A stretch of DNA of 64,000 nucleotides. Origin: Xenococcus sp. MO_188.B8 (GTDB lineage: Bacteria > Cyanobacteriota > Cyanobacteriia > Cyanobacteriales > Xenococcaceae). A program made the position numbers and the translations under genes. The DNA is taken from contig JASJDR010000019.1 in the NCBI GenBank assembly GCA_030065615.1, positions 1-64,000 of the forward strand. Reading direction: 5' to 3'. Positions 1 through 64,000 of the stretch are shown piece after piece. The notes beneath the pieces are model-generated. The model made no database searches. It saw nothing but the letters and a program-made list of their open reading frames with translations, and was not told the origin of the DNA. Each line of letters opens with the position of its first letter. Position 1 is the first letter of the stretch.

Positions 1-572
1 CGAATCCCTCCCGATGCTTTAATGCCGATTTGACCTTTAGTTATTTGCTTTAATAATTTAATATCTTCTACTGTTGCCCCCCCAAACCAACCCGTACTAG
101 TTTTGAGATAAGCAACTCCTGCATCTAAACAAATTTCTGCGGCGAGTCTTTTCTCATCGTTGGTAAGAACTGTAGTTTCTAGAATTGCCTTGACAGGTTT
201 TCCTGTAGATTCGCAAATTTGGGCGATTTCTCGGTATATTTTATCTGATTGCCGTGATTTAAGCCAACCAAGATTAATTACGACATCTAACTCCATTGCT
301 CCATGATCTACGGCTTCTTGTGCTTCATAGAGCTTGACTCCAGAAGTATGGGCTCCTGTGGGAAAGCCAATGACGGTACATACCTTGGTTTTATGGTTAT
401 GTAAAATATCTGCTGCTTGTTTGACTGCGACAGGATAAATACAAACAGTGGGAAAACTATACTGTATTGCTTCGTTACAATATTGTTTGACTTCTTCTGA
501 GGTGGCGATTGGCTTGAGTAAAGAGTGCTCGATATAGTTACTCAGATCAATTTCTATTTCTTTTGAGAACAT
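1..572 (-). CDS. deoC: Deoxyribose-phosphate aldolase, C-terminus cut by window edge
   Basis: My reading of the minus strand from the ATG at 572 gives about 190 residues with the DeoC pattern: an early [12 protein letters not shown] segment, [34 protein letters not shown] and, at the edge, [14 protein letters not shown] and GIKASGGIR. The lysine in the YLKTSTG stretch would be the Schiff-base lysine. DeoC reversibly cleaves 2-deoxyribose-5-phosphate to glyceraldehyde-3-phosphate and acetaldehyde in the cytosol. Family members are about 220-230 residues, so roughly 30-40 residues lie beyond position 1. Frame and motifs are clear. Confidence 0.9.
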
Positions 573-973
573 TTTTTTAACAGACTGCTATTTTTATCGG
601 TGAATATGACTGGGAAATTACTACTCCATTAGATAAAACATTTTTATTATTACTGGTTTTAGGCTTTTTTATGGCGGTTTTGGCTGATTTTAGATTTATT
701 AACGTGAACTATTGTTGTCTTCTTGCAACGCCTTCTTCTCGCAGTTTCCTTTAGCCCATGCTTGCCTTCTTTAACTTTAGGATTAAATACTCTAACCTCG
801 TTTCTTGCTCCTTGAATTATTTCTTGTTGAAGCAACACTTAACTCTGGATACGGAAATATTAAAAAAAAGTAGCTTCTGCAGACCCAAGTCCCCAAAATA
901 TTATCCATAGTCTCAAAATAAAATCTATCGCCATATTTTATTTTAGAGTAATTTATGTTACGTTGATTCAACT
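573..973. other. Gene-poor spacer between deoC and cobM
   Basis: This 400-bp AT-rich spacer holds the upstream region of deoC, which reads leftward, and the 3' side of cobM. I see no open frame with a start and family resemblance, no tRNA and no clear hairpin terminator. Confidence 0.5.
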
Positions 974-1753
974 CTAGTGCTTTTGCGGTCGAAAAAGATG
1001 GGAATGTTCTGGGTGATACAATCTGGAACGAGTTGCTGTGACTTCTTTTAAAGCCGGACTAATTAAATATAAAGTAGTTCTGATCAAGTTATTTTTCTGA
1101 CTTACTACTGCCATTTTGTCTAGGGAAACTAACCAAATTTTTTCATCATCCCATCCCACACGATAACAGATTGCTACAGGAGTATCTGGGGGATAATGTT
1201 GCAGTAATTTTGCCTGGGATTTCTCGACATGGCGAGCAGCTAAATATAGACATAAACTAGACTGATGGGCAGCCAAAGAAGCTAAATCTTCGGCTTCGGG
1301 CACATTGGAGGCTTGACCAGATATTCTAGTTAAAATAATTGTCTGTACAAGCTCTGGTATCGTTAATTCTGTTTGTAGCTTGGCAGCAGCAGCTTGAAAC
1401 GCACTGATTCCCGGAATTAATTCAAAAGGAATTTCCGCTTCGGCTAATAGTCTCATTTGTTCTGCGATCGCGCTGTAAAGGGTGAGATCTCCAGAATGCA
1501 ACCGCACTACGGATAACCCTTGTTTAACTTTGGCAATCATGAGAGGAACAATTTCTTCTAGAGTCTTGTTTCCTGTTTTAACGAGTTCGGCATCAGGTCG
1601 AGTATTTTGTAAAATCTGTTTGGGGACTAGAGAGTCGGCATACAAAATCACAGCTGCTTGAGAGATAATTTTATGGGCTTTGACCGTTAATAATTCGGGA
1701 TCTCCAGGTCCGGCACCAACTATATATACTTGGGATCTAATTGGGTTTTTCAT
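974..1753 (-). CDS. cobM: Precorrin-4 C11-methyltransferase (cobalamin pathway)
   Basis: The 259-residue protein has the tetrapyrrole methylase fold signature: VYIVGAGPGDPELLTVKA near residues 9-26, VRLHSGDLTLYSAIAEQM around residue 83-100 and a PGISAFQAAAA motif near 114. These form the S-adenosylmethionine and tetrapyrrole pocket. CobM/CbiF methylates C-11 of precorrin-4 during corrin-ring synthesis. The start ATG at 1753 has AAGG a few bases upstream on the minus strand. A nonamer tandem repeat lies directly upstream, between this gene and lgt. I looked for a cobalamin riboswitch upstream and did not recognise one. A CobT-like gene lies in the same window at 53083, but not in the same operon. 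Confidence 0.93.
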   Translation of the reverse strand: MKNPIRSQVYIVGAGPGDPELLTVKAHKIISQAAVILYADSLVPKQILQNTRPDAELVKTGNKTLEEIVPLMIAKVKQGLSVVRLHSGDLTLYSAIAEQMRLLAEAEIPFELIPGISAFQAAAAKLQTELTIPELVQTIILTRISGQASNVPEAEDLASLAAHQSSLCLYLAARHVEKSQAKLLQHYPPDTPVAICYRVGWDDEKIWLVSLDKMAVVSQKNNLIRTTLYLISPALKEVTATRSRLYHPEHSHLFRPQKH

Positions 1754-1771
1754 AAGGAGGGTGGGGGGATG

Positions 1772-1848
1772 GGGAAGCAGAGGAAGCAGAGGAAGCAGAG
1801 GAAGCAGAGGAAGCAGAGGAAGCAGGGGAAGCAGAGGAAGCAGGGGAA
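1772..1848. repeat. Nonamer tandem repeat GAAGCAGAG, about 8 units
   Basis: The unit GGAAGCAGA is repeated eight to nine times with two AGGGG variants, ending in a purine-rich tail to about 1875. It sits in the cobM-lgt spacer. A purine-only, 9-bp period tract is prone to slippage, so unit number probably varies between strains. It can be read as a Gly-Ser-Arg repeat, but I treat that reading as spurious. Confidence 0.9.
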
Positions 1849-1893
1849 GTGGGGGGAGATGGAAAGATAGGGAAGTTCCCTATTACTTCATCC

Positions 1894-2742
1894 TTAATCC
1901 TTCATACTTAATCTTTTATTTCTATTTTTCACTGTATCGGGTAGAGGGCGTTTGAGGACATAGAGCCAGACTAATCCGAGGATTCCTAACGCGATCGCTG
2001 CTAAACTAACTACTTGAGCAATCCGTAAAAAGCCCAACCTCAGACTATCTGTCCGTAACCCTTCAATCCAAAAGCGACCAGCACTATAACTTATCAGATA
2101 AACAAAAGCTAATGTCCCCGTTTTTAAACGATCTTGATGTTTCAATCCCCAGAAAAACAGATATAAGACTAGAACAAACACCCCCAAATTCCACAGAGAT
2201 TCATACAAAAAAGTCGGGTGAAAATATTCATAATTCAAATATCCTGGGGGACGATTACTCAGGGGAATATATAGCTTCCAAGGCAAATCTGTTGGTCGAC
2301 CAAAAGCCTCCGAATTAAAAAAATTGCCCCATCTGCCGATCGCCTGACCTAAAATCAAAGAAGGGGCTACCAAATCAAATAATTGCCAGAGAGATACTTT
2401 ATTGAGACGGGAGAAAATTAAAGTCGCGATCGCGCCACCGATAATTGCCCCGTGAATAGCAATTCCGCCTTTCCAAATCGCAATAATATCTTCAGGGCGT
2501 TGAGCATATTGCTGCCATTCAAAAAGCACATAATATAATCTGGCACCAGGAATTGCGCCAATTACCAACCAAATTGCTAGATCCCCCAACAAATCTGGAT
2601 TAACTCCCCGACGTTGAGCAAGATATTGAGATAAAGTAACACCAATTAAAATTGCCGAAGCAATTAACAAACCATACCAACGGATCACAAAAGGACCAAT
2701 TTCAGATATGATCGGGCCTGGAGATTGAAAAGCCAAGAACAT
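1894..2742 (-). CDS. lgt: Prolipoprotein diacylglyceryl transferase
   Basis: The 282-residue polytopic inner-membrane protein moves diacylglycerol from phosphatidylglycerol to the lipobox cysteine of prolipoproteins, the first step of bacterial lipoprotein maturation. The Lgt signature is visible as [19 protein letters not shown] near residues 132-150, with the early segment [12 protein letters not shown] and the conserved stretch [12 protein letters not shown]. About seven hydrophobic segments are seen and length is typical. It follows serS on the same strand with a 28-bp gap containing a heptamer repeat, so the two may be cotranscribed. Confidence 0.95.
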
Positions 2743-2744
2743 TG

Positions 2745-2765
2745 AATTATGAATTATGAATTATG
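2745..2765. repeat. Heptamer tandem repeat GAATTAT x3
   Basis: Three perfect copies of GAATTAT fill the short gap between serS and lgt. Such short tandem repeats are common in cyanobacterial spacers. They lie where a ribosome binding site for lgt would be expected. Confidence 0.8.
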
Positions 2766-2770
2766 AACAT

Positions 2771-4054
2771 TTAGAGTACTTCTCGCTTCAAATAAGGTTG
2801 TAAAACTTCTGGGACTTCTACTGTACCATTGGGTAATTGGTAATTTTCTAAAATAGCAGCCATTGTTCTACCAATAGCTAACCCCGAACCATTAAGAGTA
2901 TGGACATATTGTGTCCCTTTTTTTCCAGTTTCTTTAAAACGGATATTGGCTCTTCTAGCTTGAAAATCCAAGAAATTAGAACAACTAGAAATTTCTCTGT
3001 AAGTACTAGAAGAAGGAAGCCAGACTTCTAAGTCATAACATTTGGCAGCACCAAAACCTAAATCTCCTGTACAAAGCTCAATTACTCGATAAGGTAATTT
3101 CAAAGCTTGTAAAATTGCTTCGGCATTTTGGACTAAAGATTCATGTTCAGCTTCAGAAGTATCAGGACTTACCAGTTTCACTAACTCTACCTTATTAAAC
3201 TGATGTAGTCTGATTAATCCCCTAGTATCTTTACCGTAACTTCCAGCTTCGCGACGAAAACAAGGAGTGTAAGCACAATGATAAATCGGTAATTGAGAAT
3301 CTGTCACCACTTCACTACGATAGAGATTAGTTAGAGAGACTTCCGCCGTAGGAATCAACCATAAATCATCATCCCCACATTTAAAGCTTTCTTCGGCAAA
3401 TTTAGGTAATTGTCCTGTACCAATTAAAGAATCGCTATTAACCAAAACCGGAGGCATTACTTCCGTATAGCCGGCTTTGATTTGACTATCTAACATAAAG
3501 TTAATTAAAGCCCTTTCTAAAGCTGCCCCAGCGCCGATTAAATTAACAAAACGACTTTGAGCAATTTTCACCGCCCGCTTGAATTCTAAAATACCTAATT
3601 GTTCACCTATTTCCCAATGGGGTCTGATTTTCTCTGATTGAGTTTTATATTCATCTCCCCAGCGACGAACCTCGACATTTTCGGTTTCATCTTGCCCAAT
3701 AGGTGTAGATTCATGGGGTAAATTAGGAATTTGTAGTAATAATTCGTTTATTTTAGCTTTCAGCTCTCTTTCCTGGGGTTCTAGCTGCGCTACCTGAGCT
3801 TTAATTTGATTTCCTGATTCTCTTAACGCTAATATTTCCTCGCCTTTGGGATCACTACCATTTCTAATTTTTTGTCCAATTTCTTTGCCTATTTCATTGC
3901 TTCGCGCACTTAATTGACTGCGTTGGGTTTCCAATTGTCGCTGTTGCAGATCTAGCTCAACAATCGGCTGAATATCGTATCCGTCTGCGCTGCGACGGTT
4001 TAGTAATTCTTGAACTTGAGTGGGATTATCCCTAATGAGTTTGAGGTTTAGCAC
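2771..4054 (-). CDS. serS: Seryl-tRNA synthetase
   Basis: The 427-residue class II aminoacyl-tRNA synthetase starts with [11 protein letters not shown] and an antiparallel coiled-coil arm (residues about 30-100, [15 protein letters not shown]) that binds the long variable arm of tRNA-Ser. The catalytic core shows the class II motifs: [13 protein letters not shown], motif 2 in [26 protein letters not shown] (about residues 255-280), and motif 3 in [20 protein letters not shown] near 390-410. Length is typical. It charges tRNA-Ser in the cytosol and lies just upstream of lgt on the minus strand. Confidence 0.97.
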
Positions 4055-4250
4055 CGTTTAATCTTGTTACTTCCTAATTTCCCTTTGTTAGGATATCCTA
4101 TTTGCGGCATGAAATAACATGATAGCAACAGGAAAAGAGGAATTAAGGTTATAGGTTTTAAACTAGACAAGATTTAGCATTGTTTTTATTATCACTATTG
4201 TTGTAAGAAAAACCCTAAGTGGATTATAATCAGGAAGCATTAAAACGAAA

Positions 4251-4330
4251 GGGCGATTGGCGGAATTGGTAGACGCACCACACTCAAAATGTGGCGGGAA
4301 ACCGTGAGAGTTCGAGTCTCTCATCGCCCA
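4251..4330 (+). tRNA. tRNA-Leu (anticodon CAA)
   Basis: The acceptor arm GGGCGAT (4251-4257) pairs with ATCGCCC (4323-4329) and A4330 is the discriminator base. The anticodon stem CCACA/TGTGG closes the loop CTCAAAA, giving anticodon CAA. A class II variable arm and a T arm with GTTCGAGTC follow. CCA is not encoded. The 3' side is followed by decayed mobile DNA, so this gene may have served as an integration site. Confidence 0.96.
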
Positions 4331-4530
4331 TTGAAGGGATAGATAGCAATGGTTTCGGCGTTTTGATAATTGGAATCTCTTTGGTGTTTACCTATTTATT
4401 TAATCAGATAAGAAACCAAAAAGAAACCAAATATCGATTATCCAAACTTTTGTAACAGTATTTTGGGACGAAGTTTTGAAGAACTATTTTCGTGTTCCCA
4501 AATCTTTTTTCTAATCTCAATTGGAATATC
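4331..4530. other. Spacer after tRNA-Leu with direct repeat AGAAACCAAA
   Basis: No gene is visible here. Two copies of AGAAACCAAA start at about 4410 and 4421, 11 bp apart, about 80-90 bp from the tRNA 3' end. The position and spacing resemble recombinase arm sites beside a tRNA attachment site, but no second copy of the tRNA 3' end was found to prove an att pair. Confidence 0.35.
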
Positions 4531-4879
4531 GGTAGTCCTAAAAAGGAAAGGATAAGGGAAGATAGCAAATAGTTTTATCTTGAAACTTCATTTCTACCTG
4601 CTATTTATCGACAATGTGCGGTATTTTACAGTGATTTCTGGGTCTCTTATCCAGTGGCTTTCCCCAGTAACCGTCATCGAGCTGTGGGAAAAGAAACAGG
4701 TCTAACAAGCTATATAGAGCGCTTTAACGGAACTTTACGATAAAGAGTATCACGGCTAGTCAGAAAAACTCTATCATTTTCCAAGAAACTAGAAAATCAC
4801 ATCAGCGCAATCTGGTATTTTATTCATCATTACAATGCTTCTTTACCTGTGCATTCATCCTTTCCTTTTTAGGACTACC
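4531..4879 (+). mobile_element. Internally deleted IS1-type element, 349 bp
   Basis: The element is bounded by perfect 23-bp inverted repeats, 4531-4553 (starting GGTAGTCCTAAA) and 4857-4879. Inside is only the C-terminal part of an IS1-like transposase. Full IS1 elements are about 770 bp, so more than half is missing. No matching target duplication is seen next to the two ends, which suggests old age or rearrangement. The right end reads into the neighbouring desaturase gene and supplies its last codons. Confidence 0.85.
4582..4872 (+). pseudogene. IS1-family transposase fragment (InsB C-terminus) with a nonsense codon
   Basis: Translation from about 4582 gives AIYRQCAVFYSDFWVSYP, then HRAVGKETGLTSYIERFNGT, then after a TAA at 4741-4743, RVSRLVRKTLSFSKKLENH and IWYFIHHYNASL. 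This is the C-terminal half of the IS1 DDE transposase; ERFN carries the final catalytic glutamate region. In relatives the interrupted position is glutamine (CAA to TAA is one change). The N-terminal half and any frameshift control region are absent. It is non-functional. Confidence 0.88.
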
Positions 4880-5692
4880 CCCTGAAAATTTATGTTCGAT
4901 TTTCATCATGAGAGAAAAAGGGAAACCAGGTTCTCGATATAAATGAGAAGGGATTTTTTCTTTGATTTCCTCGTGTAACTGTGGCAGCTCACTCCAATGC
5001 CTACCACATTGAAGATGGTGAGCGGTATGGTATCCCAAATTGCAAGTAAAAAAGTTGTACCAATGATTTGTAATGTTGTAAGTTGCTTTGTAGGGATCCT
5101 CTAAATCTAAGCCAGCATGATGATGATAAGTATCGTAAGTGGTGAAAAATAACAACACGATCATCGGAATGATGAAAATGATTATAGTGCCGATCCAATT
5201 AATCCAAGAGAATAAACCTAGTACTAATACCGTTAGCAAAATATTCTGGATTAGCTGGTTGCGAGACTTGGGGTGACGTTTCCCGACCTTAAATGCGATC
5301 AGATAACCCATGCTCGACACCTTTAAGGTGTATTCCATATGGGACATTAATTTCCCACTGGTAGTCTTCCAGGCAGATTCATCTTTGGATTGATCTAAAT
5401 AATTAATATGGTGGCCGAGAGTATGGTGCAGAACCCAAGCTTCCCCGACAATTCCCGTATGCAAACCCATGATCAATTCTAGCAGACGGTTGGCCCAAGA
5501 GATGGTAAAAAAATTGCAGTGTTGATGATGATGGTTCCAGCAACAGATAAATCCTTTGATATAGAGGCTACAGATCGCCCAAGTAATAGTAATTAATAGA
5601 GAAGGACTAAACAAAAGAACCATCAAATCAATCCCGAAAACTAACAAGATGACTGTGATCGGGTAGTAATCAATTTTTTTTCTGACAAACAT
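4820..5692 (-). CDS. Membrane fatty-acid-desaturase-family protein with IS-derived C-terminus
   Basis: The 290-residue integral membrane protein has the histidine clusters of the desaturase/hydroxylase superfamily: HHHQH at 54-58, HHTLGHH at 89-95, YDTYHHH at 186-192 and YHTAHH at 221-226, with hydrophobic segments between. These would bind a di-iron centre for O2-dependent oxidation of a lipid or similar substrate, which I cannot name. Residues from about 272 on (GSPKKERMNAQVKKHCNDE) are encoded by the right end of the adjacent IS1-type element, so the native tail is lost or replaced. All His boxes remain. A 37-bp tandem duplication covers the start codon. Two more minus-strand genes upstream (monooxygenase fragment and a membrane ORF) may form one operon with it. 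Confidence 0.75.
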   Translation of the reverse strand: MFVRKKIDYYPITVILLVFGIDLMVLLFSPSLLITITWAICSLYIKGFICCWNHHHQHCNFFTISWANRLLELIMGLHTGIVGEAWVLHHTLGHHINYLDQSKDESAWKTTSGKLMSHMEYTLKVSSMGYLIAFKVGKRHPKSRNQLIQNILLTVLVLGLFSWINWIGTIIIFIIPMIVLLFFTTYDTYHHHAGLDLEDPYKATYNITNHWYNFFTCNLGYHTAHHLQCGRHWSELPQLHEEIKEKIPSHLYREPGFPFSLMMKIEHKFSGGSPKKERMNAQVKKHCNDE

Positions 5693-5736
5693 TTTTTACG
5701 TAGTAATCAATTTTTTTTCTGACAAACATTTTTTAC
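5663..5736. repeat. Perfect 37-bp tandem duplication over the desaturase start codon
   Basis: Positions 5663-5699 and 5700-5736 are identical. Each copy contains the start codon of the desaturase reading leftward. Because 37 is not a multiple of three, the upstream ATG (5729) opens a different frame that stops after about 19 codons, overlapping the true start at 5692. This makes a short overlapping upstream frame that may lower translation. Confidence 0.92.
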
Positions 5737-5815
5737 CTAGGTAGGCGCAGGTTGACACTGCTGCTGAGGTCTTTGACATTATAAGAGGGTTTGTGCTCGG
5801 AGATCGGTCAAAAAA

Positions 5816-6235
5816 CTAGGCATCAGTCTGAAATACCTCTGGATTGTGATAGTTGGGAATCTCTTTATTGCTGAGTGATTGGTTTTGTTTTGACGCTTTC
5901 CGTAAAATGAAACCATCTATAATCAGAATGGGAGTCCAAGCAACAAACCGAAACAGGTCTACATTCATATACAAAGCCCAACACAATAGAGCAACACTAA
6001 TACTGAGCGCCCCAGAAAGCTGAATTCCCCAGAATAAAACTGCACCTACCATCAGACTCAAAACATGGGGATAAAAGAAAAAGAAGAGGATATAAAATCT
6101 CATTATCCCCCCAAAGGTATTGCCAAACAACTTGGCAATCCGCTCTGCATATCGGGAAGATGCGCCTTCAATGCTTCCAGGTCCCCGGAGACGAAAACGT
6201 AAAGGCTGATTGCTACCCAGGAGATATGCTTGCAA
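5816..6235 (-). CDS. Small membrane protein or 3' part of a broken oxidoreductase gene
   Basis: The 139-residue frame overlaps the end of the upstream monooxygenase fragment by 23 bp in another frame. Residues about 44-110 contain two or three hydrophobic segments (FYILFFFFYPHVLSLMVGAV and a second around VALLCWALYMNVDLFRFVAW); the N-terminal 40 residues are polar and basic. I do not recognise a family. It could be an independent small membrane protein coupled to its neighbour, or the remaining C-terminal part of the flavoprotein after a deletion and frameshift. Confidence 0.45.
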   Translation of the reverse strand: MQAYLLGSNQPLRFRLRGPGSIEGASSRYAERIAKLFGNTFGGIMRFYILFFFFYPHVLSLMVGAVLFWGIQLSGALSISVALLCWALYMNVDLFRFVAWTPILIIDGFILRKASKQNQSLSNKEIPNYHNPEVFQTDA

Positions 6236-6866
6236 AAGAGCTTCCAGACAAGCTCGTCTGGGCAGCTACACTGCTAATTTCACTACTAATGCCAACGGCG
6301 CTCTCACCCAATCCAATACAGAGGACTCGTTTGTCTCGAAATAGATCTGGTTTTTGATATGATTGACCGTGAATCACGGTCTCCTGAAATCCCTCAAGCC
6401 CTGGTATAGCTGGAATAGATGGTTTTCCATGCAGTCCACTGCAAACAACTACAAAGGTATAACCCTGGTAGATACCCCGATCAGTGATGACATCATATCC
6501 ACCAGTGTTGTTGCGTTGAATTGCTTCTACAGTAATGCCCAGGTGGATGCGCTTTTCTAAGTCAAAGCGTTGAGCAAAAACCTGCAGATAGTCCATCATC
6601 TGCTCTGGTGTGGGGAAATCTGGATAGTCATCTGGCATGGGGAAAGAGCCAAACTCCGTGATCCACTTTGAGGAAGTTAGAGTAGCACTTGCCCAAGCGT
6701 GGGTTTGCCAAACCCCACCTAAGCTCTCATTTTTCTCCAGTATGGTAACTTCTTCAATTCCTACCTCTAAAAGTTCTTTGGCGGTTACTAAACCCGATAC
6801 ACCAACACCGATCACCAAGCATTTGCAGTTTTTTATGGTCGTGGGATGAGTTTTGGAAATTGTCAT
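6213..6866 (-). pseudogene. Flavin-containing monooxygenase-like protein, truncated
   Basis: The 217-residue frame begins with an FAD-binding Rossmann motif, CLVIGVGVSGLVTAKEL (GxGxSG near residues 19-24), and continues with ESLGGVWQTHAW, an FMO-type segment, TPEQMMDYLQVFAQRFDLEKRI, and a second nucleotide-binding motif, RVLCIGLGESAVGISSEI, near residue 180-198 for NADPH. It then ends with unrelated residues. Complete FMOs are usually 430 residues or more, so the substrate domain and C-terminus are missing. I infer deletion plus frameshift near 6230. The residual protein is unlikely to be active. Confidence 0.75.
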
Positions 6867-7346
6867 AGAATAAGAATAGATTTACTTGTACTTTAAATAA
6901 ATCACAAATAAAGCTAAAAAATCGATACAAATATACAAATACTGACATAATATTTATACTTTATAGATAATAAAAGCTACAGTTGTCAAACTAACTACAT
7001 AATGCATTATGGAGTAAACCATATCAATATAAATGCCAAAGTTACTTGTAGTGGCTTTGGAATAAGTTTTGTAATAATAGAAAACAACAAGTAAATTCTG
7101 TGTTTAACTTGTTACCATAGAATGTCTTCAGAGGACTTTTAGGATTATTTTGATCTCGATTAGCAGAACTGCAATTGTACATCCGCACCACCTTGATCCA
7201 TACAGTTCAGAACAGAAAAATCTTAAGATACAGCCAATTTTTGCTAGGGATAAAGAGCCAATATCTCAATATCGACCTCCCCCCTCCCCTTGTCAGATAT
7301 ACGTTTCAGCGTTTTAAAAATCCTTGACATAAATAACGGGAATAAC

Positions 7347-7370
7347 GGGTCAGATATTCTAGTCTGACCC
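7347..7370. other. Small perfect hairpin GGGTCAGA-8-TCTGACCC
   Basis: Two 8-bp arms flank an 8-bp spacer. It is followed by TTTG rather than a long T tract. A second 6-bp stem, ACCGAC/GTCGGT, follows at 7380-7405 and ends in CTTTT, a possible weak terminator. Confidence 0.4.
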
Positions 7371-7392
7371 TTTGATTACACCGACTGAGTAG

Positions 7393-7566
7393 AAACTTGG
7401 TCGGTCTTTTAGGGAATTCATAGATAAAAATGGTGATGGTTATGGAGACTATTGTCGTTGTGTTGGAGACTCTCCAAATATCGTATTATCTTGTATATTA
7501 GGACGAAAAACTGGTTTTGATACAAATCAATATACCAACTATTTCGGGAATGAATGCAAACCTTAA
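7393..7566 (+). pseudogene. C-terminal fragment with an NGDG calcium-type repeat
   Basis: An open frame without a start codon reads EFIDKNGDGYGDYCRCVGDS, then PNIVLSCILG and FDTNQYTNYFGNECKP before TAA at 7564. DxNGDGxxDYCR followed by a PN..LSC segment resembles the last VCBS/FG-GAP-like repeat of secreted proteins; this is recognition by eye. Everything upstream is missing, so the fragment is a remnant of a larger gene. Confidence 0.45.
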
Positions 7567-7710
7567 GCATTTTTATTTTCCTTAAAAGGTAATGCGGAGC
7601 CTCACGGGAGTTGTTTGAGCGTTAGCGATTCTTATGTAAGTCGGTTTCTTTAGGTTTTTTTGCTCAACTCCTTCCAAAAACTAGATATCCCCCCTAAAAT
7701 ATTTTGAAAG

Positions 7711-7904
7711 TTTGTACCACAGGTACTAATTTAAGATGCTTGCCTGCCATATTTTGCCAAAATTCACCAAATACTGCCAAAATTTGCCGCTTTACCTGTG
7801 GTAGAAACTGTGGTAGAAATGTGGTACAAAGTTGCAAGTTTCTACCACAAATCGCGCGCAGTTATTGTCGGGACTGAGTTTCGCGCGGCGTAAGTTTGTA
7901 CCAC
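7711..7904. repeat. Six copies of a 10-bp motif TTTSTACCAC in both orientations
   Basis: Copies are at 7711-7720 (+), 7798-7807 (-), 7810-7819 (-), 7821-7830 (-), 7839-7848 (+) and 7895-7904 (+), where S is G or C. The middle copies are spaced by 11-12 bp, about one helical turn. The cluster lies about 200 bp from the 3' end of a tyrosine-recombinase remnant, so recombinase arm sites or a repressor operator array are the main options. Confidence 0.7.
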
Positions 7905-8100
7905 AAATTCTCTATTTTGCGCGAATTTTGCGGTTTTTTTGGTGAGAGGCTCTATTTCCTTCACTTTCTTCCATTTTCTAAATTTTGCGCCCAATATCAC
8001 CATGATGGAGATGATGGCATGGTGTCGCCGGCAATAGAACTATTGCTAATAATCAATCATCACAAATACAATTACCGTAAATACTCGCAATCTGAACTTT

Positions 8101-8590
8101 TACATAGGTGGCAAATCAATATCCTCTCTTGCTGCCAAATAGTTATTTAAAATCATTTCTGGGCTCGTACCTGCTAATCTGGCAATCGTCGCAACATCAA
8201 CTCCTGCACGAACTAAGCGAGTTATTCCTGAGTGTCTTAGACTGTAGAATTTAAGATATTTGTGGACTTTTCCTAATGATACTAATCTGGTAACTAAAGG
8301 CTTCCAGACATCGCGACCCCAAGATCTTTGATCCAAGTAACTCTTGGACTTAGGAGTAGAAAAAAGTAAATTATTCTCATTAGGTATGCGCGGTATTGTC
8401 TTGAGAAAATCAATTAATTCCTGATTGCATTTAAAAACTCGAATCTCGTGGGTTTTGTCATCTTTTAAAATTCCAGGAGAGTAGGCTTTTGAGAAAGTGA
8501 TATGGGTACTGTTGCTCCTAGTTTGGATGTCCGACCAAGTAAGTGCAATCGCGTTTTCTGGACAGCAAAATGTTAAAGCAACGAATTTAA
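8101..8590 (-). pseudogene. Tyrosine recombinase (phage-type integrase), C-terminal part only
   Basis: Reading leftward from about 8590 gives an open frame of about 160 codons beginning without a start, just after a stop: KFVALTFCCPENAIALTWSD, ..., WGRDVWKPLVTRLVSLGK, then YSLRHSGITRLVRAGVDVAT and IARLAGTSPEMILNNYLAA. These are the catalytic-domain motifs HxxR (LRHSGITR) and the terminal tyrosine (NNY). The first catalytic arginine region seems damaged (CCPENA where relatives have an RPEEA-like stretch), and the N-terminal DNA-binding domain is absent. A nearly identical 46-bp stretch of the same gene type occurs at 32049-32094. Confidence 0.82.
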
Positions 8591-8905
8591 TTTAAGGATA
8601 TCCCATCAGATAGATAAACAACTTAAACTTTTAGAAAGGAATTGAAACTTTAAATATCTATTAACGGTTTTTTGACAATTCACCTGTAATCTGAGTATGA
8701 TATCCAACATCAGTAAAACTACTTAGTCATTTACTAGGATAAACACAGATTTTGATAAATATATCCGTTTATAAAGCTCTGTTGTTAGAGATCTGCATAA
8801 GTCTCATTATGATTTATAAAGCTCAATATAAGTATTTTTATATATTAGTGCAATTACACAATATGTGAATTACTTGTTTCCCGTAGTAATCACAAGATCA
8901 TCATT
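8591..8905. other. Leader region of the polysaccharide locus
   Basis: No gene is seen. The stretch carries the likely promoter at 8672-8701, about 205 bp before the first polysaccharide gene, and two copies of TTATAAAGCTC near 8771 and 8816. The long AT-rich leader leaves room for regulation, but I see no defined riboswitch. Confidence 0.45.
8672..8701 (+). promoter_or_regulatory. Sigma70-type promoter TTGACA-18-TATGAT
   Basis: A perfect -35 hexamer (8672-8677) and a -10 TATGAT (8696-8701) are 18 bp apart, pointing into the polysaccharide locus. This is the best match to a housekeeping promoter upstream of the gene at 8906. Not tested experimentally. Confidence 0.55.
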
Positions 8906-10369
8906 ATGTTTGTGTTTAAACAAAATTACTATGACAATAAAAAGGAAAATATTTCAGTAGAGCGTGAAGAGCGGGATCTTCGTTTGCCTCAGAAAATGGC
9001 AATCGACATTCGCAATATTATTAGAGTTTTAGTACTAATTACGTCTGATATATTAGCGCTCACATTAGGATACTATCTGGCTAACATTGCTTATGTACAG
9101 AGTTTTTTATTCTCTAGTGAGCAGATAGGTTCAGAAACTAACTTATCTTTGGCATCTGTTTTAATTCTCACCATATCTTTGTTATCCGTTAGCCAAGCTT
9201 ACAGGCGAGGAGCCAAAAGCAGAAACTTCACCATTTTATCAAGAGCAATTACCCTGACATATTTAGCTCTGATGCCCATAGCTTGGGAACTCTATGGTGA
9301 AAACTGCTTTCTTCAGATATTTGTGGTTTGGTTGATAACTTTAGTGTTGATTAATGGCTGTCGTTTTGTGATTTTCCAGACTTTATTGTATTTGCGCCAA
9401 AGGTATGAGCCTTGGAAAATTAAGGTGATGCTAATTGGAGAACGAGAAGATCTCGAAAAATGCCTGTCTGTATTAGAAAATAGCCAGCAATTTCAAATAG
9501 GCGCTCAGCTAGATTTATCAAGATTTGGCGACTACGATCAATTAATAGCGGCTTTTGATAGACTCGATCTCCAACAAATAGACGAGATTTTGATTTGCTC
9601 TTGGACAAAAATCAAAGAATCCAAAAAGTTTTGGTGGAAACTACGCTGTAGTGGCATTTATTGGCGAATCCTTGATTTAGACAAGCCAAGCAACCTAGAA
9701 AATTTAGAAATTTCTCAATTTGAAGGCATTACAACCTTGAGAATCAGCGATCCACCAATTGCGGGAATTAATTTTTTAAGCAAACGTATTTTCGATGTTA
9801 TAGCCTCGTTTATTTTGTTACTTGTTCTCAGTTATCCCATGGTGATAATTGCTTTATTAATTAAGCTCGATTCACCAGGGCCTATTTTTTACAAGCAAAC
9901 TCGCGTTGGCTTAAAGGGCAAACACTTCAAAGTTTGGAAATTCCGTACTATGGTACAAAATGCCAGCCAACTGCAACAGCAACTAGAAGCCAAAAACGAA
10001 GTTGGTGGCGGAGTACTCTTTAAAATTAAAGACGATCCTCGCATTACTAAAGTCGGTAAGTATCTTCGTAAATATAGCCTCGACGAACTTCCTCAGTTAT
10101 TTAATGTTGTATGGGGACAAATGAGTTTGGTGGGTCCTCGTCCATTACCAGTGCGAGATGTTAAGAGATTTTCTCGCCAACACTATTTTCGTCATGAAGT
10201 CATACCAGGAATTACCGGTCTATGGCAAGTTAGTGGTCGTTCGAATACAGATTCGGAACATGTCTTTAACTTAGATTTTGAATATATTCAAAATTGGTCT
10301 TTAGCTTTAGATTTTAAAATATTATTAAAAACTATCAAAGTAGTATTTAACCATAACGGTGCCTACTAA
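8906..10369 (+). CDS. Polyprenyl-phosphate sugar-1-phosphate transferase (initiating enzyme)
   Basis: The 487-residue protein has N-terminal membrane segments (about residues 35-165), a central soluble region and a C-terminal bacterial sugar transferase domain from about residue 291. Visible motifs are the membrane entry hairpin KRIFDVIASFILLLVLS, LDSPGPIFYKQTRVGLKGK, KVWKFRTM, KYSLDELPQLFNV, SLVGPRPLP and PGITGLWQVSGRS. Such enzymes (WbaP/WcaJ type) transfer hexose-1-phosphate from a nucleotide sugar to undecaprenyl phosphate and start repeat-unit assembly at the inner membrane. It is the first gene of the locus, 34 bp upstream of the Wzc-like gene. The sugar is not predictable. Confidence 0.92.
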   Translation: MFVFKQNYYDNKKENISVEREERDLRLPQKMAIDIRNIIRVLVLITSDILALTLGYYLANIAYVQSFLFSSEQIGSETNLSLASVLILTISLLSVSQAYRRGAKSRNFTILSRAITLTYLALMPIAWELYGENCFLQIFVVWLITLVLINGCRFVIFQTLLYLRQRYEPWKIKVMLIGEREDLEKCLSVLENSQQFQIGAQLDLSRFGDYDQLIAAFDRLDLQQIDEILICSWTKIKESKKFWWKLRCSGIYWRILDLDKPSNLENLEISQFEGITTLRISDPPIAGINFLSKRIFDVIASFILLLVLSYPMVIIALLIKLDSPGPIFYKQTRVGLKGKHFKVWKFRTMVQNASQLQQQLEAKNEVGGGVLFKIKDDPRITKVGKYLRKYSLDELPQLFNVVWGQMSLVGPRPLPVRDVKRFSRQHYFRHEVIPGITGLWQVSGRSNTDSEHVFNLDFEYIQNWSLALDFKILLKTIKVVFNHNGAY

Positions 10370-10403
10370 AACAAACTAATTTAACTATCAGTATAAAATT
10401 TTT

Positions 10404-12677
10404 ATGGACTCTAACATTTATTTAGATGAGTATATAGACTTCCAGAAATACTGGCTAGTTTTGAAGCGACGCTGGAGACCAGCAACAGCAACTTTTATTG
10501 GTATAGTTGCCATTGGGCTTATCAAATCCTTATCTACGCCAAATATTTATGAAGCCGAAGCCGAAATTCTAATTAAAGCAGATCGAAGCTCTAAACTTAC
10601 AGGCATAGCAAATGTTTCGGGAGAAATCGAAGGTTTAGCTAAAAAAAGTGACCCTCTAACTACGGAAGCAGAAATTCTCAAATCTCGTCCCATTGTGGAA
10701 CAACTTATAGAAGAATTAGATTTGAGAAATGATGCAGGCGAACTATTGAGACATAAAGCTATAGATCTTAAGGTTAAGCCTATTACTGGCACAGATTTAT
10801 TAAAAATAAGCTTTACCAACAAAGATCCAGAATTGGCAGCATTGGTTGTTAATGAGGCAATTGAAGTATATATCCAAGACCATAAGTCAAACAACATTGC
10901 TGAAGCCGCCGCCGCCACGAAATTTATTAGTGAGCAGTTACCCCAAATAGAGGCCCATGTTAGAAAAGCAGAAGCAAATCTACGTCGTTTTAAAAATCAA
11001 AATCAGATTGCTAATTTAGGAGAAGAAACTACAGCTAATATTGATTCGCTCTCTAATATTACCAATCAGATCGATCAAGTAGCCGCAGAATTAAAAGACA
11101 TTAACGCTCGCTACGATAGGCTGCGGGTTCAACTAGATATGAGTTGGCAAGAAGCTTCAGCTGTTAGATCTCTAAGTGAATCTTTAGCCGTACAAAGATC
11201 TTTAGAACAGCTCCAAACCGTGAAAGTAGAACTGGCACAAAAGAGCAATGTGTTATCAGATTTAGCTCCTCAAATTATTGCTCTGAAAGAACAAGAAGCA
11301 GATTTGACTGCTCTATTAGATAGGCAAATAGCTCAAACTTTGGGCAAAGAACAGCAAAATTTAATCAAAAAAGTCGATTTATTAAGTCTGGGGGCAATTA
11401 AGGATTCTCGAATCTCAGAATTTGCTAATTTAGGGTTACAAAAAGAAGGATTAGAACAAAAACTCGTAAATCTTAAAAAGACCTATAGTTCTTACCAGCA
11501 AAAGTCTGGCAATTTACCAGGTTTGCAGGAGCAACAAAGGGAACTCGAACGTCGCGTTGAAGCTGCTCAATCTACTTATCAAACTCTTCTCGGTAAATTA
11601 CAGGAAACTCAAATTGCCAAACAACAGAATATTGGTAATGTCCGCGTGGTTGCTAGCGCAATAGTTCCAGAACAACCAATTGGACCGAGTAAAAAAATGA
11701 TTGTAGGTGGAGCTGGGGTCGTAGGCGCTTTACTAGGTATAGCAGTTGCTTTCTTGGTAGATATAAGAGATAGGACGATTAAAAATACTCAAGAAATAGA
11801 GGAAATGCTCACTTATCCCTTACAGGGAATTGTTCCTGAGCACCCCGCTCATCAGGAAATTACGACTAGAGAACAGCTATTGTTACCAGATAGCTCGACG
11901 ATTAACTCACCACAGTTGGCAGCTACCAAAATCCCATCATTATCTATCAGGGAAATTTACCACAATATGCAAGTTAATCTACAAATGTTTGATAAGGAAG
12001 CAGCACATAAAGTTATTGTGGTTACTAGTGCAGTAGCGGGAGAAGGCAAATCCTCTGTTTCAGCTAATTTAGCCATAGCTAAAGCTCAATCTGGGCAAAA
12101 AGTTTTGCTGGTGGATGGAGATTTACGCCGCCCTAGTCAACACAAGTTATGGAATGTTCCGAATGAAGAAGGATTAACTAATGTACTCAACCGAGAAGCT
12201 CCATGGTACGACATCTTGTATCACAGCATGCCCAATCTAGATCTAATGACTTCAGGGACAATACCAAAACATCCAGTTACTTTACTAGATTCTCAGACAA
12301 TGGAGGAATTTATTGCCAGCGTAGCTATTTACTACGATTACGTCATCTTTGATACGCCTCCTTTAGTTGGTTTAGCTGATACTAAGATTTTAGGTAAGTT
12401 AGTCGATGGCTTGCTATTGGTGGTGCGTCCTGGGGTAGCTAATTATGCTAGCGTTACTGCTGCCCAAAAAATATTAGCAGTTTCAGATATTAATCCATTG
12501 GGAGTAGTGGCTAATGGAGTTGACTTTGACCAAGAACCCTATAGTTGTGGAGATTATTATCTAGATGAAAAGTATGCGAAAGTTGCTCAAGAAAAAGCAA
12601 TAGATAAAAATCTTTTTGCCACAGATGTTCCTTTGACTTTAGAGGCAATTTTAGATCCTGAAAATTCATCCGATTAA
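10404..12677 (+). CDS. Wzc-like polysaccharide co-polymerase with tyrosine-kinase domain
   Basis: The 757-residue protein has an N-terminal Wzz domain (first TM near residues 29-47), a long periplasmic coiled-coil region, a second TM near 430-450 and a BY-kinase/ParA-like ATPase domain. Walker A (SAVAGEGKSS) is near residue 543-552, Walker A' (VLLVDGDLRRPSQH) near 567-580 and Walker B (YVIFDTPPL) near 648-656. These proteins set chain length and couple polymerisation to export. The C-terminal tyrosines are few (YSCGDYYLDEKY, about 712-723) and are followed by about 30 residues without tyrosine, unlike the dense Y tail of classic Wzc. A fused kinase and co-polymerase is typical of Gram-negative bacteria. 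Confidence 0.92.
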   Translation: MDSNIYLDEYIDFQKYWLVLKRRWRPATATFIGIVAIGLIKSLSTPNIYEAEAEILIKADRSSKLTGIANVSGEIEGLAKKSDPLTTEAEILKSRPIVEQLIEELDLRNDAGELLRHKAIDLKVKPITGTDLLKISFTNKDPELAALVVNEAIEVYIQDHKSNNIAEAAAATKFISEQLPQIEAHVRKAEANLRRFKNQNQIANLGEETTANIDSLSNITNQIDQVAAELKDINARYDRLRVQLDMSWQEASAVRSLSESLAVQRSLEQLQTVKVELAQKSNVLSDLAPQIIALKEQEADLTALLDRQIAQTLGKEQQNLIKKVDLLSLGAIKDSRISEFANLGLQKEGLEQKLVNLKKTYSSYQQKSGNLPGLQEQQRELERRVEAAQSTYQTLLGKLQETQIAKQQNIGNVRVVASAIVPEQPIGPSKKMIVGGAGVVGALLGIAVAFLVDIRDRTIKNTQEIEEMLTYPLQGIVPEHPAHQEITTREQLLLPDSSTINSPQLAATKIPSLSIREIYHNMQVNLQMFDKEAAHKVIVVTSAVAGEGKSSVSANLAIAKAQSGQKVLLVDGDLRRPSQHKLWNVPNEEGLTNVLNREAPWYDILYHSMPNLDLMTSGTIPKHPVTLLDSQTMEEFIASVAIYYDYVIFDTPPLVGLADTKILGKLVDGLLLVVRPGVANYASVTAAQKILAVSDINPLGVVANGVDFDQEPYSCGDYYLDEKYAKVAQEKAIDKNLFATDVPLTLEAILDPENSSD

Positions 12678-12704
12678 TTATTAAAATTATATGATTATAT
12701 TTTT

Positions 12705-13583
12705 ATGAATATAACTAAAAAACGTAAAGTAATAAGTAAAAATATTCGAACGATATATACCCCAGAAAGCCAGCTACGCCATCCTAAGCAATTATTAGCA
12801 TTAATGTGGCGAGATTTACTGGCATCTAGGGAATTAGCTTGGCGACTTTTGCTGAGAGATATTAGTGCTAAATACCGTCAATCTTTATTAGGTATTTTTT
12901 GGGCAATAATACCTCCCATAGTTACAGCAGCAGGTTTTACTTTAGCCAAGAATGGAGGAGTAATTAATTTAGGTAGTACCGAATTGCCTTATCCAGCCTA
13001 CGTAATGTTTAGTATGACGCTGTGGCAAACTTTTGTCGAAGCATTGCAAGGACCAGTACAAGCAGTAACTCAAGCTAAAGCCATGCTTGCGAGAATAAAC
13101 TTTCCTCGCGAAGCATTGATTATTGCCAAGTTAGGGGAAGTATTTTTTAACTTTGGCATCAAGCTAGTGTTAATCATTGGGCTATTTCTTTGGTTCAAAA
13201 TGCCCGTAACTTGGAGCGTAATCTTAGCTCCAGTGGCTTTAATTCATCTAGTGATACTAGGAATATTTTTTGGTCTACTCATCGCACCTTTGGGCGCTTT
13301 ATACCAAGATTTTGCCATGGGGCTGACTTTAGCTGTTAGCTTTTGGTTGTTTTTGACCCCAGTTGTTTATCCAGTACCCAGTGAAGGTTTATTTGGCACG
13401 ATTGTCAAGCTTAATCCTGTTACTCCTTTGTTAGTTACTACTAGGGAGTTAGCTACCACTGGTTTAGTTTCTAATCCTCAAGGATTTTGGTTAGCAAGTA
13501 TTTTTGCCTTGCTTGGTTTGTTTTTGACTTGGATTTTTTATCGAGTAGCAATGCCCTATGTAGTAGAGAGGATTAGTTCATAA
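12705..13583 (+). CDS. ABC-2 type polysaccharide export permease (Wzm/KpsM-like)
   Basis: The 292-residue integral membrane protein has about six hydrophobic segments and the ABC-2 permease pattern LLLRDISAKYRQSLLGIFWAI near the first membrane segment, and FFGLLIAPLGALYQDFAMGL in the middle. It would form the inner-membrane channel for a lipid-linked polysaccharide. Its stop (13581-13583) abuts the ATG of the ATPase gene with no gap, so the two are surely cotranslated. This pairing marks an ABC-transporter-dependent route, in contrast to the Wzc and Wzy-like proteins also encoded here. Confidence 0.93.
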   Translation: MNITKKRKVISKNIRTIYTPESQLRHPKQLLALMWRDLLASRELAWRLLLRDISAKYRQSLLGIFWAIIPPIVTAAGFTLAKNGGVINLGSTELPYPAYVMFSMTLWQTFVEALQGPVQAVTQAKAMLARINFPREALIIAKLGEVFFNFGIKLVLIIGLFLWFKMPVTWSVILAPVALIHLVILGIFFGLLIAPLGALYQDFAMGLTLAVSFWLFLTPVVYPVPSEGLFGTIVKLNPVTPLLVTTRELATTGLVSNPQGFWLASIFALLGLFLTWIFYRVAMPYVVERISS

Positions 13584-14906
13584 ATGATTATTGATGCCAA
13601 CAAAAAAATTGATAATGCTCGACGGCAAAATAATAATCACGTCAACGATAGTGAAGTTGTGCTTTCTGTCAAAGGAGTTTCTAAAAAATTTTGTCGGAAT
13701 TTAAAACGTTCTTTGTTTTATGGAGTACAAGACATTGCTAGTGATTTAACCGGGTTGCGAACTAAAAGCGATCGCCTGCGACCAGAAGAGTTCTGGGCTT
13801 TAGATAATGTCAGTTTCCAACTGCGAAGAGGAGAAGCACTGGGCTTAGTTGGCAAAAATGGTAGTGGTAAATCAACTCTGCTGCGAATTATTGCTGGTTT
13901 AATCAAGCCCGATCTTGGCACTGTAGAAATAAAAGGTAGAGTTGCCCCCCTGATTGCTCTTGGCGCAGGTTTTAATCCCATCCTGACAGGAAGGGAAAAT
14001 ATCTATGCCAATATGGCGATTTTGGGTTTGTCTAAAAAGGAAATTGACGAGCGGTTTGATGATGTAGTTGAGTTTGCCGAAGTTGGGGAGGCTATTGATT
14101 CGCCAGTACAAACCTATAGTTCTGGAATGCGAGCGAGGTTGGGGTTTGCCAGTGCGATTTATACAGAGCCAGATATTCTTTTAATTGATGAAGTTCTTGC
14201 TGTGGGGGATATCAAGTTTAAAGCTAAGTGCTTGGGCAGATTGCAGGAATTACGTCGGAAAAAAACTACATTTATCTTAGTGAGTCATCAACCTCAAGCA
14301 ATACTAAATGTTTGCCAGGATGCAATTTACTTGTTGAAAGGTCAACTAATAGACTCTGGCGATGCTTATTCAATTATGAATCGATATGAAACTGATTTGT
14401 TTTTGCAAGATGGCAAGAAAGAGTCAGGTCTATTGCTTCGACCAGAAAAACCCCCAAGTGAAAGTTTAGGGTTTGATATTGTATCTCTGTGTTTTAGAGA
14501 TATACAAGGAAATATCATTAAAATACCTAAAAGTGGTGAACCAACAATTTTTTGCATTGGGTATAAGGTTCATGAAGGCTTCCTAATGGATAAAATTCAT
14601 CTTAGTATTCTAATTAAAGAGTTATGTGGTGAAGGTAATAATGTCCTGCGCTTATGTAATTACGATGATGGCATAGGATTAGAGGTATTCCCTGGAAAGC
14701 ATGAGATACAGGTTCGGTTACCTTATCTTGGTCTAAAAGCTGGTTCGTATTTCATGGCGATTTATGCCAAGAAAGATTCTTTTATATTGCTTGATGTTAT
14801 TGAGTCATTTAAGTTCACTGTAGAAACAAAAGAATGTATGATTCGATGTTTATACTATCAGCCACGAGAGTGGAAATCCGTAAGTGAAGATTCTCAAATC
14901 AACTAG
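13584..14906 (+). CDS. Polysaccharide ABC exporter ATP-binding protein with Wzt-like C-terminal domain
   Basis: The 440-residue protein has an ATPase domain with Walker A (GKNGSGKST, about residues 90-98), signature YSSGMRARLGFA (about 176-187), Walker B ILLIDEVLAVGD (about 197-208) and the H-loop FILVSHQP. Residues from about 280 to 430 form an extra beta-rich domain as in Wzt, which in characterised systems binds the modified end of the finished O-polysaccharide chain. Together with the abutting permease it would export a capped polymer. The C-terminal domain suggests a chain-end modification; the methyltransferase at 25691 is a candidate source, which is inference. Confidence 0.92.
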   Translation: MIIDANKKIDNARRQNNNHVNDSEVVLSVKGVSKKFCRNLKRSLFYGVQDIASDLTGLRTKSDRLRPEEFWALDNVSFQLRRGEALGLVGKNGSGKSTLLRIIAGLIKPDLGTVEIKGRVAPLIALGAGFNPILTGRENIYANMAILGLSKKEIDERFDDVVEFAEVGEAIDSPVQTYSSGMRARLGFASAIYTEPDILLIDEVLAVGDIKFKAKCLGRLQELRRKKTTFILVSHQPQAILNVCQDAIYLLKGQLIDSGDAYSIMNRYETDLFLQDGKKESGLLLRPEKPPSESLGFDIVSLCFRDIQGNIIKIPKSGEPTIFCIGYKVHEGFLMDKIHLSILIKELCGEGNNVLRLCNYDDGIGLEVFPGKHEIQVRLPYLGLKAGSYFMAIYAKKDSFILLDVIESFKFTVETKECMIRCLYYQPREWKSVSEDSQIN

Positions 14907-15043
14907 TCTTCTCTAATAAAAATATATGTAAAGAAACAACTAAACAAACAAACTAACTAATGGGACTTTTAGAAAACTTTGCTAACCATAAATTTTAATG
15001 AAACCCCATTTAAATCTAGTAGTGAATTCACAAATAAAGTATT

Positions 15044-16195
15044 ATGATTGCACTTTATAACGGTTATGCTTTTACCAGTAATTTTGGAGACCTGCTTCTA
15101 CTAAAAATTTTTGAGAACTGGATTAAATCAGATGCCAGCTCTGATATTGTGTATCCATTGGTACCAAAGTCTAAGTTGAGTCAATTTCGAAATTATTTTA
15201 CAAATGCCCACACGGATCTAAGTAACTTCAAGTCTTGGAAAGCTCTTATCTATTCAGGAGGTGGGGCATTTGGGGAACCAGAACGAATGCGAGGCAAAAC
15301 ATTTAGAGGGGACTGGAACAAGAAATTCTTCCGTAGAAATGCATTTCCTGCTGAGTGGTGCATATGGAATAAGATTCCTTATGCAATAGTAGGAGTAGAA
15401 GCTGGTCCGCTGTCAAATATTTTTGTGAAGCATGAAGTAAAACGCATGTTTGCCCGTGCTTCAGTACTTTCGGTGCGTAATTTAGAGTCAGAGCAATTTA
15501 TTCGCAATACATTAGGCATTGGTTCCAATGTAACTATTGCTCCCGATCCGGCCTTAACTCTAACTAAGGCTGATATTCCCGAGCAAGCGCTGGAGAACGT
15601 GGGCCGACTCCTAGAACCCTATAGAGAAAAAATCCTATTGGGAATCCATGCGCCACAACGTTTTCTAAGTGAAACTTCTCAAGCACAATCATTAAGAGCT
15701 GGTTTGCTCTCCTGCCTTACTAGTGAATCAGATATTGTACCAGTTGTTTTCTCAGATACAGGAAATAGCGATCGCTCAGCAGAATGCTGTGATCGCTTAG
15801 CAAGTTTGATTCAACATGCTACAGGACAAAAATGCTTGTCAATCCCTTTTCAGGGTATCTGGGAGACGGTCGCATTGATTTCCAACCTATCAGCAGTTTT
15901 GACAACAAAGCTGCATGTAGGTATGGTCGGTTATGCACTAGGAGTTTACTGTGAGTCATTCGGGACCCATCAAAAAACCCCCCGCTTTTACAGTCAAATT
16001 GGACGTTCTTCTCAATGCACCATGCTCAAAGATTTGGAAAAAAATACGGTTGAGGAAAAAGTCGAACGAGCCATACAACATGCTCGTAGTAAAGCTTCAA
16101 TTATGGATAAAAATTGGCAAATAATAAAGAATGATGCCCTTTTACATCGAAAACGAGTTCTCTCATTTCTTGATTTAACAGCAACAATACAATAA
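15044..16195 (+). CDS. Polysaccharide pyruvyl transferase family protein
   Basis: The 383-residue cytosolic protein begins MIALYNGYAFTSNFGDLLLLKIF, the NxGD pattern of the PS_pyruv_trans family, followed by ALIYSGGGAFGEP and, near the C-terminus, LTTKLHVGMVGYALG, which matches the conserved TxRLHG-type motif of the GT-B-like fold. Family members add pyruvate ketals to hexoses from phosphoenolpyruvate; some members have other roles. Pyruvylation would add negative charge to the polymer, in line with the sulfotransferases in the locus. It lies 137 bp after the exporter ATPase gene. Confidence 0.82.
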   Translation: MIALYNGYAFTSNFGDLLLLKIFENWIKSDASSDIVYPLVPKSKLSQFRNYFTNAHTDLSNFKSWKALIYSGGGAFGEPERMRGKTFRGDWNKKFFRRNAFPAEWCIWNKIPYAIVGVEAGPLSNIFVKHEVKRMFARASVLSVRNLESEQFIRNTLGIGSNVTIAPDPALTLTKADIPEQALENVGRLLEPYREKILLGIHAPQRFLSETSQAQSLRAGLLSCLTSESDIVPVVFSDTGNSDRSAECCDRLASLIQHATGQKCLSIPFQGIWETVALISNLSAVLTTKLHVGMVGYALGVYCESFGTHQKTPRFYSQIGRSSQCTMLKDLEKNTVEEKVERAIQHARSKASIMDKNWQIIKNDALLHRKRVLSFLDLTATIQ

Positions 16196-16219
16196 GCTAA
16201 AAGAGCTTTATTTAATCTA

Positions 16220-17206
16220 ATGATAATTAAATCCCAACTCTCAGACACCCAAATTCCTGATGTATCGGTTATTATTCCTACCTATAACCGAATATCAATG
16301 CTAGAAGAAGCACTAGCAAGTGTGTTCTCTCAAGATATTGATGGCATTGTTGAAATCATTGTCATAGATGATAATTCTTCAGATGGGACTTCAGAAATCG
16401 TAAGCGAGAAGTACCCAAACATTAGACTGATTAGCCTCAAACAAAACGTAGGAGCATGTGTCGCTCGAAATCTTGCCCTTAATGAGGCAAGGGGTAATTA
16501 TATTGCTTTCCTCGACTCCGATGATCTTTGGGAAACTAACTATCTTAAAACTCAGCTTGCTGCTTTAGAAGGTAATGAAAGGTGCCTCTGCATCAGTGCC
16601 TTAGTGGTTTGGAACACGGTGAAAGATCAGAGAAAAACTTATCTTCAAAAACCCAACTTGAAGAGGTTCACTTCGCCTTTCCACCAATTGCTGACTGCTG
16701 GGAGTTTTATTTCTACTCCTTCATCTATTGTTTTTCCTAGACAAGTATTTAGCGAGGTTGGTCTGTTTGACGAAACCTATAGGTTGAGTGGAGATAACGA
16801 CCTTTATATCCGTTGTCTACTAGCTGGTTATAGTCTAATTTTTACTGAACTACCTACTGCAATTTGTCGTAGGCATAATCAAGGTCAGATGACTGATATC
16901 AAAAACATTGAGATGAGAAGGAAAATTAGATTGGCAAGAGCAGATAAGTTTTATTGCTTAGTCGAGAACTGTGTCGATATAGTACCGATTGAACAGATAT
17001 ATGCTGAAATTAACAAATATTTTGCAAGTACATACTTCAGGAATAAATATTTAGGAAAATGGTTATCTTTATCCATCAAATCAGCTAGACATGTCAATCT
17101 ATTCTATGCTTTATCAAACATAATTTATGACATCAGAGGACAACTAAGAATTGGAACAAAACTTAGAATAATATTTTATTATCTCAAAAAAGCTGTAGCT
17201 ATATAA
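16220..17206 (+). CDS. Family 2 glycosyltransferase
   Basis: The 328-residue protein has a GT-A fold N-terminus: DVSVIIPTYNRISMLEEALAS, IIVIDDNSSDGTSEI, ARNLALNEARGNYIAFLDSDD (DSD near residue 98-100 for metal and nucleotide-sugar binding) and FDETYRLSGDNDLYIRCLLAG. No membrane span is evident except weakly hydrophobic C-terminal parts. It would add a sugar from an NDP-sugar to the growing repeat unit on the cytosolic face. It starts 25 bp after the pyruvyl transferase gene. Donor and linkage are unknown. Confidence 0.9.
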   Translation: MIIKSQLSDTQIPDVSVIIPTYNRISMLEEALASVFSQDIDGIVEIIVIDDNSSDGTSEIVSEKYPNIRLISLKQNVGACVARNLALNEARGNYIAFLDSDDLWETNYLKTQLAALEGNERCLCISALVVWNTVKDQRKTYLQKPNLKRFTSPFHQLLTAGSFISTPSSIVFPRQVFSEVGLFDETYRLSGDNDLYIRCLLAGYSLIFTELPTAICRRHNQGQMTDIKNIEMRRKIRLARADKFYCLVENCVDIVPIEQIYAEINKYFASTYFRNKYLGKWLSLSIKSARHVNLFYALSNIIYDIRGQLRIGTKLRIIFYYLKKAVAI

Positions 17207-17330
17207 CTAATAATTATTAAAATAATTAGCTATTAATTTACAAACTTAATAATAGAAAATTTCCCACTATGTATTTATTTAAAACAAGGATTAGCTATTT
17301 CATAAATAAACATCTTATTTTTTTAAACTA

Positions 17331-18275
17331 ATGAAAGTACAAGAAAAATATGTAAGAGACTGTAATACTCCCCTTGTCACAGTCATAATTCCAGTTTTTA
17401 ATGATTCAAAACGTCTTAAGCTGTGCTTGAAAGCACTACAAAATCAGACGTATCCAAAAGATGCATATGAAATTATTGTTGTTGATAATAACTCAGACGA
17501 AAATATAGAGGCTGTAGTAAGCCAATTTCCCCAGACAACCATAACTAGCGAATGTAAACCTGGTTCCTATGCAGCTAGAAATAAGGGTATATCTTTAGCA
17601 AAAAATGAAATTATTGCATTTACGGACTCAGATTGCATTCCAGCTTCTAATTGGATAGAAAAAGGTGTATTCAATCTTTTAAAAAGACCTAACTGTGGAT
17701 TAGTTGCTGGTCAAATAAAAATATTTTATGAGAATCTAGAGCAACCTACAGCAGTAGAACTATACGAAAAAGTTACAGCTTTTCCACAGAAAAAGTATGT
17801 ACAAGAATCAAATTTTGGTGTTACTGCCAATCTTTTTACATTCAAAAATGTAGTGACAACTATTGGTTTATTTGATGAATTTCTTAAGTCTAGTGGAGAT
17901 TACGAATGGGGACAAAGAGTTTATGCTAATGGATATTGTCAAATTTATGCTGAAGATACGATTGTAGAACATCCTGCGAGACATTCTTTTAAAGAATTAC
18001 ACCAAAAAATTGTTAGAGTAATGGGCGGAAAACAAGATTTGAAGGAAGCAAAAACTTGTAATTTTATATTTTTTCTTAAAAATATATTTTGGTTATTAAG
18101 ATCGACTTATAAGTTAATTTTAAACACTATTACTAACCCAAAGTTCAAAGAAGTTAAGTTTAATCTTCAAGTAATTAGAGTTGCTTTATTCGTATGTGGC
18201 ACCAAAATTTTAATAAGAACCAAACAAGAATATAGAAAATTCAAATTAACTAACCAAATCAAAGTAACGAGTTGA
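17331..18275 (+). CDS. Family 2 glycosyltransferase
   Basis: The 314-residue protein has the GT2 pattern PLVTVIIPVFNDSKRLKLCL, IIVVDNNSDENIEAVV, GSYAARNKGISLAKNEIIAF and TDSDCIPASNWIEKG, where DSD is the metal-binding DxD. The C-terminal region (about 235-300) is lysine-rich with short hydrophobic patches, suggesting membrane association. The coding sequence is more AT-rich than the transporter genes upstream. It follows the previous GT2 gene after a 124-bp AT-rich gap. Confidence 0.88.
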   Translation: MKVQEKYVRDCNTPLVTVIIPVFNDSKRLKLCLKALQNQTYPKDAYEIIVVDNNSDENIEAVVSQFPQTTITSECKPGSYAARNKGISLAKNEIIAFTDSDCIPASNWIEKGVFNLLKRPNCGLVAGQIKIFYENLEQPTAVELYEKVTAFPQKKYVQESNFGVTANLFTFKNVVTTIGLFDEFLKSSGDYEWGQRVYANGYCQIYAEDTIVEHPARHSFKELHQKIVRVMGGKQDLKEAKTCNFIFFLKNIFWLLRSTYKLILNTITNPKFKEVKFNLQVIRVALFVCGTKILIRTKQEYRKFKLTNQIKVTS

Positions 18276-18353
18276 ATCGCCAAATATTAAAGTTATAGAA
18301 ATATTGTGTTGATGTAGCGGCAATAGCTCACACCGAAATTTTTAAATCTACAT

Positions 18354-19277
18354 ATGTATAATTCTAAGCTAAGAACCCCTGTTGTATTTATAATTTTTAA
18401 ACGCCCAGATACTACAGAAAAAGTCTTTGAGGCAATTCGCCAAGCGAAACCACCCAAGCTGTTAGTTATTGCTGATGGAGCGCGTCCAGGTATACCAGGC
18501 GAAGTAGAAAAATGTGCTGCCACTCGCGCAATTATAGACAGAGTTGATTGGGATTGTGAAGTTTTAAAAAATTATGCTGATGAGAATATGGGTTGTAAGC
18601 GGCGCGTGTCAAGTGGATTAGATTGGGTATTCAATACTGTTGAAGAAGCAATTATTCTTGAAGATGACTGCTTACCACATCCTACTTTTTTTAGATTTTG
18701 TGAGGAATTACTGGAAAAGTATAAGGATGACGAACGAATTATGACTATAGGCGGTACCAATCTTTTAGTTGAATGGAAATCTGATATTCAAAGTTACCAT
18801 TTTTCTATTTATTTTAACTGTTGGGGATGGGCTACATGGAAGAGAGTTTGGAACTACTATGATGTTGACATGAAATTATGGGATCGACCACAAATTCGAG
18901 ATAGAGTCAAAGAAATAATTGCCGACAAAGAGCAATACTTAAATCGCAAATCTAAATTTGACTTGACGTATCACGGTAAGGTTGATAGCTGGGCTCATCA
19001 ATTTTTCTTCATGTGTCTTGCACATTCAGGTTTATCTATTACACCTTCTGTAAATTTAATCTCTAATATTGGTTTTACAGAAGAAGGTACACATACTAAA
19101 GTCGTTAACTCTCCAAAAGCTAATTTGCCATTGCAATCTATGACCTTACCTTTGAGAAAGCCTAGAGAACTAGCTGTAGACCGCGAGTACGATCTTAGGC
19201 GCTATGAAAAATTTTGGAAGCAAAGTTTGTTAAGGCGAATTATCAATAAAGGAAAATCATTGCTGGCAAGTAGCTAA
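18354..19277 (+). CDS. Nucleotide-diphospho-sugar transferase family protein
   Basis: The 307-residue protein reads RTPVVFIIFKRPDTTEKVFEAI, LLVIADGARPG, YADENMGCKRRVSSGLDWVF, and EEAIILEDDCLPHPTFFRF, where EDD is the DxD-like metal site. A NCWGWATWKRVWNYYD segment follows. This architecture matches bacterial GNT-I-like GT-A proteins, often annotated as hemolytic protein HlpA-like or nucleotide-diphospho-sugar transferase. It likely transfers a sugar during repeat-unit assembly. A 109-bp inverted-repeat element lies immediately downstream. Confidence 0.82.
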   Translation: MYNSKLRTPVVFIIFKRPDTTEKVFEAIRQAKPPKLLVIADGARPGIPGEVEKCAATRAIIDRVDWDCEVLKNYADENMGCKRRVSSGLDWVFNTVEEAIILEDDCLPHPTFFRFCEELLEKYKDDERIMTIGGTNLLVEWKSDIQSYHFSIYFNCWGWATWKRVWNYYDVDMKLWDRPQIRDRVKEIIADKEQYLNRKSKFDLTYHGKVDSWAHQFFFMCLAHSGLSITPSVNLISNIGFTEEGTHTKVVNSPKANLPLQSMTLPLRKPRELAVDREYDLRRYEKFWKQSLLRRIINKGKSLLASS

Positions 19278-19290
19278 GTAAATTTCTATT

Positions 19291-19399
19291 TATACTGTGG
19301 GCGGATGAGATTTAGACTTTTTAAAAAGTAGCAAAAGCTTTGTCTAGTTTGAATCTTATTCTTTTATCGAAACTCCAGTTTTAACCCGCTCGCAGTATA
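19291..19399 (+). mobile_element. Miniature inverted-repeat element, copy A (109 bp)
   Basis: The element begins TATACTGTGGGCGG and ends CCGCTCGCAGTATA, imperfect 14-bp inverted ends. It aligns over its whole length with the reverse complement of 31686-31803, sharing the same ends and internal blocks such as AGACTTTTT near the left and AACCCGCTCGCAG at the right. No protein is encoded. The TA at both tips suggests TA target insertion, as for IS630/Tc1-type elements; the parent transposase is not in the window. Confidence 0.82.
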
Positions 19400-19476
19400 T
19401 CTTAAAGTCAAAATATTACTTGAATTAAAGTGTTTATATTTTCTTACTTATAAAATAAATTTTTGGAGATTTCCTC

Positions 19477-20364
19477 ATGACAAAATCAGCTAAAGATAAA
19501 GAACCAGAAAAATCAGTAATTTTTCTGCATATTCCTAAGGTAGGAGGAAGTACAATAAGTAAAATTATTGAACGACAATATAAACCCAATAACGTTTTCC
19601 GCGTCCGAGACAGTAGTCAAAAACGAATTCAAAATTGTGTGGATGAATTCAAGGTTCTTCCTGTAGCTGAGAAAGAAAGAATTAAAGTTCTAATGGGACA
19701 TATGGGTTTCGGACTGCACAATTTTTTGCCTCAACCATCAGTTTACTTGACACTATTACGTGATCCAGTTGAGCGAGTCATATCCTATTACTATTTCATA
19801 CTCCGCAGGCCCAACCACTACCTCTATCAGACGGTCACATCTAGAAAAATGAGTATAGAAGACTGCATTCGTTCAGGGATTTCTATAGAGCTGGATAATG
19901 GTCAGACAAGGATTCTCTCTGCAACCAAAGGAGATGTAGATTTACCTATTCCCTTTGGACAGTGCAATACAGAAATGTTGGAAAGGGCCAAGAAAAATCT
20001 GCGGGAATCTTTTGTTGGGGTCGGATTGGTAGAGTCATTTGATAAAAGTCTTCTGCTATTCAAAAAATTATTGAATTGGAATAACATTTTTTTTATCAAG
20101 AGAAATGTTACTCAAGATCGCCCTTTGAAGTCAGATTTGTCCCAGAAAACATTAAATATTATATATAAGCAGAATGAATTTGACATAGAGCTTTATCAAT
20201 ATGCGGCAGAGTTATTTCAAGAACAAGTTGCTCGACAAGGTCCTTCCTTCGAAGAAGAATTACAAAAATTTCACTGGCGTAATAGTCTCTATGGAAACAC
20301 CTATGGAAAATTTTATTCATTAGCCTCATCAACCATCAAGCAATTCCAAAATTCAACTCCATGA
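19477..20364 (+). CDS. Sulfotransferase family 2-like protein
   Basis: The 295-residue protein carries the 5'-phosphosulfate loop as FLHIPKVGGSTISKII (residues about 16-31) and the 3'-phosphate motif as YLTLLRDPVERVISYYYF (about 92-109). This HIPK-GG-T form is typical of the Sulfotransfer_2 group, which includes heparan and chondroitin sulfotransferases using PAPS. No signal peptide is seen, so it would act in the cytosol. It overlaps the next sulfotransferase gene by 4 bp (ATGA). A GGAG precedes the ATG at suitable distance. Confidence 0.85.
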   Translation: MTKSAKDKEPEKSVIFLHIPKVGGSTISKIIERQYKPNNVFRVRDSSQKRIQNCVDEFKVLPVAEKERIKVLMGHMGFGLHNFLPQPSVYLTLLRDPVERVISYYYFILRRPNHYLYQTVTSRKMSIEDCIRSGISIELDNGQTRILSATKGDVDLPIPFGQCNTEMLERAKKNLRESFVGVGLVESFDKSLLLFKKLLNWNNIFFIKRNVTQDRPLKSDLSQKTLNIIYKQNEFDIELYQYAAELFQEQVARQGPSFEEELQKFHWRNSLYGNTYGKFYSLASSTIKQFQNSTP

Positions 20365-21266
20365 TAATGCCCAATTTTCTGCTCATTGGTGCGCAAAAAG
20401 CTGGAACAACTGCTCTCTCGCACTATATGAAACAGCATTCACAGATTTATATAAGTCCGATAAAAGAACCAGGATTTTTTGATTTTGAGGGTCAGAAACC
20501 AAACTTCTTGGGACCAGGTGATCGAGAGTTATTCAGCCATGTATCAACTGACATTGAATCTTATCGTAGGCTATTTCAAGGAGTTTCAAATGAAATTGCA
20601 ATCGGTGAAGCAACCACCTGGTATCTGTATAGCTCAAGAGCGCCTGAACGGATACAGTATTACATTCCCAATGTTAAGCTGATTGTGATTCTTCGCAATC
20701 CAGTCGATAGAGCTTATTCAGCCTACCTGCATGTAATCAGAGATGGTCGTGAACTGATAACTGATTTTGCTCAAGCACTACTAGAGGAGGAGACGCGAAT
20801 CAATCAAAACTGGGAATATCTTTGGCATTACAAACAGATGGGTTTTTACTATGCTCAACTCAAGCGTTATTTTGATTTGTTTAATAAAAATCAGATTAGA
20901 GTTTATTTATACGAAGACTTAAAAGATAATCCAGTTGCTCTTATGCAGGATATTTGCCGGTTTTTAAATGTTGATGAAACACTGATTACAGGTTCCCCTC
21001 CCCGTCGTAATGTATCTGGTATTCCTAAAAATAAGTTTTTAGATTATTTGTTAAAAAAACAAAATTTTAAGTGGCTCAAGACTCCCTTCAAACTATTCCT
21101 TTCGTCTAAGATGCGTGAAAATATTATAGTTAATCTTAATAATAAAAATCTTATTAAGCCACAGATATCTCCGGCAGCTAGAATTCAATTAGCTAAGATG
21201 TACCGCGAAGATATATTGAAGCTTCAGGAACTGATCGAGCGAGACCTTTCAAGTTGGCTGGAGTAG
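20361..21266 (+). CDS. Sulfotransferase (NDST/Sulfotransfer_1-like)
   Basis: The 301-residue protein shows the PAPS-binding loop NFLLIGAQKAGTTALSHYM (residues about 4-22) and the 3'-phosphate motif VKLIVILRNPVDRAYSAYLH (about 105-124), followed by KNKFLDYLL and a basic C-terminal region, as in heparan sulfate N-deacetylase/sulfotransferase-like domains. Its ATG overlaps the stop of the previous sulfotransferase by 4 bp; an alternative ATG is at 20367. The pair is likely coexpressed but the two belong to different sulfotransferase subgroups, so they may modify different positions. Confidence 0.88.
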   Translation: MIMPNFLLIGAQKAGTTALSHYMKQHSQIYISPIKEPGFFDFEGQKPNFLGPGDRELFSHVSTDIESYRRLFQGVSNEIAIGEATTWYLYSSRAPERIQYYIPNVKLIVILRNPVDRAYSAYLHVIRDGRELITDFAQALLEEETRINQNWEYLWHYKQMGFYYAQLKRYFDLFNKNQIRVYLYEDLKDNPVALMQDICRFLNVDETLITGSPPRRNVSGIPKNKFLDYLLKKQNFKWLKTPFKLFLSSKMRENIIVNLNNKNLIKPQISPAARIQLAKMYREDILKLQELIERDLSSWLE

Positions 21267-21274
21267 TTGGGAAT

Positions 21275-22543
21275 ATGAAAGTTTTATTACTTAGTAATTC
21301 TGATCGCCAAGGTGGAGCTGCCCGTGCCACATTTCGATTACATCAAGGTTTTCAAAGGATTCATGTTAATTCTCAGATGTTAGTGCAAACTAAACAGAGT
21401 GACGCTCAAACGGTTGTTGGCTCATCAGCTTCATCAGGAATAGGGAAAGCCATTGCTGGGTCAAGATTAATTTTAAACCAATTACCGTTAAAATTTTATC
21501 CCCATCGCGATCGCATTCTTTATTCTCTCCAGTGGTTTCCTGACAATATTACCTCCAAAGTGACCCAACTTGAGCCAAATTTGATTAACCTGCATTGGAT
21601 TTGTGGTGGTTACCTACAAATTGAAACTCTTACTCGAGTTAATAAACCTTTAGTCTGGACGTTTCACGATATGTGGTCATTTACGGGAGGATGCCATTAC
21701 AGCGGTGATTGCGATCGCTATACTAAATCTTGCGGAGCCTGCCCCCAACTTAGTAGTAAAAGAGATTGGGATTTATCCCGTTGGGTATGGCAGCGTAAAG
21801 CCAAGGCTTGGCAAAATTTGGATTTAACAATTGTTGCTCCAAGTTCATGGTTTAGCAAGTGTGTTAGTTCCAGTTCCCTTTTCCAAAATTCACGAGTAGA
21901 AATAATTCCCAATGGGCTAGACACTGAAAAGTACAGACCAATAAAGAAACAAGTAGCACGAGAACTGCTCCGTTTACCCCATAATAAGCAACTGCTTCTT
22001 TTTGGAGCATTAGGGGCAACCAGCGACAAGAGAAAAGGATTTCATCTGTTGCAACCAGCACTGCAAGAGTTGAGTCAAAGTGGGTGGCAAGATAAGTTAG
22101 ATTTAGTTGTTTTTGGCGCTTCGCAACCAGAAAATCCGCCTGAATTAGAGTTTAAAGCTCACTATTTAGGTCATTTAAATGACGATCTCACCTTAGCACT
22201 TGTCTATTCAGCAGCCGATGTAATGATTGTTCCTTCAATTCAAGAGTCTTTTGGACAGACTGCTTCTGAATCCTTTGCTTGTGGTACCCCAGTCGTTGCC
22301 TTCAATGCAACTGGATTAAAAGATATTGTTGACCATCAGCAAAATGGCTATCTAGCTCAACCCTATAAAATAGAAGATTTGGCTCGGGGAATTGTCTGGG
22401 TGCTAGAAAATGAAGAAAGACATCAAAAACTATCGCACCGCGCGCGTGAAAAAGCCGAACAAGAATTTGCTATGGAAATTCAAGCAGGTCGTTACTTGTC
22501 TCTGTTTACCGAGATTTTGGAGAAAAGCGATCGCCAAAAATGA
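21275..22543 (+). CDS. Family 4 glycosyltransferase
   Basis: From ATG 21275 the protein is 422 residues, beginning MKVLLLSNSDRQGGAARATFRL, the usual GT-B start; the frame also extends back to 21254, overlapping the sulfotransferase gene by 13 bp. Mid-protein features are LVWTFHDMWSFTGGCHYSGDC with CxxC-like cysteines (CDRYTKSCGACPQL), and the donor-site motif PSIQESFGQTASESFACGTP with VVAFNATGLKDIV. The cysteine-rich H..W.FTGGCHY segment is shared by WcaC/WbaZ-like GT4 proteins. A retaining transferase in repeat-unit assembly is likely; sugar unknown. Confidence 0.9.
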   Translation: MKVLLLSNSDRQGGAARATFRLHQGFQRIHVNSQMLVQTKQSDAQTVVGSSASSGIGKAIAGSRLILNQLPLKFYPHRDRILYSLQWFPDNITSKVTQLEPNLINLHWICGGYLQIETLTRVNKPLVWTFHDMWSFTGGCHYSGDCDRYTKSCGACPQLSSKRDWDLSRWVWQRKAKAWQNLDLTIVAPSSWFSKCVSSSSLFQNSRVEIIPNGLDTEKYRPIKKQVARELLRLPHNKQLLLFGALGATSDKRKGFHLLQPALQELSQSGWQDKLDLVVFGASQPENPPELEFKAHYLGHLNDDLTLALVYSAADVMIVPSIQESFGQTASESFACGTPVVAFNATGLKDIVDHQQNGYLAQPYKIEDLARGIVWVLENEERHQKLSHRAREKAEQEFAMEIQAGRYLSLFTEILEKSDRQK

Positions 22544-22631
22544 AAATTTTAAGCTACTTTTGGAGCTGATAAAAGAGTTTATTGTTTATAGATGAAAAAA
22601 AGGATGCAAATGGTTACTTAGAGGTTGAAAA

Positions 22632-23912
22632 TTGAAAAGAAAATCGCTTATTAAATTAGAAGTAGCAGTGAGTTTTTTATTACTTATGTTCTATATGGGA
22701 GCTTTGGGTATGAAAATTCCTATTGGAACTAATAGTGTTGATTATGGTACTGCACAAAGTAATTTAATTGAGAGGATTATGGCTCCTCTATCATATTTAT
22801 TGATTCCTTTCTTAATTTCTAGAAAATGGAAATTATGTATTTATCTTTTAACCAAAGATTTGCCCTTAATTCTTTTACTATTTCTTGTTTCTTTTTCTAT
22901 TATATGGACTGACCCTAATCTTGTTGTTCAAAATATATCTACAGTTAGAGGTTTATTATTATCAAGTATGTTTGGCGTTTATCTAGCTGCACGTTTCAGT
23001 ATTAGAGAGCAGACGCGACTGTTAGCAGGGGTATTTGGTATAGTAATTTTATTCTCAATATTAGCGGCTTTATTTGTACCTGGCTATGGAATTCATCCAG
23101 CAACAAAACCACAATTAGCAGGTTATTGGACAGGTATATTTGCACATAAAAACTCTTTAGGAGGTCATATGGCTTGGAGTGCTTCAATTTTCTTGTCTCT
23201 TAGCCTAACTATATCTCGAAACCACTTAGGTCGCTTAGCATTATGGACAGGATTTGCACTCTCATTGCTGCTTGTTTTTTTATCTGGTTCGGCAGGAGGC
23301 ATAGTAAACTTGCTGAGCGTGATTTGCATTATACCTCTGTCCAAATTTTTAAAAAAGACTCATTACAAATTGCAGGTACTTTTAATTATTACTCTACTTT
23401 TGCTATCTGGAGGTACATTTATCTTACTAGTGGCTAAGGCACCAACTATAGCAGAAGCGCTAGGTAAAGATTTAACTTTTACTGGACGTATTCCATTGTG
23501 GCATGAGCTGCTTGGTTATATTGCTCAAAAACCTTTACTAGGTTATGGGTTTAATGGGTTCTGGGATAGCGATCAATATGGCGAATTTTTTAGAGCTAGA
23601 TGGGTTTGGCATGGTGTACCTCATGCTCACAACGGTTTTGTAGAACTGCTGCTAGCTGTAGGACTACTAGGTTTGTTACTTTTTGTCATGAGTTTTATTC
23701 GGCAATTCCTAAGAGCTTACAAACAAGTTTATAGAGCAAAAATAGTAGAAGATATTGTGCCAATGCAATTCTTATTGACTTTTTTAATTGCAAATATTTC
23801 AGAATCAAGATTATTAATAGCTAATAATATATATTGGACAATTTATATAGCAATGTCTTTGTCGTTAGCTATAAAATATAGACAAGAGCGTAAATTAAGA
23901 GCGACAGATTAG
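22632..23912 (+). CDS. O-antigen ligase/Wzy-like polymerase
   Basis: The 426-residue protein begins at a TTG with no better start nearby and has about ten hydrophobic segments. The Wzy_C-type region shows LSGSAGGIVNLLSV, FTGRIPLWHELLGYI, KPLLGYGFNGFWDS and VPHAHNGFVELLLAVGLLGLLLF, with the conserved arginine (GRIP) and histidine (AHNG) of the ligase/polymerase family. It would polymerise lipid-linked repeat units or ligate the glycan to an acceptor in the periplasm. Its presence beside an ABC exporter is unusual and leaves the polymerisation route open. Confidence 0.87.
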   Translation: MKRKSLIKLEVAVSFLLLMFYMGALGMKIPIGTNSVDYGTAQSNLIERIMAPLSYLLIPFLISRKWKLCIYLLTKDLPLILLLFLVSFSIIWTDPNLVVQNISTVRGLLLSSMFGVYLAARFSIREQTRLLAGVFGIVILFSILAALFVPGYGIHPATKPQLAGYWTGIFAHKNSLGGHMAWSASIFLSLSLTISRNHLGRLALWTGFALSLLLVFLSGSAGGIVNLLSVICIIPLSKFLKKTHYKLQVLLIITLLLLSGGTFILLVAKAPTIAEALGKDLTFTGRIPLWHELLGYIAQKPLLGYGFNGFWDSDQYGEFFRARWVWHGVPHAHNGFVELLLAVGLLGLLLFVMSFIRQFLRAYKQVYRAKIVEDIVPMQFLLTFLIANISESRLLIANNIYWTIYIAMSLSLAIKYRQERKLRATD

Positions 23913-24011
23913 GCAAACAATATATGACGAGAGCATCCCATTTCGGCAAATGTATTGTTTTGGTTTATCGTACATCAAAACAATTTAAATGGAGAATAAG
24001 ACAGATATTGT

Positions 24012-24036
24012 AGGGGTTTGGCAGTGCCAAACCCCT
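24012..24036. terminator. Perfect palindrome AGGGGTTTGGCA-G-TGCCAAACCCCT
   Basis: Two 12-bp arms flank one central base, 100 bp after the Wzy-like gene. The core GGGTTTGGCA/TGCCAAACCC is a dispersed palindrome form often seen in cyanobacterial spacers. It could stop transcription or protect a 3' end, though no T tract follows (CCCTAAATT). Confidence 0.55.
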
Positions 24037-24444
24037 CCCTAAATTGTACGTTTCGCAGTAATTATTTAATTTGGTATTGCATTTAGATAGAACCTAACAC
24101 TCAGCAGCAGTAATGACTCAACGTTACTAAATACTTAGTCGAGATAGCAAAACTTTCTGTAACTTTTTGGAAAACTTGTAAAGCTTTTAGAAAACAGCTA
24201 TGATACAAAAAAAACAATTTTGATATAGCTTCATCAGTCCAGTTTAAGGTGACGTGGGTCAAAAGAGCTGATTCTTAATATTCAATTGTATTTAAAAACT
24301 CAAAATACTAATATTTTCAATGAACTAATAATTTTATCTACGGTTGTAAAAATAACTCGGAGAACTCAATATGTAGTTGACCATTTAAATACAAACATTA
24401 CTCATCGTGTTATGGGAGTGAGTTTGACAATGATAGAATCTTCT

Positions 24445-24483
24445 TAATTTAATATGTATAACTGAAGTTAGCATATTAAATTA
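24445..24483. other. AT-rich 12-bp inverted repeat
   Basis: TAATTTAATATG (24445-24456) and CATATTAAATTA (24472-24483) are perfect complements separated by 15 bp. It directly follows the stop of an unrecognised open stretch and could be its terminator hairpin. Confidence 0.4.
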
Positions 24484-24666
24484 TTCTACTAAGATCAGAA
24501 AGCTTGACTTTATCTTTGCTAAAGGCAGTAAAGATACCTTTTCTAAAGTAGAAAGTAACGAATATTTGGTCATATTCTAGGTACAGAATCTTTGCGAATG
24601 AGCTGAAGATATCTGATTGACAGACAAAACTACTGAACAATACATATATTCTTAAGAATTATAACT

Positions 24667-25575
24667 ATGTCTAATGTTAATGATGATATAATACATCCCC
24701 AACTAGCGGTTCTCATGACTTGCCACAATAGACGTGACACGACCTTGGCTTGTCTTCAAGCTCTTTATCAGCAGGATGCAATTTTTGATGTATTTCTAGT
24801 TGATGATGGTAGCTCCGACGGTACTTCAGATGCGGTAATAGCAAGTTATCCAGATGTTAAAATCCTTCAGGGTGATGGAAACCTCTTCTGGGTAGGAGGA
24901 ATGCGACTAGCGTTTGCCGAAGCACTCAAAGGTCACTATAACTACTACCTTTGGCTCAATGATGATACCCTGCTTGAGCCACAAGCCCTTAATGATTTGC
25001 TCAATATTCACCATGACCTGGCAAAACGCGGTCATCCAAATTCGATAGTTGTCGGCTCAACACAAGATCCACTGACGGGACAGCCGACTTACGGTGGCGC
25101 AGTGCAGTCAAAACTTTGGTACACTAAGAAATTTGAATTTGTTGAGCCAGGTCAAACTTCCCAAGAGTGCGACACGATGTTTGGCAACTGTGTGTTAATC
25201 CATAACTCAGTAGCTTCCAAGGTAGGTAATATAGATGGTGCTTTTATTCATTCAATGGGAGATTTAGACTATGGGCTTAGAGCACGAAAACTAGGATGTT
25301 CAATCTGGGCAGCACCAGGTTTTGTGGGCACTTGTTCTAGAAACTCTTTAGATGGAAGTTGGGTAGATCCCAATCTTTCTCTTTATAAACGCTTAAAAAA
25401 AGCATTCCACCCAAAAGCTTTTCCTTTCAAAGCATGGACTGTGTTTTGCAAGAGATACTCAGGGATTTTTTGGTTCATTTATTGGCCTCTGCCCTACTTA
25501 CGCTCAGTTATTGGTTACAAGGATTTGAGTAAGTCTCCTTCGTTCCGTAAGGAAATTAAGCAAGAAAATCCATAA
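24667..25575 (+). CDS. Family 2 glycosyltransferase (rhamnosyltransferase-like)
   Basis: The 302-residue protein has PQLAVLMTCHNRRDTTLACL, VFLVDDGSSDGTSDAV, GNLFWVGGMRLAFAEAL and YYLWLNDDTLLEPQAL, with NDD as the metal site. The NxFWxGGM and LWLNDDT segments are typical of the GT2 branch often annotated as rhamnosyl or WcaE-like transferases. C-terminal hydrophobic residues (GIFWFIYWPLPYLRSVIGY) suggest membrane contact. It stands after a 754-bp spacer and 115 bp before a methyltransferase gene. Confidence 0.88.
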   Translation: MSNVNDDIIHPQLAVLMTCHNRRDTTLACLQALYQQDAIFDVFLVDDGSSDGTSDAVIASYPDVKILQGDGNLFWVGGMRLAFAEALKGHYNYYLWLNDDTLLEPQALNDLLNIHHDLAKRGHPNSIVVGSTQDPLTGQPTYGGAVQSKLWYTKKFEFVEPGQTSQECDTMFGNCVLIHNSVASKVGNIDGAFIHSMGDLDYGLRARKLGCSIWAAPGFVGTCSRNSLDGSWVDPNLSLYKRLKKAFHPKAFPFKAWTVFCKRYSGIFWFIYWPLPYLRSVIGYKDLSKSPSFRKEIKQENP

Positions 25576-25690
25576 AGCAGTAAATTTCAGAAACAGATTG
25601 GTTCTGTTAAATTTATTCGGCAATTACAAATTAAATATTAAGGGTAATCAAACATAATAACACCATTAATTAATTTGGAGGTTTAATTTT

Positions 25691-26467
25691 ATGACTAGCG
25701 AACGCGCACAAGAAAAACCAATCGATATTTCTAATCAAGTAGAGGAAGAATTCCGAACCTGGATATATAACCAAATGGAAAATCAGGATTATAGCGAATC
25801 CAAGAAGTTATTCTGGGCTCAATATATGCTGGATAACTCCAGACCCCAAAAAATCGTCAAAGATTTTTTTTCTGATTCCTTGCTACCTATTAAAAGACAT
25901 CGTGCCCTTGATATTGGTTGTGGTTTTGGTAGTTTACTAATGGCATTACAGCCGCATTTTGAAAAAGTTTATGGCATAGATATAAACAAAACTTATGTTC
26001 AATGGTCACGTAAACGAGTTCCTCGCTCAGAAATAATTCATGCCAATGCTAAAAAGCTGCCATGGCCTGATGAGTGGTTTGACTTAGTATGTGCTACTGA
26101 TATGTTTGAGCATATTGACTATAGTGAACAGCAGCTTGTAGCATCTGAATTAAAGAGAGTATTGAAACCTGGAGGACACGGAATTATTATTGTTCCCAAC
26201 CGATTTCAAATACTTGATGAACACAACAAAGTTTTGTTTGGCACTTGGCTACCAGCTTCAAAACGAGAGTTTTATGTAAGAGCATTGTCAAAAAATAAGC
26301 ATTTTGATAAGTGCTGGGAAAGAACAGGTCGTGGATGGAAAAACCTGTTTGAGAATCAAGGATTCGAGGTAACGCTAAAACCTCATTTCATGAAAGGATG
26401 GAATTTTTTAAAGTACTTCTTTGTACCAGCAAATCGCTACAAGCTATATATAACTCGCATTCTGTAA
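25691..26467 (+). CDS. Class I SAM-dependent methyltransferase
   Basis: The 258-residue cytosolic protein has motif I ALDIGCGFGSLLMAL (residues about 74-88), an acidic residue after strand 2 (YGIDINKTY), and the motif WFDLVCATDMFEHIDY followed by LKRVLKPGGHGIIIVPN, the Methyltransf_11 pattern. A GGAGG (25677-25681) precedes the ATG. In a locus with a Wzt-like ATPase it may methylate a sugar, possibly the chain end recognised for export; small-molecule substrates are not excluded. The stop lies 17 bp before the start of the hydrolase gene. Confidence 0.85.
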   Translation: MTSERAQEKPIDISNQVEEEFRTWIYNQMENQDYSESKKLFWAQYMLDNSRPQKIVKDFFSDSLLPIKRHRALDIGCGFGSLLMALQPHFEKVYGIDINKTYVQWSRKRVPRSEIIHANAKKLPWPDEWFDLVCATDMFEHIDYSEQQLVASELKRVLKPGGHGIIIVPNRFQILDEHNKVLFGTWLPASKREFYVRALSKNKHFDKCWERTGRGWKNLFENQGFEVTLKPHFMKGWNFLKYFFVPANRYKLYITRIL

Positions 26468-26484
26468 CGCTACTGGAAAGACAG

Positions 26485-27912
26485 ATGAAAATTACCAGAG
26501 AAACAGCATTCAAATTATTGTCTGGCTTTATCCTATCTTATCTAATATTCGTAATGTTAGGGAAAACACTGGCAAGTCCAACAGAATTAACGGTTGATGT
26601 GAGCCAAGTTCTTTCCGATGTATCGAATAATCCAGTTGGGATCAGTATAAATTTTCTACGGGTTGATCCTGCAATTACTCAACCTCTAAAGGAGCTTAAG
26701 GTAGGTTCTCTTCGATTTCCAGAGGGCGGCATAAGCAATTTCTATCTTTTTGACAAAGATAACCCAGCCAAGGCTAAGGCATCGCTTCAGGACCCCAACA
26801 TCAGGTCTACACGAGACTTCCTAGTTAATGCTGATGGAACCTATAAAGCTACCCTCAGCTTTGATGATTTTATGAGCGTATGTCAATCAGTAGAGGCTGA
26901 GCCATTTATTATTGTGGGTATTGATGCTATGGTGTATACAGGAACTGAACCACATGCCACGCCAGAAGAAGTACAGAAAGCAGCCGTTGAATGGGTGAGA
27001 TATGCAAATATCGTCAAGGGTTACGGTATCAAGTATTGGGAAATCGGCAACGAAAATGATTTGCACAATGGGGGTAAAAGTAATAAAAATTGGACGGCAG
27101 AAAAGTATGCCAACACAGTAGTTCAGTTCTCCAGAGCAATGAAGGCAGTCGATCCGTCAATTAAGATAGGAGCCAATGGCATGAGCGGTTCGGAGTGGTG
27201 GGATCGGGTAGTGCCAATTGTTAAAAACGATGTCGATTTTCTTGTAACTCATCAATACTCCTGGATAAAAGACTATCAAGAATGGAAAAATAATCATTAT
27301 CAGTATGATAACCACATTAAAGCTGCCTCAAAAGCGATCAGTACCTACAATCCAAATCTGAGAATCAATGTAACTGAAATTAGCTCTTTAAAACCTCGTA
27401 CTGTTCACGAGAATAATACCTGGAAAATGCTTCATAATTTTGAAGTATTAGGAGGTGCTCTTCTCTACAATCAGATAGATTATGTTCATTTCTGGACATC
27501 TAGATGGATGGAAAAAGACTCTTATTCTAGAGCATTTAGTGCCTTTGATTCCAATTACAAACTGATGCCAATGGGTTATCCTCTTAAGGTTTGGAACAAT
27601 TTTCTCAAAAAGCAGATGGTCTATTCTACCAAAAAAGCAGGAACAATTCGTTCTTGGGCAAGTTACGATCCTGATGACAACTCTTTGAATGTGTTTGTGC
27701 TTAACAAAGAAGAAGTTCCTCAGAATGTAAGCATAACATTGAATAACTATACAGGAAGCACCCAAAATCAGCGTTGGATTCTTAAAGGGTCCACCCCAGA
27801 ATCTACAGATGTAACCTGGGAAAAGTCTGGTTCGGTTTCAGTTAGTGAGTCAGAGATTAAGACTGAACTAGAACCTTTGTCAGTTACTGTTATCGCTTGT
27901 CAGGGTAGTTAA
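26485..27912 (+). CDS. Secreted clan GH-A glycoside hydrolase
   Basis: From ATG 26485 (GGAAAG just upstream) the protein has 475 residues. An N-terminal hydrophobic segment (FKLLSGFILSYLIFVMLGKTLAS) acts as a signal peptide or anchor. The catalytic barrel shows KYWEIGNENDLHNGG, with likely acid/base Glu190, and NVTEISSLKP, with likely nucleophile Glu298, the clan GH-A layout seen in arabinofuranosidase-like families such as GH51 and GH39. A small C-terminal beta domain (about 395-475) fits GH51/GH30-type enzymes. A periplasmic or surface glycanase that trims or releases the polymer is the likely role; specificity cannot be read. Confidence 0.82.
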   Translation: MKITRETAFKLLSGFILSYLIFVMLGKTLASPTELTVDVSQVLSDVSNNPVGISINFLRVDPAITQPLKELKVGSLRFPEGGISNFYLFDKDNPAKAKASLQDPNIRSTRDFLVNADGTYKATLSFDDFMSVCQSVEAEPFIIVGIDAMVYTGTEPHATPEEVQKAAVEWVRYANIVKGYGIKYWEIGNENDLHNGGKSNKNWTAEKYANTVVQFSRAMKAVDPSIKIGANGMSGSEWWDRVVPIVKNDVDFLVTHQYSWIKDYQEWKNNHYQYDNHIKAASKAISTYNPNLRINVTEISSLKPRTVHENNTWKMLHNFEVLGGALLYNQIDYVHFWTSRWMEKDSYSRAFSAFDSNYKLMPMGYPLKVWNNFLKKQMVYSTKKAGTIRSWASYDPDDNSLNVFVLNKEEVPQNVSITLNNYTGSTQNQRWILKGSTPESTDVTWEKSGSVSVSESEIKTELEPLSVTVIACQGS

Positions 27913-27951
27913 CCTAGAATAGCTCATAATAAACTATTGGAAAACAATTTT

Positions 27952-28791
27952 ATGGCAACAAAAGCAATTAAATCTTATTTAAGAAGTTTGGCAAAATATC
28001 CTATACCACTAACAAAACGGGAATTAAATGCCTACAATAACGGAGTTAAAGTCTTTATTAATAGTCTGCCGAAATCGGGCACTTTTCTGCTAAGACGGAC
28101 CCTTAGTCTGTTGCCTACTTTTGCACCCCGTTGGTCATATCATGGACTTGTTGCTGGAACACCACAATTACAACAAAAAATACAGACAATTCGCCGAGGG
28201 CAATACGCTTCTGGACATTTGTACTGGAGTCCAGAACTAATCGAGCTTCTAGTTACCTCTAATATTCGCACGCTATTTATTATCCGCGACCTTCGTGATG
28301 TTGCTGTTTCTCTGGCTAATTATCTGACCAATAAAAATCCCGATCACCGCTTACATCCCTACTTCAAATCTCTCAAATCAGATGATGAGAGACTCATGGC
28401 TGCCATAGTTGGAGTAGAAGGAAAACTCCTTGAAGATGGTAGAAGAGCAGAATCTTTAGGCGAATGGGCTAGGGGTTTTGCACCTTGGTTGGATGAACCA
28501 AATTGTTTGGCAGTTCGTTTTGAGGATATGATTGGCAGTGCTGGAGGTGGTAGTGATGACAAGCAGTTGGAGGAGGTTCACAATATCACAAATTACCTGG
28601 GTATTAATATTCCTGACGAGCAAATTATTCGAGTTGCTAAAGGAATTTTTTTTAAGAGTTCTAAAACATTCCGTCAAGGGCAGATTGGGGATTGGCAAAA
28701 TCACTTTAAAGACGAACACAAACGCGCGTTTAAAGAGGTGGCAGGTGAAGCATTGATACGATTAGAATATGAAGATGGATATGATTGGTAA
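27952..28791 (+). CDS. Sulfotransferase domain protein (SULT-like)
   Basis: From ATG 27952 the protein has 279 residues; the same frame extends to a TTG at 27937. It has the PAPS loop VFINSLPKSGTFLLRRTLSLL (about residues 34-54) and the 3'-phosphate motif TLFIIRDLRDVAVSLANYL (about 101-119). The C-terminal FFKSSKTFRQGQIGDWQNHF resembles the conserved RKGxxGDW segment of cytosolic sulfotransferases. It therefore belongs to a third subgroup, distinct from the other four in this locus. It follows the hydrolase gene by 39 bp. Confidence 0.88.
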   Translation: MATKAIKSYLRSLAKYPIPLTKRELNAYNNGVKVFINSLPKSGTFLLRRTLSLLPTFAPRWSYHGLVAGTPQLQQKIQTIRRGQYASGHLYWSPELIELLVTSNIRTLFIIRDLRDVAVSLANYLTNKNPDHRLHPYFKSLKSDDERLMAAIVGVEGKLLEDGRRAESLGEWARGFAPWLDEPNCLAVRFEDMIGSAGGGSDDKQLEEVHNITNYLGINIPDEQIIRVAKGIFFKSSKTFRQGQIGDWQNHFKDEHKRAFKEVAGEALIRLEYEDGYDW

Positions 28792-28860
28792 ACTCACTAC
28801 ACAGATAACAATCTCGCTTAATATCCTAATATTTATGAGCTTAAACTTGTGAGTATCTAT

Positions 28861-30054
28861 ATGAAAAAGCAACTTGGTTTTCTAGCAGCAGCCCCTAGAA
28901 TATCAACTCATCCCGATGCAGAAATGTCTGGACCTCGCTCTCGAGTTCTGGGCTTGATTCAAGGCTTTGAATCATTAAATTGGTCGGTTAAAAAATTTAT
29001 AGTCGGCGACAAAGCACCGAAGAAATGGTCTGCCAAAGGTTCTGGAGCAGCAATTAGTAAGGGATTTCTGCGTACTTTAATAGTAGATATAGTTCGTATC
29101 GCGTTAGGCATCTTTAATAGTTGGAGAAGTTGGCACGAGTTAGGTAACCAGATAGATTGGGTTTACGAATACGCAGCTACTCTCCAATGTCTGGGCTGGA
29201 TTTTTCAACGAAAGGGGATACCTTGGATATTGCAAGTAGAAGCTTTACTCTATTATGAATCCAAAGCAGAGCGTAAAGCTTTAATTTTAGACGGTATTGC
29301 TCGAAAATTGGAATTATGGGCATATCGACAGTGTGATGTTATTGCTTGTGTTAGTGATACTCTTAAAGAGATCCTAGTTAAGGAAATAGGCATTCCTTCA
29401 AAAAAAATCGTCCTAGTACCCAATGGAGTAGACATCAAATTTCTCGATCCTCAACTTTATGAACCTAAAAGATTGTTTTCAGATTTCACAGTGGGATTTG
29501 TGGGTAGTTTTTATGCTTGGGCAGGATTAGACTTGTTGCTTGAGGCAATTTATGAACTGCAAACAGAAGGTTATTCTATGTCCCTTGTATTTGTAGGTGA
29601 TGGAGAGATGAAACAAGCTTGGAAAGAACAAGCTCAGAAATTAGGTCTTGAAGAACAGGTGAAATTTGTTGGTAGAGTATCTTGGCAAGAAGTGCCACAG
29701 TATATAGCTGGCTTTGATATTGGTTACTCAGGACAAATCCAGTTACAGATGGGGAAGATGTATTTGTCGCCGATGAAACTTTATGAATATATGTCCATGG
29801 CTAAACCAGTTGTCGCCTCAGCTTTTGAAGATGCTAAACGATTAGTGATTGAAGAAGAAACAGGATTTTTGTTTCAGCCTGGAGATAAAAATGCACTCAA
29901 ACAAGCTCTAATGAAAGCTTTTGCAGCCCAAAATAAATTCAAGGAAATGGGCGAACAGGCACGCAGGGAAATAGAAGTCAATCATAGTTGGACTAATCGA
30001 GTTCAAGTTCTGATCGAGGAAACTGATCGCATTTTAAAAGAGAAAAAAACTTGA
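28861..30054 (+). CDS. Family 4 glycosyltransferase
   Basis: From ATG 28861 (an in-frame GTG lies at 28849) the protein is 397 residues. It has a GT-B layout: CDVIACVSDTLKEILVKEIG, then IVLVPNGVDIKFLDP, TVGFVGSFYAWAGLDLLLEA, and the C-terminal donor-binding stretch KLYEYMSMAKPVVASAFEDA with EEETGFLFQPGDKNAL. In GT4 enzymes the nucleotide-sugar is bound by this E-x7-E region. It would act at the cytosolic membrane face. A 630-bp spacer follows. Confidence 0.9.
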   Translation: MKKQLGFLAAAPRISTHPDAEMSGPRSRVLGLIQGFESLNWSVKKFIVGDKAPKKWSAKGSGAAISKGFLRTLIVDIVRIALGIFNSWRSWHELGNQIDWVYEYAATLQCLGWIFQRKGIPWILQVEALLYYESKAERKALILDGIARKLELWAYRQCDVIACVSDTLKEILVKEIGIPSKKIVLVPNGVDIKFLDPQLYEPKRLFSDFTVGFVGSFYAWAGLDLLLEAIYELQTEGYSMSLVFVGDGEMKQAWKEQAQKLGLEEQVKFVGRVSWQEVPQYIAGFDIGYSGQIQLQMGKMYLSPMKLYEYMSMAKPVVASAFEDAKRLVIEEETGFLFQPGDKNALKQALMKAFAAQNKFKEMGEQARREIEVNHSWTNRVQVLIEETDRILKEKKT

Positions 30055-30159
30055 TTTAGTTTATCATGCGATAATCAAATATGTCGATTTAGATTAATTA
30101 CTATTTCTCCCAAAAAAATTATGTTACAAGTAGAATATAATGGTGACCGCCAGCATTGA

Positions 30160-30327
30160 TTAGTATCAGGATATTCAGTTGAAGAGGTGACTGATAGTAT
30201 GAATCTAGAAAATTATCAACCTCTGGCAAAAGCAGCATAAAAATTGATACAAGAACATTATTCTTGGAGTGCAACGGCAGAAAAAGTTGCAAAAATTTTA
30301 AACAAGGAAAAAAATATCTTCCTGTAA
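30160..30327 (+). pseudogene. Remnant resembling a GT4 C-terminal tail
   Basis: In one frame the DNA reads LVSGYSVEEVTDSMN, LENYQPLAKAA, a TAA, then KLIQEHYSWSATAEKVAKIL before the terminal stop at 30325. The EHYSW..TAEK stretch resembles the last helix of GT4 glycosyltransferases. A stop interrupts it and there is no N-terminal part, so it is a decayed piece. Confidence 0.4.
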
Positions 30328-30610
30328 ATTTTTCGTTAATAAGTGGGCACTGGGCAATATTGGATAATTTTAAGAACCCAATTAACGAAATATGATTAAT
30401 TAGAATCTCCTTTCTAAAACCAACAGGCTTTGGTTTTTTGGGGCATTCGCGATCACGTAGTGCCTACCGAAGGTCTCACGTAGTGCCAGGCTTCATCTGA
30501 CAGATTAATCTTAAAATAGTACTTAAATTACAGGACAATCGCTAACCTCCTTTCCTCACTATTACCTAAATTTTGCTAAGTTGCATCTTATACTATATTT
30601 CAGTATTATT

Positions 30611-30652
30611 ACTTAAGTATTTTAACTCAAGTATTTTAACTCAAGTATTTTT
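30611..30652. repeat. 14-bp tandem repeat ACTYAAGTATTTTA x3
   Basis: Three units of 14 bp (first with T, next two with C at the fourth base) end 31 bp before the next start codon, in the leader of the WecG/TagA-type gene. Confidence 0.8.
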
Positions 30653-30683
30653 CAGATAAATAAAAACTTTTGATATACAAAGT

Positions 30684-31493
30684 ATGGAAAGCAAATCATA
30701 CAAGCTTCTTGGAGTTAGAATTAATTTGCTGACTATGGCAAAGCTTAATTCTTTAATTTCCAAAGCTGTAAAACGTAAAGCAAAATGGATTATTGCCAAT
30801 CATAACCTCAACAGTCTTTACATATACCACCAAAACTCAGAAATGAGAGACTTCTACAATAAAGCAGACTTTGTTCACATAGATGGTATGGCTTTAGTTC
30901 TTCTAGGTAAATTTCTCGGCCTTCCCTTTAAAAGAAAACATCGAGTTACCTATGCAGACTGGGTATGGACTTTAATGAAAGATGCCGCCAAACAAGACTG
31001 GCGCATACTATATTTAGGTTCTAAACCAGGAGTTGCCGCGAAAGGAGCAAAAGTTTTAAAGGAAAAATATTCTAACTTACACATTGAAACCATTCATGGT
31101 TATTTTAACCCCTCTCCAGATAGCCCAGAAAATAAAGCAGTTTTAGAGGAAATAAATGCTTACCAGCCTCACATTCTCATGGTAGGAATGGGAATGCCTC
31201 GCCAAGAACAGTGGATTCTCGAAAATATCCAGAATATAAATACCAATGCTATCCTTCCAAGTGGTGCTTGCATAGACTACGTAGCTGGAGCAGTTAAAAC
31301 TCCACCGCGTTGGATGGGAAAAGCTGGTTTGGAATGGCTCTATCGCTTAATAAACGAACCTCGTAGACTCTGGAAAAGATACTTGATCGAACCTTGGTTC
31401 ATAGCTAGACTATTTTTCAAATCATTTCTCCTTACCCTGAAAAAGAAATTTTGCAAATTGGTTAAGCTAATCGAGTTTAACTTACAATCCTAG
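30684..31493 (+). CDS. WecG/TagA/CpsF family glycosyltransferase
   Basis: The 269-residue protein matches the GT26 family: VRINLLTMAKLNSLIS, WIIANHNLNSLYIYHQN, FVHIDGMALVLLGKFLGLP, ILYLGSKPGVAAKGAKVL, IHGYFNP and HILMVGMGMPRQEQWI, then IDYVAGAVKTPPRWMGKAGLEWLYRL. The DGM/T aspartate is the expected catalytic base and GMPRQEQ is the family hallmark. Such enzymes add ManNAc(A)-type or related sugars to polyprenyl-pyrophosphate-linked intermediates at the membrane surface. Length is typical, with a somewhat extended basic C-terminus. Confidence 0.93.
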   Translation: MESKSYKLLGVRINLLTMAKLNSLISKAVKRKAKWIIANHNLNSLYIYHQNSEMRDFYNKADFVHIDGMALVLLGKFLGLPFKRKHRVTYADWVWTLMKDAAKQDWRILYLGSKPGVAAKGAKVLKEKYSNLHIETIHGYFNPSPDSPENKAVLEEINAYQPHILMVGMGMPRQEQWILENIQNINTNAILPSGACIDYVAGAVKTPPRWMGKAGLEWLYRLINEPRRLWKRYLIEPWFIARLFFKSFLLTLKKKFCKLVKLIEFNLQS

Positions 31494-31685
31494 AGCGTCG
31501 ATTCAGTATTTATAAATTACTAGTTAGGTGAGAGGGGGGAGTGTGGGAAGAATGTAGAGAGTGTGGGGAGAGGGGGTTAACTAAGGCAGAATTGTACTTA
31601 GAAAAACTCACTAAAAAACCGCCATAAGATGAGGTATAGCGCTACGCGCAAGTCAAAAGTCAAACTCGCGCGTTCCTTAGCTGCT

Positions 31686-31803
31686 TATACTGCGAGCGGG
31701 TTAAAAATGAACTAACTGGACTTTTTATAAAATCCTACGATTCTTACCAGACAATGCTTTCCCCGCTTTAGAAAAAGTCCACATCTCAGCCGCTCGCAGT
31801 ATA
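31686..31803 (-). mobile_element. Miniature inverted-repeat element, copy B (118 bp)
   Basis: Perfect 14-bp inverted ends TATACTGCGAGCGG (31686-31699) and CCGCTCGCAGTATA (31790-31803) bound 118 bp without coding capacity. Inner arms GGACTTTTT and AAAAAGTCC add a second inverted repeat. In the opposite orientation it aligns with 19291-19399, differing by about 9 bp in length. The better-preserved ends suggest it is the younger copy. Confidence 0.85.
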
Positions 31804-31805
31804 CG

Positions 31806-31831
31806 AAGCCCAGAACACGGAGCTGGGCTTG
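31806..31831. other. Hairpin AAGCCCAG/CTGGGCTT
   Basis: An 8-bp stem with a roughly 10-bp loop lies directly next to the miniature element. It lacks a T tract, so a terminator role is uncertain. Confidence 0.35.
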
Positions 31832-32048
31832 TCCAGATTGGTGCTCTGGATAAACAGCAGGGTCGCTCGTCAAAAGTCCTAAAGGATACCGCTGCGCATA
31901 TCAAAAGTTTACTAATCATAGGCTTGGGCGTTTACCAATGTCCTAACCAAATTACGTAGTGCTATAACTTGACAAGCCATTGAAAGTTCATTTGGACAAT
32001 TTTTCTCCTTTCTTGCCATAGGTTTTCTAGATCGCATTTTTAACTTGC

Positions 32049-32094
32049 GCGATCGCGTCTTCTGGGTGGCAAAATGTTAAAGCAACGAATTTAA
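32049..32094 (-). pseudogene. 46-bp relic of a tyrosine recombinase gene
   Basis: The stretch matches 8545-8590 closely, with 26 identical consecutive bases (32069-32094 and 8565-8590). Read leftward it gives KFVALTFCHPEDAIA, the same catalytic-domain segment as in the larger fragment. The flanking sequences are unrelated, so only this relic remains. Confidence 0.65.
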
Positions 32095-32518
32095 CCGAAA
32101 AACCCCAAATCGCGATCGCGCTTTAGCTATCAACCTCACAATTACCTCAGCGATTAGGTACCCCAAGAATAATCTACCTGAATACTAGCAATTTAAGCTT
32201 AAATCTCAGAACTTTGCCTGACCAAAATTTTTTTATCTTACTAGAAATATTTTGGTATTACGAATAATTATACCTAGTTCTTTACTTTTTAGCTCTAAAT
32301 TGTCTTTAGTCTTTTGAAAAAAAAGGATACTCAATAATGTTAATTTAAGTATTATTTCTATTTTTTAATATGCCACACTTTGGATAAGTATCTTGGAACA
32401 TATTGTCTGATAAAGTGTTGAGATTATTTATCTAGAAAATTGTAGAGAATTACAGTTTTTCTGAGGGATTTAGGTTACTGAACATTGAGGATTAACAGAG
32501 CGAAGAGCCACCCAAAAA

Positions 32519-34861
32519 ATGCAAAACTTCAAAACAAACTTTCTCGATACTAGAGAACCGCCATATAAAAACACTATCAGCAGAGAAGCTACATGGAGTC
32601 AGAGAAGGTTAGACCATGACAGGGATAGATCCTCAGTTTCATTGCCATTGTCATCAATATTAGGCTTTAAGCCGGCAACCCTAGTTATACTTGCTGTATT
32701 AGGGTTTTTTTTAGCAATAGTTTTTTCTTGGCAACTGGGAAATAGCCATGTTACTGAGTTATTTGCTCAATTGCATTTATGGCAGGAAAATCCTCCTACT
32801 TGGTTAGAAACTCCCCAGGTCAGCAACAAATACTATTTGTTATTACCAACAATAGTACTGTTTTTATTAGCCCAGATCATCATTAAAGTTTCTCCCCAAC
32901 CTCGAACTTGGTCTCGGACGGTGGTAGTGTCAGTTTTGCTAGTATTGGCAATCCGCTACGTACTATGGCGAGTCATGACTACTCTTAATCTAGCCGATCC
33001 CCTCAATGGCACCTTCAGTCTGGTCTTATTTTTTATAGAAATGTTGACCATGTTTAGTGTCTGCTTAAAGCTCAGTTTGAACCTGAAAGTGAAGCCCCGA
33101 AACCGCAAAGCTGATCGGATGTCAGTTGCCGTGATTCAGGGAAAATATACACCTTCGGTAGATATCTTAATTCCGACTTACAATGAGCCCGATTTCATTC
33201 TCCGTAGAACTATTCTTGGTTGCCAAGCTTTAGATTATGCCAACAAGAAAATTTATCTCTTGGATGATAAGCGTCGTCCTGAAATGCGTTTGCTAGCCCA
33301 AGAACTTGGCTGTGAGTATGTTACTAGACCAAATAATCTTCATGCTAAGGCAGGTAATTTAAATCATGCTCTTCCTCTTACTTCAGGAGAATTAATCGTT
33401 GTCTTTGATGCAGATTTTGTTCCCAGTAAAAACTTCCTAACTCGCACAGTTGGTTTTTTCCAAGACGATCAGATCGCGTTAGTTCAGACTTCTAAGAATT
33501 ATTATAATCCTGACCCTGTTGCCCGTAACTTAGGTTTAGAAAACCTCTTAACTCATGAAGAAGAACTTGTTTACCGTCATGGTCAGTTACTTCATGATGG
33601 CATAGACTCTGTTGGTTGCCATGGCTGCTCCTTTGTCGTTAGACGGAGTAGTTTAGAAGAAGTCGGCGGCTTCGTTATTGATTCTCTGACTGAGGACTAC
33701 TTTACTGGTATTTGCTTATCTGCTCGAAATTATAGGGTGATTTACCTAGGAGAAATTTTAAGTGCGGGTCTGTCCGCTGAAAACATAGCAGACCACATAG
33801 CTCAGAGAATTAGGTGGACGCGGGGAACCCTACAGGGATTTTTCATTCGGGCTAATCCTTTGACAATTAGAGGACTTAACTGGCTACAAAGACTATCCCA
33901 TTTTGAATCAATCTTTTATTACTTTACCAGTATATTTCGAATTGTTTTTCTGCTGATGCCCCTAATATACTTATTTTTTGATGTTGTCCCCTATAAGACA
34001 ACTACTCAAGAAATGTTGTATTTCTTTATTCCATACTATTTTTTGCAGTTATCTACCTTCGCTTGGCTAAATTACCGCAGTCGCTCGGCTTTGTTATCAG
34101 ATGTCTACGTTGTTTCCCAGTGTTTTCCTCTCGCACTAACAGCGATTCAAACCATGGTCAGCCCCTTCGCTCAAGGTTTTAAAGTAACGCCAAAAGGAAC
34201 ATCGAGCGATCGCTATATTTATAACTGGATTTTGGCTGCGCCACTAATTGTAGTTTTTGTCATAACTCTAATTAGCTTTGGACATAATGTGAGTTCAACC
34301 CTGACTAATATAGCTGAGTCAGCGACCCCGATGGCTCCTGAACTGCTTGGAGGTAGACTTCTGGGTTGGATATGGGGTGCTTTCAACTTGCTTGTAATTA
34401 GTGTTGCTCTATTAATTATGCTCGATGTTCCCAAACCAGATATTTATGAATGGTTATCGTTGCGAAGAGGAGTAAAAATAGCTAGTAAGAATGGAACAGT
34501 TTGGGGCCTGACGACCGAAATATCTGAAGGAGGGGCGGTAATTGAACTAAGAGAGTGGAGAGATCTCGACCGAGCAGTAACTCTAGAGATTTTGGAAGAA
34601 GGGTTGATTCTGCAGGGCAAAATTACACATAGCGATCGCAGCGGCAAATTTCCCAGAGTAAAAGTTATGTTCGAGCGATTGAGTCTCCCTCAACACCGTC
34701 AGTTGGTCGAAATGCTCTTTTGCCGTCCCGGTCAATGGAAACGACGGGAGACTCCTGGGGAATTACGCTCCCTGTGGCTACTGTTGAAAGTTTTGCTACG
34801 ACCTCTATTATCCTTCGGTAACAAGAAAACAAATAGGATTACCTCATTGGTGAAAAGTTAA
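32519..34861 (+). CDS. BcsA-like processive glycosyltransferase with PilZ-like tail
   Basis: The 780-residue membrane protein has the GT2 synthase core: VDILIPTYNEPDFILRR, YLLDDKRRPEMR, VVFDADFVPSKNF (D297, D299), DSLTEDYFTGICLSARNY (TED at 391-393) and the processivity motif QRIRW (429-433). About eight transmembrane segments surround it. The tail, from about residue 649, resembles a PilZ domain (RRGVK..., EISEGGAVIEL), but the canonical RxxxR and DxSxxG motifs are imperfect. It probably makes and extrudes a beta-glucan such as cellulose. No BcsB, BcsC or cellulase neighbour is seen, which is common in cyanobacteria. Confidence 0.88.
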   Translation: MQNFKTNFLDTREPPYKNTISREATWSQRRLDHDRDRSSVSLPLSSILGFKPATLVILAVLGFFLAIVFSWQLGNSHVTELFAQLHLWQENPPTWLETPQVSNKYYLLLPTIVLFLLAQIIIKVSPQPRTWSRTVVVSVLLVLAIRYVLWRVMTTLNLADPLNGTFSLVLFFIEMLTMFSVCLKLSLNLKVKPRNRKADRMSVAVIQGKYTPSVDILIPTYNEPDFILRRTILGCQALDYANKKIYLLDDKRRPEMRLLAQELGCEYVTRPNNLHAKAGNLNHALPLTSGELIVVFDADFVPSKNFLTRTVGFFQDDQIALVQTSKNYYNPDPVARNLGLENLLTHEEELVYRHGQLLHDGIDSVGCHGCSFVVRRSSLEEVGGFVIDSLTEDYFTGICLSARNYRVIYLGEILSAGLSAENIADHIAQRIRWTRGTLQGFFIRANPLTIRGLNWLQRLSHFESIFYYFTSIFRIVFLLMPLIYLFFDVVPYKTTTQEMLYFFIPYYFLQLSTFAWLNYRSRSALLSDVYVVSQCFPLALTAIQTMVSPFAQGFKVTPKGTSSDRYIYNWILAAPLIVVFVITLISFGHNVSSTLTNIAESATPMAPELLGGRLLGWIWGAFNLLVISVALLIMLDVPKPDIYEWLSLRRGVKIASKNGTVWGLTTEISEGGAVIELREWRDLDRAVTLEILEEGLILQGKITHSDRSGKFPRVKVMFERLSLPQHRQLVEMLFCRPGQWKRRETPGELRSLWLLLKVLLRPLLSFGNKKTNRITSLVKS

Positions 34862-35064
34862 AGAAAAATTGTAATTTGTCAAGACTTTTCTATTTAATTT
34901 TTAATAATTAGCCTCAATAAAAAAGGAGATTACGGAATATGTGAGCGTATCAAGAAAATAGAACCCAGTGATTCTAAATCCTTTATCTATATCTAAAAAC
35001 CATCAGAAACTAACTCTAAAAATCGAGTTTGATACTTTTACTAATAATTTCAAGAGGAATAATT

Positions 35065-36252
35065 ATGTTAAGTAATATCAGTACCAAAGAGACCCCAATA
35101 GGCAGAAGGCTAGAACGTCTAGAACAAGCAACTGCGATTGAAGTTTCTATTATTATGCCCTGTTTAAATGAAGCAGAAACTCTAGAAACTTGTATCAAAA
35201 AAGCCCAATGGTTCATTGCTGAAAACGAGCTTGCAGGAGAAGTAATTATTGCTGACAACGGCAGTGATGACGGTTCTCAAGAAATTGCCAGAAGACTTAA
35301 CGCTAGAGTAGTTAATGTCCCCGCCAAGGGTTACGGTAGCGCGCTTATGGGAGGAATTGCCGCAGCTAGAGGTCAATACATTATTATGGGTGATGCCGAT
35401 GACAGCTATGACTTTAGTAGGCTCAATCCATTTATTCAAAAGTTAAGGCAGGGCTACGATTTAGTCATGGGTAATCGCTTCCGAGGCGGTATTGCACCAG
35501 GGGCAATGCCTCTACTACACCGCTATTTGGGAAACCCTGTATTGACAGGGATTGGGCGCTTATTATTTGGCAGTCCTTGTGGCGATTTTCACTGCGGATT
35601 ACGCGGTTTTCGCAAGGATGCGATCGCCTCTCTTGATTTACAAACTACAGGGATGGAATTTGCCAGTGAGATGGTGGTTAAAGCCACTCTATATGGGATA
35701 AAAATTGGTGAGGTTCCCACAACCTTATCTCCTGATGGTCGTAGTCGTCCTCCTCACTTAAATACCTGGCGCGATGGTTGGCGACATCTTCGTTTCTTGC
35801 TGATGTATAGTCCGCGCTGGCTCTTTTTCTATCCTGGTATTTTCTTAGTTGTAGCAGGATTCTTGGGAACTTTATTGCTCTTACCTAGCCCCAAAGTACA
35901 CAGTTTGCTATATTCCTCTACAGCTATGACCATTGGATTCCAAATTGTCATTTTTGCCCTGTTTACCAAGGTATTTGCCGTTAGAGAAGGTCTCCTACCA
36001 CAAGATCGAAGTTTTAAAAGGTTATTTAGGTCTTTCAATTTAGAGTCAGGTTTGATAGTTGGCGTTTTGCTTATGATATTGGGAACTGGAGCTTCAGTTT
36101 ATGCCTTTGGTATTTGGGGACAACATTCTTATGGTTCACTAAATCCAGCCGAAACCATGCCAGTCGTAATTTCTGCAGTTACTTGCTTTGCCCTTGGCGT
36201 TCAGGTGATTTTTTCTAGCTTCTTTTTAAGTATTCTGGGATTGAAACGGTAG
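35065..36252 (+). CDS. Dolichol-phosphate-mannose-synthase-like glycosyltransferase with membrane tail
   Basis: From ATG 35065 (AGAGGA upstream) the protein is 395 residues. It begins with a GT2 domain: VSIIMPCLNEAETLETCI, VIIADNGSDDGSQEIA, GYGSALMGGIAAARGQYIIMGDADDSYDF (DAD metal site) and FHCGLRGFRKDAI. Three or four hydrophobic segments follow from about residue 255. This layout is typical of polyprenyl-phosphate sugar synthases such as GtrB/DPM-like proteins, which make undecaprenyl-phosphate-hexose for periplasmic GT-C enzymes; the membrane proteins at 40552 and 42800 could be its users. It lies 200 bp after the BcsA-like gene. Confidence 0.88.
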   Translation: MLSNISTKETPIGRRLERLEQATAIEVSIIMPCLNEAETLETCIKKAQWFIAENELAGEVIIADNGSDDGSQEIARRLNARVVNVPAKGYGSALMGGIAAARGQYIIMGDADDSYDFSRLNPFIQKLRQGYDLVMGNRFRGGIAPGAMPLLHRYLGNPVLTGIGRLLFGSPCGDFHCGLRGFRKDAIASLDLQTTGMEFASEMVVKATLYGIKIGEVPTTLSPDGRSRPPHLNTWRDGWRHLRFLLMYSPRWLFFYPGIFLVVAGFLGTLLLLPSPKVHSLLYSSTAMTIGFQIVIFALFTKVFAVREGLLPQDRSFKRLFRSFNLESGLIVGVLLMILGTGASVYAFGIWGQHSYGSLNPAETMPVVISAVTCFALGVQVIFSSFFLSILGLKR

Positions 36253-36417
36253 TCAACATAAGAGAGCGTGCAGCTGACAGAATTGTTGACTTGTCTTGCA
36301 TTAGAGATAACCAGCTGCTAATCTAATACTTTTCCGAGTCGATGATTTTTCTGTTTACGCTACGGATTTTAACTGAATAGCAAGATATCTAATTTAAAAT
36401 TTTTACCTGGCCAAATA

Positions 36418-37350
36418 ATGAAAAAACCTAACTTCTTTATTGTAGGACAACCAAAAGCTGGAACGACAGCACTTCATAATTTTCTAAGTCAGCATCCAGA
36501 TATATTTATGTCTGAATTTAAAGAACCTTTTTTCTTTTGTAAAGATTTTCATCAAGAGAGTGATCAACATTATGGTTTTCGCAAGTTTTTTCCTTTTAGA
36601 GATGAAGCATCATATTTAAAATTATTTTCTCAAGCTGATTCTTACAAAATTGTAGGGGAATCTTCTGCATTGTACCTTTACTCTCGAATAGCTTCTCAGG
36701 AGATATATAATTTTAATCATAAAGCTAAAATAATTATTTTATTGCGCAATCCCATTGATTGGTTATATTCATTACACAATCAATATGTTAATACAACAAC
36801 TGAAAATGAAAGAGACTTTACTCAAGCTTTAGCATTAGAATCTTTAAGAAAACAAGGAAAAAAGATACCTAATAGAGTTCAAGCTCCTTCCTGGGTATTT
36901 TATTTAGAAATGATTAAATATTATGACCAGATTAAAAGATTTTATGATCTATTTAGCTCTTCTCAAATAAAGACTATTATTTTTGAGGATTTCAAAGCTG
37001 ATAATCAAAAAACATATCAAGAGATTCTTGATTTTTTAGAGATTAATTCTAGTTTTATAGCTAACTATAAATCTGTCAATTGTAGAGCAAAACCTCGTTC
37101 TTACTTGTTAAATCAGCTAATATATAGTCCTTTAATTAGAAGTGTATCACAAAAATTGTTTACACCTAAGGCTTATGATTATATAGCAAAAAATGTTGTA
37201 GAAAAAGTATTATGGCAAAAAACCAATAAATCAGCAGTACCCCTTGAAATCAAACAACAGTTAGCAGAAAAAGTTAAACCAGAAGTAATTAAAATAGCAG
37301 ACTTTTTGAATACAGATCTTTGTCAAAAGTGGGGCTATGAAAATATATGA
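36418..37350 (+). CDS. Sulfotransferase (NDST/Sulfotransfer_1-like), tandem copy 1
   Basis: The 310-residue protein begins MKKPNFFIVGQPKAGTTALHNFL, with the PAPS-binding loop at residues 9-20, and has the 3'-phosphate motif KIIILLRNPIDWLYSLHNQY near 104-123. It is a close paralogue of the next gene, sharing the start, EPFFFCKDFH versus EPIFFSKDFH and the RKQGK..P stretch. No signal peptide is present. The coding DNA is more AT-rich than the synthase genes upstream, suggesting separate acquisition. Confidence 0.9.
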   Translation: MKKPNFFIVGQPKAGTTALHNFLSQHPDIFMSEFKEPFFFCKDFHQESDQHYGFRKFFPFRDEASYLKLFSQADSYKIVGESSALYLYSRIASQEIYNFNHKAKIIILLRNPIDWLYSLHNQYVNTTTENERDFTQALALESLRKQGKKIPNRVQAPSWVFYLEMIKYYDQIKRFYDLFSSSQIKTIIFEDFKADNQKTYQEILDFLEINSSFIANYKSVNCRAKPRSYLLNQLIYSPLIRSVSQKLFTPKAYDYIAKNVVEKVLWQKTNKSAVPLEIKQQLAEKVKPEVIKIADFLNTDLCQKWGYENI

Positions 37351-37404
37351 ATATAGCTTGACATTAAACTAAAACCAATAAATTAAGTATCTCAACTGTA
37401 AAAT

Positions 37405-38340
37405 ATGAAAAAACCTAACTTGTTTATTGTCGGACAACCAAAATCAGGAACGACAGCTTTACATGATTTTTTGAGCGAACATAGGCAAGTATTTATGTCT
37501 GGAGTGAAAGAGCCTATTTTTTTTTCTAAAGATTTTCATGCTGAAAGTGATAGTTATCATAAATCACGAATATTTTATTATTTTAGAACAGAAGAAGCTT
37601 ATTTAAAACTCTTTTCTAATGTTAATTCAGAGAAGATTATTGGAGAATCTTCTACGGGATACTTGTACTCTAAAGTATCGGCAAAAGAGATCAACAAATT
37701 CAATCCAAAGGCCAAAATAATTATCTTACTTAGAGAGCCGGCAAGTTTTTTATATTCTCTACATAGTCAATTTTTAAACATAAATGCAGAAATAGAGCGT
37801 GACTTTGTAAAAGCTTTGGAGTTAGAATCTTCGAGAAAGCAAGGAAAGCATATTCCCAAAACAGTACAGATTCCTTCCGCCTTATTTTATTCGGAAAGAG
37901 TTAAATATTACGAACAAGTTAAACGTTACTATGATATTTTTGATCCCAGTCAAATAAAAGTAATTATCTTTGAAGATTTTAAACTAAATAATCAAGTAAT
38001 TTATCAGGAGATCCTAGAATTTTTAGATATTGATACTAACTTTTCTCCTGAATATACAGGAGTGAACTTACGTTCAAGTCCAAGATATAAAATTGTAAAT
38101 CAAATTTTATATCACCCCATTTCTAGGGCAATTGCTTATAAGTTATTACCTCCAGAGTTTAACGAGTTTATCAAAAGAAATATTGTAGAAAAACTATTCT
38201 GGAAAAAAGATAATACTTCTTCGATTTCCATAGAAGTAAAGAATAAGCTCATGAAACAATTTTATTCGGAAGTTCAAATGATATCACAACTTACTAACAT
38301 AGATATGATTAAAAAATGGGGATATGACAAGCTAAAATAA
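37405..38340 (+). CDS. Sulfotransferase (NDST/Sulfotransfer_1-like), tandem copy 2
   Basis: The 311-residue protein begins MKKPNLFIVGQPKSGTTALHDFL and has AKIIILLREPASFLYSLHSQF as the 3'-phosphate motif; the aspartate-like position after the arginine differs from copy 1 (REPASF versus RNPIDW). It lies 54 bp downstream of its paralogue. Both would transfer sulfate from PAPS to a glycan or lipid-linked sugar. Divergence inside the binding motif suggests the copies have separate acceptor preference rather than being a recent duplicate. Confidence 0.9.
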   Translation: MKKPNLFIVGQPKSGTTALHDFLSEHRQVFMSGVKEPIFFSKDFHAESDSYHKSRIFYYFRTEEAYLKLFSNVNSEKIIGESSTGYLYSKVSAKEINKFNPKAKIIILLREPASFLYSLHSQFLNINAEIERDFVKALELESSRKQGKHIPKTVQIPSALFYSERVKYYEQVKRYYDIFDPSQIKVIIFEDFKLNNQVIYQEILEFLDIDTNFSPEYTGVNLRSSPRYKIVNQILYHPISRAIAYKLLPPEFNEFIKRNIVEKLFWKKDNTSSISIEVKNKLMKQFYSEVQMISQLTNIDMIKKWGYDKLK

Positions 38341-38377
38341 ATTTTTAAAACAAAAGTCAATAAAAAATAACCAAAAA

Positions 38378-39382
38378 ATGTATTTAAATAAAAAGACAAT
38401 AGCTTATTCTGTACTATCCCTAATATTAGGGTTTGCTTGTATATATTTAATTATTTACTTTACCCCAGTATCTCTGAAGGATATATACTTAAAATTCAAG
38501 AAAATAAATTTAAATTATATTCTACTAATTATTATAGTTACTCTTATCAATAACTATTTCCTCGCATATAAATGGAAACAAGTAATACAGCGTTTAAGTG
38601 AAAAACAAACTAAGTCACAGATTTTTTACTTATTTTATATAGTTCTTGGTGCTTTAGTTGGAATTATCATACCAAGACAATTGAGTATGCTAACTGTACA
38701 AAGTTTAGCAACTAATTTACATAAAGTAAGCAATCTATCTAATGGTTTTTTAAGTGCGATTTATAATCAGATATTAAATCTAGTAATACCATTTTTACTC
38801 GTGCCGCCGACGATTTTATTCGCCCTAAAATACATATCTCTTTCAGTAACAATTTTTTTGTCAGTGGCAATTGTGTGTATAGCACCTTTAATTATCAGAA
38901 AGTGGCAAAAACCAATAATAATATTTTTACTCAAAATTTACTATAAACTTAAGAAAAATCAAAAAGGTAACAAACCAGATTTATTAACAGAGGTTTCTAT
39001 TCTTAAACCTAGCTTTACTATTCATTTATATTGGATTACTGTCCTATTTCACGCATTAGGGATATTCAGGAATTATTTAGTTGTTATTGCCGCAGGTTTA
39101 AATATTAAATTATGGATTATTTTACTGGGAACCCCATTGATTTACTTAGCTATGCTTTTGAGTATCACACCAGGAAATTTAGGGATCATGGAATGGACTT
39201 GGATTGGAATCCTAGAACTTTATAATGTTTCTCCTCAAGATGCTGCAACTTTTGCTATTTTACAAAGAATTTTACTTACACTCTCAATTATTTTTATATT
39301 TATATGTATATCTTTAACTTTGATTGTTAATAAATTTTACGTAGCTAAAAACTCTCACAGATATGTGAAATCTAATAAGTAA
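38378..39382 (+). CDS. LPG_synthase_TM/UPF0104 family membrane protein
   Basis: The 334-residue protein has about eight hydrophobic segments and the family pattern: NNYFLAYKWKQVIQRLS early, GIIIPRQLSMLTVQSLA near 90, and PLIYLAMLLSITPGNLGIMEW near 255-275 (TPGNxGxxE). Members include the flippase-like part of lysylphosphatidylglycerol synthase and AglD-type proteins of surface-glycan loci. A role in handling a lipid-linked sugar is possible but unproven. Its stop abuts the start of the following GT4 gene with no gap, so the two are cotranslated. Confidence 0.83.
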   Translation: MYLNKKTIAYSVLSLILGFACIYLIIYFTPVSLKDIYLKFKKINLNYILLIIIVTLINNYFLAYKWKQVIQRLSEKQTKSQIFYLFYIVLGALVGIIIPRQLSMLTVQSLATNLHKVSNLSNGFLSAIYNQILNLVIPFLLVPPTILFALKYISLSVTIFLSVAIVCIAPLIIRKWQKPIIIFLLKIYYKLKKNQKGNKPDLLTEVSILKPSFTIHLYWITVLFHALGIFRNYLVVIAAGLNIKLWIILLGTPLIYLAMLLSITPGNLGIMEWTWIGILELYNVSPQDAATFAILQRILLTLSIIFIFICISLTLIVNKFYVAKNSHRYVKSNK

Positions 39383-40555
39383 ATGTCTATTGATACAGAT
39401 TCTAAACCACTAAAACTCTTAGTAGTTACTCACTACTATCCTGAACATCGCGGCGGTGTTGAAATTGTAGCTGGTAAATTAGTTGAATCTTTAACAGAAG
39501 AAGGGAAGGTAGAAATCAAATGGATGGCTAGCAACGTAAATTTGCATCCCGAAGGTAGTAGCGCACTCTCCTGTTTGCCTATGAGCTCGTCGAATTTTAT
39601 TGAAAATAACATTCACATTCCTTATCCACTCTGGAGCGTACCATCCTTTTTTAAACTTTGGAAAGCTATTCAATCTTCTGATGTTATCCACTTGCATGAT
39701 TACTTATATATGAGTAATCTCGCCGCTTTCCTTTTTGCCAAGATACGCGGCAGACCTGTTGTTATTACCCAGCATATTGGTTTTATTCCCTACAAAAGTC
39801 CTTTGTTTCGAGTGCTTCTTTCTTTACTCAACCGAACCCTAGGGAGATTTATACTTAAAAATGCTAATCAAGTTGTATTTATCAGTGAAGTTGTACAAAA
39901 GTATTTTTCCGAAAAAACTTGCTTTCGTCGCCCGCCATTGATGATTCCTAATGGAGTGGATACCAGTATGTTTTTTCCTTTAGAAGAGCAACAACGGAAG
40001 ACAATTCGCCAAGAGTTGGGATTGCCAGGAGAAAAACCCATTTTTCTCTTTGTGGGTAGGTTTGTTGAAAAAAAAGGATTACCTATCCTAAAATATCTTG
40101 CCCAGCGTTTTCGCTCTGTACATTGGGCATTTGCAGGATGGGGGTCTTTAGATCCAGAGTCGTGGAGTTTGCCAAACGTTAGTGTTTTTCGCGATCGCCG
40201 TGGAACAAAACTCGCTCCACTTTATCAAGCTGCTGATCTTTTAGTCTTGCCTAGCAAGGGCGAGGGGTTTCCACTGGTTGTCCAAGAAGCAATGGCTTCA
40301 GGTACTCCAGTCATGATAGGTTCCGAAACTGCTGAGGCTTATAGGGCTGCCAAACATCTGATATTTTCGGAAGACGTAGAGATCTTAGACGCAGTTGAGC
40401 AGTGGTCGGCAAAAATTGAGGAACTGCTGCAAGACTACTCTAGTTTAATTAGATTAAGACCGCAGGTTGCTGCATTCGCACGACAAAACTGGTGCTGGCA
40501 AAGCTGCGCCGAGCAATACTACCAAATCTTTAAGAAATTGACCGATAGAAGATGA
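39383..40555 (+). CDS. Family 4 glycosyltransferase
   Basis: The 390-residue protein has LLVVTHYYPEHRGGVEIVAGKL at the N-terminus, VIHLHDYLYMSNLAAFLFAK, RPPLMIPNGVDTSMFFP, KPIFLFVGRFVEKKGLPILKYL and the donor-site stretch LVLPSKGEGFPLVVQEAMASG. This is a complete GT-B, GT4 architecture. It starts directly after the upstream stop and ends with a 4-bp ATGA overlap into the next membrane protein gene, so three genes form a tightly coupled block. Confidence 0.92.
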   Translation: MSIDTDSKPLKLLVVTHYYPEHRGGVEIVAGKLVESLTEEGKVEIKWMASNVNLHPEGSSALSCLPMSSSNFIENNIHIPYPLWSVPSFFKLWKAIQSSDVIHLHDYLYMSNLAAFLFAKIRGRPVVITQHIGFIPYKSPLFRVLLSLLNRTLGRFILKNANQVVFISEVVQKYFSEKTCFRRPPLMIPNGVDTSMFFPLEEQQRKTIRQELGLPGEKPIFLFVGRFVEKKGLPILKYLAQRFRSVHWAFAGWGSLDPESWSLPNVSVFRDRRGTKLAPLYQAADLLVLPSKGEGFPLVVQEAMASGTPVMIGSETAEAYRAAKHLIFSEDVEILDAVEQWSAKIEELLQDYSSLIRLRPQVAAFARQNWCWQSCAEQYYQIFKKLTDRR

Positions 40556-42042
40556 AATTAATCAATAAAAATCTAGGTTTAGAAACTTTCCTGAAATTAG
40601 GAGCAGTAATTGTTTTAATATCAATTTTACTCAAAGCCATTATCGATGTAGACACAAACTATGATACGTGGTGGTATCATTTGCCATTTGCCGCTAGGAT
40701 TTGGGGAATAATTCCGCAAGAAATGTATCAGTTTAATGATGCTATCGAGAATCGTTTTGATGGTGTTCCTCTTTTGGGAGAATTTCTACAAGGATTTTTT
40801 TGGTTTATTACTCAACGGGTTCAAGCAGCCAATTTAGTCTGCTTTTTCAGTCTAATTATTTATCTTTACTTTCTCAAAGCTTATTTTCAAATTCCTTTAT
40901 ACCTCTCAGCAATCGCACTTCTTGCTATTCCTGCAGTTCTGACCCATGCTACCACCTGTTTCGTCGATTTGCCGGGAAACATAGGAGTTTCGATGCTGGT
41001 GATGATGACTTATTTGCTTTATCAGCGTCGGCAACTGCCAACCAAACTCAATCTTTTGGTTATTTTTCTCGCTGCTGCTAGTGCAGTAAATATCAAGCCA
41101 CACTTGCAACCTCTGACTTTTTTGCTCCTCTGTTTTATTGGGTTGAGGATTATCTGGCTGTACTTTACACAAGCTCAAGCGCCAAAAAAATGGCTGCTGA
41201 AAGCAATACCGATTTCTTTAGTCGCCTCTTTGTTGATTTTTGCTACACCAATAAAAAATATCGCCCTTTATGGTAATCCTTTTTATCCCATTAAGGTTGA
41301 AATAGCAGGCAAAGTTCTCAATCATACAATGGTTCCAGGTGCCTACAAAAGAGGTTCTCGACCGCAAAAATGGCTTCAATCGATCCTGGAAATTAACACT
41401 CCTAGTTGGTCAGCAGATCAATGGAATAGAAACGATCCTAAGTATATGGATCGAGGGGGTGGTTTCTTTGGAGCTTATGTTGTTTTTAACCTACTCCTTC
41501 TGGGATTTTTCTTTTTGCACGAGCAACTGCAAAGCAGGCACCTAAAGGAGGCTAATCCCTCTCGTGAAGCTACTCTTGCCCTTATCTTCGTGGTAATGAT
41601 GTCAGTGGTTCCTGCTAATTTTCCTCAAGGTCACGAGCTGAGATACTTTATGTACTGGATGATCTCATTAGTATCTATTAATTTATATCTGGTGTCTCAT
41701 TACGAGCGATCGCCAAACAACTTCCGTTGGCTCAGATCCAAGTATATCGGACTTGTGTTTGCCCTATTCCTTGCCATCGTCCTTTCCAAAATAGGATATT
41801 TCTATGCCAAACCAGTGTTCTACAGTCTCGACGAACATATACAAGCAACTGTCAATCCAGAGGTTATGAGCCAAATCAATCCAGGAGATGAAGTCTGTAT
41901 AATTGGCAAGGATGGGTTACTTCACCGTTTATTTCAATATGCTTCTGAATTTCATCCTGAATTAAACTATTCCTACTCAGTCAAAGGAGCACTCAACCCT
42001 AAAGAATGTGCAGGACTTGAAAAAAGATTCATATCTTTATAA
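40552..42042 (+). CDS. Polytopic membrane protein, GT-C-like
   Basis: The 496-residue protein has about ten hydrophobic segments. The first loop carries DTNYDTWWYHLPFAARIWGI and FDGVPLLGEFLQG; acidic residues in the first periplasmic loop are typical of GT-C glycosyltransferases using polyprenyl-phosphate sugars. A C-terminal soluble part (about 425-496) includes GDEVCIIGKDGLLHRLF. I do not recognise a named family. By context it may transfer a sugar to the polymer on the periplasmic side. Confidence 0.7.
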   Translation: MKLINKNLGLETFLKLGAVIVLISILLKAIIDVDTNYDTWWYHLPFAARIWGIIPQEMYQFNDAIENRFDGVPLLGEFLQGFFWFITQRVQAANLVCFFSLIIYLYFLKAYFQIPLYLSAIALLAIPAVLTHATTCFVDLPGNIGVSMLVMMTYLLYQRRQLPTKLNLLVIFLAAASAVNIKPHLQPLTFLLLCFIGLRIIWLYFTQAQAPKKWLLKAIPISLVASLLIFATPIKNIALYGNPFYPIKVEIAGKVLNHTMVPGAYKRGSRPQKWLQSILEINTPSWSADQWNRNDPKYMDRGGGFFGAYVVFNLLLLGFFFLHEQLQSRHLKEANPSREATLALIFVVMMSVVPANFPQGHELRYFMYWMISLVSINLYLVSHYERSPNNFRWLRSKYIGLVFALFLAIVLSKIGYFYAKPVFYSLDEHIQATVNPEVMSQINPGDEVCIIGKDGLLHRLFQYASEFHPELNYSYSVKGALNPKECAGLEKRFISL

Positions 42043-42799
42043 CTTCAAGAGATTCAATATTAGGAGTTCTTTCTGGAGAAGCAGGTAACTTTCCCTTATT
42101 GCAAACAATTCTGGGGTTAGGTTCTGTAATTTTGATCGTGATCGCTTTTTATCTAGTAGACGTGGGCGTAAATAATCTGCCAGTTAGAAATAGGCAAAAA
42201 GCTCAAAAATCAATACTTATTACTTATTACTTATTACTTCCGCGCAGCGGCACTAGGGGTATTTGCTAACACTCTATCTAGAAAAAGTAATCAACCCAGT
42301 GTTACCAGTAGTAAAAACTAGAAATTGAGCGATTTATGATTGCTTTTTATTGCTAACGGTACTTAAACAATTTTGACAGTCAAAATCTGATAGAATGCTT
42401 ATATTGATTGACTTGAGCATTATCGTTAATAGCGATCATGCTCATGAAAGAAGCCACTCCCTCAGACATGCCTCCCTGCATAGCTTAGAAAGACATTGTA
42501 TCCTGACTTCCTTACTCATCTATGTCAACACCTTAATTTTTCGTAGAAATTGGATTTTGACCCTACAGTAGTTCAATATTTTTGTTTAAGTCCCGTATAA
42601 ATTATGGCTCTTCTAGACTAGTTGTGATAATTTGTTAGCTAATAATTCAACAATCCCCGATAAAGTCAAGGAATGTAACAAAACAAAAATTGATTTTTAT
42701 TAGAATTGCATTTTTGTAATATTGTCAGCCTTGCTTTGCAAGGCTTTTATGGATTTATTTATATTATTTTGTCATAGCCACTCTAGAAGAACCTAAATT
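42043..42799. other. 757-bp spacer with an open fragment and a terminator
   Basis: Directly after the previous gene an open stretch without ATG (about 42057-42269) reads LGVLSGEAGNFPLLQTILGL then VILIVIAFYLVDVG, a membrane-like fragment I cannot identify. It ends in the repetitive ATTACTT tract. A terminator-like hairpin is at 42727-42745. No intact gene is seen. Confidence 0.5.
42727..42749 (+). terminator. Rho-independent-type hairpin AGCCTTGC-TTT-GCAAGGCT
   Basis: A perfect 8-bp stem with a TTT loop is followed by TTTTA. It lies 50 bp before the broken DUF6056-like gene and probably ends transcription from the preceding block. Confidence 0.65.
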
Positions 42800-44278
42800 A
42801 TGAACACATCAACTATAAAAAATTTTATGTTGTCTAAGTTTAGACAGTTTGAAAAATCTTACCTCAATACTGCACTTTTGCTTTTATTTATTGTTATCAT
42901 TCCTTATATATTTCTGGCATTTTTTTCTGTGCCTGCTTCTGATGATTTTGGTCAAAGTGCAGAATCTTTAAATCTAGGTATTTTGGGGTTTATTAAATAT
43001 CGTTATTTAACATGGAATGGTAGATATAGTTCCGATTTTTTAATTGCTTTTTATAATGTTATAGGACATAAATTTGATGACTATTTTTTAATTAACTTTT
43101 TCTATATAGTTCCCCTATTTGTACTTTTATTATATACAGCTTCAAGTTCCATATTCATTTCATTAATAACTGAATCCAAAAATTTTAAATTAAATTTACT
43201 TTTTGCATTGATATCATTGGTTTCTATTATTGTTCATACTGAATTGAATTCAACCGTATTCTGATTAGCTGGTGCAACAGCTTACGGCATTGCTAATTCT
43301 CTATTTATCATTTCAGTTGGAATAATTATAAATACCTTGTATCTTGAAAAAGACAAGTATTCAATACTGTTTTTTATAAATTTATTGCTTATACCATTGA
43401 TTAATGGTTTATCTGAAACTGTAATGGTTACTTATAGTACCTTTATATTATTGATATCATCTTTAAATTTAACTTTAACACCTTTTAACAAAAAGTTTTT
43501 ATTAAAAAATATAATGTATTTAGCCATAACAATTATATCAGCTTGTGCTGTTTATCTAGCTCCAGGTAATAGTACGAGGTTTGAGAAAGTAGCTAGTAAA
43601 TCATTGTCTGATACTACTAGACAGCTTCTTTTCTCCTTTAAAAATGCTTTTTTGTCAAGTATTCATCATATATGGACCTATATAAATCCCTTTTGGATCT
43701 GCCTTTTTCTTTTACTCTTATTTATAGTTTCTAAATTCCCTTGCAATCAATTGACAGCTTTTTTCAAAAGCAAAAAGGTCTTGGGGATAGTTATTACTAG
43801 TCTTGCTGCTTGTTTTTATATGTCGTATTTTGTTAGGTGGTATAGTTTAGGTACTATCGGACCCTTACGCGCTGAATCTACAAGTTATATTGTATTTTTT
43901 ATGATTACTATTATAATAGGATTGTATTTTGGATTAAGTTTAAATTCAAATCAATTATTTAAATATTTAAAAAATCAAAGAATATTTCTATCTTTGGTCA
44001 CAATTTTCTGTTTTTTATCAATTATTGTTAATAATAAAATGCTAATAAAAGAATTTTGGCTTTTAAAAAGTCACTATAAATACTATCAAAATATTTATCC
44101 TTTAGTCATTAATACTAAGTCAGGTAGCGATATAAAGCTACCACCTGAACCAAGAGTTAAAATATTGAGACGTGATGTCTATTTAAGCAAAGATAAGCAG
44201 TTTTGGATAAACAAATATTTTTCTAGATATTTCAAGTTAAATTCTGTATCTATATCAAGCGAAATTATTCAAAAATGA
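42800..44278 (+). pseudogene. DUF6056-like membrane protein gene with one in-frame TGA
   Basis: Two open stretches, 42800-43264 and 43337-44278, are in the same frame. Reading through the TGA at 43262-43264 (codon 155) gives one 492-residue polytopic protein. The N-terminal part has ASDDFGQSAESLNLGILGFI and LTWNGRYSSDFLIAFYN, the acidic-loop and W-GR pattern of the DUF6056/GT-C-like group. The junction reads STVF-stop-LAGATAYGIANSL, where family members commonly have tryptophan; TGG to TGA is a single change. It may be a recent nonsense pseudogene, a sequencing error or a readthrough site. Gene order suggests a periplasmic glycosyl or acyl transfer role. Confidence 0.78.
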
Positions 44279-44594
44279 GGTGTTGGGGACAGGTATTGCA
44301 ATAAAGGCAAAAATCCCCATCATACCTTTTCTGAGCAATAGTGATCGCTTTCTGCTTACTTACTTGAGTTAATTAGTTGATCGCCTGTAATTGATTCAGA
44401 AAACGGGTAATTCTAAAGTAAATCCAGGTAGAACGTTTTATTCTGAAAAAGTTGTTGGTAATGATAAAGTTTATCTTAAAGATTATGCTAATGAATCATT
44501 ACTTGTGTTGTGTCTATAATAAAGCGCGATCGCTCTAGTCTCCAAGAAAAAGCGATCGCGCTACTGGTAGTCAAAATAGAAAATCCTCAGAATA
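44279..44594. other. Spacer between convergent genes with a remnant and a terminator
   Basis: An open stretch without start, 44397-44519, reads NSKVNPGRTFYSEKVVGN and DKVYLKDYANESLL before TAA; I do not recognise it. A strong inverted repeat follows at 44523-44562. Confidence 0.45.
44523..44562. terminator. Bidirectional hairpin built from HIP1 arms
   Basis: AGCGCGATCGCT (44523-44534) and AGCGATCGCGCT (44551-44562) are perfect 12-bp complements around a 16-bp loop. It lies between the ends of the convergent genes at 44278 and 44595. Each arm contains the HIP1 core GCGATCGC. Confidence 0.65.
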
Positions 44595-46112
44595 CTATAC
44601 TGTTACTCCTGGGATTATAGCGTCTGTAGTATCAGCACCAGTAAAGTCAGCGGTACCTATGCCAGTTGCATCAGTGAAATTAGACTTAATCAAGGTAGAG
44701 TTGCTAAAGTCAGCATTATCTACCTGTGCTCCAATAGCGAAACCATCGATAAATTGAAAGTCCATTGCATTAACGTTTCTTAAGTTAGCACTGCTCAAAT
44801 CCGCCTTTTCGAAGTTAGCTCCTTCAAGGTTTGCCCGACGGAAATTGGTTCTATTAGTTGTATCGTTTCCTATTGCCTCTTTGAAGTTAGCGCCAACCAG
44901 GACTGCATCTCTGAAATCAGTACCGATGATGTTTGTTTTCTCAGCGAAAACATTAGTCAGATTAGCTCCAAGGGTATCAGCGTCAGTTCCATCACGGAAA
45001 TCAGCCCCGGTTAGGATAGCCTCTGTCAGATTAGCGCCAGTCAGGTTTGCATCCTGCAGGATAGCTCCCGTCAAATTAGCACCAGTTAGATTTGCATTAC
45101 TGAGATCCGCACCCGTTAAATCGACGCCGCTAAGGTCAACACCAGACAAGTTAGCACCATCCAATTCAACCCCTCCGGTAAAGTCGGCTCCGGTGAGAAT
45201 AGCATTGTTGAGGTTGGCATTGCTAAGGTCAGCACCGGTAAAAATGGCATTGGTTAAAGTTGCATCTTCGAGGAAGATACCTTCCGCAGAAGCCCCTGTA
45301 AAATTAGCATCAGCCAGGAGAGTATCCGCAAAGCTAACTCCTGTCAGGATAGTTGGATTATTAGAATCAAAGGCACTAAAATCAGCCCCATTAAGGTTGA
45401 GGTCTTCGGCGCTAAAGTTGGTTAAATCTGCCCCCTTGAAGCTGACATTGGTTGCCGTCTCGCCTTCAGGTGCCGCAACATCAGTCCAGTTCACATTGGC
45501 AAGGTTGGCTAAATCAAAGGTGGCATTGCTAAGGGTAAGATCAGTAAAGCTGGCGGTCGTAAAATCAACGCCTGTGAAATTCGTATTGACGATGATATTA
45601 GCTTCGAAGCTAACTCCTTGCATAATTGCATCTGTGAAGTTAGCGTCTGTCAAATCAGCCGCTTTCAGACTAGCTTCAGTTAAATCTGCTCCTATTCCAT
45701 CTCCATTGCCATCGCTAAAATCAGCACCAACTAACAGAGGTCGCTCTGACTGTTCTCCACTGAGCTCAGCCTTGAACAAGTTGGCATCTCGTAAGTCGGC
45801 ATTGGTGAGGTCAATGCCATTGGTACTAATCTCCGATAAATTTACCTCCCGCAGGTTGGCATCAGTAAAATTAACATTCTCTAAGGTTGCTTTAAAGAGA
45901 CTGGTTGTCGGAAAGTTAGCACTGGGTCTGAAGTTGGCATCACTAGCATTAACATTTAACCAATTTGTTTCTTCAAAGTTGGTTCCTCTCAGCCTTGTGT
46001 CAATGAATGAAACATTGGTCAAGGTGGCTTTAAAGAAGTTAGAACCATTGAGGTTCTGACCATTAAAATTATTTCCAACTAGATCCTGTTCACTAAAATC
46101 AAAAACTGCCAT
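44595..46112 (-). CDS. Pentapeptide-repeat protein
   Basis: From ATG 46112, preceded by GGAG, the protein is 505 residues. Almost the whole length is A(D/N)LXX-type repeats such as ANLTGANLTGAILQDANLTG, which fold into a right-handed quadrilateral beta-helix. A short non-repeat head (MAVFDFSEQDLVGNNF) and tail (about the last 15 residues) are present. No signal peptide or enzyme domain is seen. Such proteins are abundant in cyanobacteria and mostly of unknown function; a few act as DNA mimics or scaffolds. The same head sequence recurs in the truncated copy upstream. Confidence 0.92.
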   Translation of the reverse strand: MAVFDFSEQDLVGNNFNGQNLNGSNFFKATLTNVSFIDTRLRGTNFEETNWLNVNASDANFRPSANFPTTSLFKATLENVNFTDANLREVNLSEISTNGIDLTNADLRDANLFKAELSGEQSERPLLVGADFSDGNGDGIGADLTEASLKAADLTDANFTDAIMQGVSFEANIIVNTNFTGVDFTTASFTDLTLSNATFDLANLANVNWTDVAAPEGETATNVSFKGADLTNFSAEDLNLNGADFSAFDSNNPTILTGVSFADTLLADANFTGASAEGIFLEDATLTNAIFTGADLSNANLNNAILTGADFTGGVELDGANLSGVDLSGVDLTGADLSNANLTGANLTGAILQDANLTGANLTEAILTGADFRDGTDADTLGANLTNVFAEKTNIIGTDFRDAVLVGANFKEAIGNDTTNRTNFRRANLEGANFEKADLSSANLRNVNAMDFQFIDGFAIGAQVDNADFSNSTLIKSNFTDATGIGTADFTGADTTDAIIPGVTV

Positions 46113-46533
46113 AACTATCTCCAAAAATAAATATTAACTGCAATAGGGTTTACGTTTAAGTAAAAACTAAGAAACACTGGTCACTGGGCTTTTATAGTTA
46201 GCCGATAAAAATTTAAAATTTAAGTCGATACTTTGACTGATTCGGAATGTATCTGGTGCTGTCTCATTGTTATCGCCACCAATCAAAGACAAATTGAAAA
46301 ATTTACCTGCTTTTCTGAACAGACTATTGCTGCCGTCTAAACTCTAGATATGGTCATTACTTTCTAAGCCTTAGGAACGAATGTCTCAAACAGTGAATCA
46401 GCATCCGTAATGTCGATAATTTCGAATTTCGTTGGGCTCAGATGGTAGTGCCTGTCCTTCTCCAGGAGGAAACCCAAAGTCTATCTCATCAATAGTGATC
46501 ACATTCGGCAGCATTCTCATCCTAAATGATGGA

Positions 46534-46638
46534 GAGTAACCGCCTTCGATCTTTGTTTGTTTGCACAAAGCTAAGGCCATTCAAATTTTGACCATCAAAA
46601 TTTTGGTTAATCAGAGTTCGTCTATCAAAGACTGACAT
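46534..46638 (-). pseudogene. Truncated paralogue of the pentapeptide-repeat gene
   Basis: From ATG 46638 the frame reads MSVFDRRTLINQNFDGQNL then NGLSFVQTNKDRRR and stops after about 35 codons. Its head matches MAVFDFSEQDLVGNNFNGQNLNGSNF of the downstream gene, so it is the 5' stub of a second copy that has lost its repeats. Confidence 0.65.
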
Positions 46639-47426
46639 AGCAAATTAAACCTCAAAAGAAAATTTAAAACTTTAGTTACTTATGCAGACAAAAGTAAGTA
46701 GTAACACAACACAATCTGTGCATTCAGACTTGGTAAATATTTAATGTACTTAAACTGGTAAATTTAATTAAAAGCCCAGGTAATTTCAGCAAGACCCGTA
46801 CTACTTGTTTTTTACACTAGTAATAATTACGGACAGTAGTACAGTCTGTCAACCTACAACAAAACAACCATCATTCATAGAAAATTTTCTATGTTTTCTA
46901 GATTACCATTGCTTTTTTGTAATGCTAGAAAATATGCATAGACTGACTTCTGTTGCTATTCTGTGACATGGTTTAGCGCCGATCATACCCTTTGAAAACG
47001 ATATATTAAACCTTCTAAATAAGCTAAAATTATAATTTTTTTTTATATTAAATTAGATTTATATAGTAAATTATAATCAAGTGTCATAATGTGACGGTAA
47101 AACTTTGATTAAAAATCTTTTGATAATCAATATAACGAATAATTTTTAACAGAAATTCCGAAATATGTTCTCAAAAATCTCATAGCCAAGAGCCAAAACC
47201 TAAGAGCCATATTAGTATTACTATTTAATTCATGTTTTAAATCAGCAACGCCGGCAATTCATTACAATATATTTTTTAGTGTATAGCTGTAGGCTCTAGG
47301 CTCAATACTCCAAGCATAAAGCGAATCTAAAGATTTAAAATTATGCTCATCGTAAGGATAACAATTATCGATTATTCAAGAGTGCTAGAATTCCTCTAGC
47401 AAACTTTGGGCAGATTACAAAACAGT
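46639..47426. other. 788-bp AT-rich spacer between divergent genes
   Basis: No gene is recognised. The stretch is AT-rich, especially 47030-47120, and holds the upstream regions of the leftward pentapeptide stub and the rightward glycosyltransferase gene. I see no strong promoter consensus, tRNA or long repeat. Confidence 0.5.
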
Positions 47427-48401
47427 ATGGCGACGGTCAAAAAATTAATTATCCAAATCCCTTGTTATAACGAAGAAGCAACCTTGGGATTAACTCTTTC
47501 TCAATTACCGCGCCAGATCCCAGGAGTTGAACAGGTAGAATGGTTGATAATTAACGATGGTAGTCGCGATCGCACGGTAGAAGTAGCTGAAGCTTCTGGA
47601 GTAGACCATATTGTCAATTTTGAGCAAAACCAAGGCTTAGCCAAAGGTTTCATGGCGGGAGTTGAAGCTTGTCTCAAAGCTGGAGCAGACATTATTGTTA
47701 ATACCGATGCCGATAATCAATATTGTGCTGATGATATTCCCAAACTAATTCAGCCTATTCTCGATGGTACAGCAGAAATTGTCGTGGGTGCCAGGCCAAT
47801 TCAAGAAATTAAAGATTTTTCTCCTGTTAAAAAATTCCTGCAAAAGTTAGGCAGTTGGGTTGTTAGAATTGCTAGCAACACAGATATTCCCGATGCCCCC
47901 AGTGGGTTTCGCGCTATCAGTCGCGAAGCAGCTATTAGATTGAATGTCTTTAACGAATATACCTACACTTTAGAAACTATTATTCAAGCTGGTCAAAGAG
48001 GGATGGCGATTACCTATGTCCCGATCCGTACCAACGGCTATCTACGTCCATCTCGTCTGGTAAAAAGTATTCCTGCATATATTCAGCGATCGATCATTAC
48101 GATTATCCGCATCTTTATGACCTATCGTCCCTTACAATTTTTTATGATGTTGGGGACTGTTCCTTTTACCGCAGGTATGTTACTTTGTCTGCGTTGGTTA
48201 TTGTTATTCTGGGAGATTTTTGGTGATAATCCAGCAAAACCTCGGGTTCCCAGCCTAATACTGGCAGCAGTTCTGATTCTAATTGGTTTTCAGCTATGGA
48301 TACTCGGTTTAGTCGCTGATTTGATGTCAGTAAATCGCAAATTGCTAGAAGATATTCAACTAAAATTACGTCGTAATGATTTGAACCATAATGAATTCTA
48401 A
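47427..48401 (+). CDS. Polyprenyl-phosphate-type family 2 glycosyltransferase with two membrane segments
   Basis: From ATG 47427 the protein is 324 residues. The GT2 domain has IIQIPCYNEEATLGLTLSQL, WLIINDGSRDRTVEVA, NQGLAKGFMAGVEACLKAGA and DIIVNTDADNQYCADD (DAD). DAPSGFRAISREAAI resembles the acceptor-loop motif of DPM/GtrB-like enzymes. Two C-terminal hydrophobic segments (about 235-300) anchor it. It likely transfers a sugar to a polyprenyl phosphate or a lipid acceptor. It stands alone before the prohibitin-like gene. Confidence 0.88.
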   Translation: MATVKKLIIQIPCYNEEATLGLTLSQLPRQIPGVEQVEWLIINDGSRDRTVEVAEASGVDHIVNFEQNQGLAKGFMAGVEACLKAGADIIVNTDADNQYCADDIPKLIQPILDGTAEIVVGARPIQEIKDFSPVKKFLQKLGSWVVRIASNTDIPDAPSGFRAISREAAIRLNVFNEYTYTLETIIQAGQRGMAITYVPIRTNGYLRPSRLVKSIPAYIQRSIITIIRIFMTYRPLQFFMMLGTVPFTAGMLLCLRWLLLFWEIFGDNPAKPRVPSLILAAVLILIGFQLWILGLVADLMSVNRKLLEDIQLKLRRNDLNHNEF

Positions 48402-48438
48402 ATTCTAAATTCTAAATTTTCTTGGAAGGGATTAGTAG

Positions 48439-48466
48439 TATGCATAATGTACTATGCATAATGTAC
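48439..48466. repeat. 14-bp tandem duplication TATGCATAATGTAC x2
   Basis: Two identical adjacent units, each holding the palindrome TATGCATA, lie 44 bp upstream of the prohibitin-like gene. Just before, at about 48391-48418, AATTCTAA-type units repeat three times. Confidence 0.75.
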
Positions 48467-48509
48467 ATAGTATAGTTCTGCTTTGTGATTCAGTGCTGTC
48501 TAAAAAATT

Positions 48510-49352
48510 ATGCGCTCAAATAATCAATTCAATCAATTTAACCAATTTAATAAATTTAATCAATTGGGATTGTATCTTACCGGAGGAATTTTTCTGTTAG
48601 TTATTTTGGCTTTTCTCAGACCATTCACGATTATCAATGCGGGAGAAAGAGGGGTTGTGATGCGTTTTGGGAAAGTTCAGGATACAGTATTTGATGAAGG
48701 GATTCATCTGATTATGCCTATTGTTACCACAGTTAAAAGAATAACCGTCCGCATCCAGAGAGACGACGTTCAAGCAGAGGCTTTTTCCCGAGACTTGCAA
48801 TATATCCAAACGGATATTGCAGTCAATTGGCATATCGAACCTACTACTGTAAATAAAATATTTCAAGAAGTTGGAGATCAAACAGAAATAGTCAGGCGGA
48901 TTATTACCCCTGCGGTTTCGGAAGTGGTGAAAGCTGCAACTGCTAAAAAAACTGCTGAAGAAATTATTGCTAAACGAACTGAACTGAAACAGGAAATTGA
49001 TACTCAACTCAGAGAAAGACTAGGGAGTTATGGTGTTGTTGTTGATGATGTTTCCTTAGTTAATATCGACTTTACTGACGAATTTGCAAAAGCGATCGAA
49101 GCCAAACAAATCGCCGAACAAGAAGCCAAAAGAGCTAGATTTGAAGCCTTAAAAGCCAAAGAACAAGCTCAAGCTGATATTAACCGTGCTCAAGGTCAGG
49201 CAGAAGCCCAAAGACTCCAAAGACAAACCTTAACTCCAGAATTACTTCAAAAACAGGCTATTGAAAAATGGGATGGTAAGTTTCCTCAAGTTTTAACAGG
49301 AGATGGTGCATTACCCTTTATTACTATTGATCCAAAAACTTTTAATAAGTAA
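48510..49352 (+). CDS. Prohibitin-family SPFH protein
   Basis: The 280-residue protein has a repetitive NQFNQFNQFNKFNQ head, one transmembrane segment (about residues 20-41), and an SPFH domain (INAGERGVVMRFGKVQDTV to about residue 205), followed by an alanine-, glutamate- and lysine-rich coiled coil (AKAIEAKQIAEQEAKRARFE). SPFH proteins form large ring or cage assemblies on membranes and affect membrane-protein quality control with FtsH. The head arises from a short imperfect DNA repeat (AATCAATTT-like units) and may vary in length. Confidence 0.92.
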   Translation: MRSNNQFNQFNQFNKFNQLGLYLTGGIFLLVILAFLRPFTIINAGERGVVMRFGKVQDTVFDEGIHLIMPIVTTVKRITVRIQRDDVQAEAFSRDLQYIQTDIAVNWHIEPTTVNKIFQEVGDQTEIVRRIITPAVSEVVKAATAKKTAEEIIAKRTELKQEIDTQLRERLGSYGVVVDDVSLVNIDFTDEFAKAIEAKQIAEQEAKRARFEALKAKEQAQADINRAQGQAEAQRLQRQTLTPELLQKQAIEKWDGKFPQVLTGDGALPFITIDPKTFNK

Positions 49353-49455
49353 CTCCTTATTGCGATCGCGCTACCCTAGAATTATCTCATGCCAGGGATC
49401 AGTCATAATATATAAAGAAAATATAAAACAGCTGAGCGTCACTGGGGGATTCAAT

Positions 49456-49851
49456 ATGGAATGTAAATTGAAACACCTAGATTTAATTCAGGGAGTTATT
49501 AATCGGATGGCTAGTAATTCCTTCTCATTAAAAAACTGGACTGTAGTTTTGGTATCTGCTTTGTTTGCTTTGGCTGCTAAGAATTCTGATACTGTTTTTA
49601 TCGCTATCGCTTTTTTGCCTGTTGCTGCTTTTTGGCTACTTGATGGTTATTTTCTGAGACAAGAAAGATTGTATCGAAAATTATATGATCGCGTTATCAA
49701 GCTAGAAGAAAAAGATATTGATTTTTCAATGAATACTACTGATTTTTCGGCTCATGTAAATTCTTGGTTACTTGTTTGTTTGTCCAAAACTCTTTTGATT
49801 TTTTATGGCTTTATTTTGGCAACAATAGTCATTGTAGTCATTTTGGTGTAA
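49456..49851 (+). CDS. Small membrane protein of unknown function
   Basis: From ATG 49456 (GGGGGAT upstream) the protein is 131 residues. It has two hydrophobic segments at about 28-60 and one at the C-terminus (about 105-131), with a charged segment FLRQERLYRKLYDRVIKLEEKD between. I do not recognise a named family. It lies 104 bp after the prohibitin-like gene on the same strand and converges on pgsA. Confidence 0.65.
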   Translation: MECKLKHLDLIQGVINRMASNSFSLKNWTVVLVSALFALAAKNSDTVFIAIAFLPVAAFWLLDGYFLRQERLYRKLYDRVIKLEEKDIDFSMNTTDFSAHVNSWLLVCLSKTLLIFYGFILATIVIVVILV

Positions 49852-49886
49852 ATCTATTTGCAGTTGCTTAATCTTTTGGGATTTTA

Positions 49887-50402
49887 CTATGATTTCAAAA
49901 CATAAATCAATCCAGAAACTATAGTTAAAATTACTGACAACCAGAAAATTATCAATCCAGACAGATTCCAAGGATTAGCTAACGGAGCCATTAAAATAGC
50001 GATCGCAATAATTTGCGTAACAGTTTTCAATTTACCCCAAATATTCGCTCCACTGATTTTAGTACTACCAGTTAAATTGGGGTTAACTCGCCATCCCGCG
50101 ATCGCCAACTCCCTAGCTAAAATCACGCAGACCCCCCAAGCAGGAACTAATTGTAATTCAATTAAAGCGAGCAGGCTTCCCAATACTAGTAACTTATCTA
50201 CCAGCGGATCGAGGAACTTGCCCAATTCAGTTACCAAATCAAGTTTGCGAGCTAGATAACCATCTAACCAATCTGTACCGGCAGCGATTACAAAAATTCC
50301 CACTGCCAACCAACGATTGGTTACAGTGGGATTTTCTAATAGATAGAGAATAAAAGGTAATCCAAAAAGACGAGATAAAGTAATCCAGGTAGGAAGATTC
50401 AT
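49887..50402 (-). CDS. pgsA: CDP-diacylglycerol--glycerol-3-phosphate 3-phosphatidyltransferase
   Basis: From ATG 50402 (MNLPTWITLSRLFG, the usual family start) the protein is 171 residues; the frame extends to 50432. The CDP-alcohol phosphotransferase motif is complete: D44-x2-DG-x2-AR-x8-G-x3-D65-x3-D69 (DWLDGYLARK, GKFLDPLVDK). With about five membrane segments it makes phosphatidylglycerolphosphate, precursor of phosphatidylglycerol, which is essential for cyanobacterial photosystems. It lies 65 bp downstream of a sugar-phosphate transferase gene on the same strand. Confidence 0.95.
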   Translation of the reverse strand: MNLPTWITLSRLFGLPFILYLLENPTVTNRWLAVGIFVIAAGTDWLDGYLARKLDLVTELGKFLDPLVDKLLVLGSLLALIELQLVPAWGVCVILARELAIAGWRVNPNLTGSTKISGANIWGKLKTVTQIIAIAILMAPLANPWNLSGLIIFWLSVILTIVSGLIYVLKS

Positions 50403-50466
50403 TAAAATACGTATTCTTTCAATTGAATCCAAAATTGTAATTCCAAAAACTTATCATTGATTACTT

Positions 50467-51147
50467 CTAACAAGCTCCTTTACGAGCTATAACTACCAAG
50501 ACAGTTCTTAAAATTAGATTTATATCATATATGATTGACCATTTACGCTGATAATCGAGATCCATTTCCACAACTTCCTCAAAATCTGAAATACTTGAGC
50601 GACCTTTTACTTGCCATTCTCCAGTAATTCCTGGTTTCACAAAAAGGCGTTGTAAATGTTTCTGACTATAGTTAGAGACTTCATCAGGAGTAGGAGGACG
50701 GGTACCAACTAAGCTCATATCTCCAGTGAGGACATTCCAAAATTGGGGGAACTCATCGAGACTAGTACGACGTAAAAAACGACCTATACGAGTAATCCGA
50801 GGATCTTGATCATTTTTAAAAATATGACCTTGAGCTTGATTCTCAACTAAATGTTTTTGCTGCTCAGCATTAACAATCATGGAGCGAAATTTCCAAATTC
50901 GAAATCTCTTGCCATTGAAACCACAACGAATTTGACTATATAGTATGGGGCCAGGACTATCACACTGCATTGCTATGCTAATCGGAATAGCTAAAAGCAG
51001 AGTAATACTTAAACCAACTAAACCACCTAGGATGTCAATAAAGCGTTTTATCTTACTATTTACAGAGGGGTGAGTAAATGGTTGATTGACTAATAAGGGT
51101 TTAGGAGATTGGGCAAATGTAGTAGCGAGAGAAAATGGGGAATTCAT
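50467..51147 (-). CDS. Sugar-1-phosphate transferase, short form
   Basis: The 226-residue protein has one N-terminal membrane hairpin (about 38-65, [20 protein letters not shown]) and the complete catalytic domain: [63 protein letters not shown] and [17 protein letters not shown]. This is the minimal polyprenyl-phosphate phosphoglycosyltransferase type. It is the second such enzyme in the window, outside the main locus, so it may initiate a different glycan. pgsA follows on the same strand. Confidence 0.92.
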
Positions 51148-51275
51148 CTGTCAATTTAGATTATATGCATAATAAGGCTGTTGTAAAAATAGGTATGACT
51201 TAATCAAAATATGTATGAGTGATAAGAGTATGTATTAGAAATAGAGCTCTCTACAATTTTAGAAAGAATATCCCC

Positions 51276-51479
51276 TCAGGATTTATACGTAACAACCAAC
51301 TTCATCAAATCTTCATGAATAACCAATAGTTTCTTAAAGTTTTGATTAAGTACTCTTCCTAGTATTTTCAAGATTTTAACATTATGCTGTCGGTCATTTT
51401 CTTTGCTAGTATTTAAACCGCGTCTAGTTTCAGATTCCCGTTTTGAATCTGGATCGGGTTTAATTTCCTCTTGGCTCAT
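51276..51479 (-). CDS. Small charged hypothetical protein
   Basis: The 67-residue protein starts at ATG 51479 with GAGG about three bases upstream. The first 30 residues are charged (EEIKPDPDSKRESETRRG); the second half (VKILKILGRVLNQNFKKLLV) is amphipathic. It is transcribed divergently from the Crp/Fnr-type regulator, 88 bp apart. No family is recognised. Confidence 0.5.
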   Translation of the reverse strand: MSQEEIKPDPDSKRESETRRGLNTSKENDRQHNVKILKILGRVLNQNFKKLLVIHEDLMKLVVTYKS

Positions 51480-51567
51480 ACCTCGTTACTTTGTGACTTC
51501 CCCCTGTTGCCTATCTCATTTTTGATGCTAAAAAGGAGATATCCTTTAGCCAGATTGTGATCATTAG

Positions 51568-52281
51568 ATGGAAGAAAAATCCAGTTATCTAGAGCAAAAT
51601 CTCAGTATCGAAGAGCTCATAAAATTAATTCCTTTTTTTGATGGTTTATCTTCAGATAATCAAAACAAAATTACCAACCATTTTGTAAGCCTCTCTCACC
51701 CTGCCAATCAGCTAGTACTTCTAGAAAATGATTGGGGAGGATCTGTATATTTTATTTTGGAAGGATGGGTTAAAATTCGCACCTATAATATGGATGGAAA
51801 AGAAGTGACGCTCAATATTTTAGGTCAAGGTGAAATATTTGGTGAAATGGCTGCATTAGATAAAAAACCCAGGTCTACTGATGCTATCACTCTAACTTCT
51901 ACAATTATTGGCAGAATACCCGCCGAAGATTTTGTGGATATTCTAACTACCGAACCCCAGGCAGGAGTTCGCTTAGCCCAATTGATGGCCAGACGGCTAC
52001 GTCAAATCAATCGCAGATTACAATTAAGAGAAGCTAATAGTACTTCTCGGGTAGCAGATGCGATTTTGTTTTTAGTTGAAGGACAAGGCAAAGAAACAGC
52101 AGGGGGCAAAGAAATTCCTAATTTACCTCATCGAGAAATTAGCAGTTTAAGCGGCTTGGCTCGCGAAACTGTAACCAGAGTGTTAACCAAGTTGGAGAAA
52201 AAAGGCTTGATTCAAAGAGATGCGGATTGGCTGCGAGTACCCGATGTTTTAGCGTTGGAAAATGCTATTACTAGTATTTAG
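51568..52281 (+). CDS. Crp/Fnr-family transcriptional regulator
   Basis: The 237-residue protein has a cyclic-nucleotide-binding-type domain (about 20-140) with GEIFGEMAALDKKPRSTDA near 88-106, where E93 and R102 resemble the cAMP-contact residues, a dimerisation helix, and a winged helix (REISSLSGLARETVTRVLTKLEKKGL, about 187-212). It would bind DNA as a dimer. It differs from NtcA by its long N-terminal lead. The DUF2232 gene follows 46 bp downstream. Targets cannot be inferred. Confidence 0.9.
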   Translation: MEEKSSYLEQNLSIEELIKLIPFFDGLSSDNQNKITNHFVSLSHPANQLVLLENDWGGSVYFILEGWVKIRTYNMDGKEVTLNILGQGEIFGEMAALDKKPRSTDAITLTSTIIGRIPAEDFVDILTTEPQAGVRLAQLMARRLRQINRRLQLREANSTSRVADAILFLVEGQGKETAGGKEIPNLPHREISSLSGLARETVTRVLTKLEKKGLIQRDADWLRVPDVLALENAITSI

Positions 52282-52327
52282 ATGCCTCGATAAACTCGAA
52301 GCAATTTAATCCTTCTAATCTTTATCT

Positions 52328-53083
52328 ATGTCAAAAAAAAAGCACGACCATCAACTATCATCCTTTCCCAAAGCCCCAATGGATTATGACAATTGGATTG
52401 ATGAAGATGAAGCCGATTTTGATTCTCAATCAAGATTCTCCAATCGAGTAAAAACTAAAAAAACTCTGTCCACTAATACCGTAGTGATGGTCGAGACAGC
52501 TTTTTTAGCTAGTACTGCCAGCTTGATTTGGTTAATTAACTATTATTTTCCATTGGGGCCATTACTTAAGTTATTTTTCCCGATTCCGATCGCTTTAGTT
52601 TATTTAAGACGAGGAAATCGTGCGGGATGGATGTCAGCTTGGGTATCGATGCTGTTATTGTCTGTTTTAATGGGGCCAGTTCGCAGTATTGTTTTTATTG
52701 TGCCCTATGGCTTGATTGGAATCCAGTTAGGAGCTTGTTGGGGTCGCCGAGTTCATTGGTCGTTGTCGGTGCTTTTGGGGTCATTAATTGGCAGTTTAGG
52801 GTTATTCTTTCGCTTTTGGCTGTTTTCGATTCTGTTAGGAGAAGATCTTTGGGTATATGTGATGACCCAAATTACCCAACTTGCGGATTGGCTATTTCTG
52901 AAAATAGGGATTTTGGCCCAACCAGATATTACGTTGATTCAGATTTTGGCTTTAATCATGATTTTAGTGAATAACTTGGTTTATTTATTTGCCGTACACT
53001 TAGTAGCTTTGGTACTGTTTGATCGTCTGGGAAATCCGATTCCGCGCCCTCCTCAATGGGTACAAGTTTTGTTGGACTACTAA
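52328..53083 (+). CDS. DUF2232 family membrane protein
   Basis: The 251-residue protein has a hydrophilic, acidic head (about 1-48) and then about six hydrophobic segments. The pattern LLKLFFPIPIALVYLRRGNRAGW near 80-100 is characteristic of DUF2232, a family related to substrate-binding membrane parts of ECF-type transporters. Its stop overlaps the ATG of the CobT-like gene (TAATG at 53081-53085), so the two are translationally coupled. This fits a link to cobalamin or its precursors, which is inference. Confidence 0.82.
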   Translation: MSKKKHDHQLSSFPKAPMDYDNWIDEDEADFDSQSRFSNRVKTKKTLSTNTVVMVETAFLASTASLIWLINYYFPLGPLLKLFFPIPIALVYLRRGNRAGWMSAWVSMLLLSVLMGPVRSIVFIVPYGLIGIQLGACWGRRVHWSLSVLLGSLIGSLGLFFRFWLFSILLGEDLWVYVMTQITQLADWLFLKIGILAQPDITLIQILALIMILVNNLVYLFAVHLVALVLFDRLGNPIPRPPQWVQVLLDY

Positions 53084-54198
53084 TGATTTTTCTTTATACT
53101 CAGTGCCAACAGGCACAGAATTGGCTCAGACGATATCAAGGTAAAAATTGTAGTTTTGCTTGTATTTTGGGTTTTACCGCCACAGGTTTGATTCCTGGTA
53201 TTTCTGCTGCTGGGGCAACGCCTCAAGATCGCGAATATACAGCGATCGCTGATGCCGAATTTTTACATGCCGGGGCCAAATCTCACCCTAAATATCCTTT
53301 ACCTGATCTGAATATAGGAGTTTCCCCGGTCTTTATTTCCCGCGCCATCATCGAATCTTTAGCGATTCCTAGCTATATTTTCAATGCGGGCCTAGTCCAT
53401 CAACCGCCCGTAGAGACCATAGACTTGGGGGGAACGATGGCTCGTTGTCTTTCTTCGGGACAGGCAATGGCAATCAAGACAGTGCGAGATCTTTTTCACC
53501 AAGGTTGGCAATGGGGAGAGCAACTTGCAGCTACTAGAGATTACTTAATCATCGGTGAATGTGTAGTTGGGGGTACCACCACTGCTCTAGCTGTACTGAT
53601 GGGATTAGGTATCGAAGCTGCAGGGATGGTTAATAGCAGTCATCCCCAATGTAATCACGCTCAAAAACTATCCCTGGTTCAAGAAGGTTTAAACAAGGCA
53701 AAATTTATTAAAACCGCTCAAGGAATCGATCCTTTTTCTGTGGTGGCGGCAGTGGGAGATCCGATGCAAATTGTTGCCGCAGGAATGGCCCTGGCAGCTA
53801 GCCTTCGTGGCGGGGTAATCTTAGCTGGCGGAACTCAAATGTTGGCGGTTTATGCTTTGATGAAAGCGATCGCAGCTCACTATGGTCAGGAAGCTAAATG
53901 GGATGAAATAGTTGTCGGGACAACCCGATGGGTAGCGGAAGATGCGACTGGTAATACTATTCAATTAGCGGAATTAATTAAGGGAGTCCCGCTACTTGCC
54001 ACTGGACTTCATTTTCATACTGCTAAATATCCTTGTTTGCGAGCTTATGAACGAGGATATGTCAAAGAAGGTGTGGGTGCAGGAGGATGCGCAATTGCTG
54101 CCCATCTTGCACAAGACTGGACTCCCATTCAATTGGTAAATATCATTGAAAATTTGTTGATCAACTATCGAAATTCAAGAAGGAATCCTGTAAGTTAG
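53083..54198 (+). CDS. CobT-like phosphoribosyltransferase family protein (TIGR00303 type)
   Basis: From ATG 53083 the protein is 371 residues; the frame extends to 53056. Motifs include ISAAGATPQDREYTAIADAEFL, NAGLVHQPPVETIDLGG, IIGECVVGGTTTALAVLMGLG, VVAAVGDPMQIVAAGMAL and GGVILAGGTQMLAVYALM. These match the cyanobacterial/archaeal group related to CobT, which makes alpha-ribazole phosphate for the lower ligand of cobamides. Activity of this subgroup on dimethylbenzimidazole or adenine is not certain. It is coupled to the DUF2232 gene and overlaps the convergent small gene by 24 bp. Confidence 0.88.
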   Translation: MIFLYTQCQQAQNWLRRYQGKNCSFACILGFTATGLIPGISAAGATPQDREYTAIADAEFLHAGAKSHPKYPLPDLNIGVSPVFISRAIIESLAIPSYIFNAGLVHQPPVETIDLGGTMARCLSSGQAMAIKTVRDLFHQGWQWGEQLAATRDYLIIGECVVGGTTTALAVLMGLGIEAAGMVNSSHPQCNHAQKLSLVQEGLNKAKFIKTAQGIDPFSVVAAVGDPMQIVAAGMALAASLRGGVILAGGTQMLAVYALMKAIAAHYGQEAKWDEIVVGTTRWVAEDATGNTIQLAELIKGVPLLATGLHFHTAKYPCLRAYERGYVKEGVGAGGCAIAAHLAQDWTPIQLVNIIENLLINYRNSRRNPVS

Positions 54199-54549
54199 CA
54201 ATTGCTCTTCTAAAGCAGCAATCCGGTTGTAGGCAGCAGTTAGTTGAGCTGTCAGACGGCGAATTTGAATTTCGGTTGATAATTCTGAGTCCTTATTAGA
54301 AGAACTGAGGCTCGTTTCGCTATTTTCGTCCATAATTATATCTTTATGGTGAGTAAGCGAATAGTTGCTATCCTTTTCTTTCGTAACTGAATTATTTCGT
54401 GAATAATTGGCAGATAAAGAATAGGCATTGGGAGTTAATGATTTTTCTTTTACAAGCATGTTAACTTGCTCGCCAATTCTTTCGACTAGTTTTCGAAGAC
54501 TATCTATTTTATCTTCGAGTTCTGTTATTTGAATTTGTAAACTACTCAT
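54175..54549 (-). CDS. Coiled-coil hypothetical protein
   Basis: The 124-residue protein has a predicted coiled coil at each end (LQIQITELEDKIDSLRKLVE and QIRRLTAQLTAAYNRIAALEEQLL) around a serine- and asparagine-rich linker. It starts with MSSLQ at 54549 and its 3' end overlaps the CobT-like gene tail. It has no signal peptide or known domain. Cyanobacterial homologues are likely but I cannot name them. Confidence 0.6.
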   Translation of the reverse strand: MSSLQIQITELEDKIDSLRKLVERIGEQVNMLVKEKSLTPNAYSLSANYSRNNSVTKEKDSNYSLTHHKDIIMDENSETSLSSSNKDSELSTEIQIRRLTAQLTAAYNRIAALEEQLLTYRIPS

Positions 54550-54658
54550 ATTTTTAGATTATTAGCATCTGGCTTAATATTAAGAGCATTCAGGAAAAAA
54601 GTGTCAACTATTCTTTATTTATTTAACAATTGCTTGTTAGTTTTTAATAATTTCTCAA

Positions 54659-55708
54659 TTATTGTTCAATAATGCCTCCTCCGAGTAAAATTGCTCCGTC
54701 ATACCAAACGGCTGCTTGACCTGGAGTAACTCCAAATTGTGGTTCATCAAAGATTAAACGAGCGCGAGCATTTTCTAGGGGAATAATATTGACGGGGACT
54801 GGTCGAGAACGATAGCGAATTTGTACTTCTGCTCGAATAGGTGTGGTTGGTTTGGCAATCGAAACCCAATTTATTCGATTAACATTGCATTCTAAACGAC
54901 CTCCCGCATGGCGATCACCTACAATAACTCGATTCATGACCGCATCTATTTTAACAACATATAAAGGCTCAGCGGCGGCAATTCCTAAACCTTTCCGTTG
55001 TCCAATCGTATAGTGATGAATTCCTTGATGTTTTCCTAATACTTTCCCTTCAAGATCGACAATATCACCTTCTTTTTGGTGAATATATTTGTCCAGAAAA
55101 CTTTGCATTGAACCGTGAGCTTCAATTAAACAGAGATCTTGGCTTTCAGGTTTATTGGCAGTAGAAAGATTAAATTCTGCGGCAATTTTCCTAGTCTCTT
55201 CTTTAGTTTGTTCTCCTAAGGGAAAAACGGTTCCTGCTAATAGTTCTTGAGTGAGATCATAAAGAAAATAAGATTGATCTTTTTGGCGATCTACAGCTCT
55301 TAATAGTTGATAGCGATCGCTATTTCTATCATAATGAATTCGAGCATAATGTCCTGTAGCTATTTGCTCAATGCCCAGTTCTGCTTGAGCGTATTTGAGC
55401 ATCGGTCCAAATTTAACAGCACGATTACACTGAGAACAAGGTAGGGGAGTTACTCCAGATTCATATCCCCCCACTAGATAATCAATGATATTTTCCTGAA
55501 AGAGATCTCGACTATCAACAATGTGATGGGGAATGTCTAATTGTTCACAAATCCTTGCTGCATCCACCATTCCTTCAGAACAACATTGTCCTTTCCCCTT
55601 CATTAACCAGAGGGTAATGCCGACAACTTCATAGTTTTGATGATGTAGAGTAGCCGCAGCTACAGAACTATCAACCCCACCAGATAAACCAACTACAATC
55701 TTCTTCAT
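54659..55708 (-). CDS. mnmA: tRNA-specific 2-thiouridylase
   Basis: The 349-residue cytosolic enzyme has the PP-loop [10 protein letters not shown] (residues 8-17) that adenylates U34 of tRNA(Lys), (Glu) and (Gln), and the two catalytic cysteines, C94 ([12 protein letters not shown]) and C193 (ESQDLCLI). The [11 protein letters not shown] segment contacts tRNA. Length is typical. It introduces the 2-thio group of s2U34. It is monocistronic here, with a divergent SPOR-like gene 117 bp upstream. Confidence 0.96.
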
Positions 55709-55825
55709 ACTTCTTTATATAAAAAAACATAATTACAGGAACTAACAGGGGAACATTAAATTCTGTAAATATCGTAAATATCAGGATACTTATCTTTAAT
55801 AGTAAATCAATTCTTATTACCTATT

Positions 55826-56323
55826 ATGACAATTAAGGCTTTTTTTCTCAATCGCTTATCGAACTTTTCCTCTGGCTCTCTATGGGTTTTGATCTTCTAT
55901 TCTTTAGGTAATACTCTTTTGATAAATGGTTGCTTAGCCAATTCCCTAATTGCCCAAAATGAGGCTTCTGCGCCTAACAATATCCTGCCGCCACCGCCGC
56001 CTTTATCTCCTCCCAACATAATTATCAAAACCCAAGAAAGTCCTGCAACTCCCAATAATATTGAACCTCTCCGTAGTATGGTGCAAAATGCTCAAGAGGA
56101 ATATATTTTCAATGCGCCTCGTTCTACCCAGAGCAATTACAAAGTTGAAGTATTTGGCAATAGTAATTTGCTCTTAAAACAAGTCAGAGAGGTTGAACCG
56201 AAAGCTTTTATTAAAGGAAATATTATTCAAGTAGGAATTTTTAGTGAAGAAGCGAATGCTCTTGATTTGGTGCAACAGTTAACCTTAAGAGGATTATGGG
56301 CCAGAATTGTTGTCGAATCCTAA
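55826..56323 (+). CDS. Secreted protein with SPOR-like C-terminal domain
   Basis: The 165-residue protein has a hydrophobic N-terminal segment (about 15-40, with GCLANS as a possible signal cleavage region), a proline-rich linker (ILPPPPPLSPP), and a C-terminal region from about 104 with YKVEVFGNSNLLLKQVREVE and IIQVGIFSEEANALDLVQQL, which resembles a SPOR peptidoglycan-binding fold. It probably acts in the periplasm. It is convergent with rbfA. Confidence 0.65.
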   Translation: MTIKAFFLNRLSNFSSGSLWVLIFYSLGNTLLINGCLANSLIAQNEASAPNNILPPPPPLSPPNIIIKTQESPATPNNIEPLRSMVQNAQEEYIFNAPRSTQSNYKVEVFGNSNLLLKQVREVEPKAFIKGNIIQVGIFSEEANALDLVQQLTLRGLWARIVVES

Positions 56324-56338
56324 GAGATTTTTGAATTA

Positions 56339-56719
56339 TCAACCAGATAAATCTTCGGTTTCTTTACTAGTTTTACTAATCCTGTTTAACAAATGAATCA
56401 TCTCGTCTCCTCTTTCGAGAGAATGATCTTCCTGGAAAATAATTTCTGGAGAACGTCTGAGTCTGATTCGATGACCCAATTCTCGGCGAACAAAACTTTG
56501 AGCAGCCCGTAAACCTTCCATGGTTTCTTCTTTAGCTGCTTCTGTGCCATAGATACTGACAAAGATTGTTGCGTGCTGCAAATCTCCCGAAACGTCTACG
56601 TCTGTAATACTAACCATGCCCGAACCCACACGGTCATCTTTGATTCCGTTGATGAGCATTTGACCAACTTCTCTTTTAATTAGGGAAGACACACGAGAAA
56701 CCCGACGACTATTAGCCAC
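56339..56719 (-). CDS. rbfA: Ribosome-binding factor A
   Basis: The 126-residue protein starts at GTG 56719 (AAGG upstream). The pattern [38 protein letters not shown], and [24 protein letters not shown] is typical of RbfA, a KH-fold factor that binds the 30S subunit to finish 16S rRNA 5'-end maturation. Length is typical. About 200 bp separates it from the response regulator upstream in opposite direction. Confidence 0.94.
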
Positions 56720-56920
56720 AACCTTATTCTCTCCAATTCTGAGGACTTTAATTCCATTGTAAATTGTACCTAAACCTCGTCTGGTTTGAAACCTCTAGTT
56801 TTTGCCATGGTTTTGGGGAAAAACAGTGCCAGATAGGGGAAGTATTTTGGTAACACTTGGCCCCATAAGTAAGTAATAATGGGAGATTGACTTTTTAAAT
56901 TTTTAAATTTTTTAAGATAT

Positions 56921-57307
56921 ATGGCTTCAAAACTGATTTTATTTATTGATGATGAAGAAGATATTCAAACCTTAGTGAGTTTTTGTTTTGACTTAGAGGT
57001 GGGTTGGCAATTAATTACCGCTTCTTCTGGGAAAGAGGGGATTGCCGTGGCGGAAGAAAAACAACCAGACGCTATTTTATTGGATGTCATGATGCCTGAA
57101 CTTGATGGTCTGCAAACTCTGGAAAAATTGCAGAATAATCCCAAAACGCAACATATTCCCGTAATTTTTATCACTGCCAAAGTTCAAGCAAGCGATCGCA
57201 GATCATTCTATAATGCAGGGGCAAAAGGAGTTATTACCAAACCTTTTGATTCTCTAACTCTGACTAGCCAGATTATGGGTTTTTTAGGATGGCAAACCAA
57301 TAAATAA
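56921..57307 (+). CDS. Response regulator, receiver domain only
   Basis: The 128-residue protein is a single receiver domain with acidic pocket D10-D11, phospho-acceptor D55 (AILLDVMMPELDG), T85 (FITA) and K107 (VITKPFD). No output domain is present, so it works by protein interaction, like CheY or PatA-type cyanobacterial regulators. The cognate kinase is not in the window. A degenerate paralogue lies 97 bp downstream. Confidence 0.93.
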   Translation: MASKLILFIDDEEDIQTLVSFCFDLEVGWQLITASSGKEGIAVAEEKQPDAILLDVMMPELDGLQTLEKLQNNPKTQHIPVIFITAKVQASDRRSFYNAGAKGVITKPFDSLTLTSQIMGFLGWQTNK

Positions 57308-57403
57308 GTAAACATCTATCACTAATTTCCATCTTCACAAGTTCCTCATGTTTAATCTCTAAAGTCTGATGAGAAATCGGATTATGAATTTCTATGAGAA
57401 CTT

Positions 57404-57868
57404 ATGATTGCTATTACGGAACGTTCAGTAGAAAGAGAAAAGTCAAATGTCACATTCGCGGAGTTCCTCGTCAAAGAAGAAAATTTGTGCCTAAAACCGA
57501 AGCTGATTATGATTTTCAGCAATACCAAAGATTTGAGGCGGATTATTCAACTTAGCTTGGAAGAAATTGCTGGATGGCAAGTTTTTGTGGCGGACTTAGA
57601 TGCTCAAGATTTGACTCTGGTCACAGTAATCAAACCTGATGTCATCTTGTTAGATACAAATTTGCCTAACTCAGACGAATTGAGAATCTTGCAGAAAATT
57701 CAAGACTATCCTGAGATTCAAAATATTCCGCTCGTTTTGTTAACGGAAAGAATTTTCACTAGTGATCGCCGATTCTATAATAGTTTGGGTATCGTAGCAG
57801 CGATCGCTAAACCCTGTGATATGGTAACTTTAGCTACACTAATATCTCAGCGACTCAAGTGGGATTGA
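57404..57868 (+). CDS. Degenerate receiver-domain protein
   Basis: The 154-residue protein is a paralogue of the upstream regulator (LQKIQDYPEIQNIPLVLLTE compares with LEKLQNNPKTQHIPVIFITA) with a 32-residue N-terminal extension. The acceptor D84 (VILLDTNLP), T114 and K136 (AIAKPCD) are kept, but the acidic pair that binds Mg2+ is replaced by S39-N40. It is therefore unlikely to be phosphorylated in the usual way and may act as a constitutive or decoy receiver. Confidence 0.85.
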   Translation: MIAITERSVEREKSNVTFAEFLVKEENLCLKPKLIMIFSNTKDLRRIIQLSLEEIAGWQVFVADLDAQDLTLVTVIKPDVILLDTNLPNSDELRILQKIQDYPEIQNIPLVLLTERIFTSDRRFYNSLGIVAAIAKPCDMVTLATLISQRLKWD

Positions 57869-58028
57869 CAGTCATTTTAAATCAATTACCCATTCCTCAA
57901 TTGTTTAATCAATTATTTAATAATCTTTCTCAGTTCTTCACAAGTTCTTCAAATTTGTAAAGTACGATTAGAGTTGAACTTAGACAAGATATATTGTTTT
58001 ATCAAGTTAAATTAATCTTTAAATAGTC

Positions 58029-58232
58029 ATGAGTAGTTCTATCACTTGTCCTTGTTGTTCGGAAAATATGCTTCATCATCTCAGTGGTCGTAGAGACTAT
58101 TGGTTTTGTCCTAGCTGTAGAGAAGAAATGCCAGATCTTAATGCGATAAAAAGCAATAGGGTTGATCTGAAAAATCAGATTATTAACCTATCTATTGGTC
58201 TTGATATGACCCCTAAAATGGCTTTAGCTTAA
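58029..58232 (+). CDS. Small zinc-ribbon-like protein
   Basis: The 67-residue protein has a four-cysteine site, CPCC at 7-10 and CPSC at 37-40, likely binding zinc, followed by a short helix (LKNQIINLSIGLDM). Such small conserved proteins occur widely in cyanobacteria; the function is unknown to me. It is convergent with the following glycosyltransferase gene. Confidence 0.7.
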   Translation: MSSSITCPCCSENMLHHLSGRRDYWFCPSCREEMPDLNAIKSNRVDLKNQIINLSIGLDMTPKMALA

Positions 58233-58278
58233 CAGATTTGACATTTAACATTGAACAGGTTTTTTCTCGTTCCTAAAA

Positions 58279-59268
58279 TTATCTCATTTCATTCATTTGC
58301 GTCATTACCCATGCTGTAAGTTTTTTCCACTCAGGAGAACTAGTCAGCTCATAGGCATCAAAATCAAGACCCCAATTACTGGCATACTCGGCAAAATATT
58401 CAACCCATTTCATCATCGTTTCAATCGGCGAATAGGGGCGATATTGCCAGGATTTTTGCAAATATTCCACCATCTCTACAGGATGTTTGGTGTAATGGAG
58501 ATACCAAGCAATCCAAACTAAAGTTCCATAGCGAACCTGATATTCGATTAATCTTACTGCTTCGGGAAGATTTGGTTGGGCAAAAAAATTATCCGTAACC
58601 GCAGCTAGAGAGCGAGCCTGAGGTAAACCTTTGTACATGGCACTCTCTTCATGTTGTCGATAATAGACAGTTATTTCTTTCAACCAAGCAGTTTTACAGC
58701 CTTTTAATGCCATTCTCAACACCAAATCCGTATCTTCTGCTGGGGGAAAACGAAGATCAAATCCACCTACATATTCTAACCATTCCCGACGAAACATCAT
58801 CGCACTAGGTAGTACAGGTTTCCAACGCACCCAACCTACTAAGTCTAGTTCGAGAGTTTTTTCCCAAGGACAAACATCTAGCAGTTTATTCCCCTCCGAA
58901 TCCACTCTTTGCCAACCGCTATGAACCATACCGATCTCAGGTTGTTGAGCAAAAATAGCTGCCTGTTTGGCTAATTTGCCAGGACAGAAATAGTCATCAG
59001 CATCGAGAAACGCGACTAAACTTCCTTTTGCTTGAGCGAGCCCATGATTACGAGCAGCAGCTACCCCTTGATTGTTTTGTTTAAAATAACGAATTTTATC
59101 TTGTAAGGGCTCTAATAATTGTTGGGTCGAGTCTGTCGAACCATCATCAATGACCAGCACCTCATAATGACAGTCTTCTTGCATTAAAACACTTTGTATC
59201 GCCTCTAAAATATAGCGATCGCAATTATAGGTGGGAATAATAACAGTAATTAGTTGGTCACTAGCCAT
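58279..59268 (-). CDS. Family 2 glycosyltransferase
   Basis: The 329-residue protein has LITVIIPTYNCDRYILEAIQ, VLVIDDGSTDSTQQLLEPL, GVAAARNHGLAQAKGSLVAF and LDADDYFCPGKLAKQA (DAD metal site), then FPPAEDTDLVLRMALKG, where EDTD is the catalytic-base region. No membrane span is evident. It is outside the main polysaccharide locus and transcribed leftward. Sugar and acceptor are unknown. Confidence 0.9.
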   Translation of the reverse strand: MASDQLITVIIPTYNCDRYILEAIQSVLMQEDCHYEVLVIDDGSTDSTQQLLEPLQDKIRYFKQNNQGVAAARNHGLAQAKGSLVAFLDADDYFCPGKLAKQAAIFAQQPEIGMVHSGWQRVDSEGNKLLDVCPWEKTLELDLVGWVRWKPVLPSAMMFRREWLEYVGGFDLRFPPAEDTDLVLRMALKGCKTAWLKEITVYYRQHEESAMYKGLPQARSLAAVTDNFFAQPNLPEAVRLIEYQVRYGTLVWIAWYLHYTKHPVEMVEYLQKSWQYRPYSPIETMMKWVEYFAEYASNWGLDFDAYELTSSPEWKKLTAWVMTQMNEMR

Positions 59269-59434
59269 AACTACCCTAGGTTAAATGCCACATCTATTGG
59301 ATAATAAAAAAATATCTTCAACGACTTCCTATTTTAACAAGCGTCTGCAACTGTCTCAGAAATAAGTTAAAAAAGAATAGTAAGTTAAAAAGTATGTATC
59401 AAGTTTAAAGATATATTGCAGGAGAATACAGAAA

Positions 59435-60925
59435 GTGTCAACTCAGCCACTATTCAAGAATCTGTTACGCAGTTTAATGACTAGTTCCATTATGCTTAGC
59501 AGTTTAATTCATCCTAAAATATCTAGTAGGCCAGCCTTGGCGGTTACTAACAGATTTTGTCAGTTGTCATCTGAGCAGGTTCAAAAAAAAGAAAAATTAT
59601 TACAATCTGCTCTGCAAAATAATTCTCAAGCGAAACAAGAATATCAAGCTTTAATTCAAGAGCATCGGCAAATTATAGCTCAATGTCGTCAGAAAACCTG
59701 GCCCCAAGAACAAGCTATTTGGCTCCGTCTTTATCCTTGTGATGCTAGTCCTGGCTCCCTTGATTATGTTTTAGATAGAATTGTCAATTTAGGCTATAAT
59801 CGGGTTAATTTAGAAGTTTTTTACAGCAGTCAAGTCTTACTACCACCGGCTGATAATCCAACACCTTGGCAGCCTATCGTCAGATCTCCTGGAGGAGAAA
59901 ACATTGATTTACTCAAGCAAGCTATCGAAAAAGGTCACGAAAGAGGCTTGAAAGTATATGCTTGGATGTTTACTATGAATTTTGGCTATAGCTATGCTCA
60001 GAGGGGAGATCGACAAGATGCCTTAGCCCGCAATGGTACAGGAGAAAATAGTCTTACCTTCGTCAGTGACTATTCTCAAGCCTTTATCGATCCCTATAAT
60101 CGTCAAGCACAACAGGATTACTATCGTTTGGTACAAGCCATACTCCAAAGAAAACCCGACGGAGTTCTTTTTGATTACATTCGTTATCCTAGGGGGTCAG
60201 GAAATCAATCTTTAGTTAATAATGTTCGGGATTTATGGATTTATAGCCCAGCATCGCTACAAACCCTCTACAATCGAGCAACTAACCAGAAAGGCAAGGC
60301 TATAATTAGTAGTTATGTAAAAAATGGCAACGTAACCTATGCCGATCTCATGAGAGTAGATAAGCTCTATCCCCATGAAAAGGAACCCAATTGGCAGGGT
60401 CGTCAACTCCCTAATTCTAATACTAAAGTATCTAACCGCGAGCGCTTTCTCCGTTTACAAGCAGATCTGTGGTTTTTTACCGTAGCTCATGCGGCTCAGG
60501 GAGTAATTGATTTTCTCTCTTTTTCTGCTTCTCCCGTACAACAGCAACAAATTCCTGCAGGAGCAGTTTTTTTTCCTGATGCGAATCGTGTGGTGGGCAA
60601 TTCAGGATTTGATTCTCGTCTGCAACCTTGGGATAAATTTCCTCAGAGCTTAGAATGGCATCCCATGGCATATTCTGTTTGTGATGGGACTAGTTGCATC
60701 ATTGAGGAAATTTCCCAGGTTTTAAAAACGGCTGCGGAAAACACTAGAGTAATTCCTGCTTTGGCTGGTGTTTGGGGTGATGAATATCGAGATCATCCCA
60801 GATTGGAAGTACAAATGGATGCTTTGCGCCAATCCTTACCCCAACTGAAATCTGTGAGTCACTTTGCCTATTCTTGGCAAGAACCAGAAATCGACCGTCA
60901 AAGAAAATTCTGTAATATGCAATAA
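59435..60925 (+). CDS. Secreted family-10-like glycoside hydrolase (GHL10/DUF187 type)
   Basis: The 496-residue protein starts at GTG 59435 (GGAG upstream). A hydrophobic N-terminal segment (SLMTSSIMLSSLIHP) may be a signal peptide. The barrel includes LGYNRVNLEVFYSSQVLLPP, GLKVYAWMFTMNFGY, AFIDPYNRQAQQDYYRLVQA and KPDGVLFDYIRYPRG, the hallmark of the GHL10 hydrolase-like family. Related cyanobacterial proteins are annotated as family 10 glycosylhydrolases. It may act on cell-envelope glycan; catalytic residues cannot be assigned with certainty. Confidence 0.85.
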   Translation: MSTQPLFKNLLRSLMTSSIMLSSLIHPKISSRPALAVTNRFCQLSSEQVQKKEKLLQSALQNNSQAKQEYQALIQEHRQIIAQCRQKTWPQEQAIWLRLYPCDASPGSLDYVLDRIVNLGYNRVNLEVFYSSQVLLPPADNPTPWQPIVRSPGGENIDLLKQAIEKGHERGLKVYAWMFTMNFGYSYAQRGDRQDALARNGTGENSLTFVSDYSQAFIDPYNRQAQQDYYRLVQAILQRKPDGVLFDYIRYPRGSGNQSLVNNVRDLWIYSPASLQTLYNRATNQKGKAIISSYVKNGNVTYADLMRVDKLYPHEKEPNWQGRQLPNSNTKVSNRERFLRLQADLWFFTVAHAAQGVIDFLSFSASPVQQQQIPAGAVFFPDANRVVGNSGFDSRLQPWDKFPQSLEWHPMAYSVCDGTSCIIEEISQVLKTAAENTRVIPALAGVWGDEYRDHPRLEVQMDALRQSLPQLKSVSHFAYSWQEPEIDRQRKFCNMQ

Positions 60926-60977
60926 AAGTTTTGACTTTTGAGCAATTTTTGTTACGATTAGGAACGTTGCAATTCAT

Positions 60978-61059
60978 GCGGATGTGGCGGAATTGGTAGA
61001 CGCGCTAGATTTAGGTTCTAGTGTCTTACGGCGTAAGAGTTCGAGTCTCTTCATCCGCA
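60978..61059 (+). tRNA. tRNA-Leu (anticodon UAG)
   Basis: The acceptor arm GCGGATG (60978-60984) pairs with CATCCGC (61052-61058), with A61059 as discriminator. The anticodon stem CTAGA/TCTAG closes the loop TTTAGGT, giving UAG. A class II variable arm (CTTACGGCGTAAG) and GTTCGAGTC T arm are present. CCA is not encoded. Its 3' side shows no mobile DNA. Confidence 0.96.
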
Positions 61060-61259
61060 TTTAACAGTGCTGTACCCTTGAAGGTAAAAGACGGGAGTTA
61101 CTTTGTCAGTTTTAGGGTTTGTTTCGGGTGAGCGAAATTTACGGTGGCAAAAATTAGTTTTCCCGTTGTATAAGTCATAGGTATTTACCCATTACTTATT
61201 ACTCATTACTCAAAACGTTTTTATTTTTTAACTCCCTTCAGCCCAGTCAGTCTTCAGCC

Positions 61260-61919
61260 TTAACGTTTTATTTTGCTTCTTCGAGAGCGTTTTAAAATAT
61301 AGAGGCTGGCAAAGTAACTCAAGATACCAGAGATCGCGCCTACAACGAAACAGCCTACTATTAAGGTAATCACTAATTTTGGTCCTAACGCCAGAAAAGA
61401 CTCCAGAGAATCAGTACTATCTGGGTTGAAGCTTGTTTCTCCTCCGAGCAGCCATTGTCCTACTTTAAAGTTCAAGAAAAAAATAGGTACATAAGTTAAA
61501 GGATTACTAATCCAGGTTCCGGCAATCGCAGATAATTTACTTCCTCGAACCAAAGTAGCTAATATAATACCTAAAATGGATTGAAATCCCAAAAAAGGGA
61601 AACAGCCTGCAAATACTCCGACAGCTATTCCCCTGGAGATAACTTCAGGTTTACCTCGTAATTTTCGTAAGCTGATAATCATTAAACGGAAAGGTTTACT
61701 GAACCAATACGTCAATAGATTTTGGCGACGAGGTTTTGTCGTTGAATTGTGAGGATAGATGAAAGTATTCGACAGACGCGAATGATCTTCTTGACGCAAT
61801 TTACCCATGGAGGATATTCGCGGTGGTATCAGAACGTTAAACTTACTTGTTCCTATACTACCCAATAAGTGCCCCTTAAGAAAAGCTAAATATGTGCAAA
61901 AATTTTGATCGGCGATCAT
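61260..61919 (-). CDS. DUF2062 membrane protein
   Basis: The 219-residue frame contains the DUF2062 core: LRGKPEVISRGIAVGVFAGCFPFLGFQSIL followed by AGTWISNPLTYVPIFFLNF and a C-terminal hydrophobic segment with a basic tail (KRSRRSKIKR). Family membrane proteins of unknown role have three or four spans. The first 37 residues are not typical, so ATG 61808 (MGKLRQEDHSR, giving 182 residues) may be the true start; neither has a clear ribosome binding site. Confidence 0.82.
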   Translation of the reverse strand: MIADQNFCTYLAFLKGHLLGSIGTSKFNVLIPPRISSMGKLRQEDHSRLSNTFIYPHNSTTKPRRQNLLTYWFSKPFRLMIISLRKLRGKPEVISRGIAVGVFAGCFPFLGFQSILGIILATLVRGSKLSAIAGTWISNPLTYVPIFFLNFKVGQWLLGGETSFNPDSTDSLESFLALGPKLVITLIVGCFVVGAISGILSYFASLYILKRSRRSKIKR

Positions 61920-61990
61920 CAGGATCGCTAAATAGCAATCTAGTTTTAGATTCGCGCTGGCAATACTTAAGTAAGCTATTTCCCCTTTAG

Positions 61991-62281
61991 CTAATCGCGA
62001 AGCGATTTTATCAAGTCAAGTTGATGGTTACAGTCTTTTAGGATATCTGAAAGAGTAATCAAGTTATTGAAAGCTGTTTGCGGAAAAATCAGAGGAACAA
62101 TCTGTGTCAAAGCAAAAATCACTATTATTAAAGCTGTTTGCGGAAAAATCAGAGGAACAATCTGTATCAGAGCAAGAATTGCTATCACTTTAGAAATTAC
62201 TTGGATTTTAAAATTCATTTTTACGTTTTTTGGTCTTAGAAATATGTGGAGTAATAATTTCATGATTTGTTCACAATACAC
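61991..62281 (-). CDS. Doubtful small hydrophobic protein with internal duplication
   Basis: The 96-residue frame carries a 20-residue internal repeat, QIVPLIFPQTA, from a 60-bp DNA duplication. From an internal ATG at 62218 it begins MNFKIQVISKVIAILALIQI, like a signal peptide that was duplicated. The rest is short and without known domain. The opposite strand is also open here, so coding is uncertain; it may be the 5' remnant of a secreted-protein gene. Confidence 0.3.
   Translation of the reverse strand: MYCEQIMKLLLHIFLRPKNVKMNFKIQVISKVIAILALIQIVPLIFPQTALIIVIFALTQIVPLIFPQTAFNNLITLSDILKDCNHQLDLIKSLRD
62070..62189. repeat. 60-bp tandem duplication
   Basis: The first 36 bases of each unit (62070-62105 and 62130-62165, starting AAAGCTGTTTGCGGAA) are identical and the remaining 24 are similar. 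The period of 60 keeps both strands open across it. Confidence 0.9.
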
Positions 62282-62698
62282 TCACAAGCCACTATTTATT
62301 TGTCTTGACTTCGTGAAAATCAATTTATTTTTCTACACTTCTTTTATGAAGAAAATATTATTTTGTGTAAATCACCTTCGTTATTTACTAATTTACCAAG
62401 AAAACCATAGTAGAGTAAATCCTGGAAAATACTGTTTTTGAGAATTGATTTAACACCAAAATATATAAATATGTCATTGACATCGAAATACTATCTATAA
62501 TTAATAATCAACTTCATTAACTAATCATGAAGCATTAATAAAGATAAGTGTATTTCACTAAAAAATATATTTCAATATATTTCAAAATGGTATTAATAAT
62601 TTTTTAGTAATTGCTAAATTTTTAAAATATTAAGTTGGCCTGAATAGTTTAAATTAGGCCAAAAAACATGAAAACAACTAATGAATACCAGACTTTTG
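62282..62698. other. AT-rich spacer before the epimerase gene 3' end
   Basis: No gene is recognised in this 417-bp AT-rich stretch. An inexact GGCC-flanked inverted pattern (TTGGCCTGAATAG... AATTAGGCCAA near 62634-62662) may be a terminator for the leftward epimerase gene. Confidence 0.4.
62634..62662 (-). terminator. Hairpin TTGGCCT/AGGCCAA
   Basis: A 7-bp stem (TTGGCCT and AGGCCAA) with an AT-rich loop lies about 40 bp past the stop of the leftward epimerase gene. It is a candidate terminator. Confidence 0.5.
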
Positions 62699-63661
62699 TT
62701 ACAACCCTGAAATTTTCATGACATCTGCGATGGTGGAACAATAATTTGTTAAACCAAAGCTTGCAGGAGTAATCGTCTTTTTATGGGTAAAATGACGATA
62801 GTTAAGAGAAAAATAACTCCAAGAATCCATTTGGATGCGGAATAATTTAACAAAAATATTGACTAACCAAATATAAAGAGGAATGCGAAAATAAATTTTT
62901 TTATTAAAATATTGACCAATTTTTGCGATCGCATCATTGACCGTGACCGCTGGATTTCCCAAAACTAAATATTTAATTGTTTGATCGTTTTCTGCTGGGA
63001 CTAAAGTCTGAGGATTTTGGATTAAATAAGTGACAATTTGGGCAATATCTTGACCATGAACAAAGTGAAAACTGCCATCAACTTTAAAGCAACGAATTAA
63101 ATCAAGCCATTTAATCACATCGGGCAATCCCGAGGTCAGATGGGAATAGGGCTTATTTTTATCACCACCAAAAACTAAAGTGGGAAATAAAGCCGTAATG
63201 CGATCGGAAATTTCTAATTTAGATAGCTGAGATAAACACTGGTATTTAGTTCTAATATAATCCGTCCCCAATTCATTAGCTTCTGGCAATAATTGATTAT
63301 TGCGATCTAAAACACTAGCTGTAGAAAAATATAATACTTGCTCACAGATACTAGGATTTAGCATCTTCAGTAAAGCAAGAGTTTTCACTACATTCACATC
63401 GTAAGCTTCGATCGCGCCTCCCCAAGAAGTAGCTGCTAGGATCGCAATATTAATTTCTTTAAGTAAAAGATCGCTATATTCTTCTATATCTCGCAAATCA
63501 CCGGTTAAAAGCTTGATGCGAGAGCAATTTTGCCAGTCAAATTGTAATTTGTCGGGATTTCTGACAAATAAATATAGTTCGTGATCAGTTTGATTAATTA
63601 AATTTTCTACAATATAGTGACCAATACAACCACTGGCACCAGTGATAAAAATTCGTTTCAT
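62699..63661 (-). CDS. NAD-dependent epimerase/dehydratase-family protein
   Basis: The 320-residue protein starts KRIFITGASGCIGHYIVENL, the GxxGxxG Rossmann motif of extended short-chain dehydrogenases. FSTASVLD (catalytic Ser region) and TDYIRTKYQCL (YxxxK motif, here Y-I-R-T-K) complete the active site. The C-terminal part has hydrophobic and aromatic residues (IYFRIPLYIWLVNIFVKLFR). The substrate is probably a nucleotide sugar or isoprenoid-like compound; I cannot tell which. A 135-bp gap separates it from hemE on the same strand. Confidence 0.88.
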   Translation of the reverse strand: MKRIFITGASGCIGHYIVENLINQTDHELYLFVRNPDKLQFDWQNCSRIKLLTGDLRDIEEYSDLLLKEINIAILAATSWGGAIEAYDVNVVKTLALLKMLNPSICEQVLYFSTASVLDRNNQLLPEANELGTDYIRTKYQCLSQLSKLEISDRITALFPTLVFGGDKNKPYSHLTSGLPDVIKWLDLIRCFKVDGSFHFVHGQDIAQIVTYLIQNPQTLVPAENDQTIKYLVLGNPAVTVNDAIAKIGQYFNKKIYFRIPLYIWLVNIFVKLFRIQMDSWSYFSLNYRHFTHKKTITPASFGLTNYCSTIADVMKISGL

Positions 63662-63796
63662 AATTTAAGTAGGGGATAGGCAATAGGTTAACTATATACT
63701 CTATAGTTATTTCCAGCTTCCTAGTCCCCTGCTCTTTTTGCCTTCAAGTTTCCTGAGCTTAGAGTCTCTGGCACTCTCAGTTATTTAGTAGTTTAT

Positions 63797-64000
63797 TTAA
63801 TATTTCAATTGTTTAGCAGTTTCAAAAAAGCAACGGACATTATCTTCAGGGGTGCCCACTAATACACCATGACCCAAATTGAGGATATGACCAGAATTTC
63901 CTGCTTTACGCACTGTATCATAAATGCGATCGCGGATAACATCATGGGGGCCAAATAAGACTCCAGGATCGATATTACCCTGTACTTTCATCTCGGCTCC
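63797..64000 (-). CDS. hemE: Uroporphyrinogen decarboxylase, C-terminal part (gene cut by window edge)
   Basis: The frame is open to the right edge, reading [20 protein letters not shown] then [20 protein letters not shown] and [20 protein letters not shown]. The QGNxDP and GHILNLGHG motifs are diagnostic of HemE, which decarboxylates uroporphyrinogen III to coproporphyrinogen III in heme and chlorophyll synthesis. About 68 of roughly 350 residues are visible. Confidence 0.93.

Follow-up and report, generated by a model that had tools for sequence, protein, structure and literature searches.

A DUF6056 membrane protein gene in Xenococcus sp. MO_188.B8, probably inactivated by a tryptophan-to-TGA change, with a MITE against its start codon

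The DUF6056 gene at 42800..44278 (+) of the window, by which we mean the whole 64,000-nucleotide stretch analysed here, is best explained as a recent pseudogene: we give a probability of about 0.8 to the view that a tryptophan codon was turned into TGA in a gene whose start is abutted by a MITE. On the best reading, this pseudogene sits in a low-GC surface-glycan island and its leader has been displaced by the MITE. A pseudogene with an adjoining MITE is most likely ordinary in kind: bacterial nonsense pseudogenes likewise show one premature stop, arisen by transition at a conserved tryptophan, in an otherwise intact coding sequence, and nothing in kind separates the window gene from them, the MITE against its start codon being an additional feature.

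The gene encodes a multi-span membrane protein of the DUF6056 family (PF19528) in a frame of 492 codons, internal TGA included, which runs from the ATG at 42800 to a terminal TGA at 44276-44278. Its sole internal stop is the TGA at codon 155 (43262..43264, +; context ACC GTA TTC TGA TTA GCT GGT), and a scan of 42800-44278 found no further stop and no frameshift. The first-pass annotation had described one TGA inside a 492-codon frame with both halves in the same frame, which the frame check and the family match confirm. When the TGA is translated as a residue, the frame in its entirety gives a PF19528 match over residues 38-487 (E 2.9e-13; 49.8 bits, with a cut-off of 27; model positions 21-441 of 442), which places the protein in the DUF6056 family; the part after the stop matches by itself (E 8.2e-12), and the part before it, taken by itself, stays below the Pfam cut-off for this family. 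Each part aligns end to end with an intact paralogue on contig C72 of the same genome, and a separate genome search also flagged the 42800-44278 locus as containing one TGA. Two separate genes sharing a frame can be rejected because one family match and one paralogue cross the junction. The other same-frame neighbours in the 64-kb window are tandem genes with TAA between them, and among the window genes the DUF6056 gene alone is split in this way. A single-sequence structure prediction reached a mean pLDDT of 45.6, too low to be of use, and DUF6056 is named by no paper in the literature searched.

The interrupted codon corresponds to a tryptophan wherever the comparison is sound. The C72 paralogue, 52% identical and uninterrupted, reads VFWLAGGTAYG where the window gene reads VF(TGA)LAGATAYG, and two remoter cyanobacterial homologues, in genomes G594 and G602 (about 25% identical), also carry Trp at this column (FYWLNGAFYY); the wider homologue search covered 389 genomes of the order, and both of these homologues come from one genus. 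The premature stop thus faces a sense codon in all three. The three remotest members (17-20% identity) are without the Trp, in an alignment that is doubtful at this column. A tryptophan had been expected at the junction by the first-pass annotation, which had asked for a homologue alignment, and the expectation holds for all homologues that align well. The paralogue is the sole close relative: scans of genome contigs and viral contigs, tblastn against plasmids and megablast of the locus surroundings returned none, and the gene was found in none of the other relatives' genomes searched, hence no stop-free orthologue of the locus.

How the gene may have been lost can be outlined from these comparisons. 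A G-to-A transition would have converted the Trp codon to TGA, a kind of change to which the gene remains exposed, as 12 of the 21 transition routes to a stop still left in it are at Trp codons. Translation would then end at a 154-residue stub of the 492, two thirds of the protein would be missing, and the polytopic DUF6056 protein would presumably lose its function. The next in-frame ATG past the stop lies at about codon 209, which makes a useful restart unlikely. Past constraint, measured against the paralogue, is equal on the two sides of the stop (NG86 dN/dS about 0.33 each; dN 0.39 and 0.38, dS 1.18 and 1.17); with dS near saturation only this equality is informative, and it indicates that the stop is younger than the paralogue split. 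Since the coding sequence is otherwise intact, the gene was either lost very recently or not lost at all. Among the explanations put forward in the first-pass annotation, the best fit is a Trp codon recently mutated to a stop, given the tryptophan in the paralogue and in two cyanobacterial homologues. Its further remark that there is no other damage stands for the coding sequence, free of any other stop or frameshift, and fails for the locus, where a MITE abuts the start codon.

This repeat, 188 bp long (42606..42793, +; ends GGCTCTTCTAGA...TCTAGAAGAACC), lies directly 5' of the start codon and is an ISL3-type MITE, an identification that follows from its inverted ends, its 8-bp duplications, ends matching those of an ISL3 remnant in the same genome and a published counterpart in Microcystis. 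It is short and non-coding, and its terminal inverted repeats share 11 of their first 12 bases. The target-site duplication TAAATTAT is found at 42598..42605 (+) and again at 42794..42801 (+), the right copy extending two bases into the start codon at 42800. Like the window copy, three others (L021, L022 and L026) have a perfect 8-bp duplication, and in L023 it agrees at 7 of 8 bases; of the 63,780 positions of the window, 3 (4.7e-5) show an equal 8-mer at the MITE spacing. Several full or partial copies lie on other contigs of the genome, and matches in other genomes of the family cover the element end to end, bases 1 to 188; collections of plasmids and phages gave no match. The ends are shared with an ISL3 element, as GGCTCTTCTAGACTA and GGCTCTCCTAGACTG flank a fragment of PF01610 (ISL3) on contig C70 (L050). 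This element is itself a remnant, about 750 bp at positions 1154-1904 of L050, which carries the terminal inverted repeats of the MITE; it is probably related to whichever element mobilised the MITE.

Such an element is not unprecedented: a published MITE of Microcystis aeruginosa is 187 nt long, has 8-nt direct repeats and was probably mobilised by ISL3 (PMC11448079). By that published description, the two resemble each other, without this implying family identity, in length (187 vs 188 nt), in the first bases of both ends (GGCTCTTC), in the 8-bp direct repeats, in the presence of an ISL3 transposase with matching ends in the genome and in a strand that folds mostly into one long stem; they differ in that the Microcystis end continues with G (GGCTCTTCG) and the window end with T (GGCTCTTCTAGA), and in their hosts. 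A terminator or leader RNA was rejected for the repeat, since inverted ends and target duplications mark a MITE, and Rfam found no RNA in 36000-50000. On our reading an ISL3-mobilised MITE inserted, in an event separate from the stop, at positions -6 to +2 of the reading frame, leaving the ATG in place and pushing the original promoter and leader of the gene 196 bp away. The former leader now indeed lies 196 bp farther upstream, and the coding sequence looks untouched because the duplication rebuilt the ATG. The MITE would be expected to lower expression and to relax selection. It might also give the gene a promoter rather than take one away, and a promoter-consensus scan found no excess of promoter-like sites. 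The MITE may have come first, silencing the gene and letting the stop drift in, or it may have come later.

The draft genome comprises 8.26 Mb in 354 contigs, and its gene content and repeats such as GCGATCGC point to a cyanobacterium. Upstream of the DUF6056 gene, 36418..42042 (+) encodes two sulfotransferases, an LPG_synthase_TM-type membrane protein, a group-1 (GT4) glycosyltransferase and a further, unassigned membrane protein, a surface-glycan context; judging by these neighbours and its family, the DUF6056 protein probably takes part in surface-glycan assembly as a membrane enzyme. GC content is 29-31% in 36001-40000 and 42001-44000 and about 38% around them, and these stretches, which hold two sulfotransferases, a membrane protein and the DUF6056 gene, are probably an acquired glycan island. 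A contaminant origin of the locus was rejected as improbable, since copies of its MITE lie on many other contigs of the genome and its paralogue on C72. The roughly 550 bp at 42043-42597 are devoid of an intact gene; within them, roughly 60 codons (RDSILGVLSGEAGNFPLLQTILGLGSVILIVIAFYLV...) resemble a gene remnant, for which no Pfam family matched, and a short TACTTAT tandem repeat lies at 42214-42239. Beside the C72 paralogue, a GT2 gene (L017:11382-11717, equal to G000 C72:21381-21716) is truncated at 111 aa, its Pfam match stopping at 87 of 168 and the bases after it looking non-coding; a repeated stretch (approximately TACTGCAGAGTATTTTCTCTTAATGAATTAAAT) occurs on both sides of this DUF6056/GT2 pair.

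Should the cell in fact have TGG and an intact gene, the stop would be a consensus sequencing or assembly error. A single base difference in an otherwise intact coding sequence would suffice, in a draft whose 354 contigs come with an estimated contamination of 4.61. Against this, a stop is absent from all 43 GT2 domains found in this assembly, by counts that rest on family searches, and the 64-kb window has no other split gene, so that errors do not seem to be widespread in the assembly. The MITE next to the start codon is moreover an independent sign of a disturbed locus. We therefore consider such an error unlikely. Alternatively, the full protein could still be made by UGA readthrough, as the first-pass annotation had also proposed, or by recoding, with Trp or Sec inserted: UGA is the leakiest stop (PMC5289835), and here a single clean TGA falls at a Trp position. 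Yet the stop is followed by U, a UGA-U context tied to low readthrough in work on E. coli and yeast (PMC5289835); the sole tRNA-Trp found by its anticodon-loop pattern has the ordinary CCA anticodon; all matches to the Rfam tRNA-Sec model fall below the cut-off, the eight examined being ordinary tRNAs; the RNA downstream of the stop has no significant structure (z -0.40); and the homologues carry Trp at this position, neither Sec nor Cys. TGA is also used as a terminator in the window, where it ends 7 of 43 long ORFs, namely the DUF6056 gene and 6 of the 42 others. With neither a dedicated tRNA nor a stimulatory structure found, programmed recoding receives no support and readthrough is highly improbable; an altered genetic code is rejected in view of the other genes that terminate in TGA and of the CCA anticodon in the tRNA-Trp found.

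The first-pass annotation had also raised phase-like switching, in which a surface-glycan gene would be turned on and off by reversible mutation. The neighbouring surface-glycan genes are in keeping with this idea, as is a second DUF6056 homologue with a single Trp-to-stop change: the G594 gene (L041/L045, G594:C1:2641495-2642946), in a genome assembled as one contig, has one in-frame TAG at a Trp codon, where its intact G602 relative, 87% identical to it, has Trp. However, the site in the window gene has no simple repeat, homopolymer or invertible segment of the kind found in phase-variable genes, a point transition corresponds to no known switching mechanism here, and the stop and its position differ between the two genomes, TGA in the window gene and TAG elsewhere in the G594 homologue. 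Switching is accordingly unsupported, and we regard it as scarcely credible. The G594/G602 pair (dN 0.063, dS 0.216) is under purifying selection overall, for which reason the G594 TAG is taken to be recent too, and its single Trp-to-stop change means that such loss occurs in the DUF6056 family. A single Trp-to-stop is thus present in 2 of 4 near-full-length homologues, a suggestive proportion in a tiny sample that comes from a search reading through stops. That cyanobacterial DUF6056 glycan genes are repeatedly shut off in this way as a selected surface change, for instance under phage pressure, seems to us quite improbable; the two broken genes may reflect merely the easy loss of accessory glycan genes.

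The recent pseudogene that we favour amounts to one decaying accessory gene and a small mobile element, and as it stands it has little significance. It does carry a caution, that an isolated in-frame TGA should not be taken as recoding before its flanks are inspected, and the MITE is of use in tracing element activity in this genome. Recurrent loss of DUF6056 genes, if upheld in a larger sample, would point to selection for losing certain surface-glycan genes.
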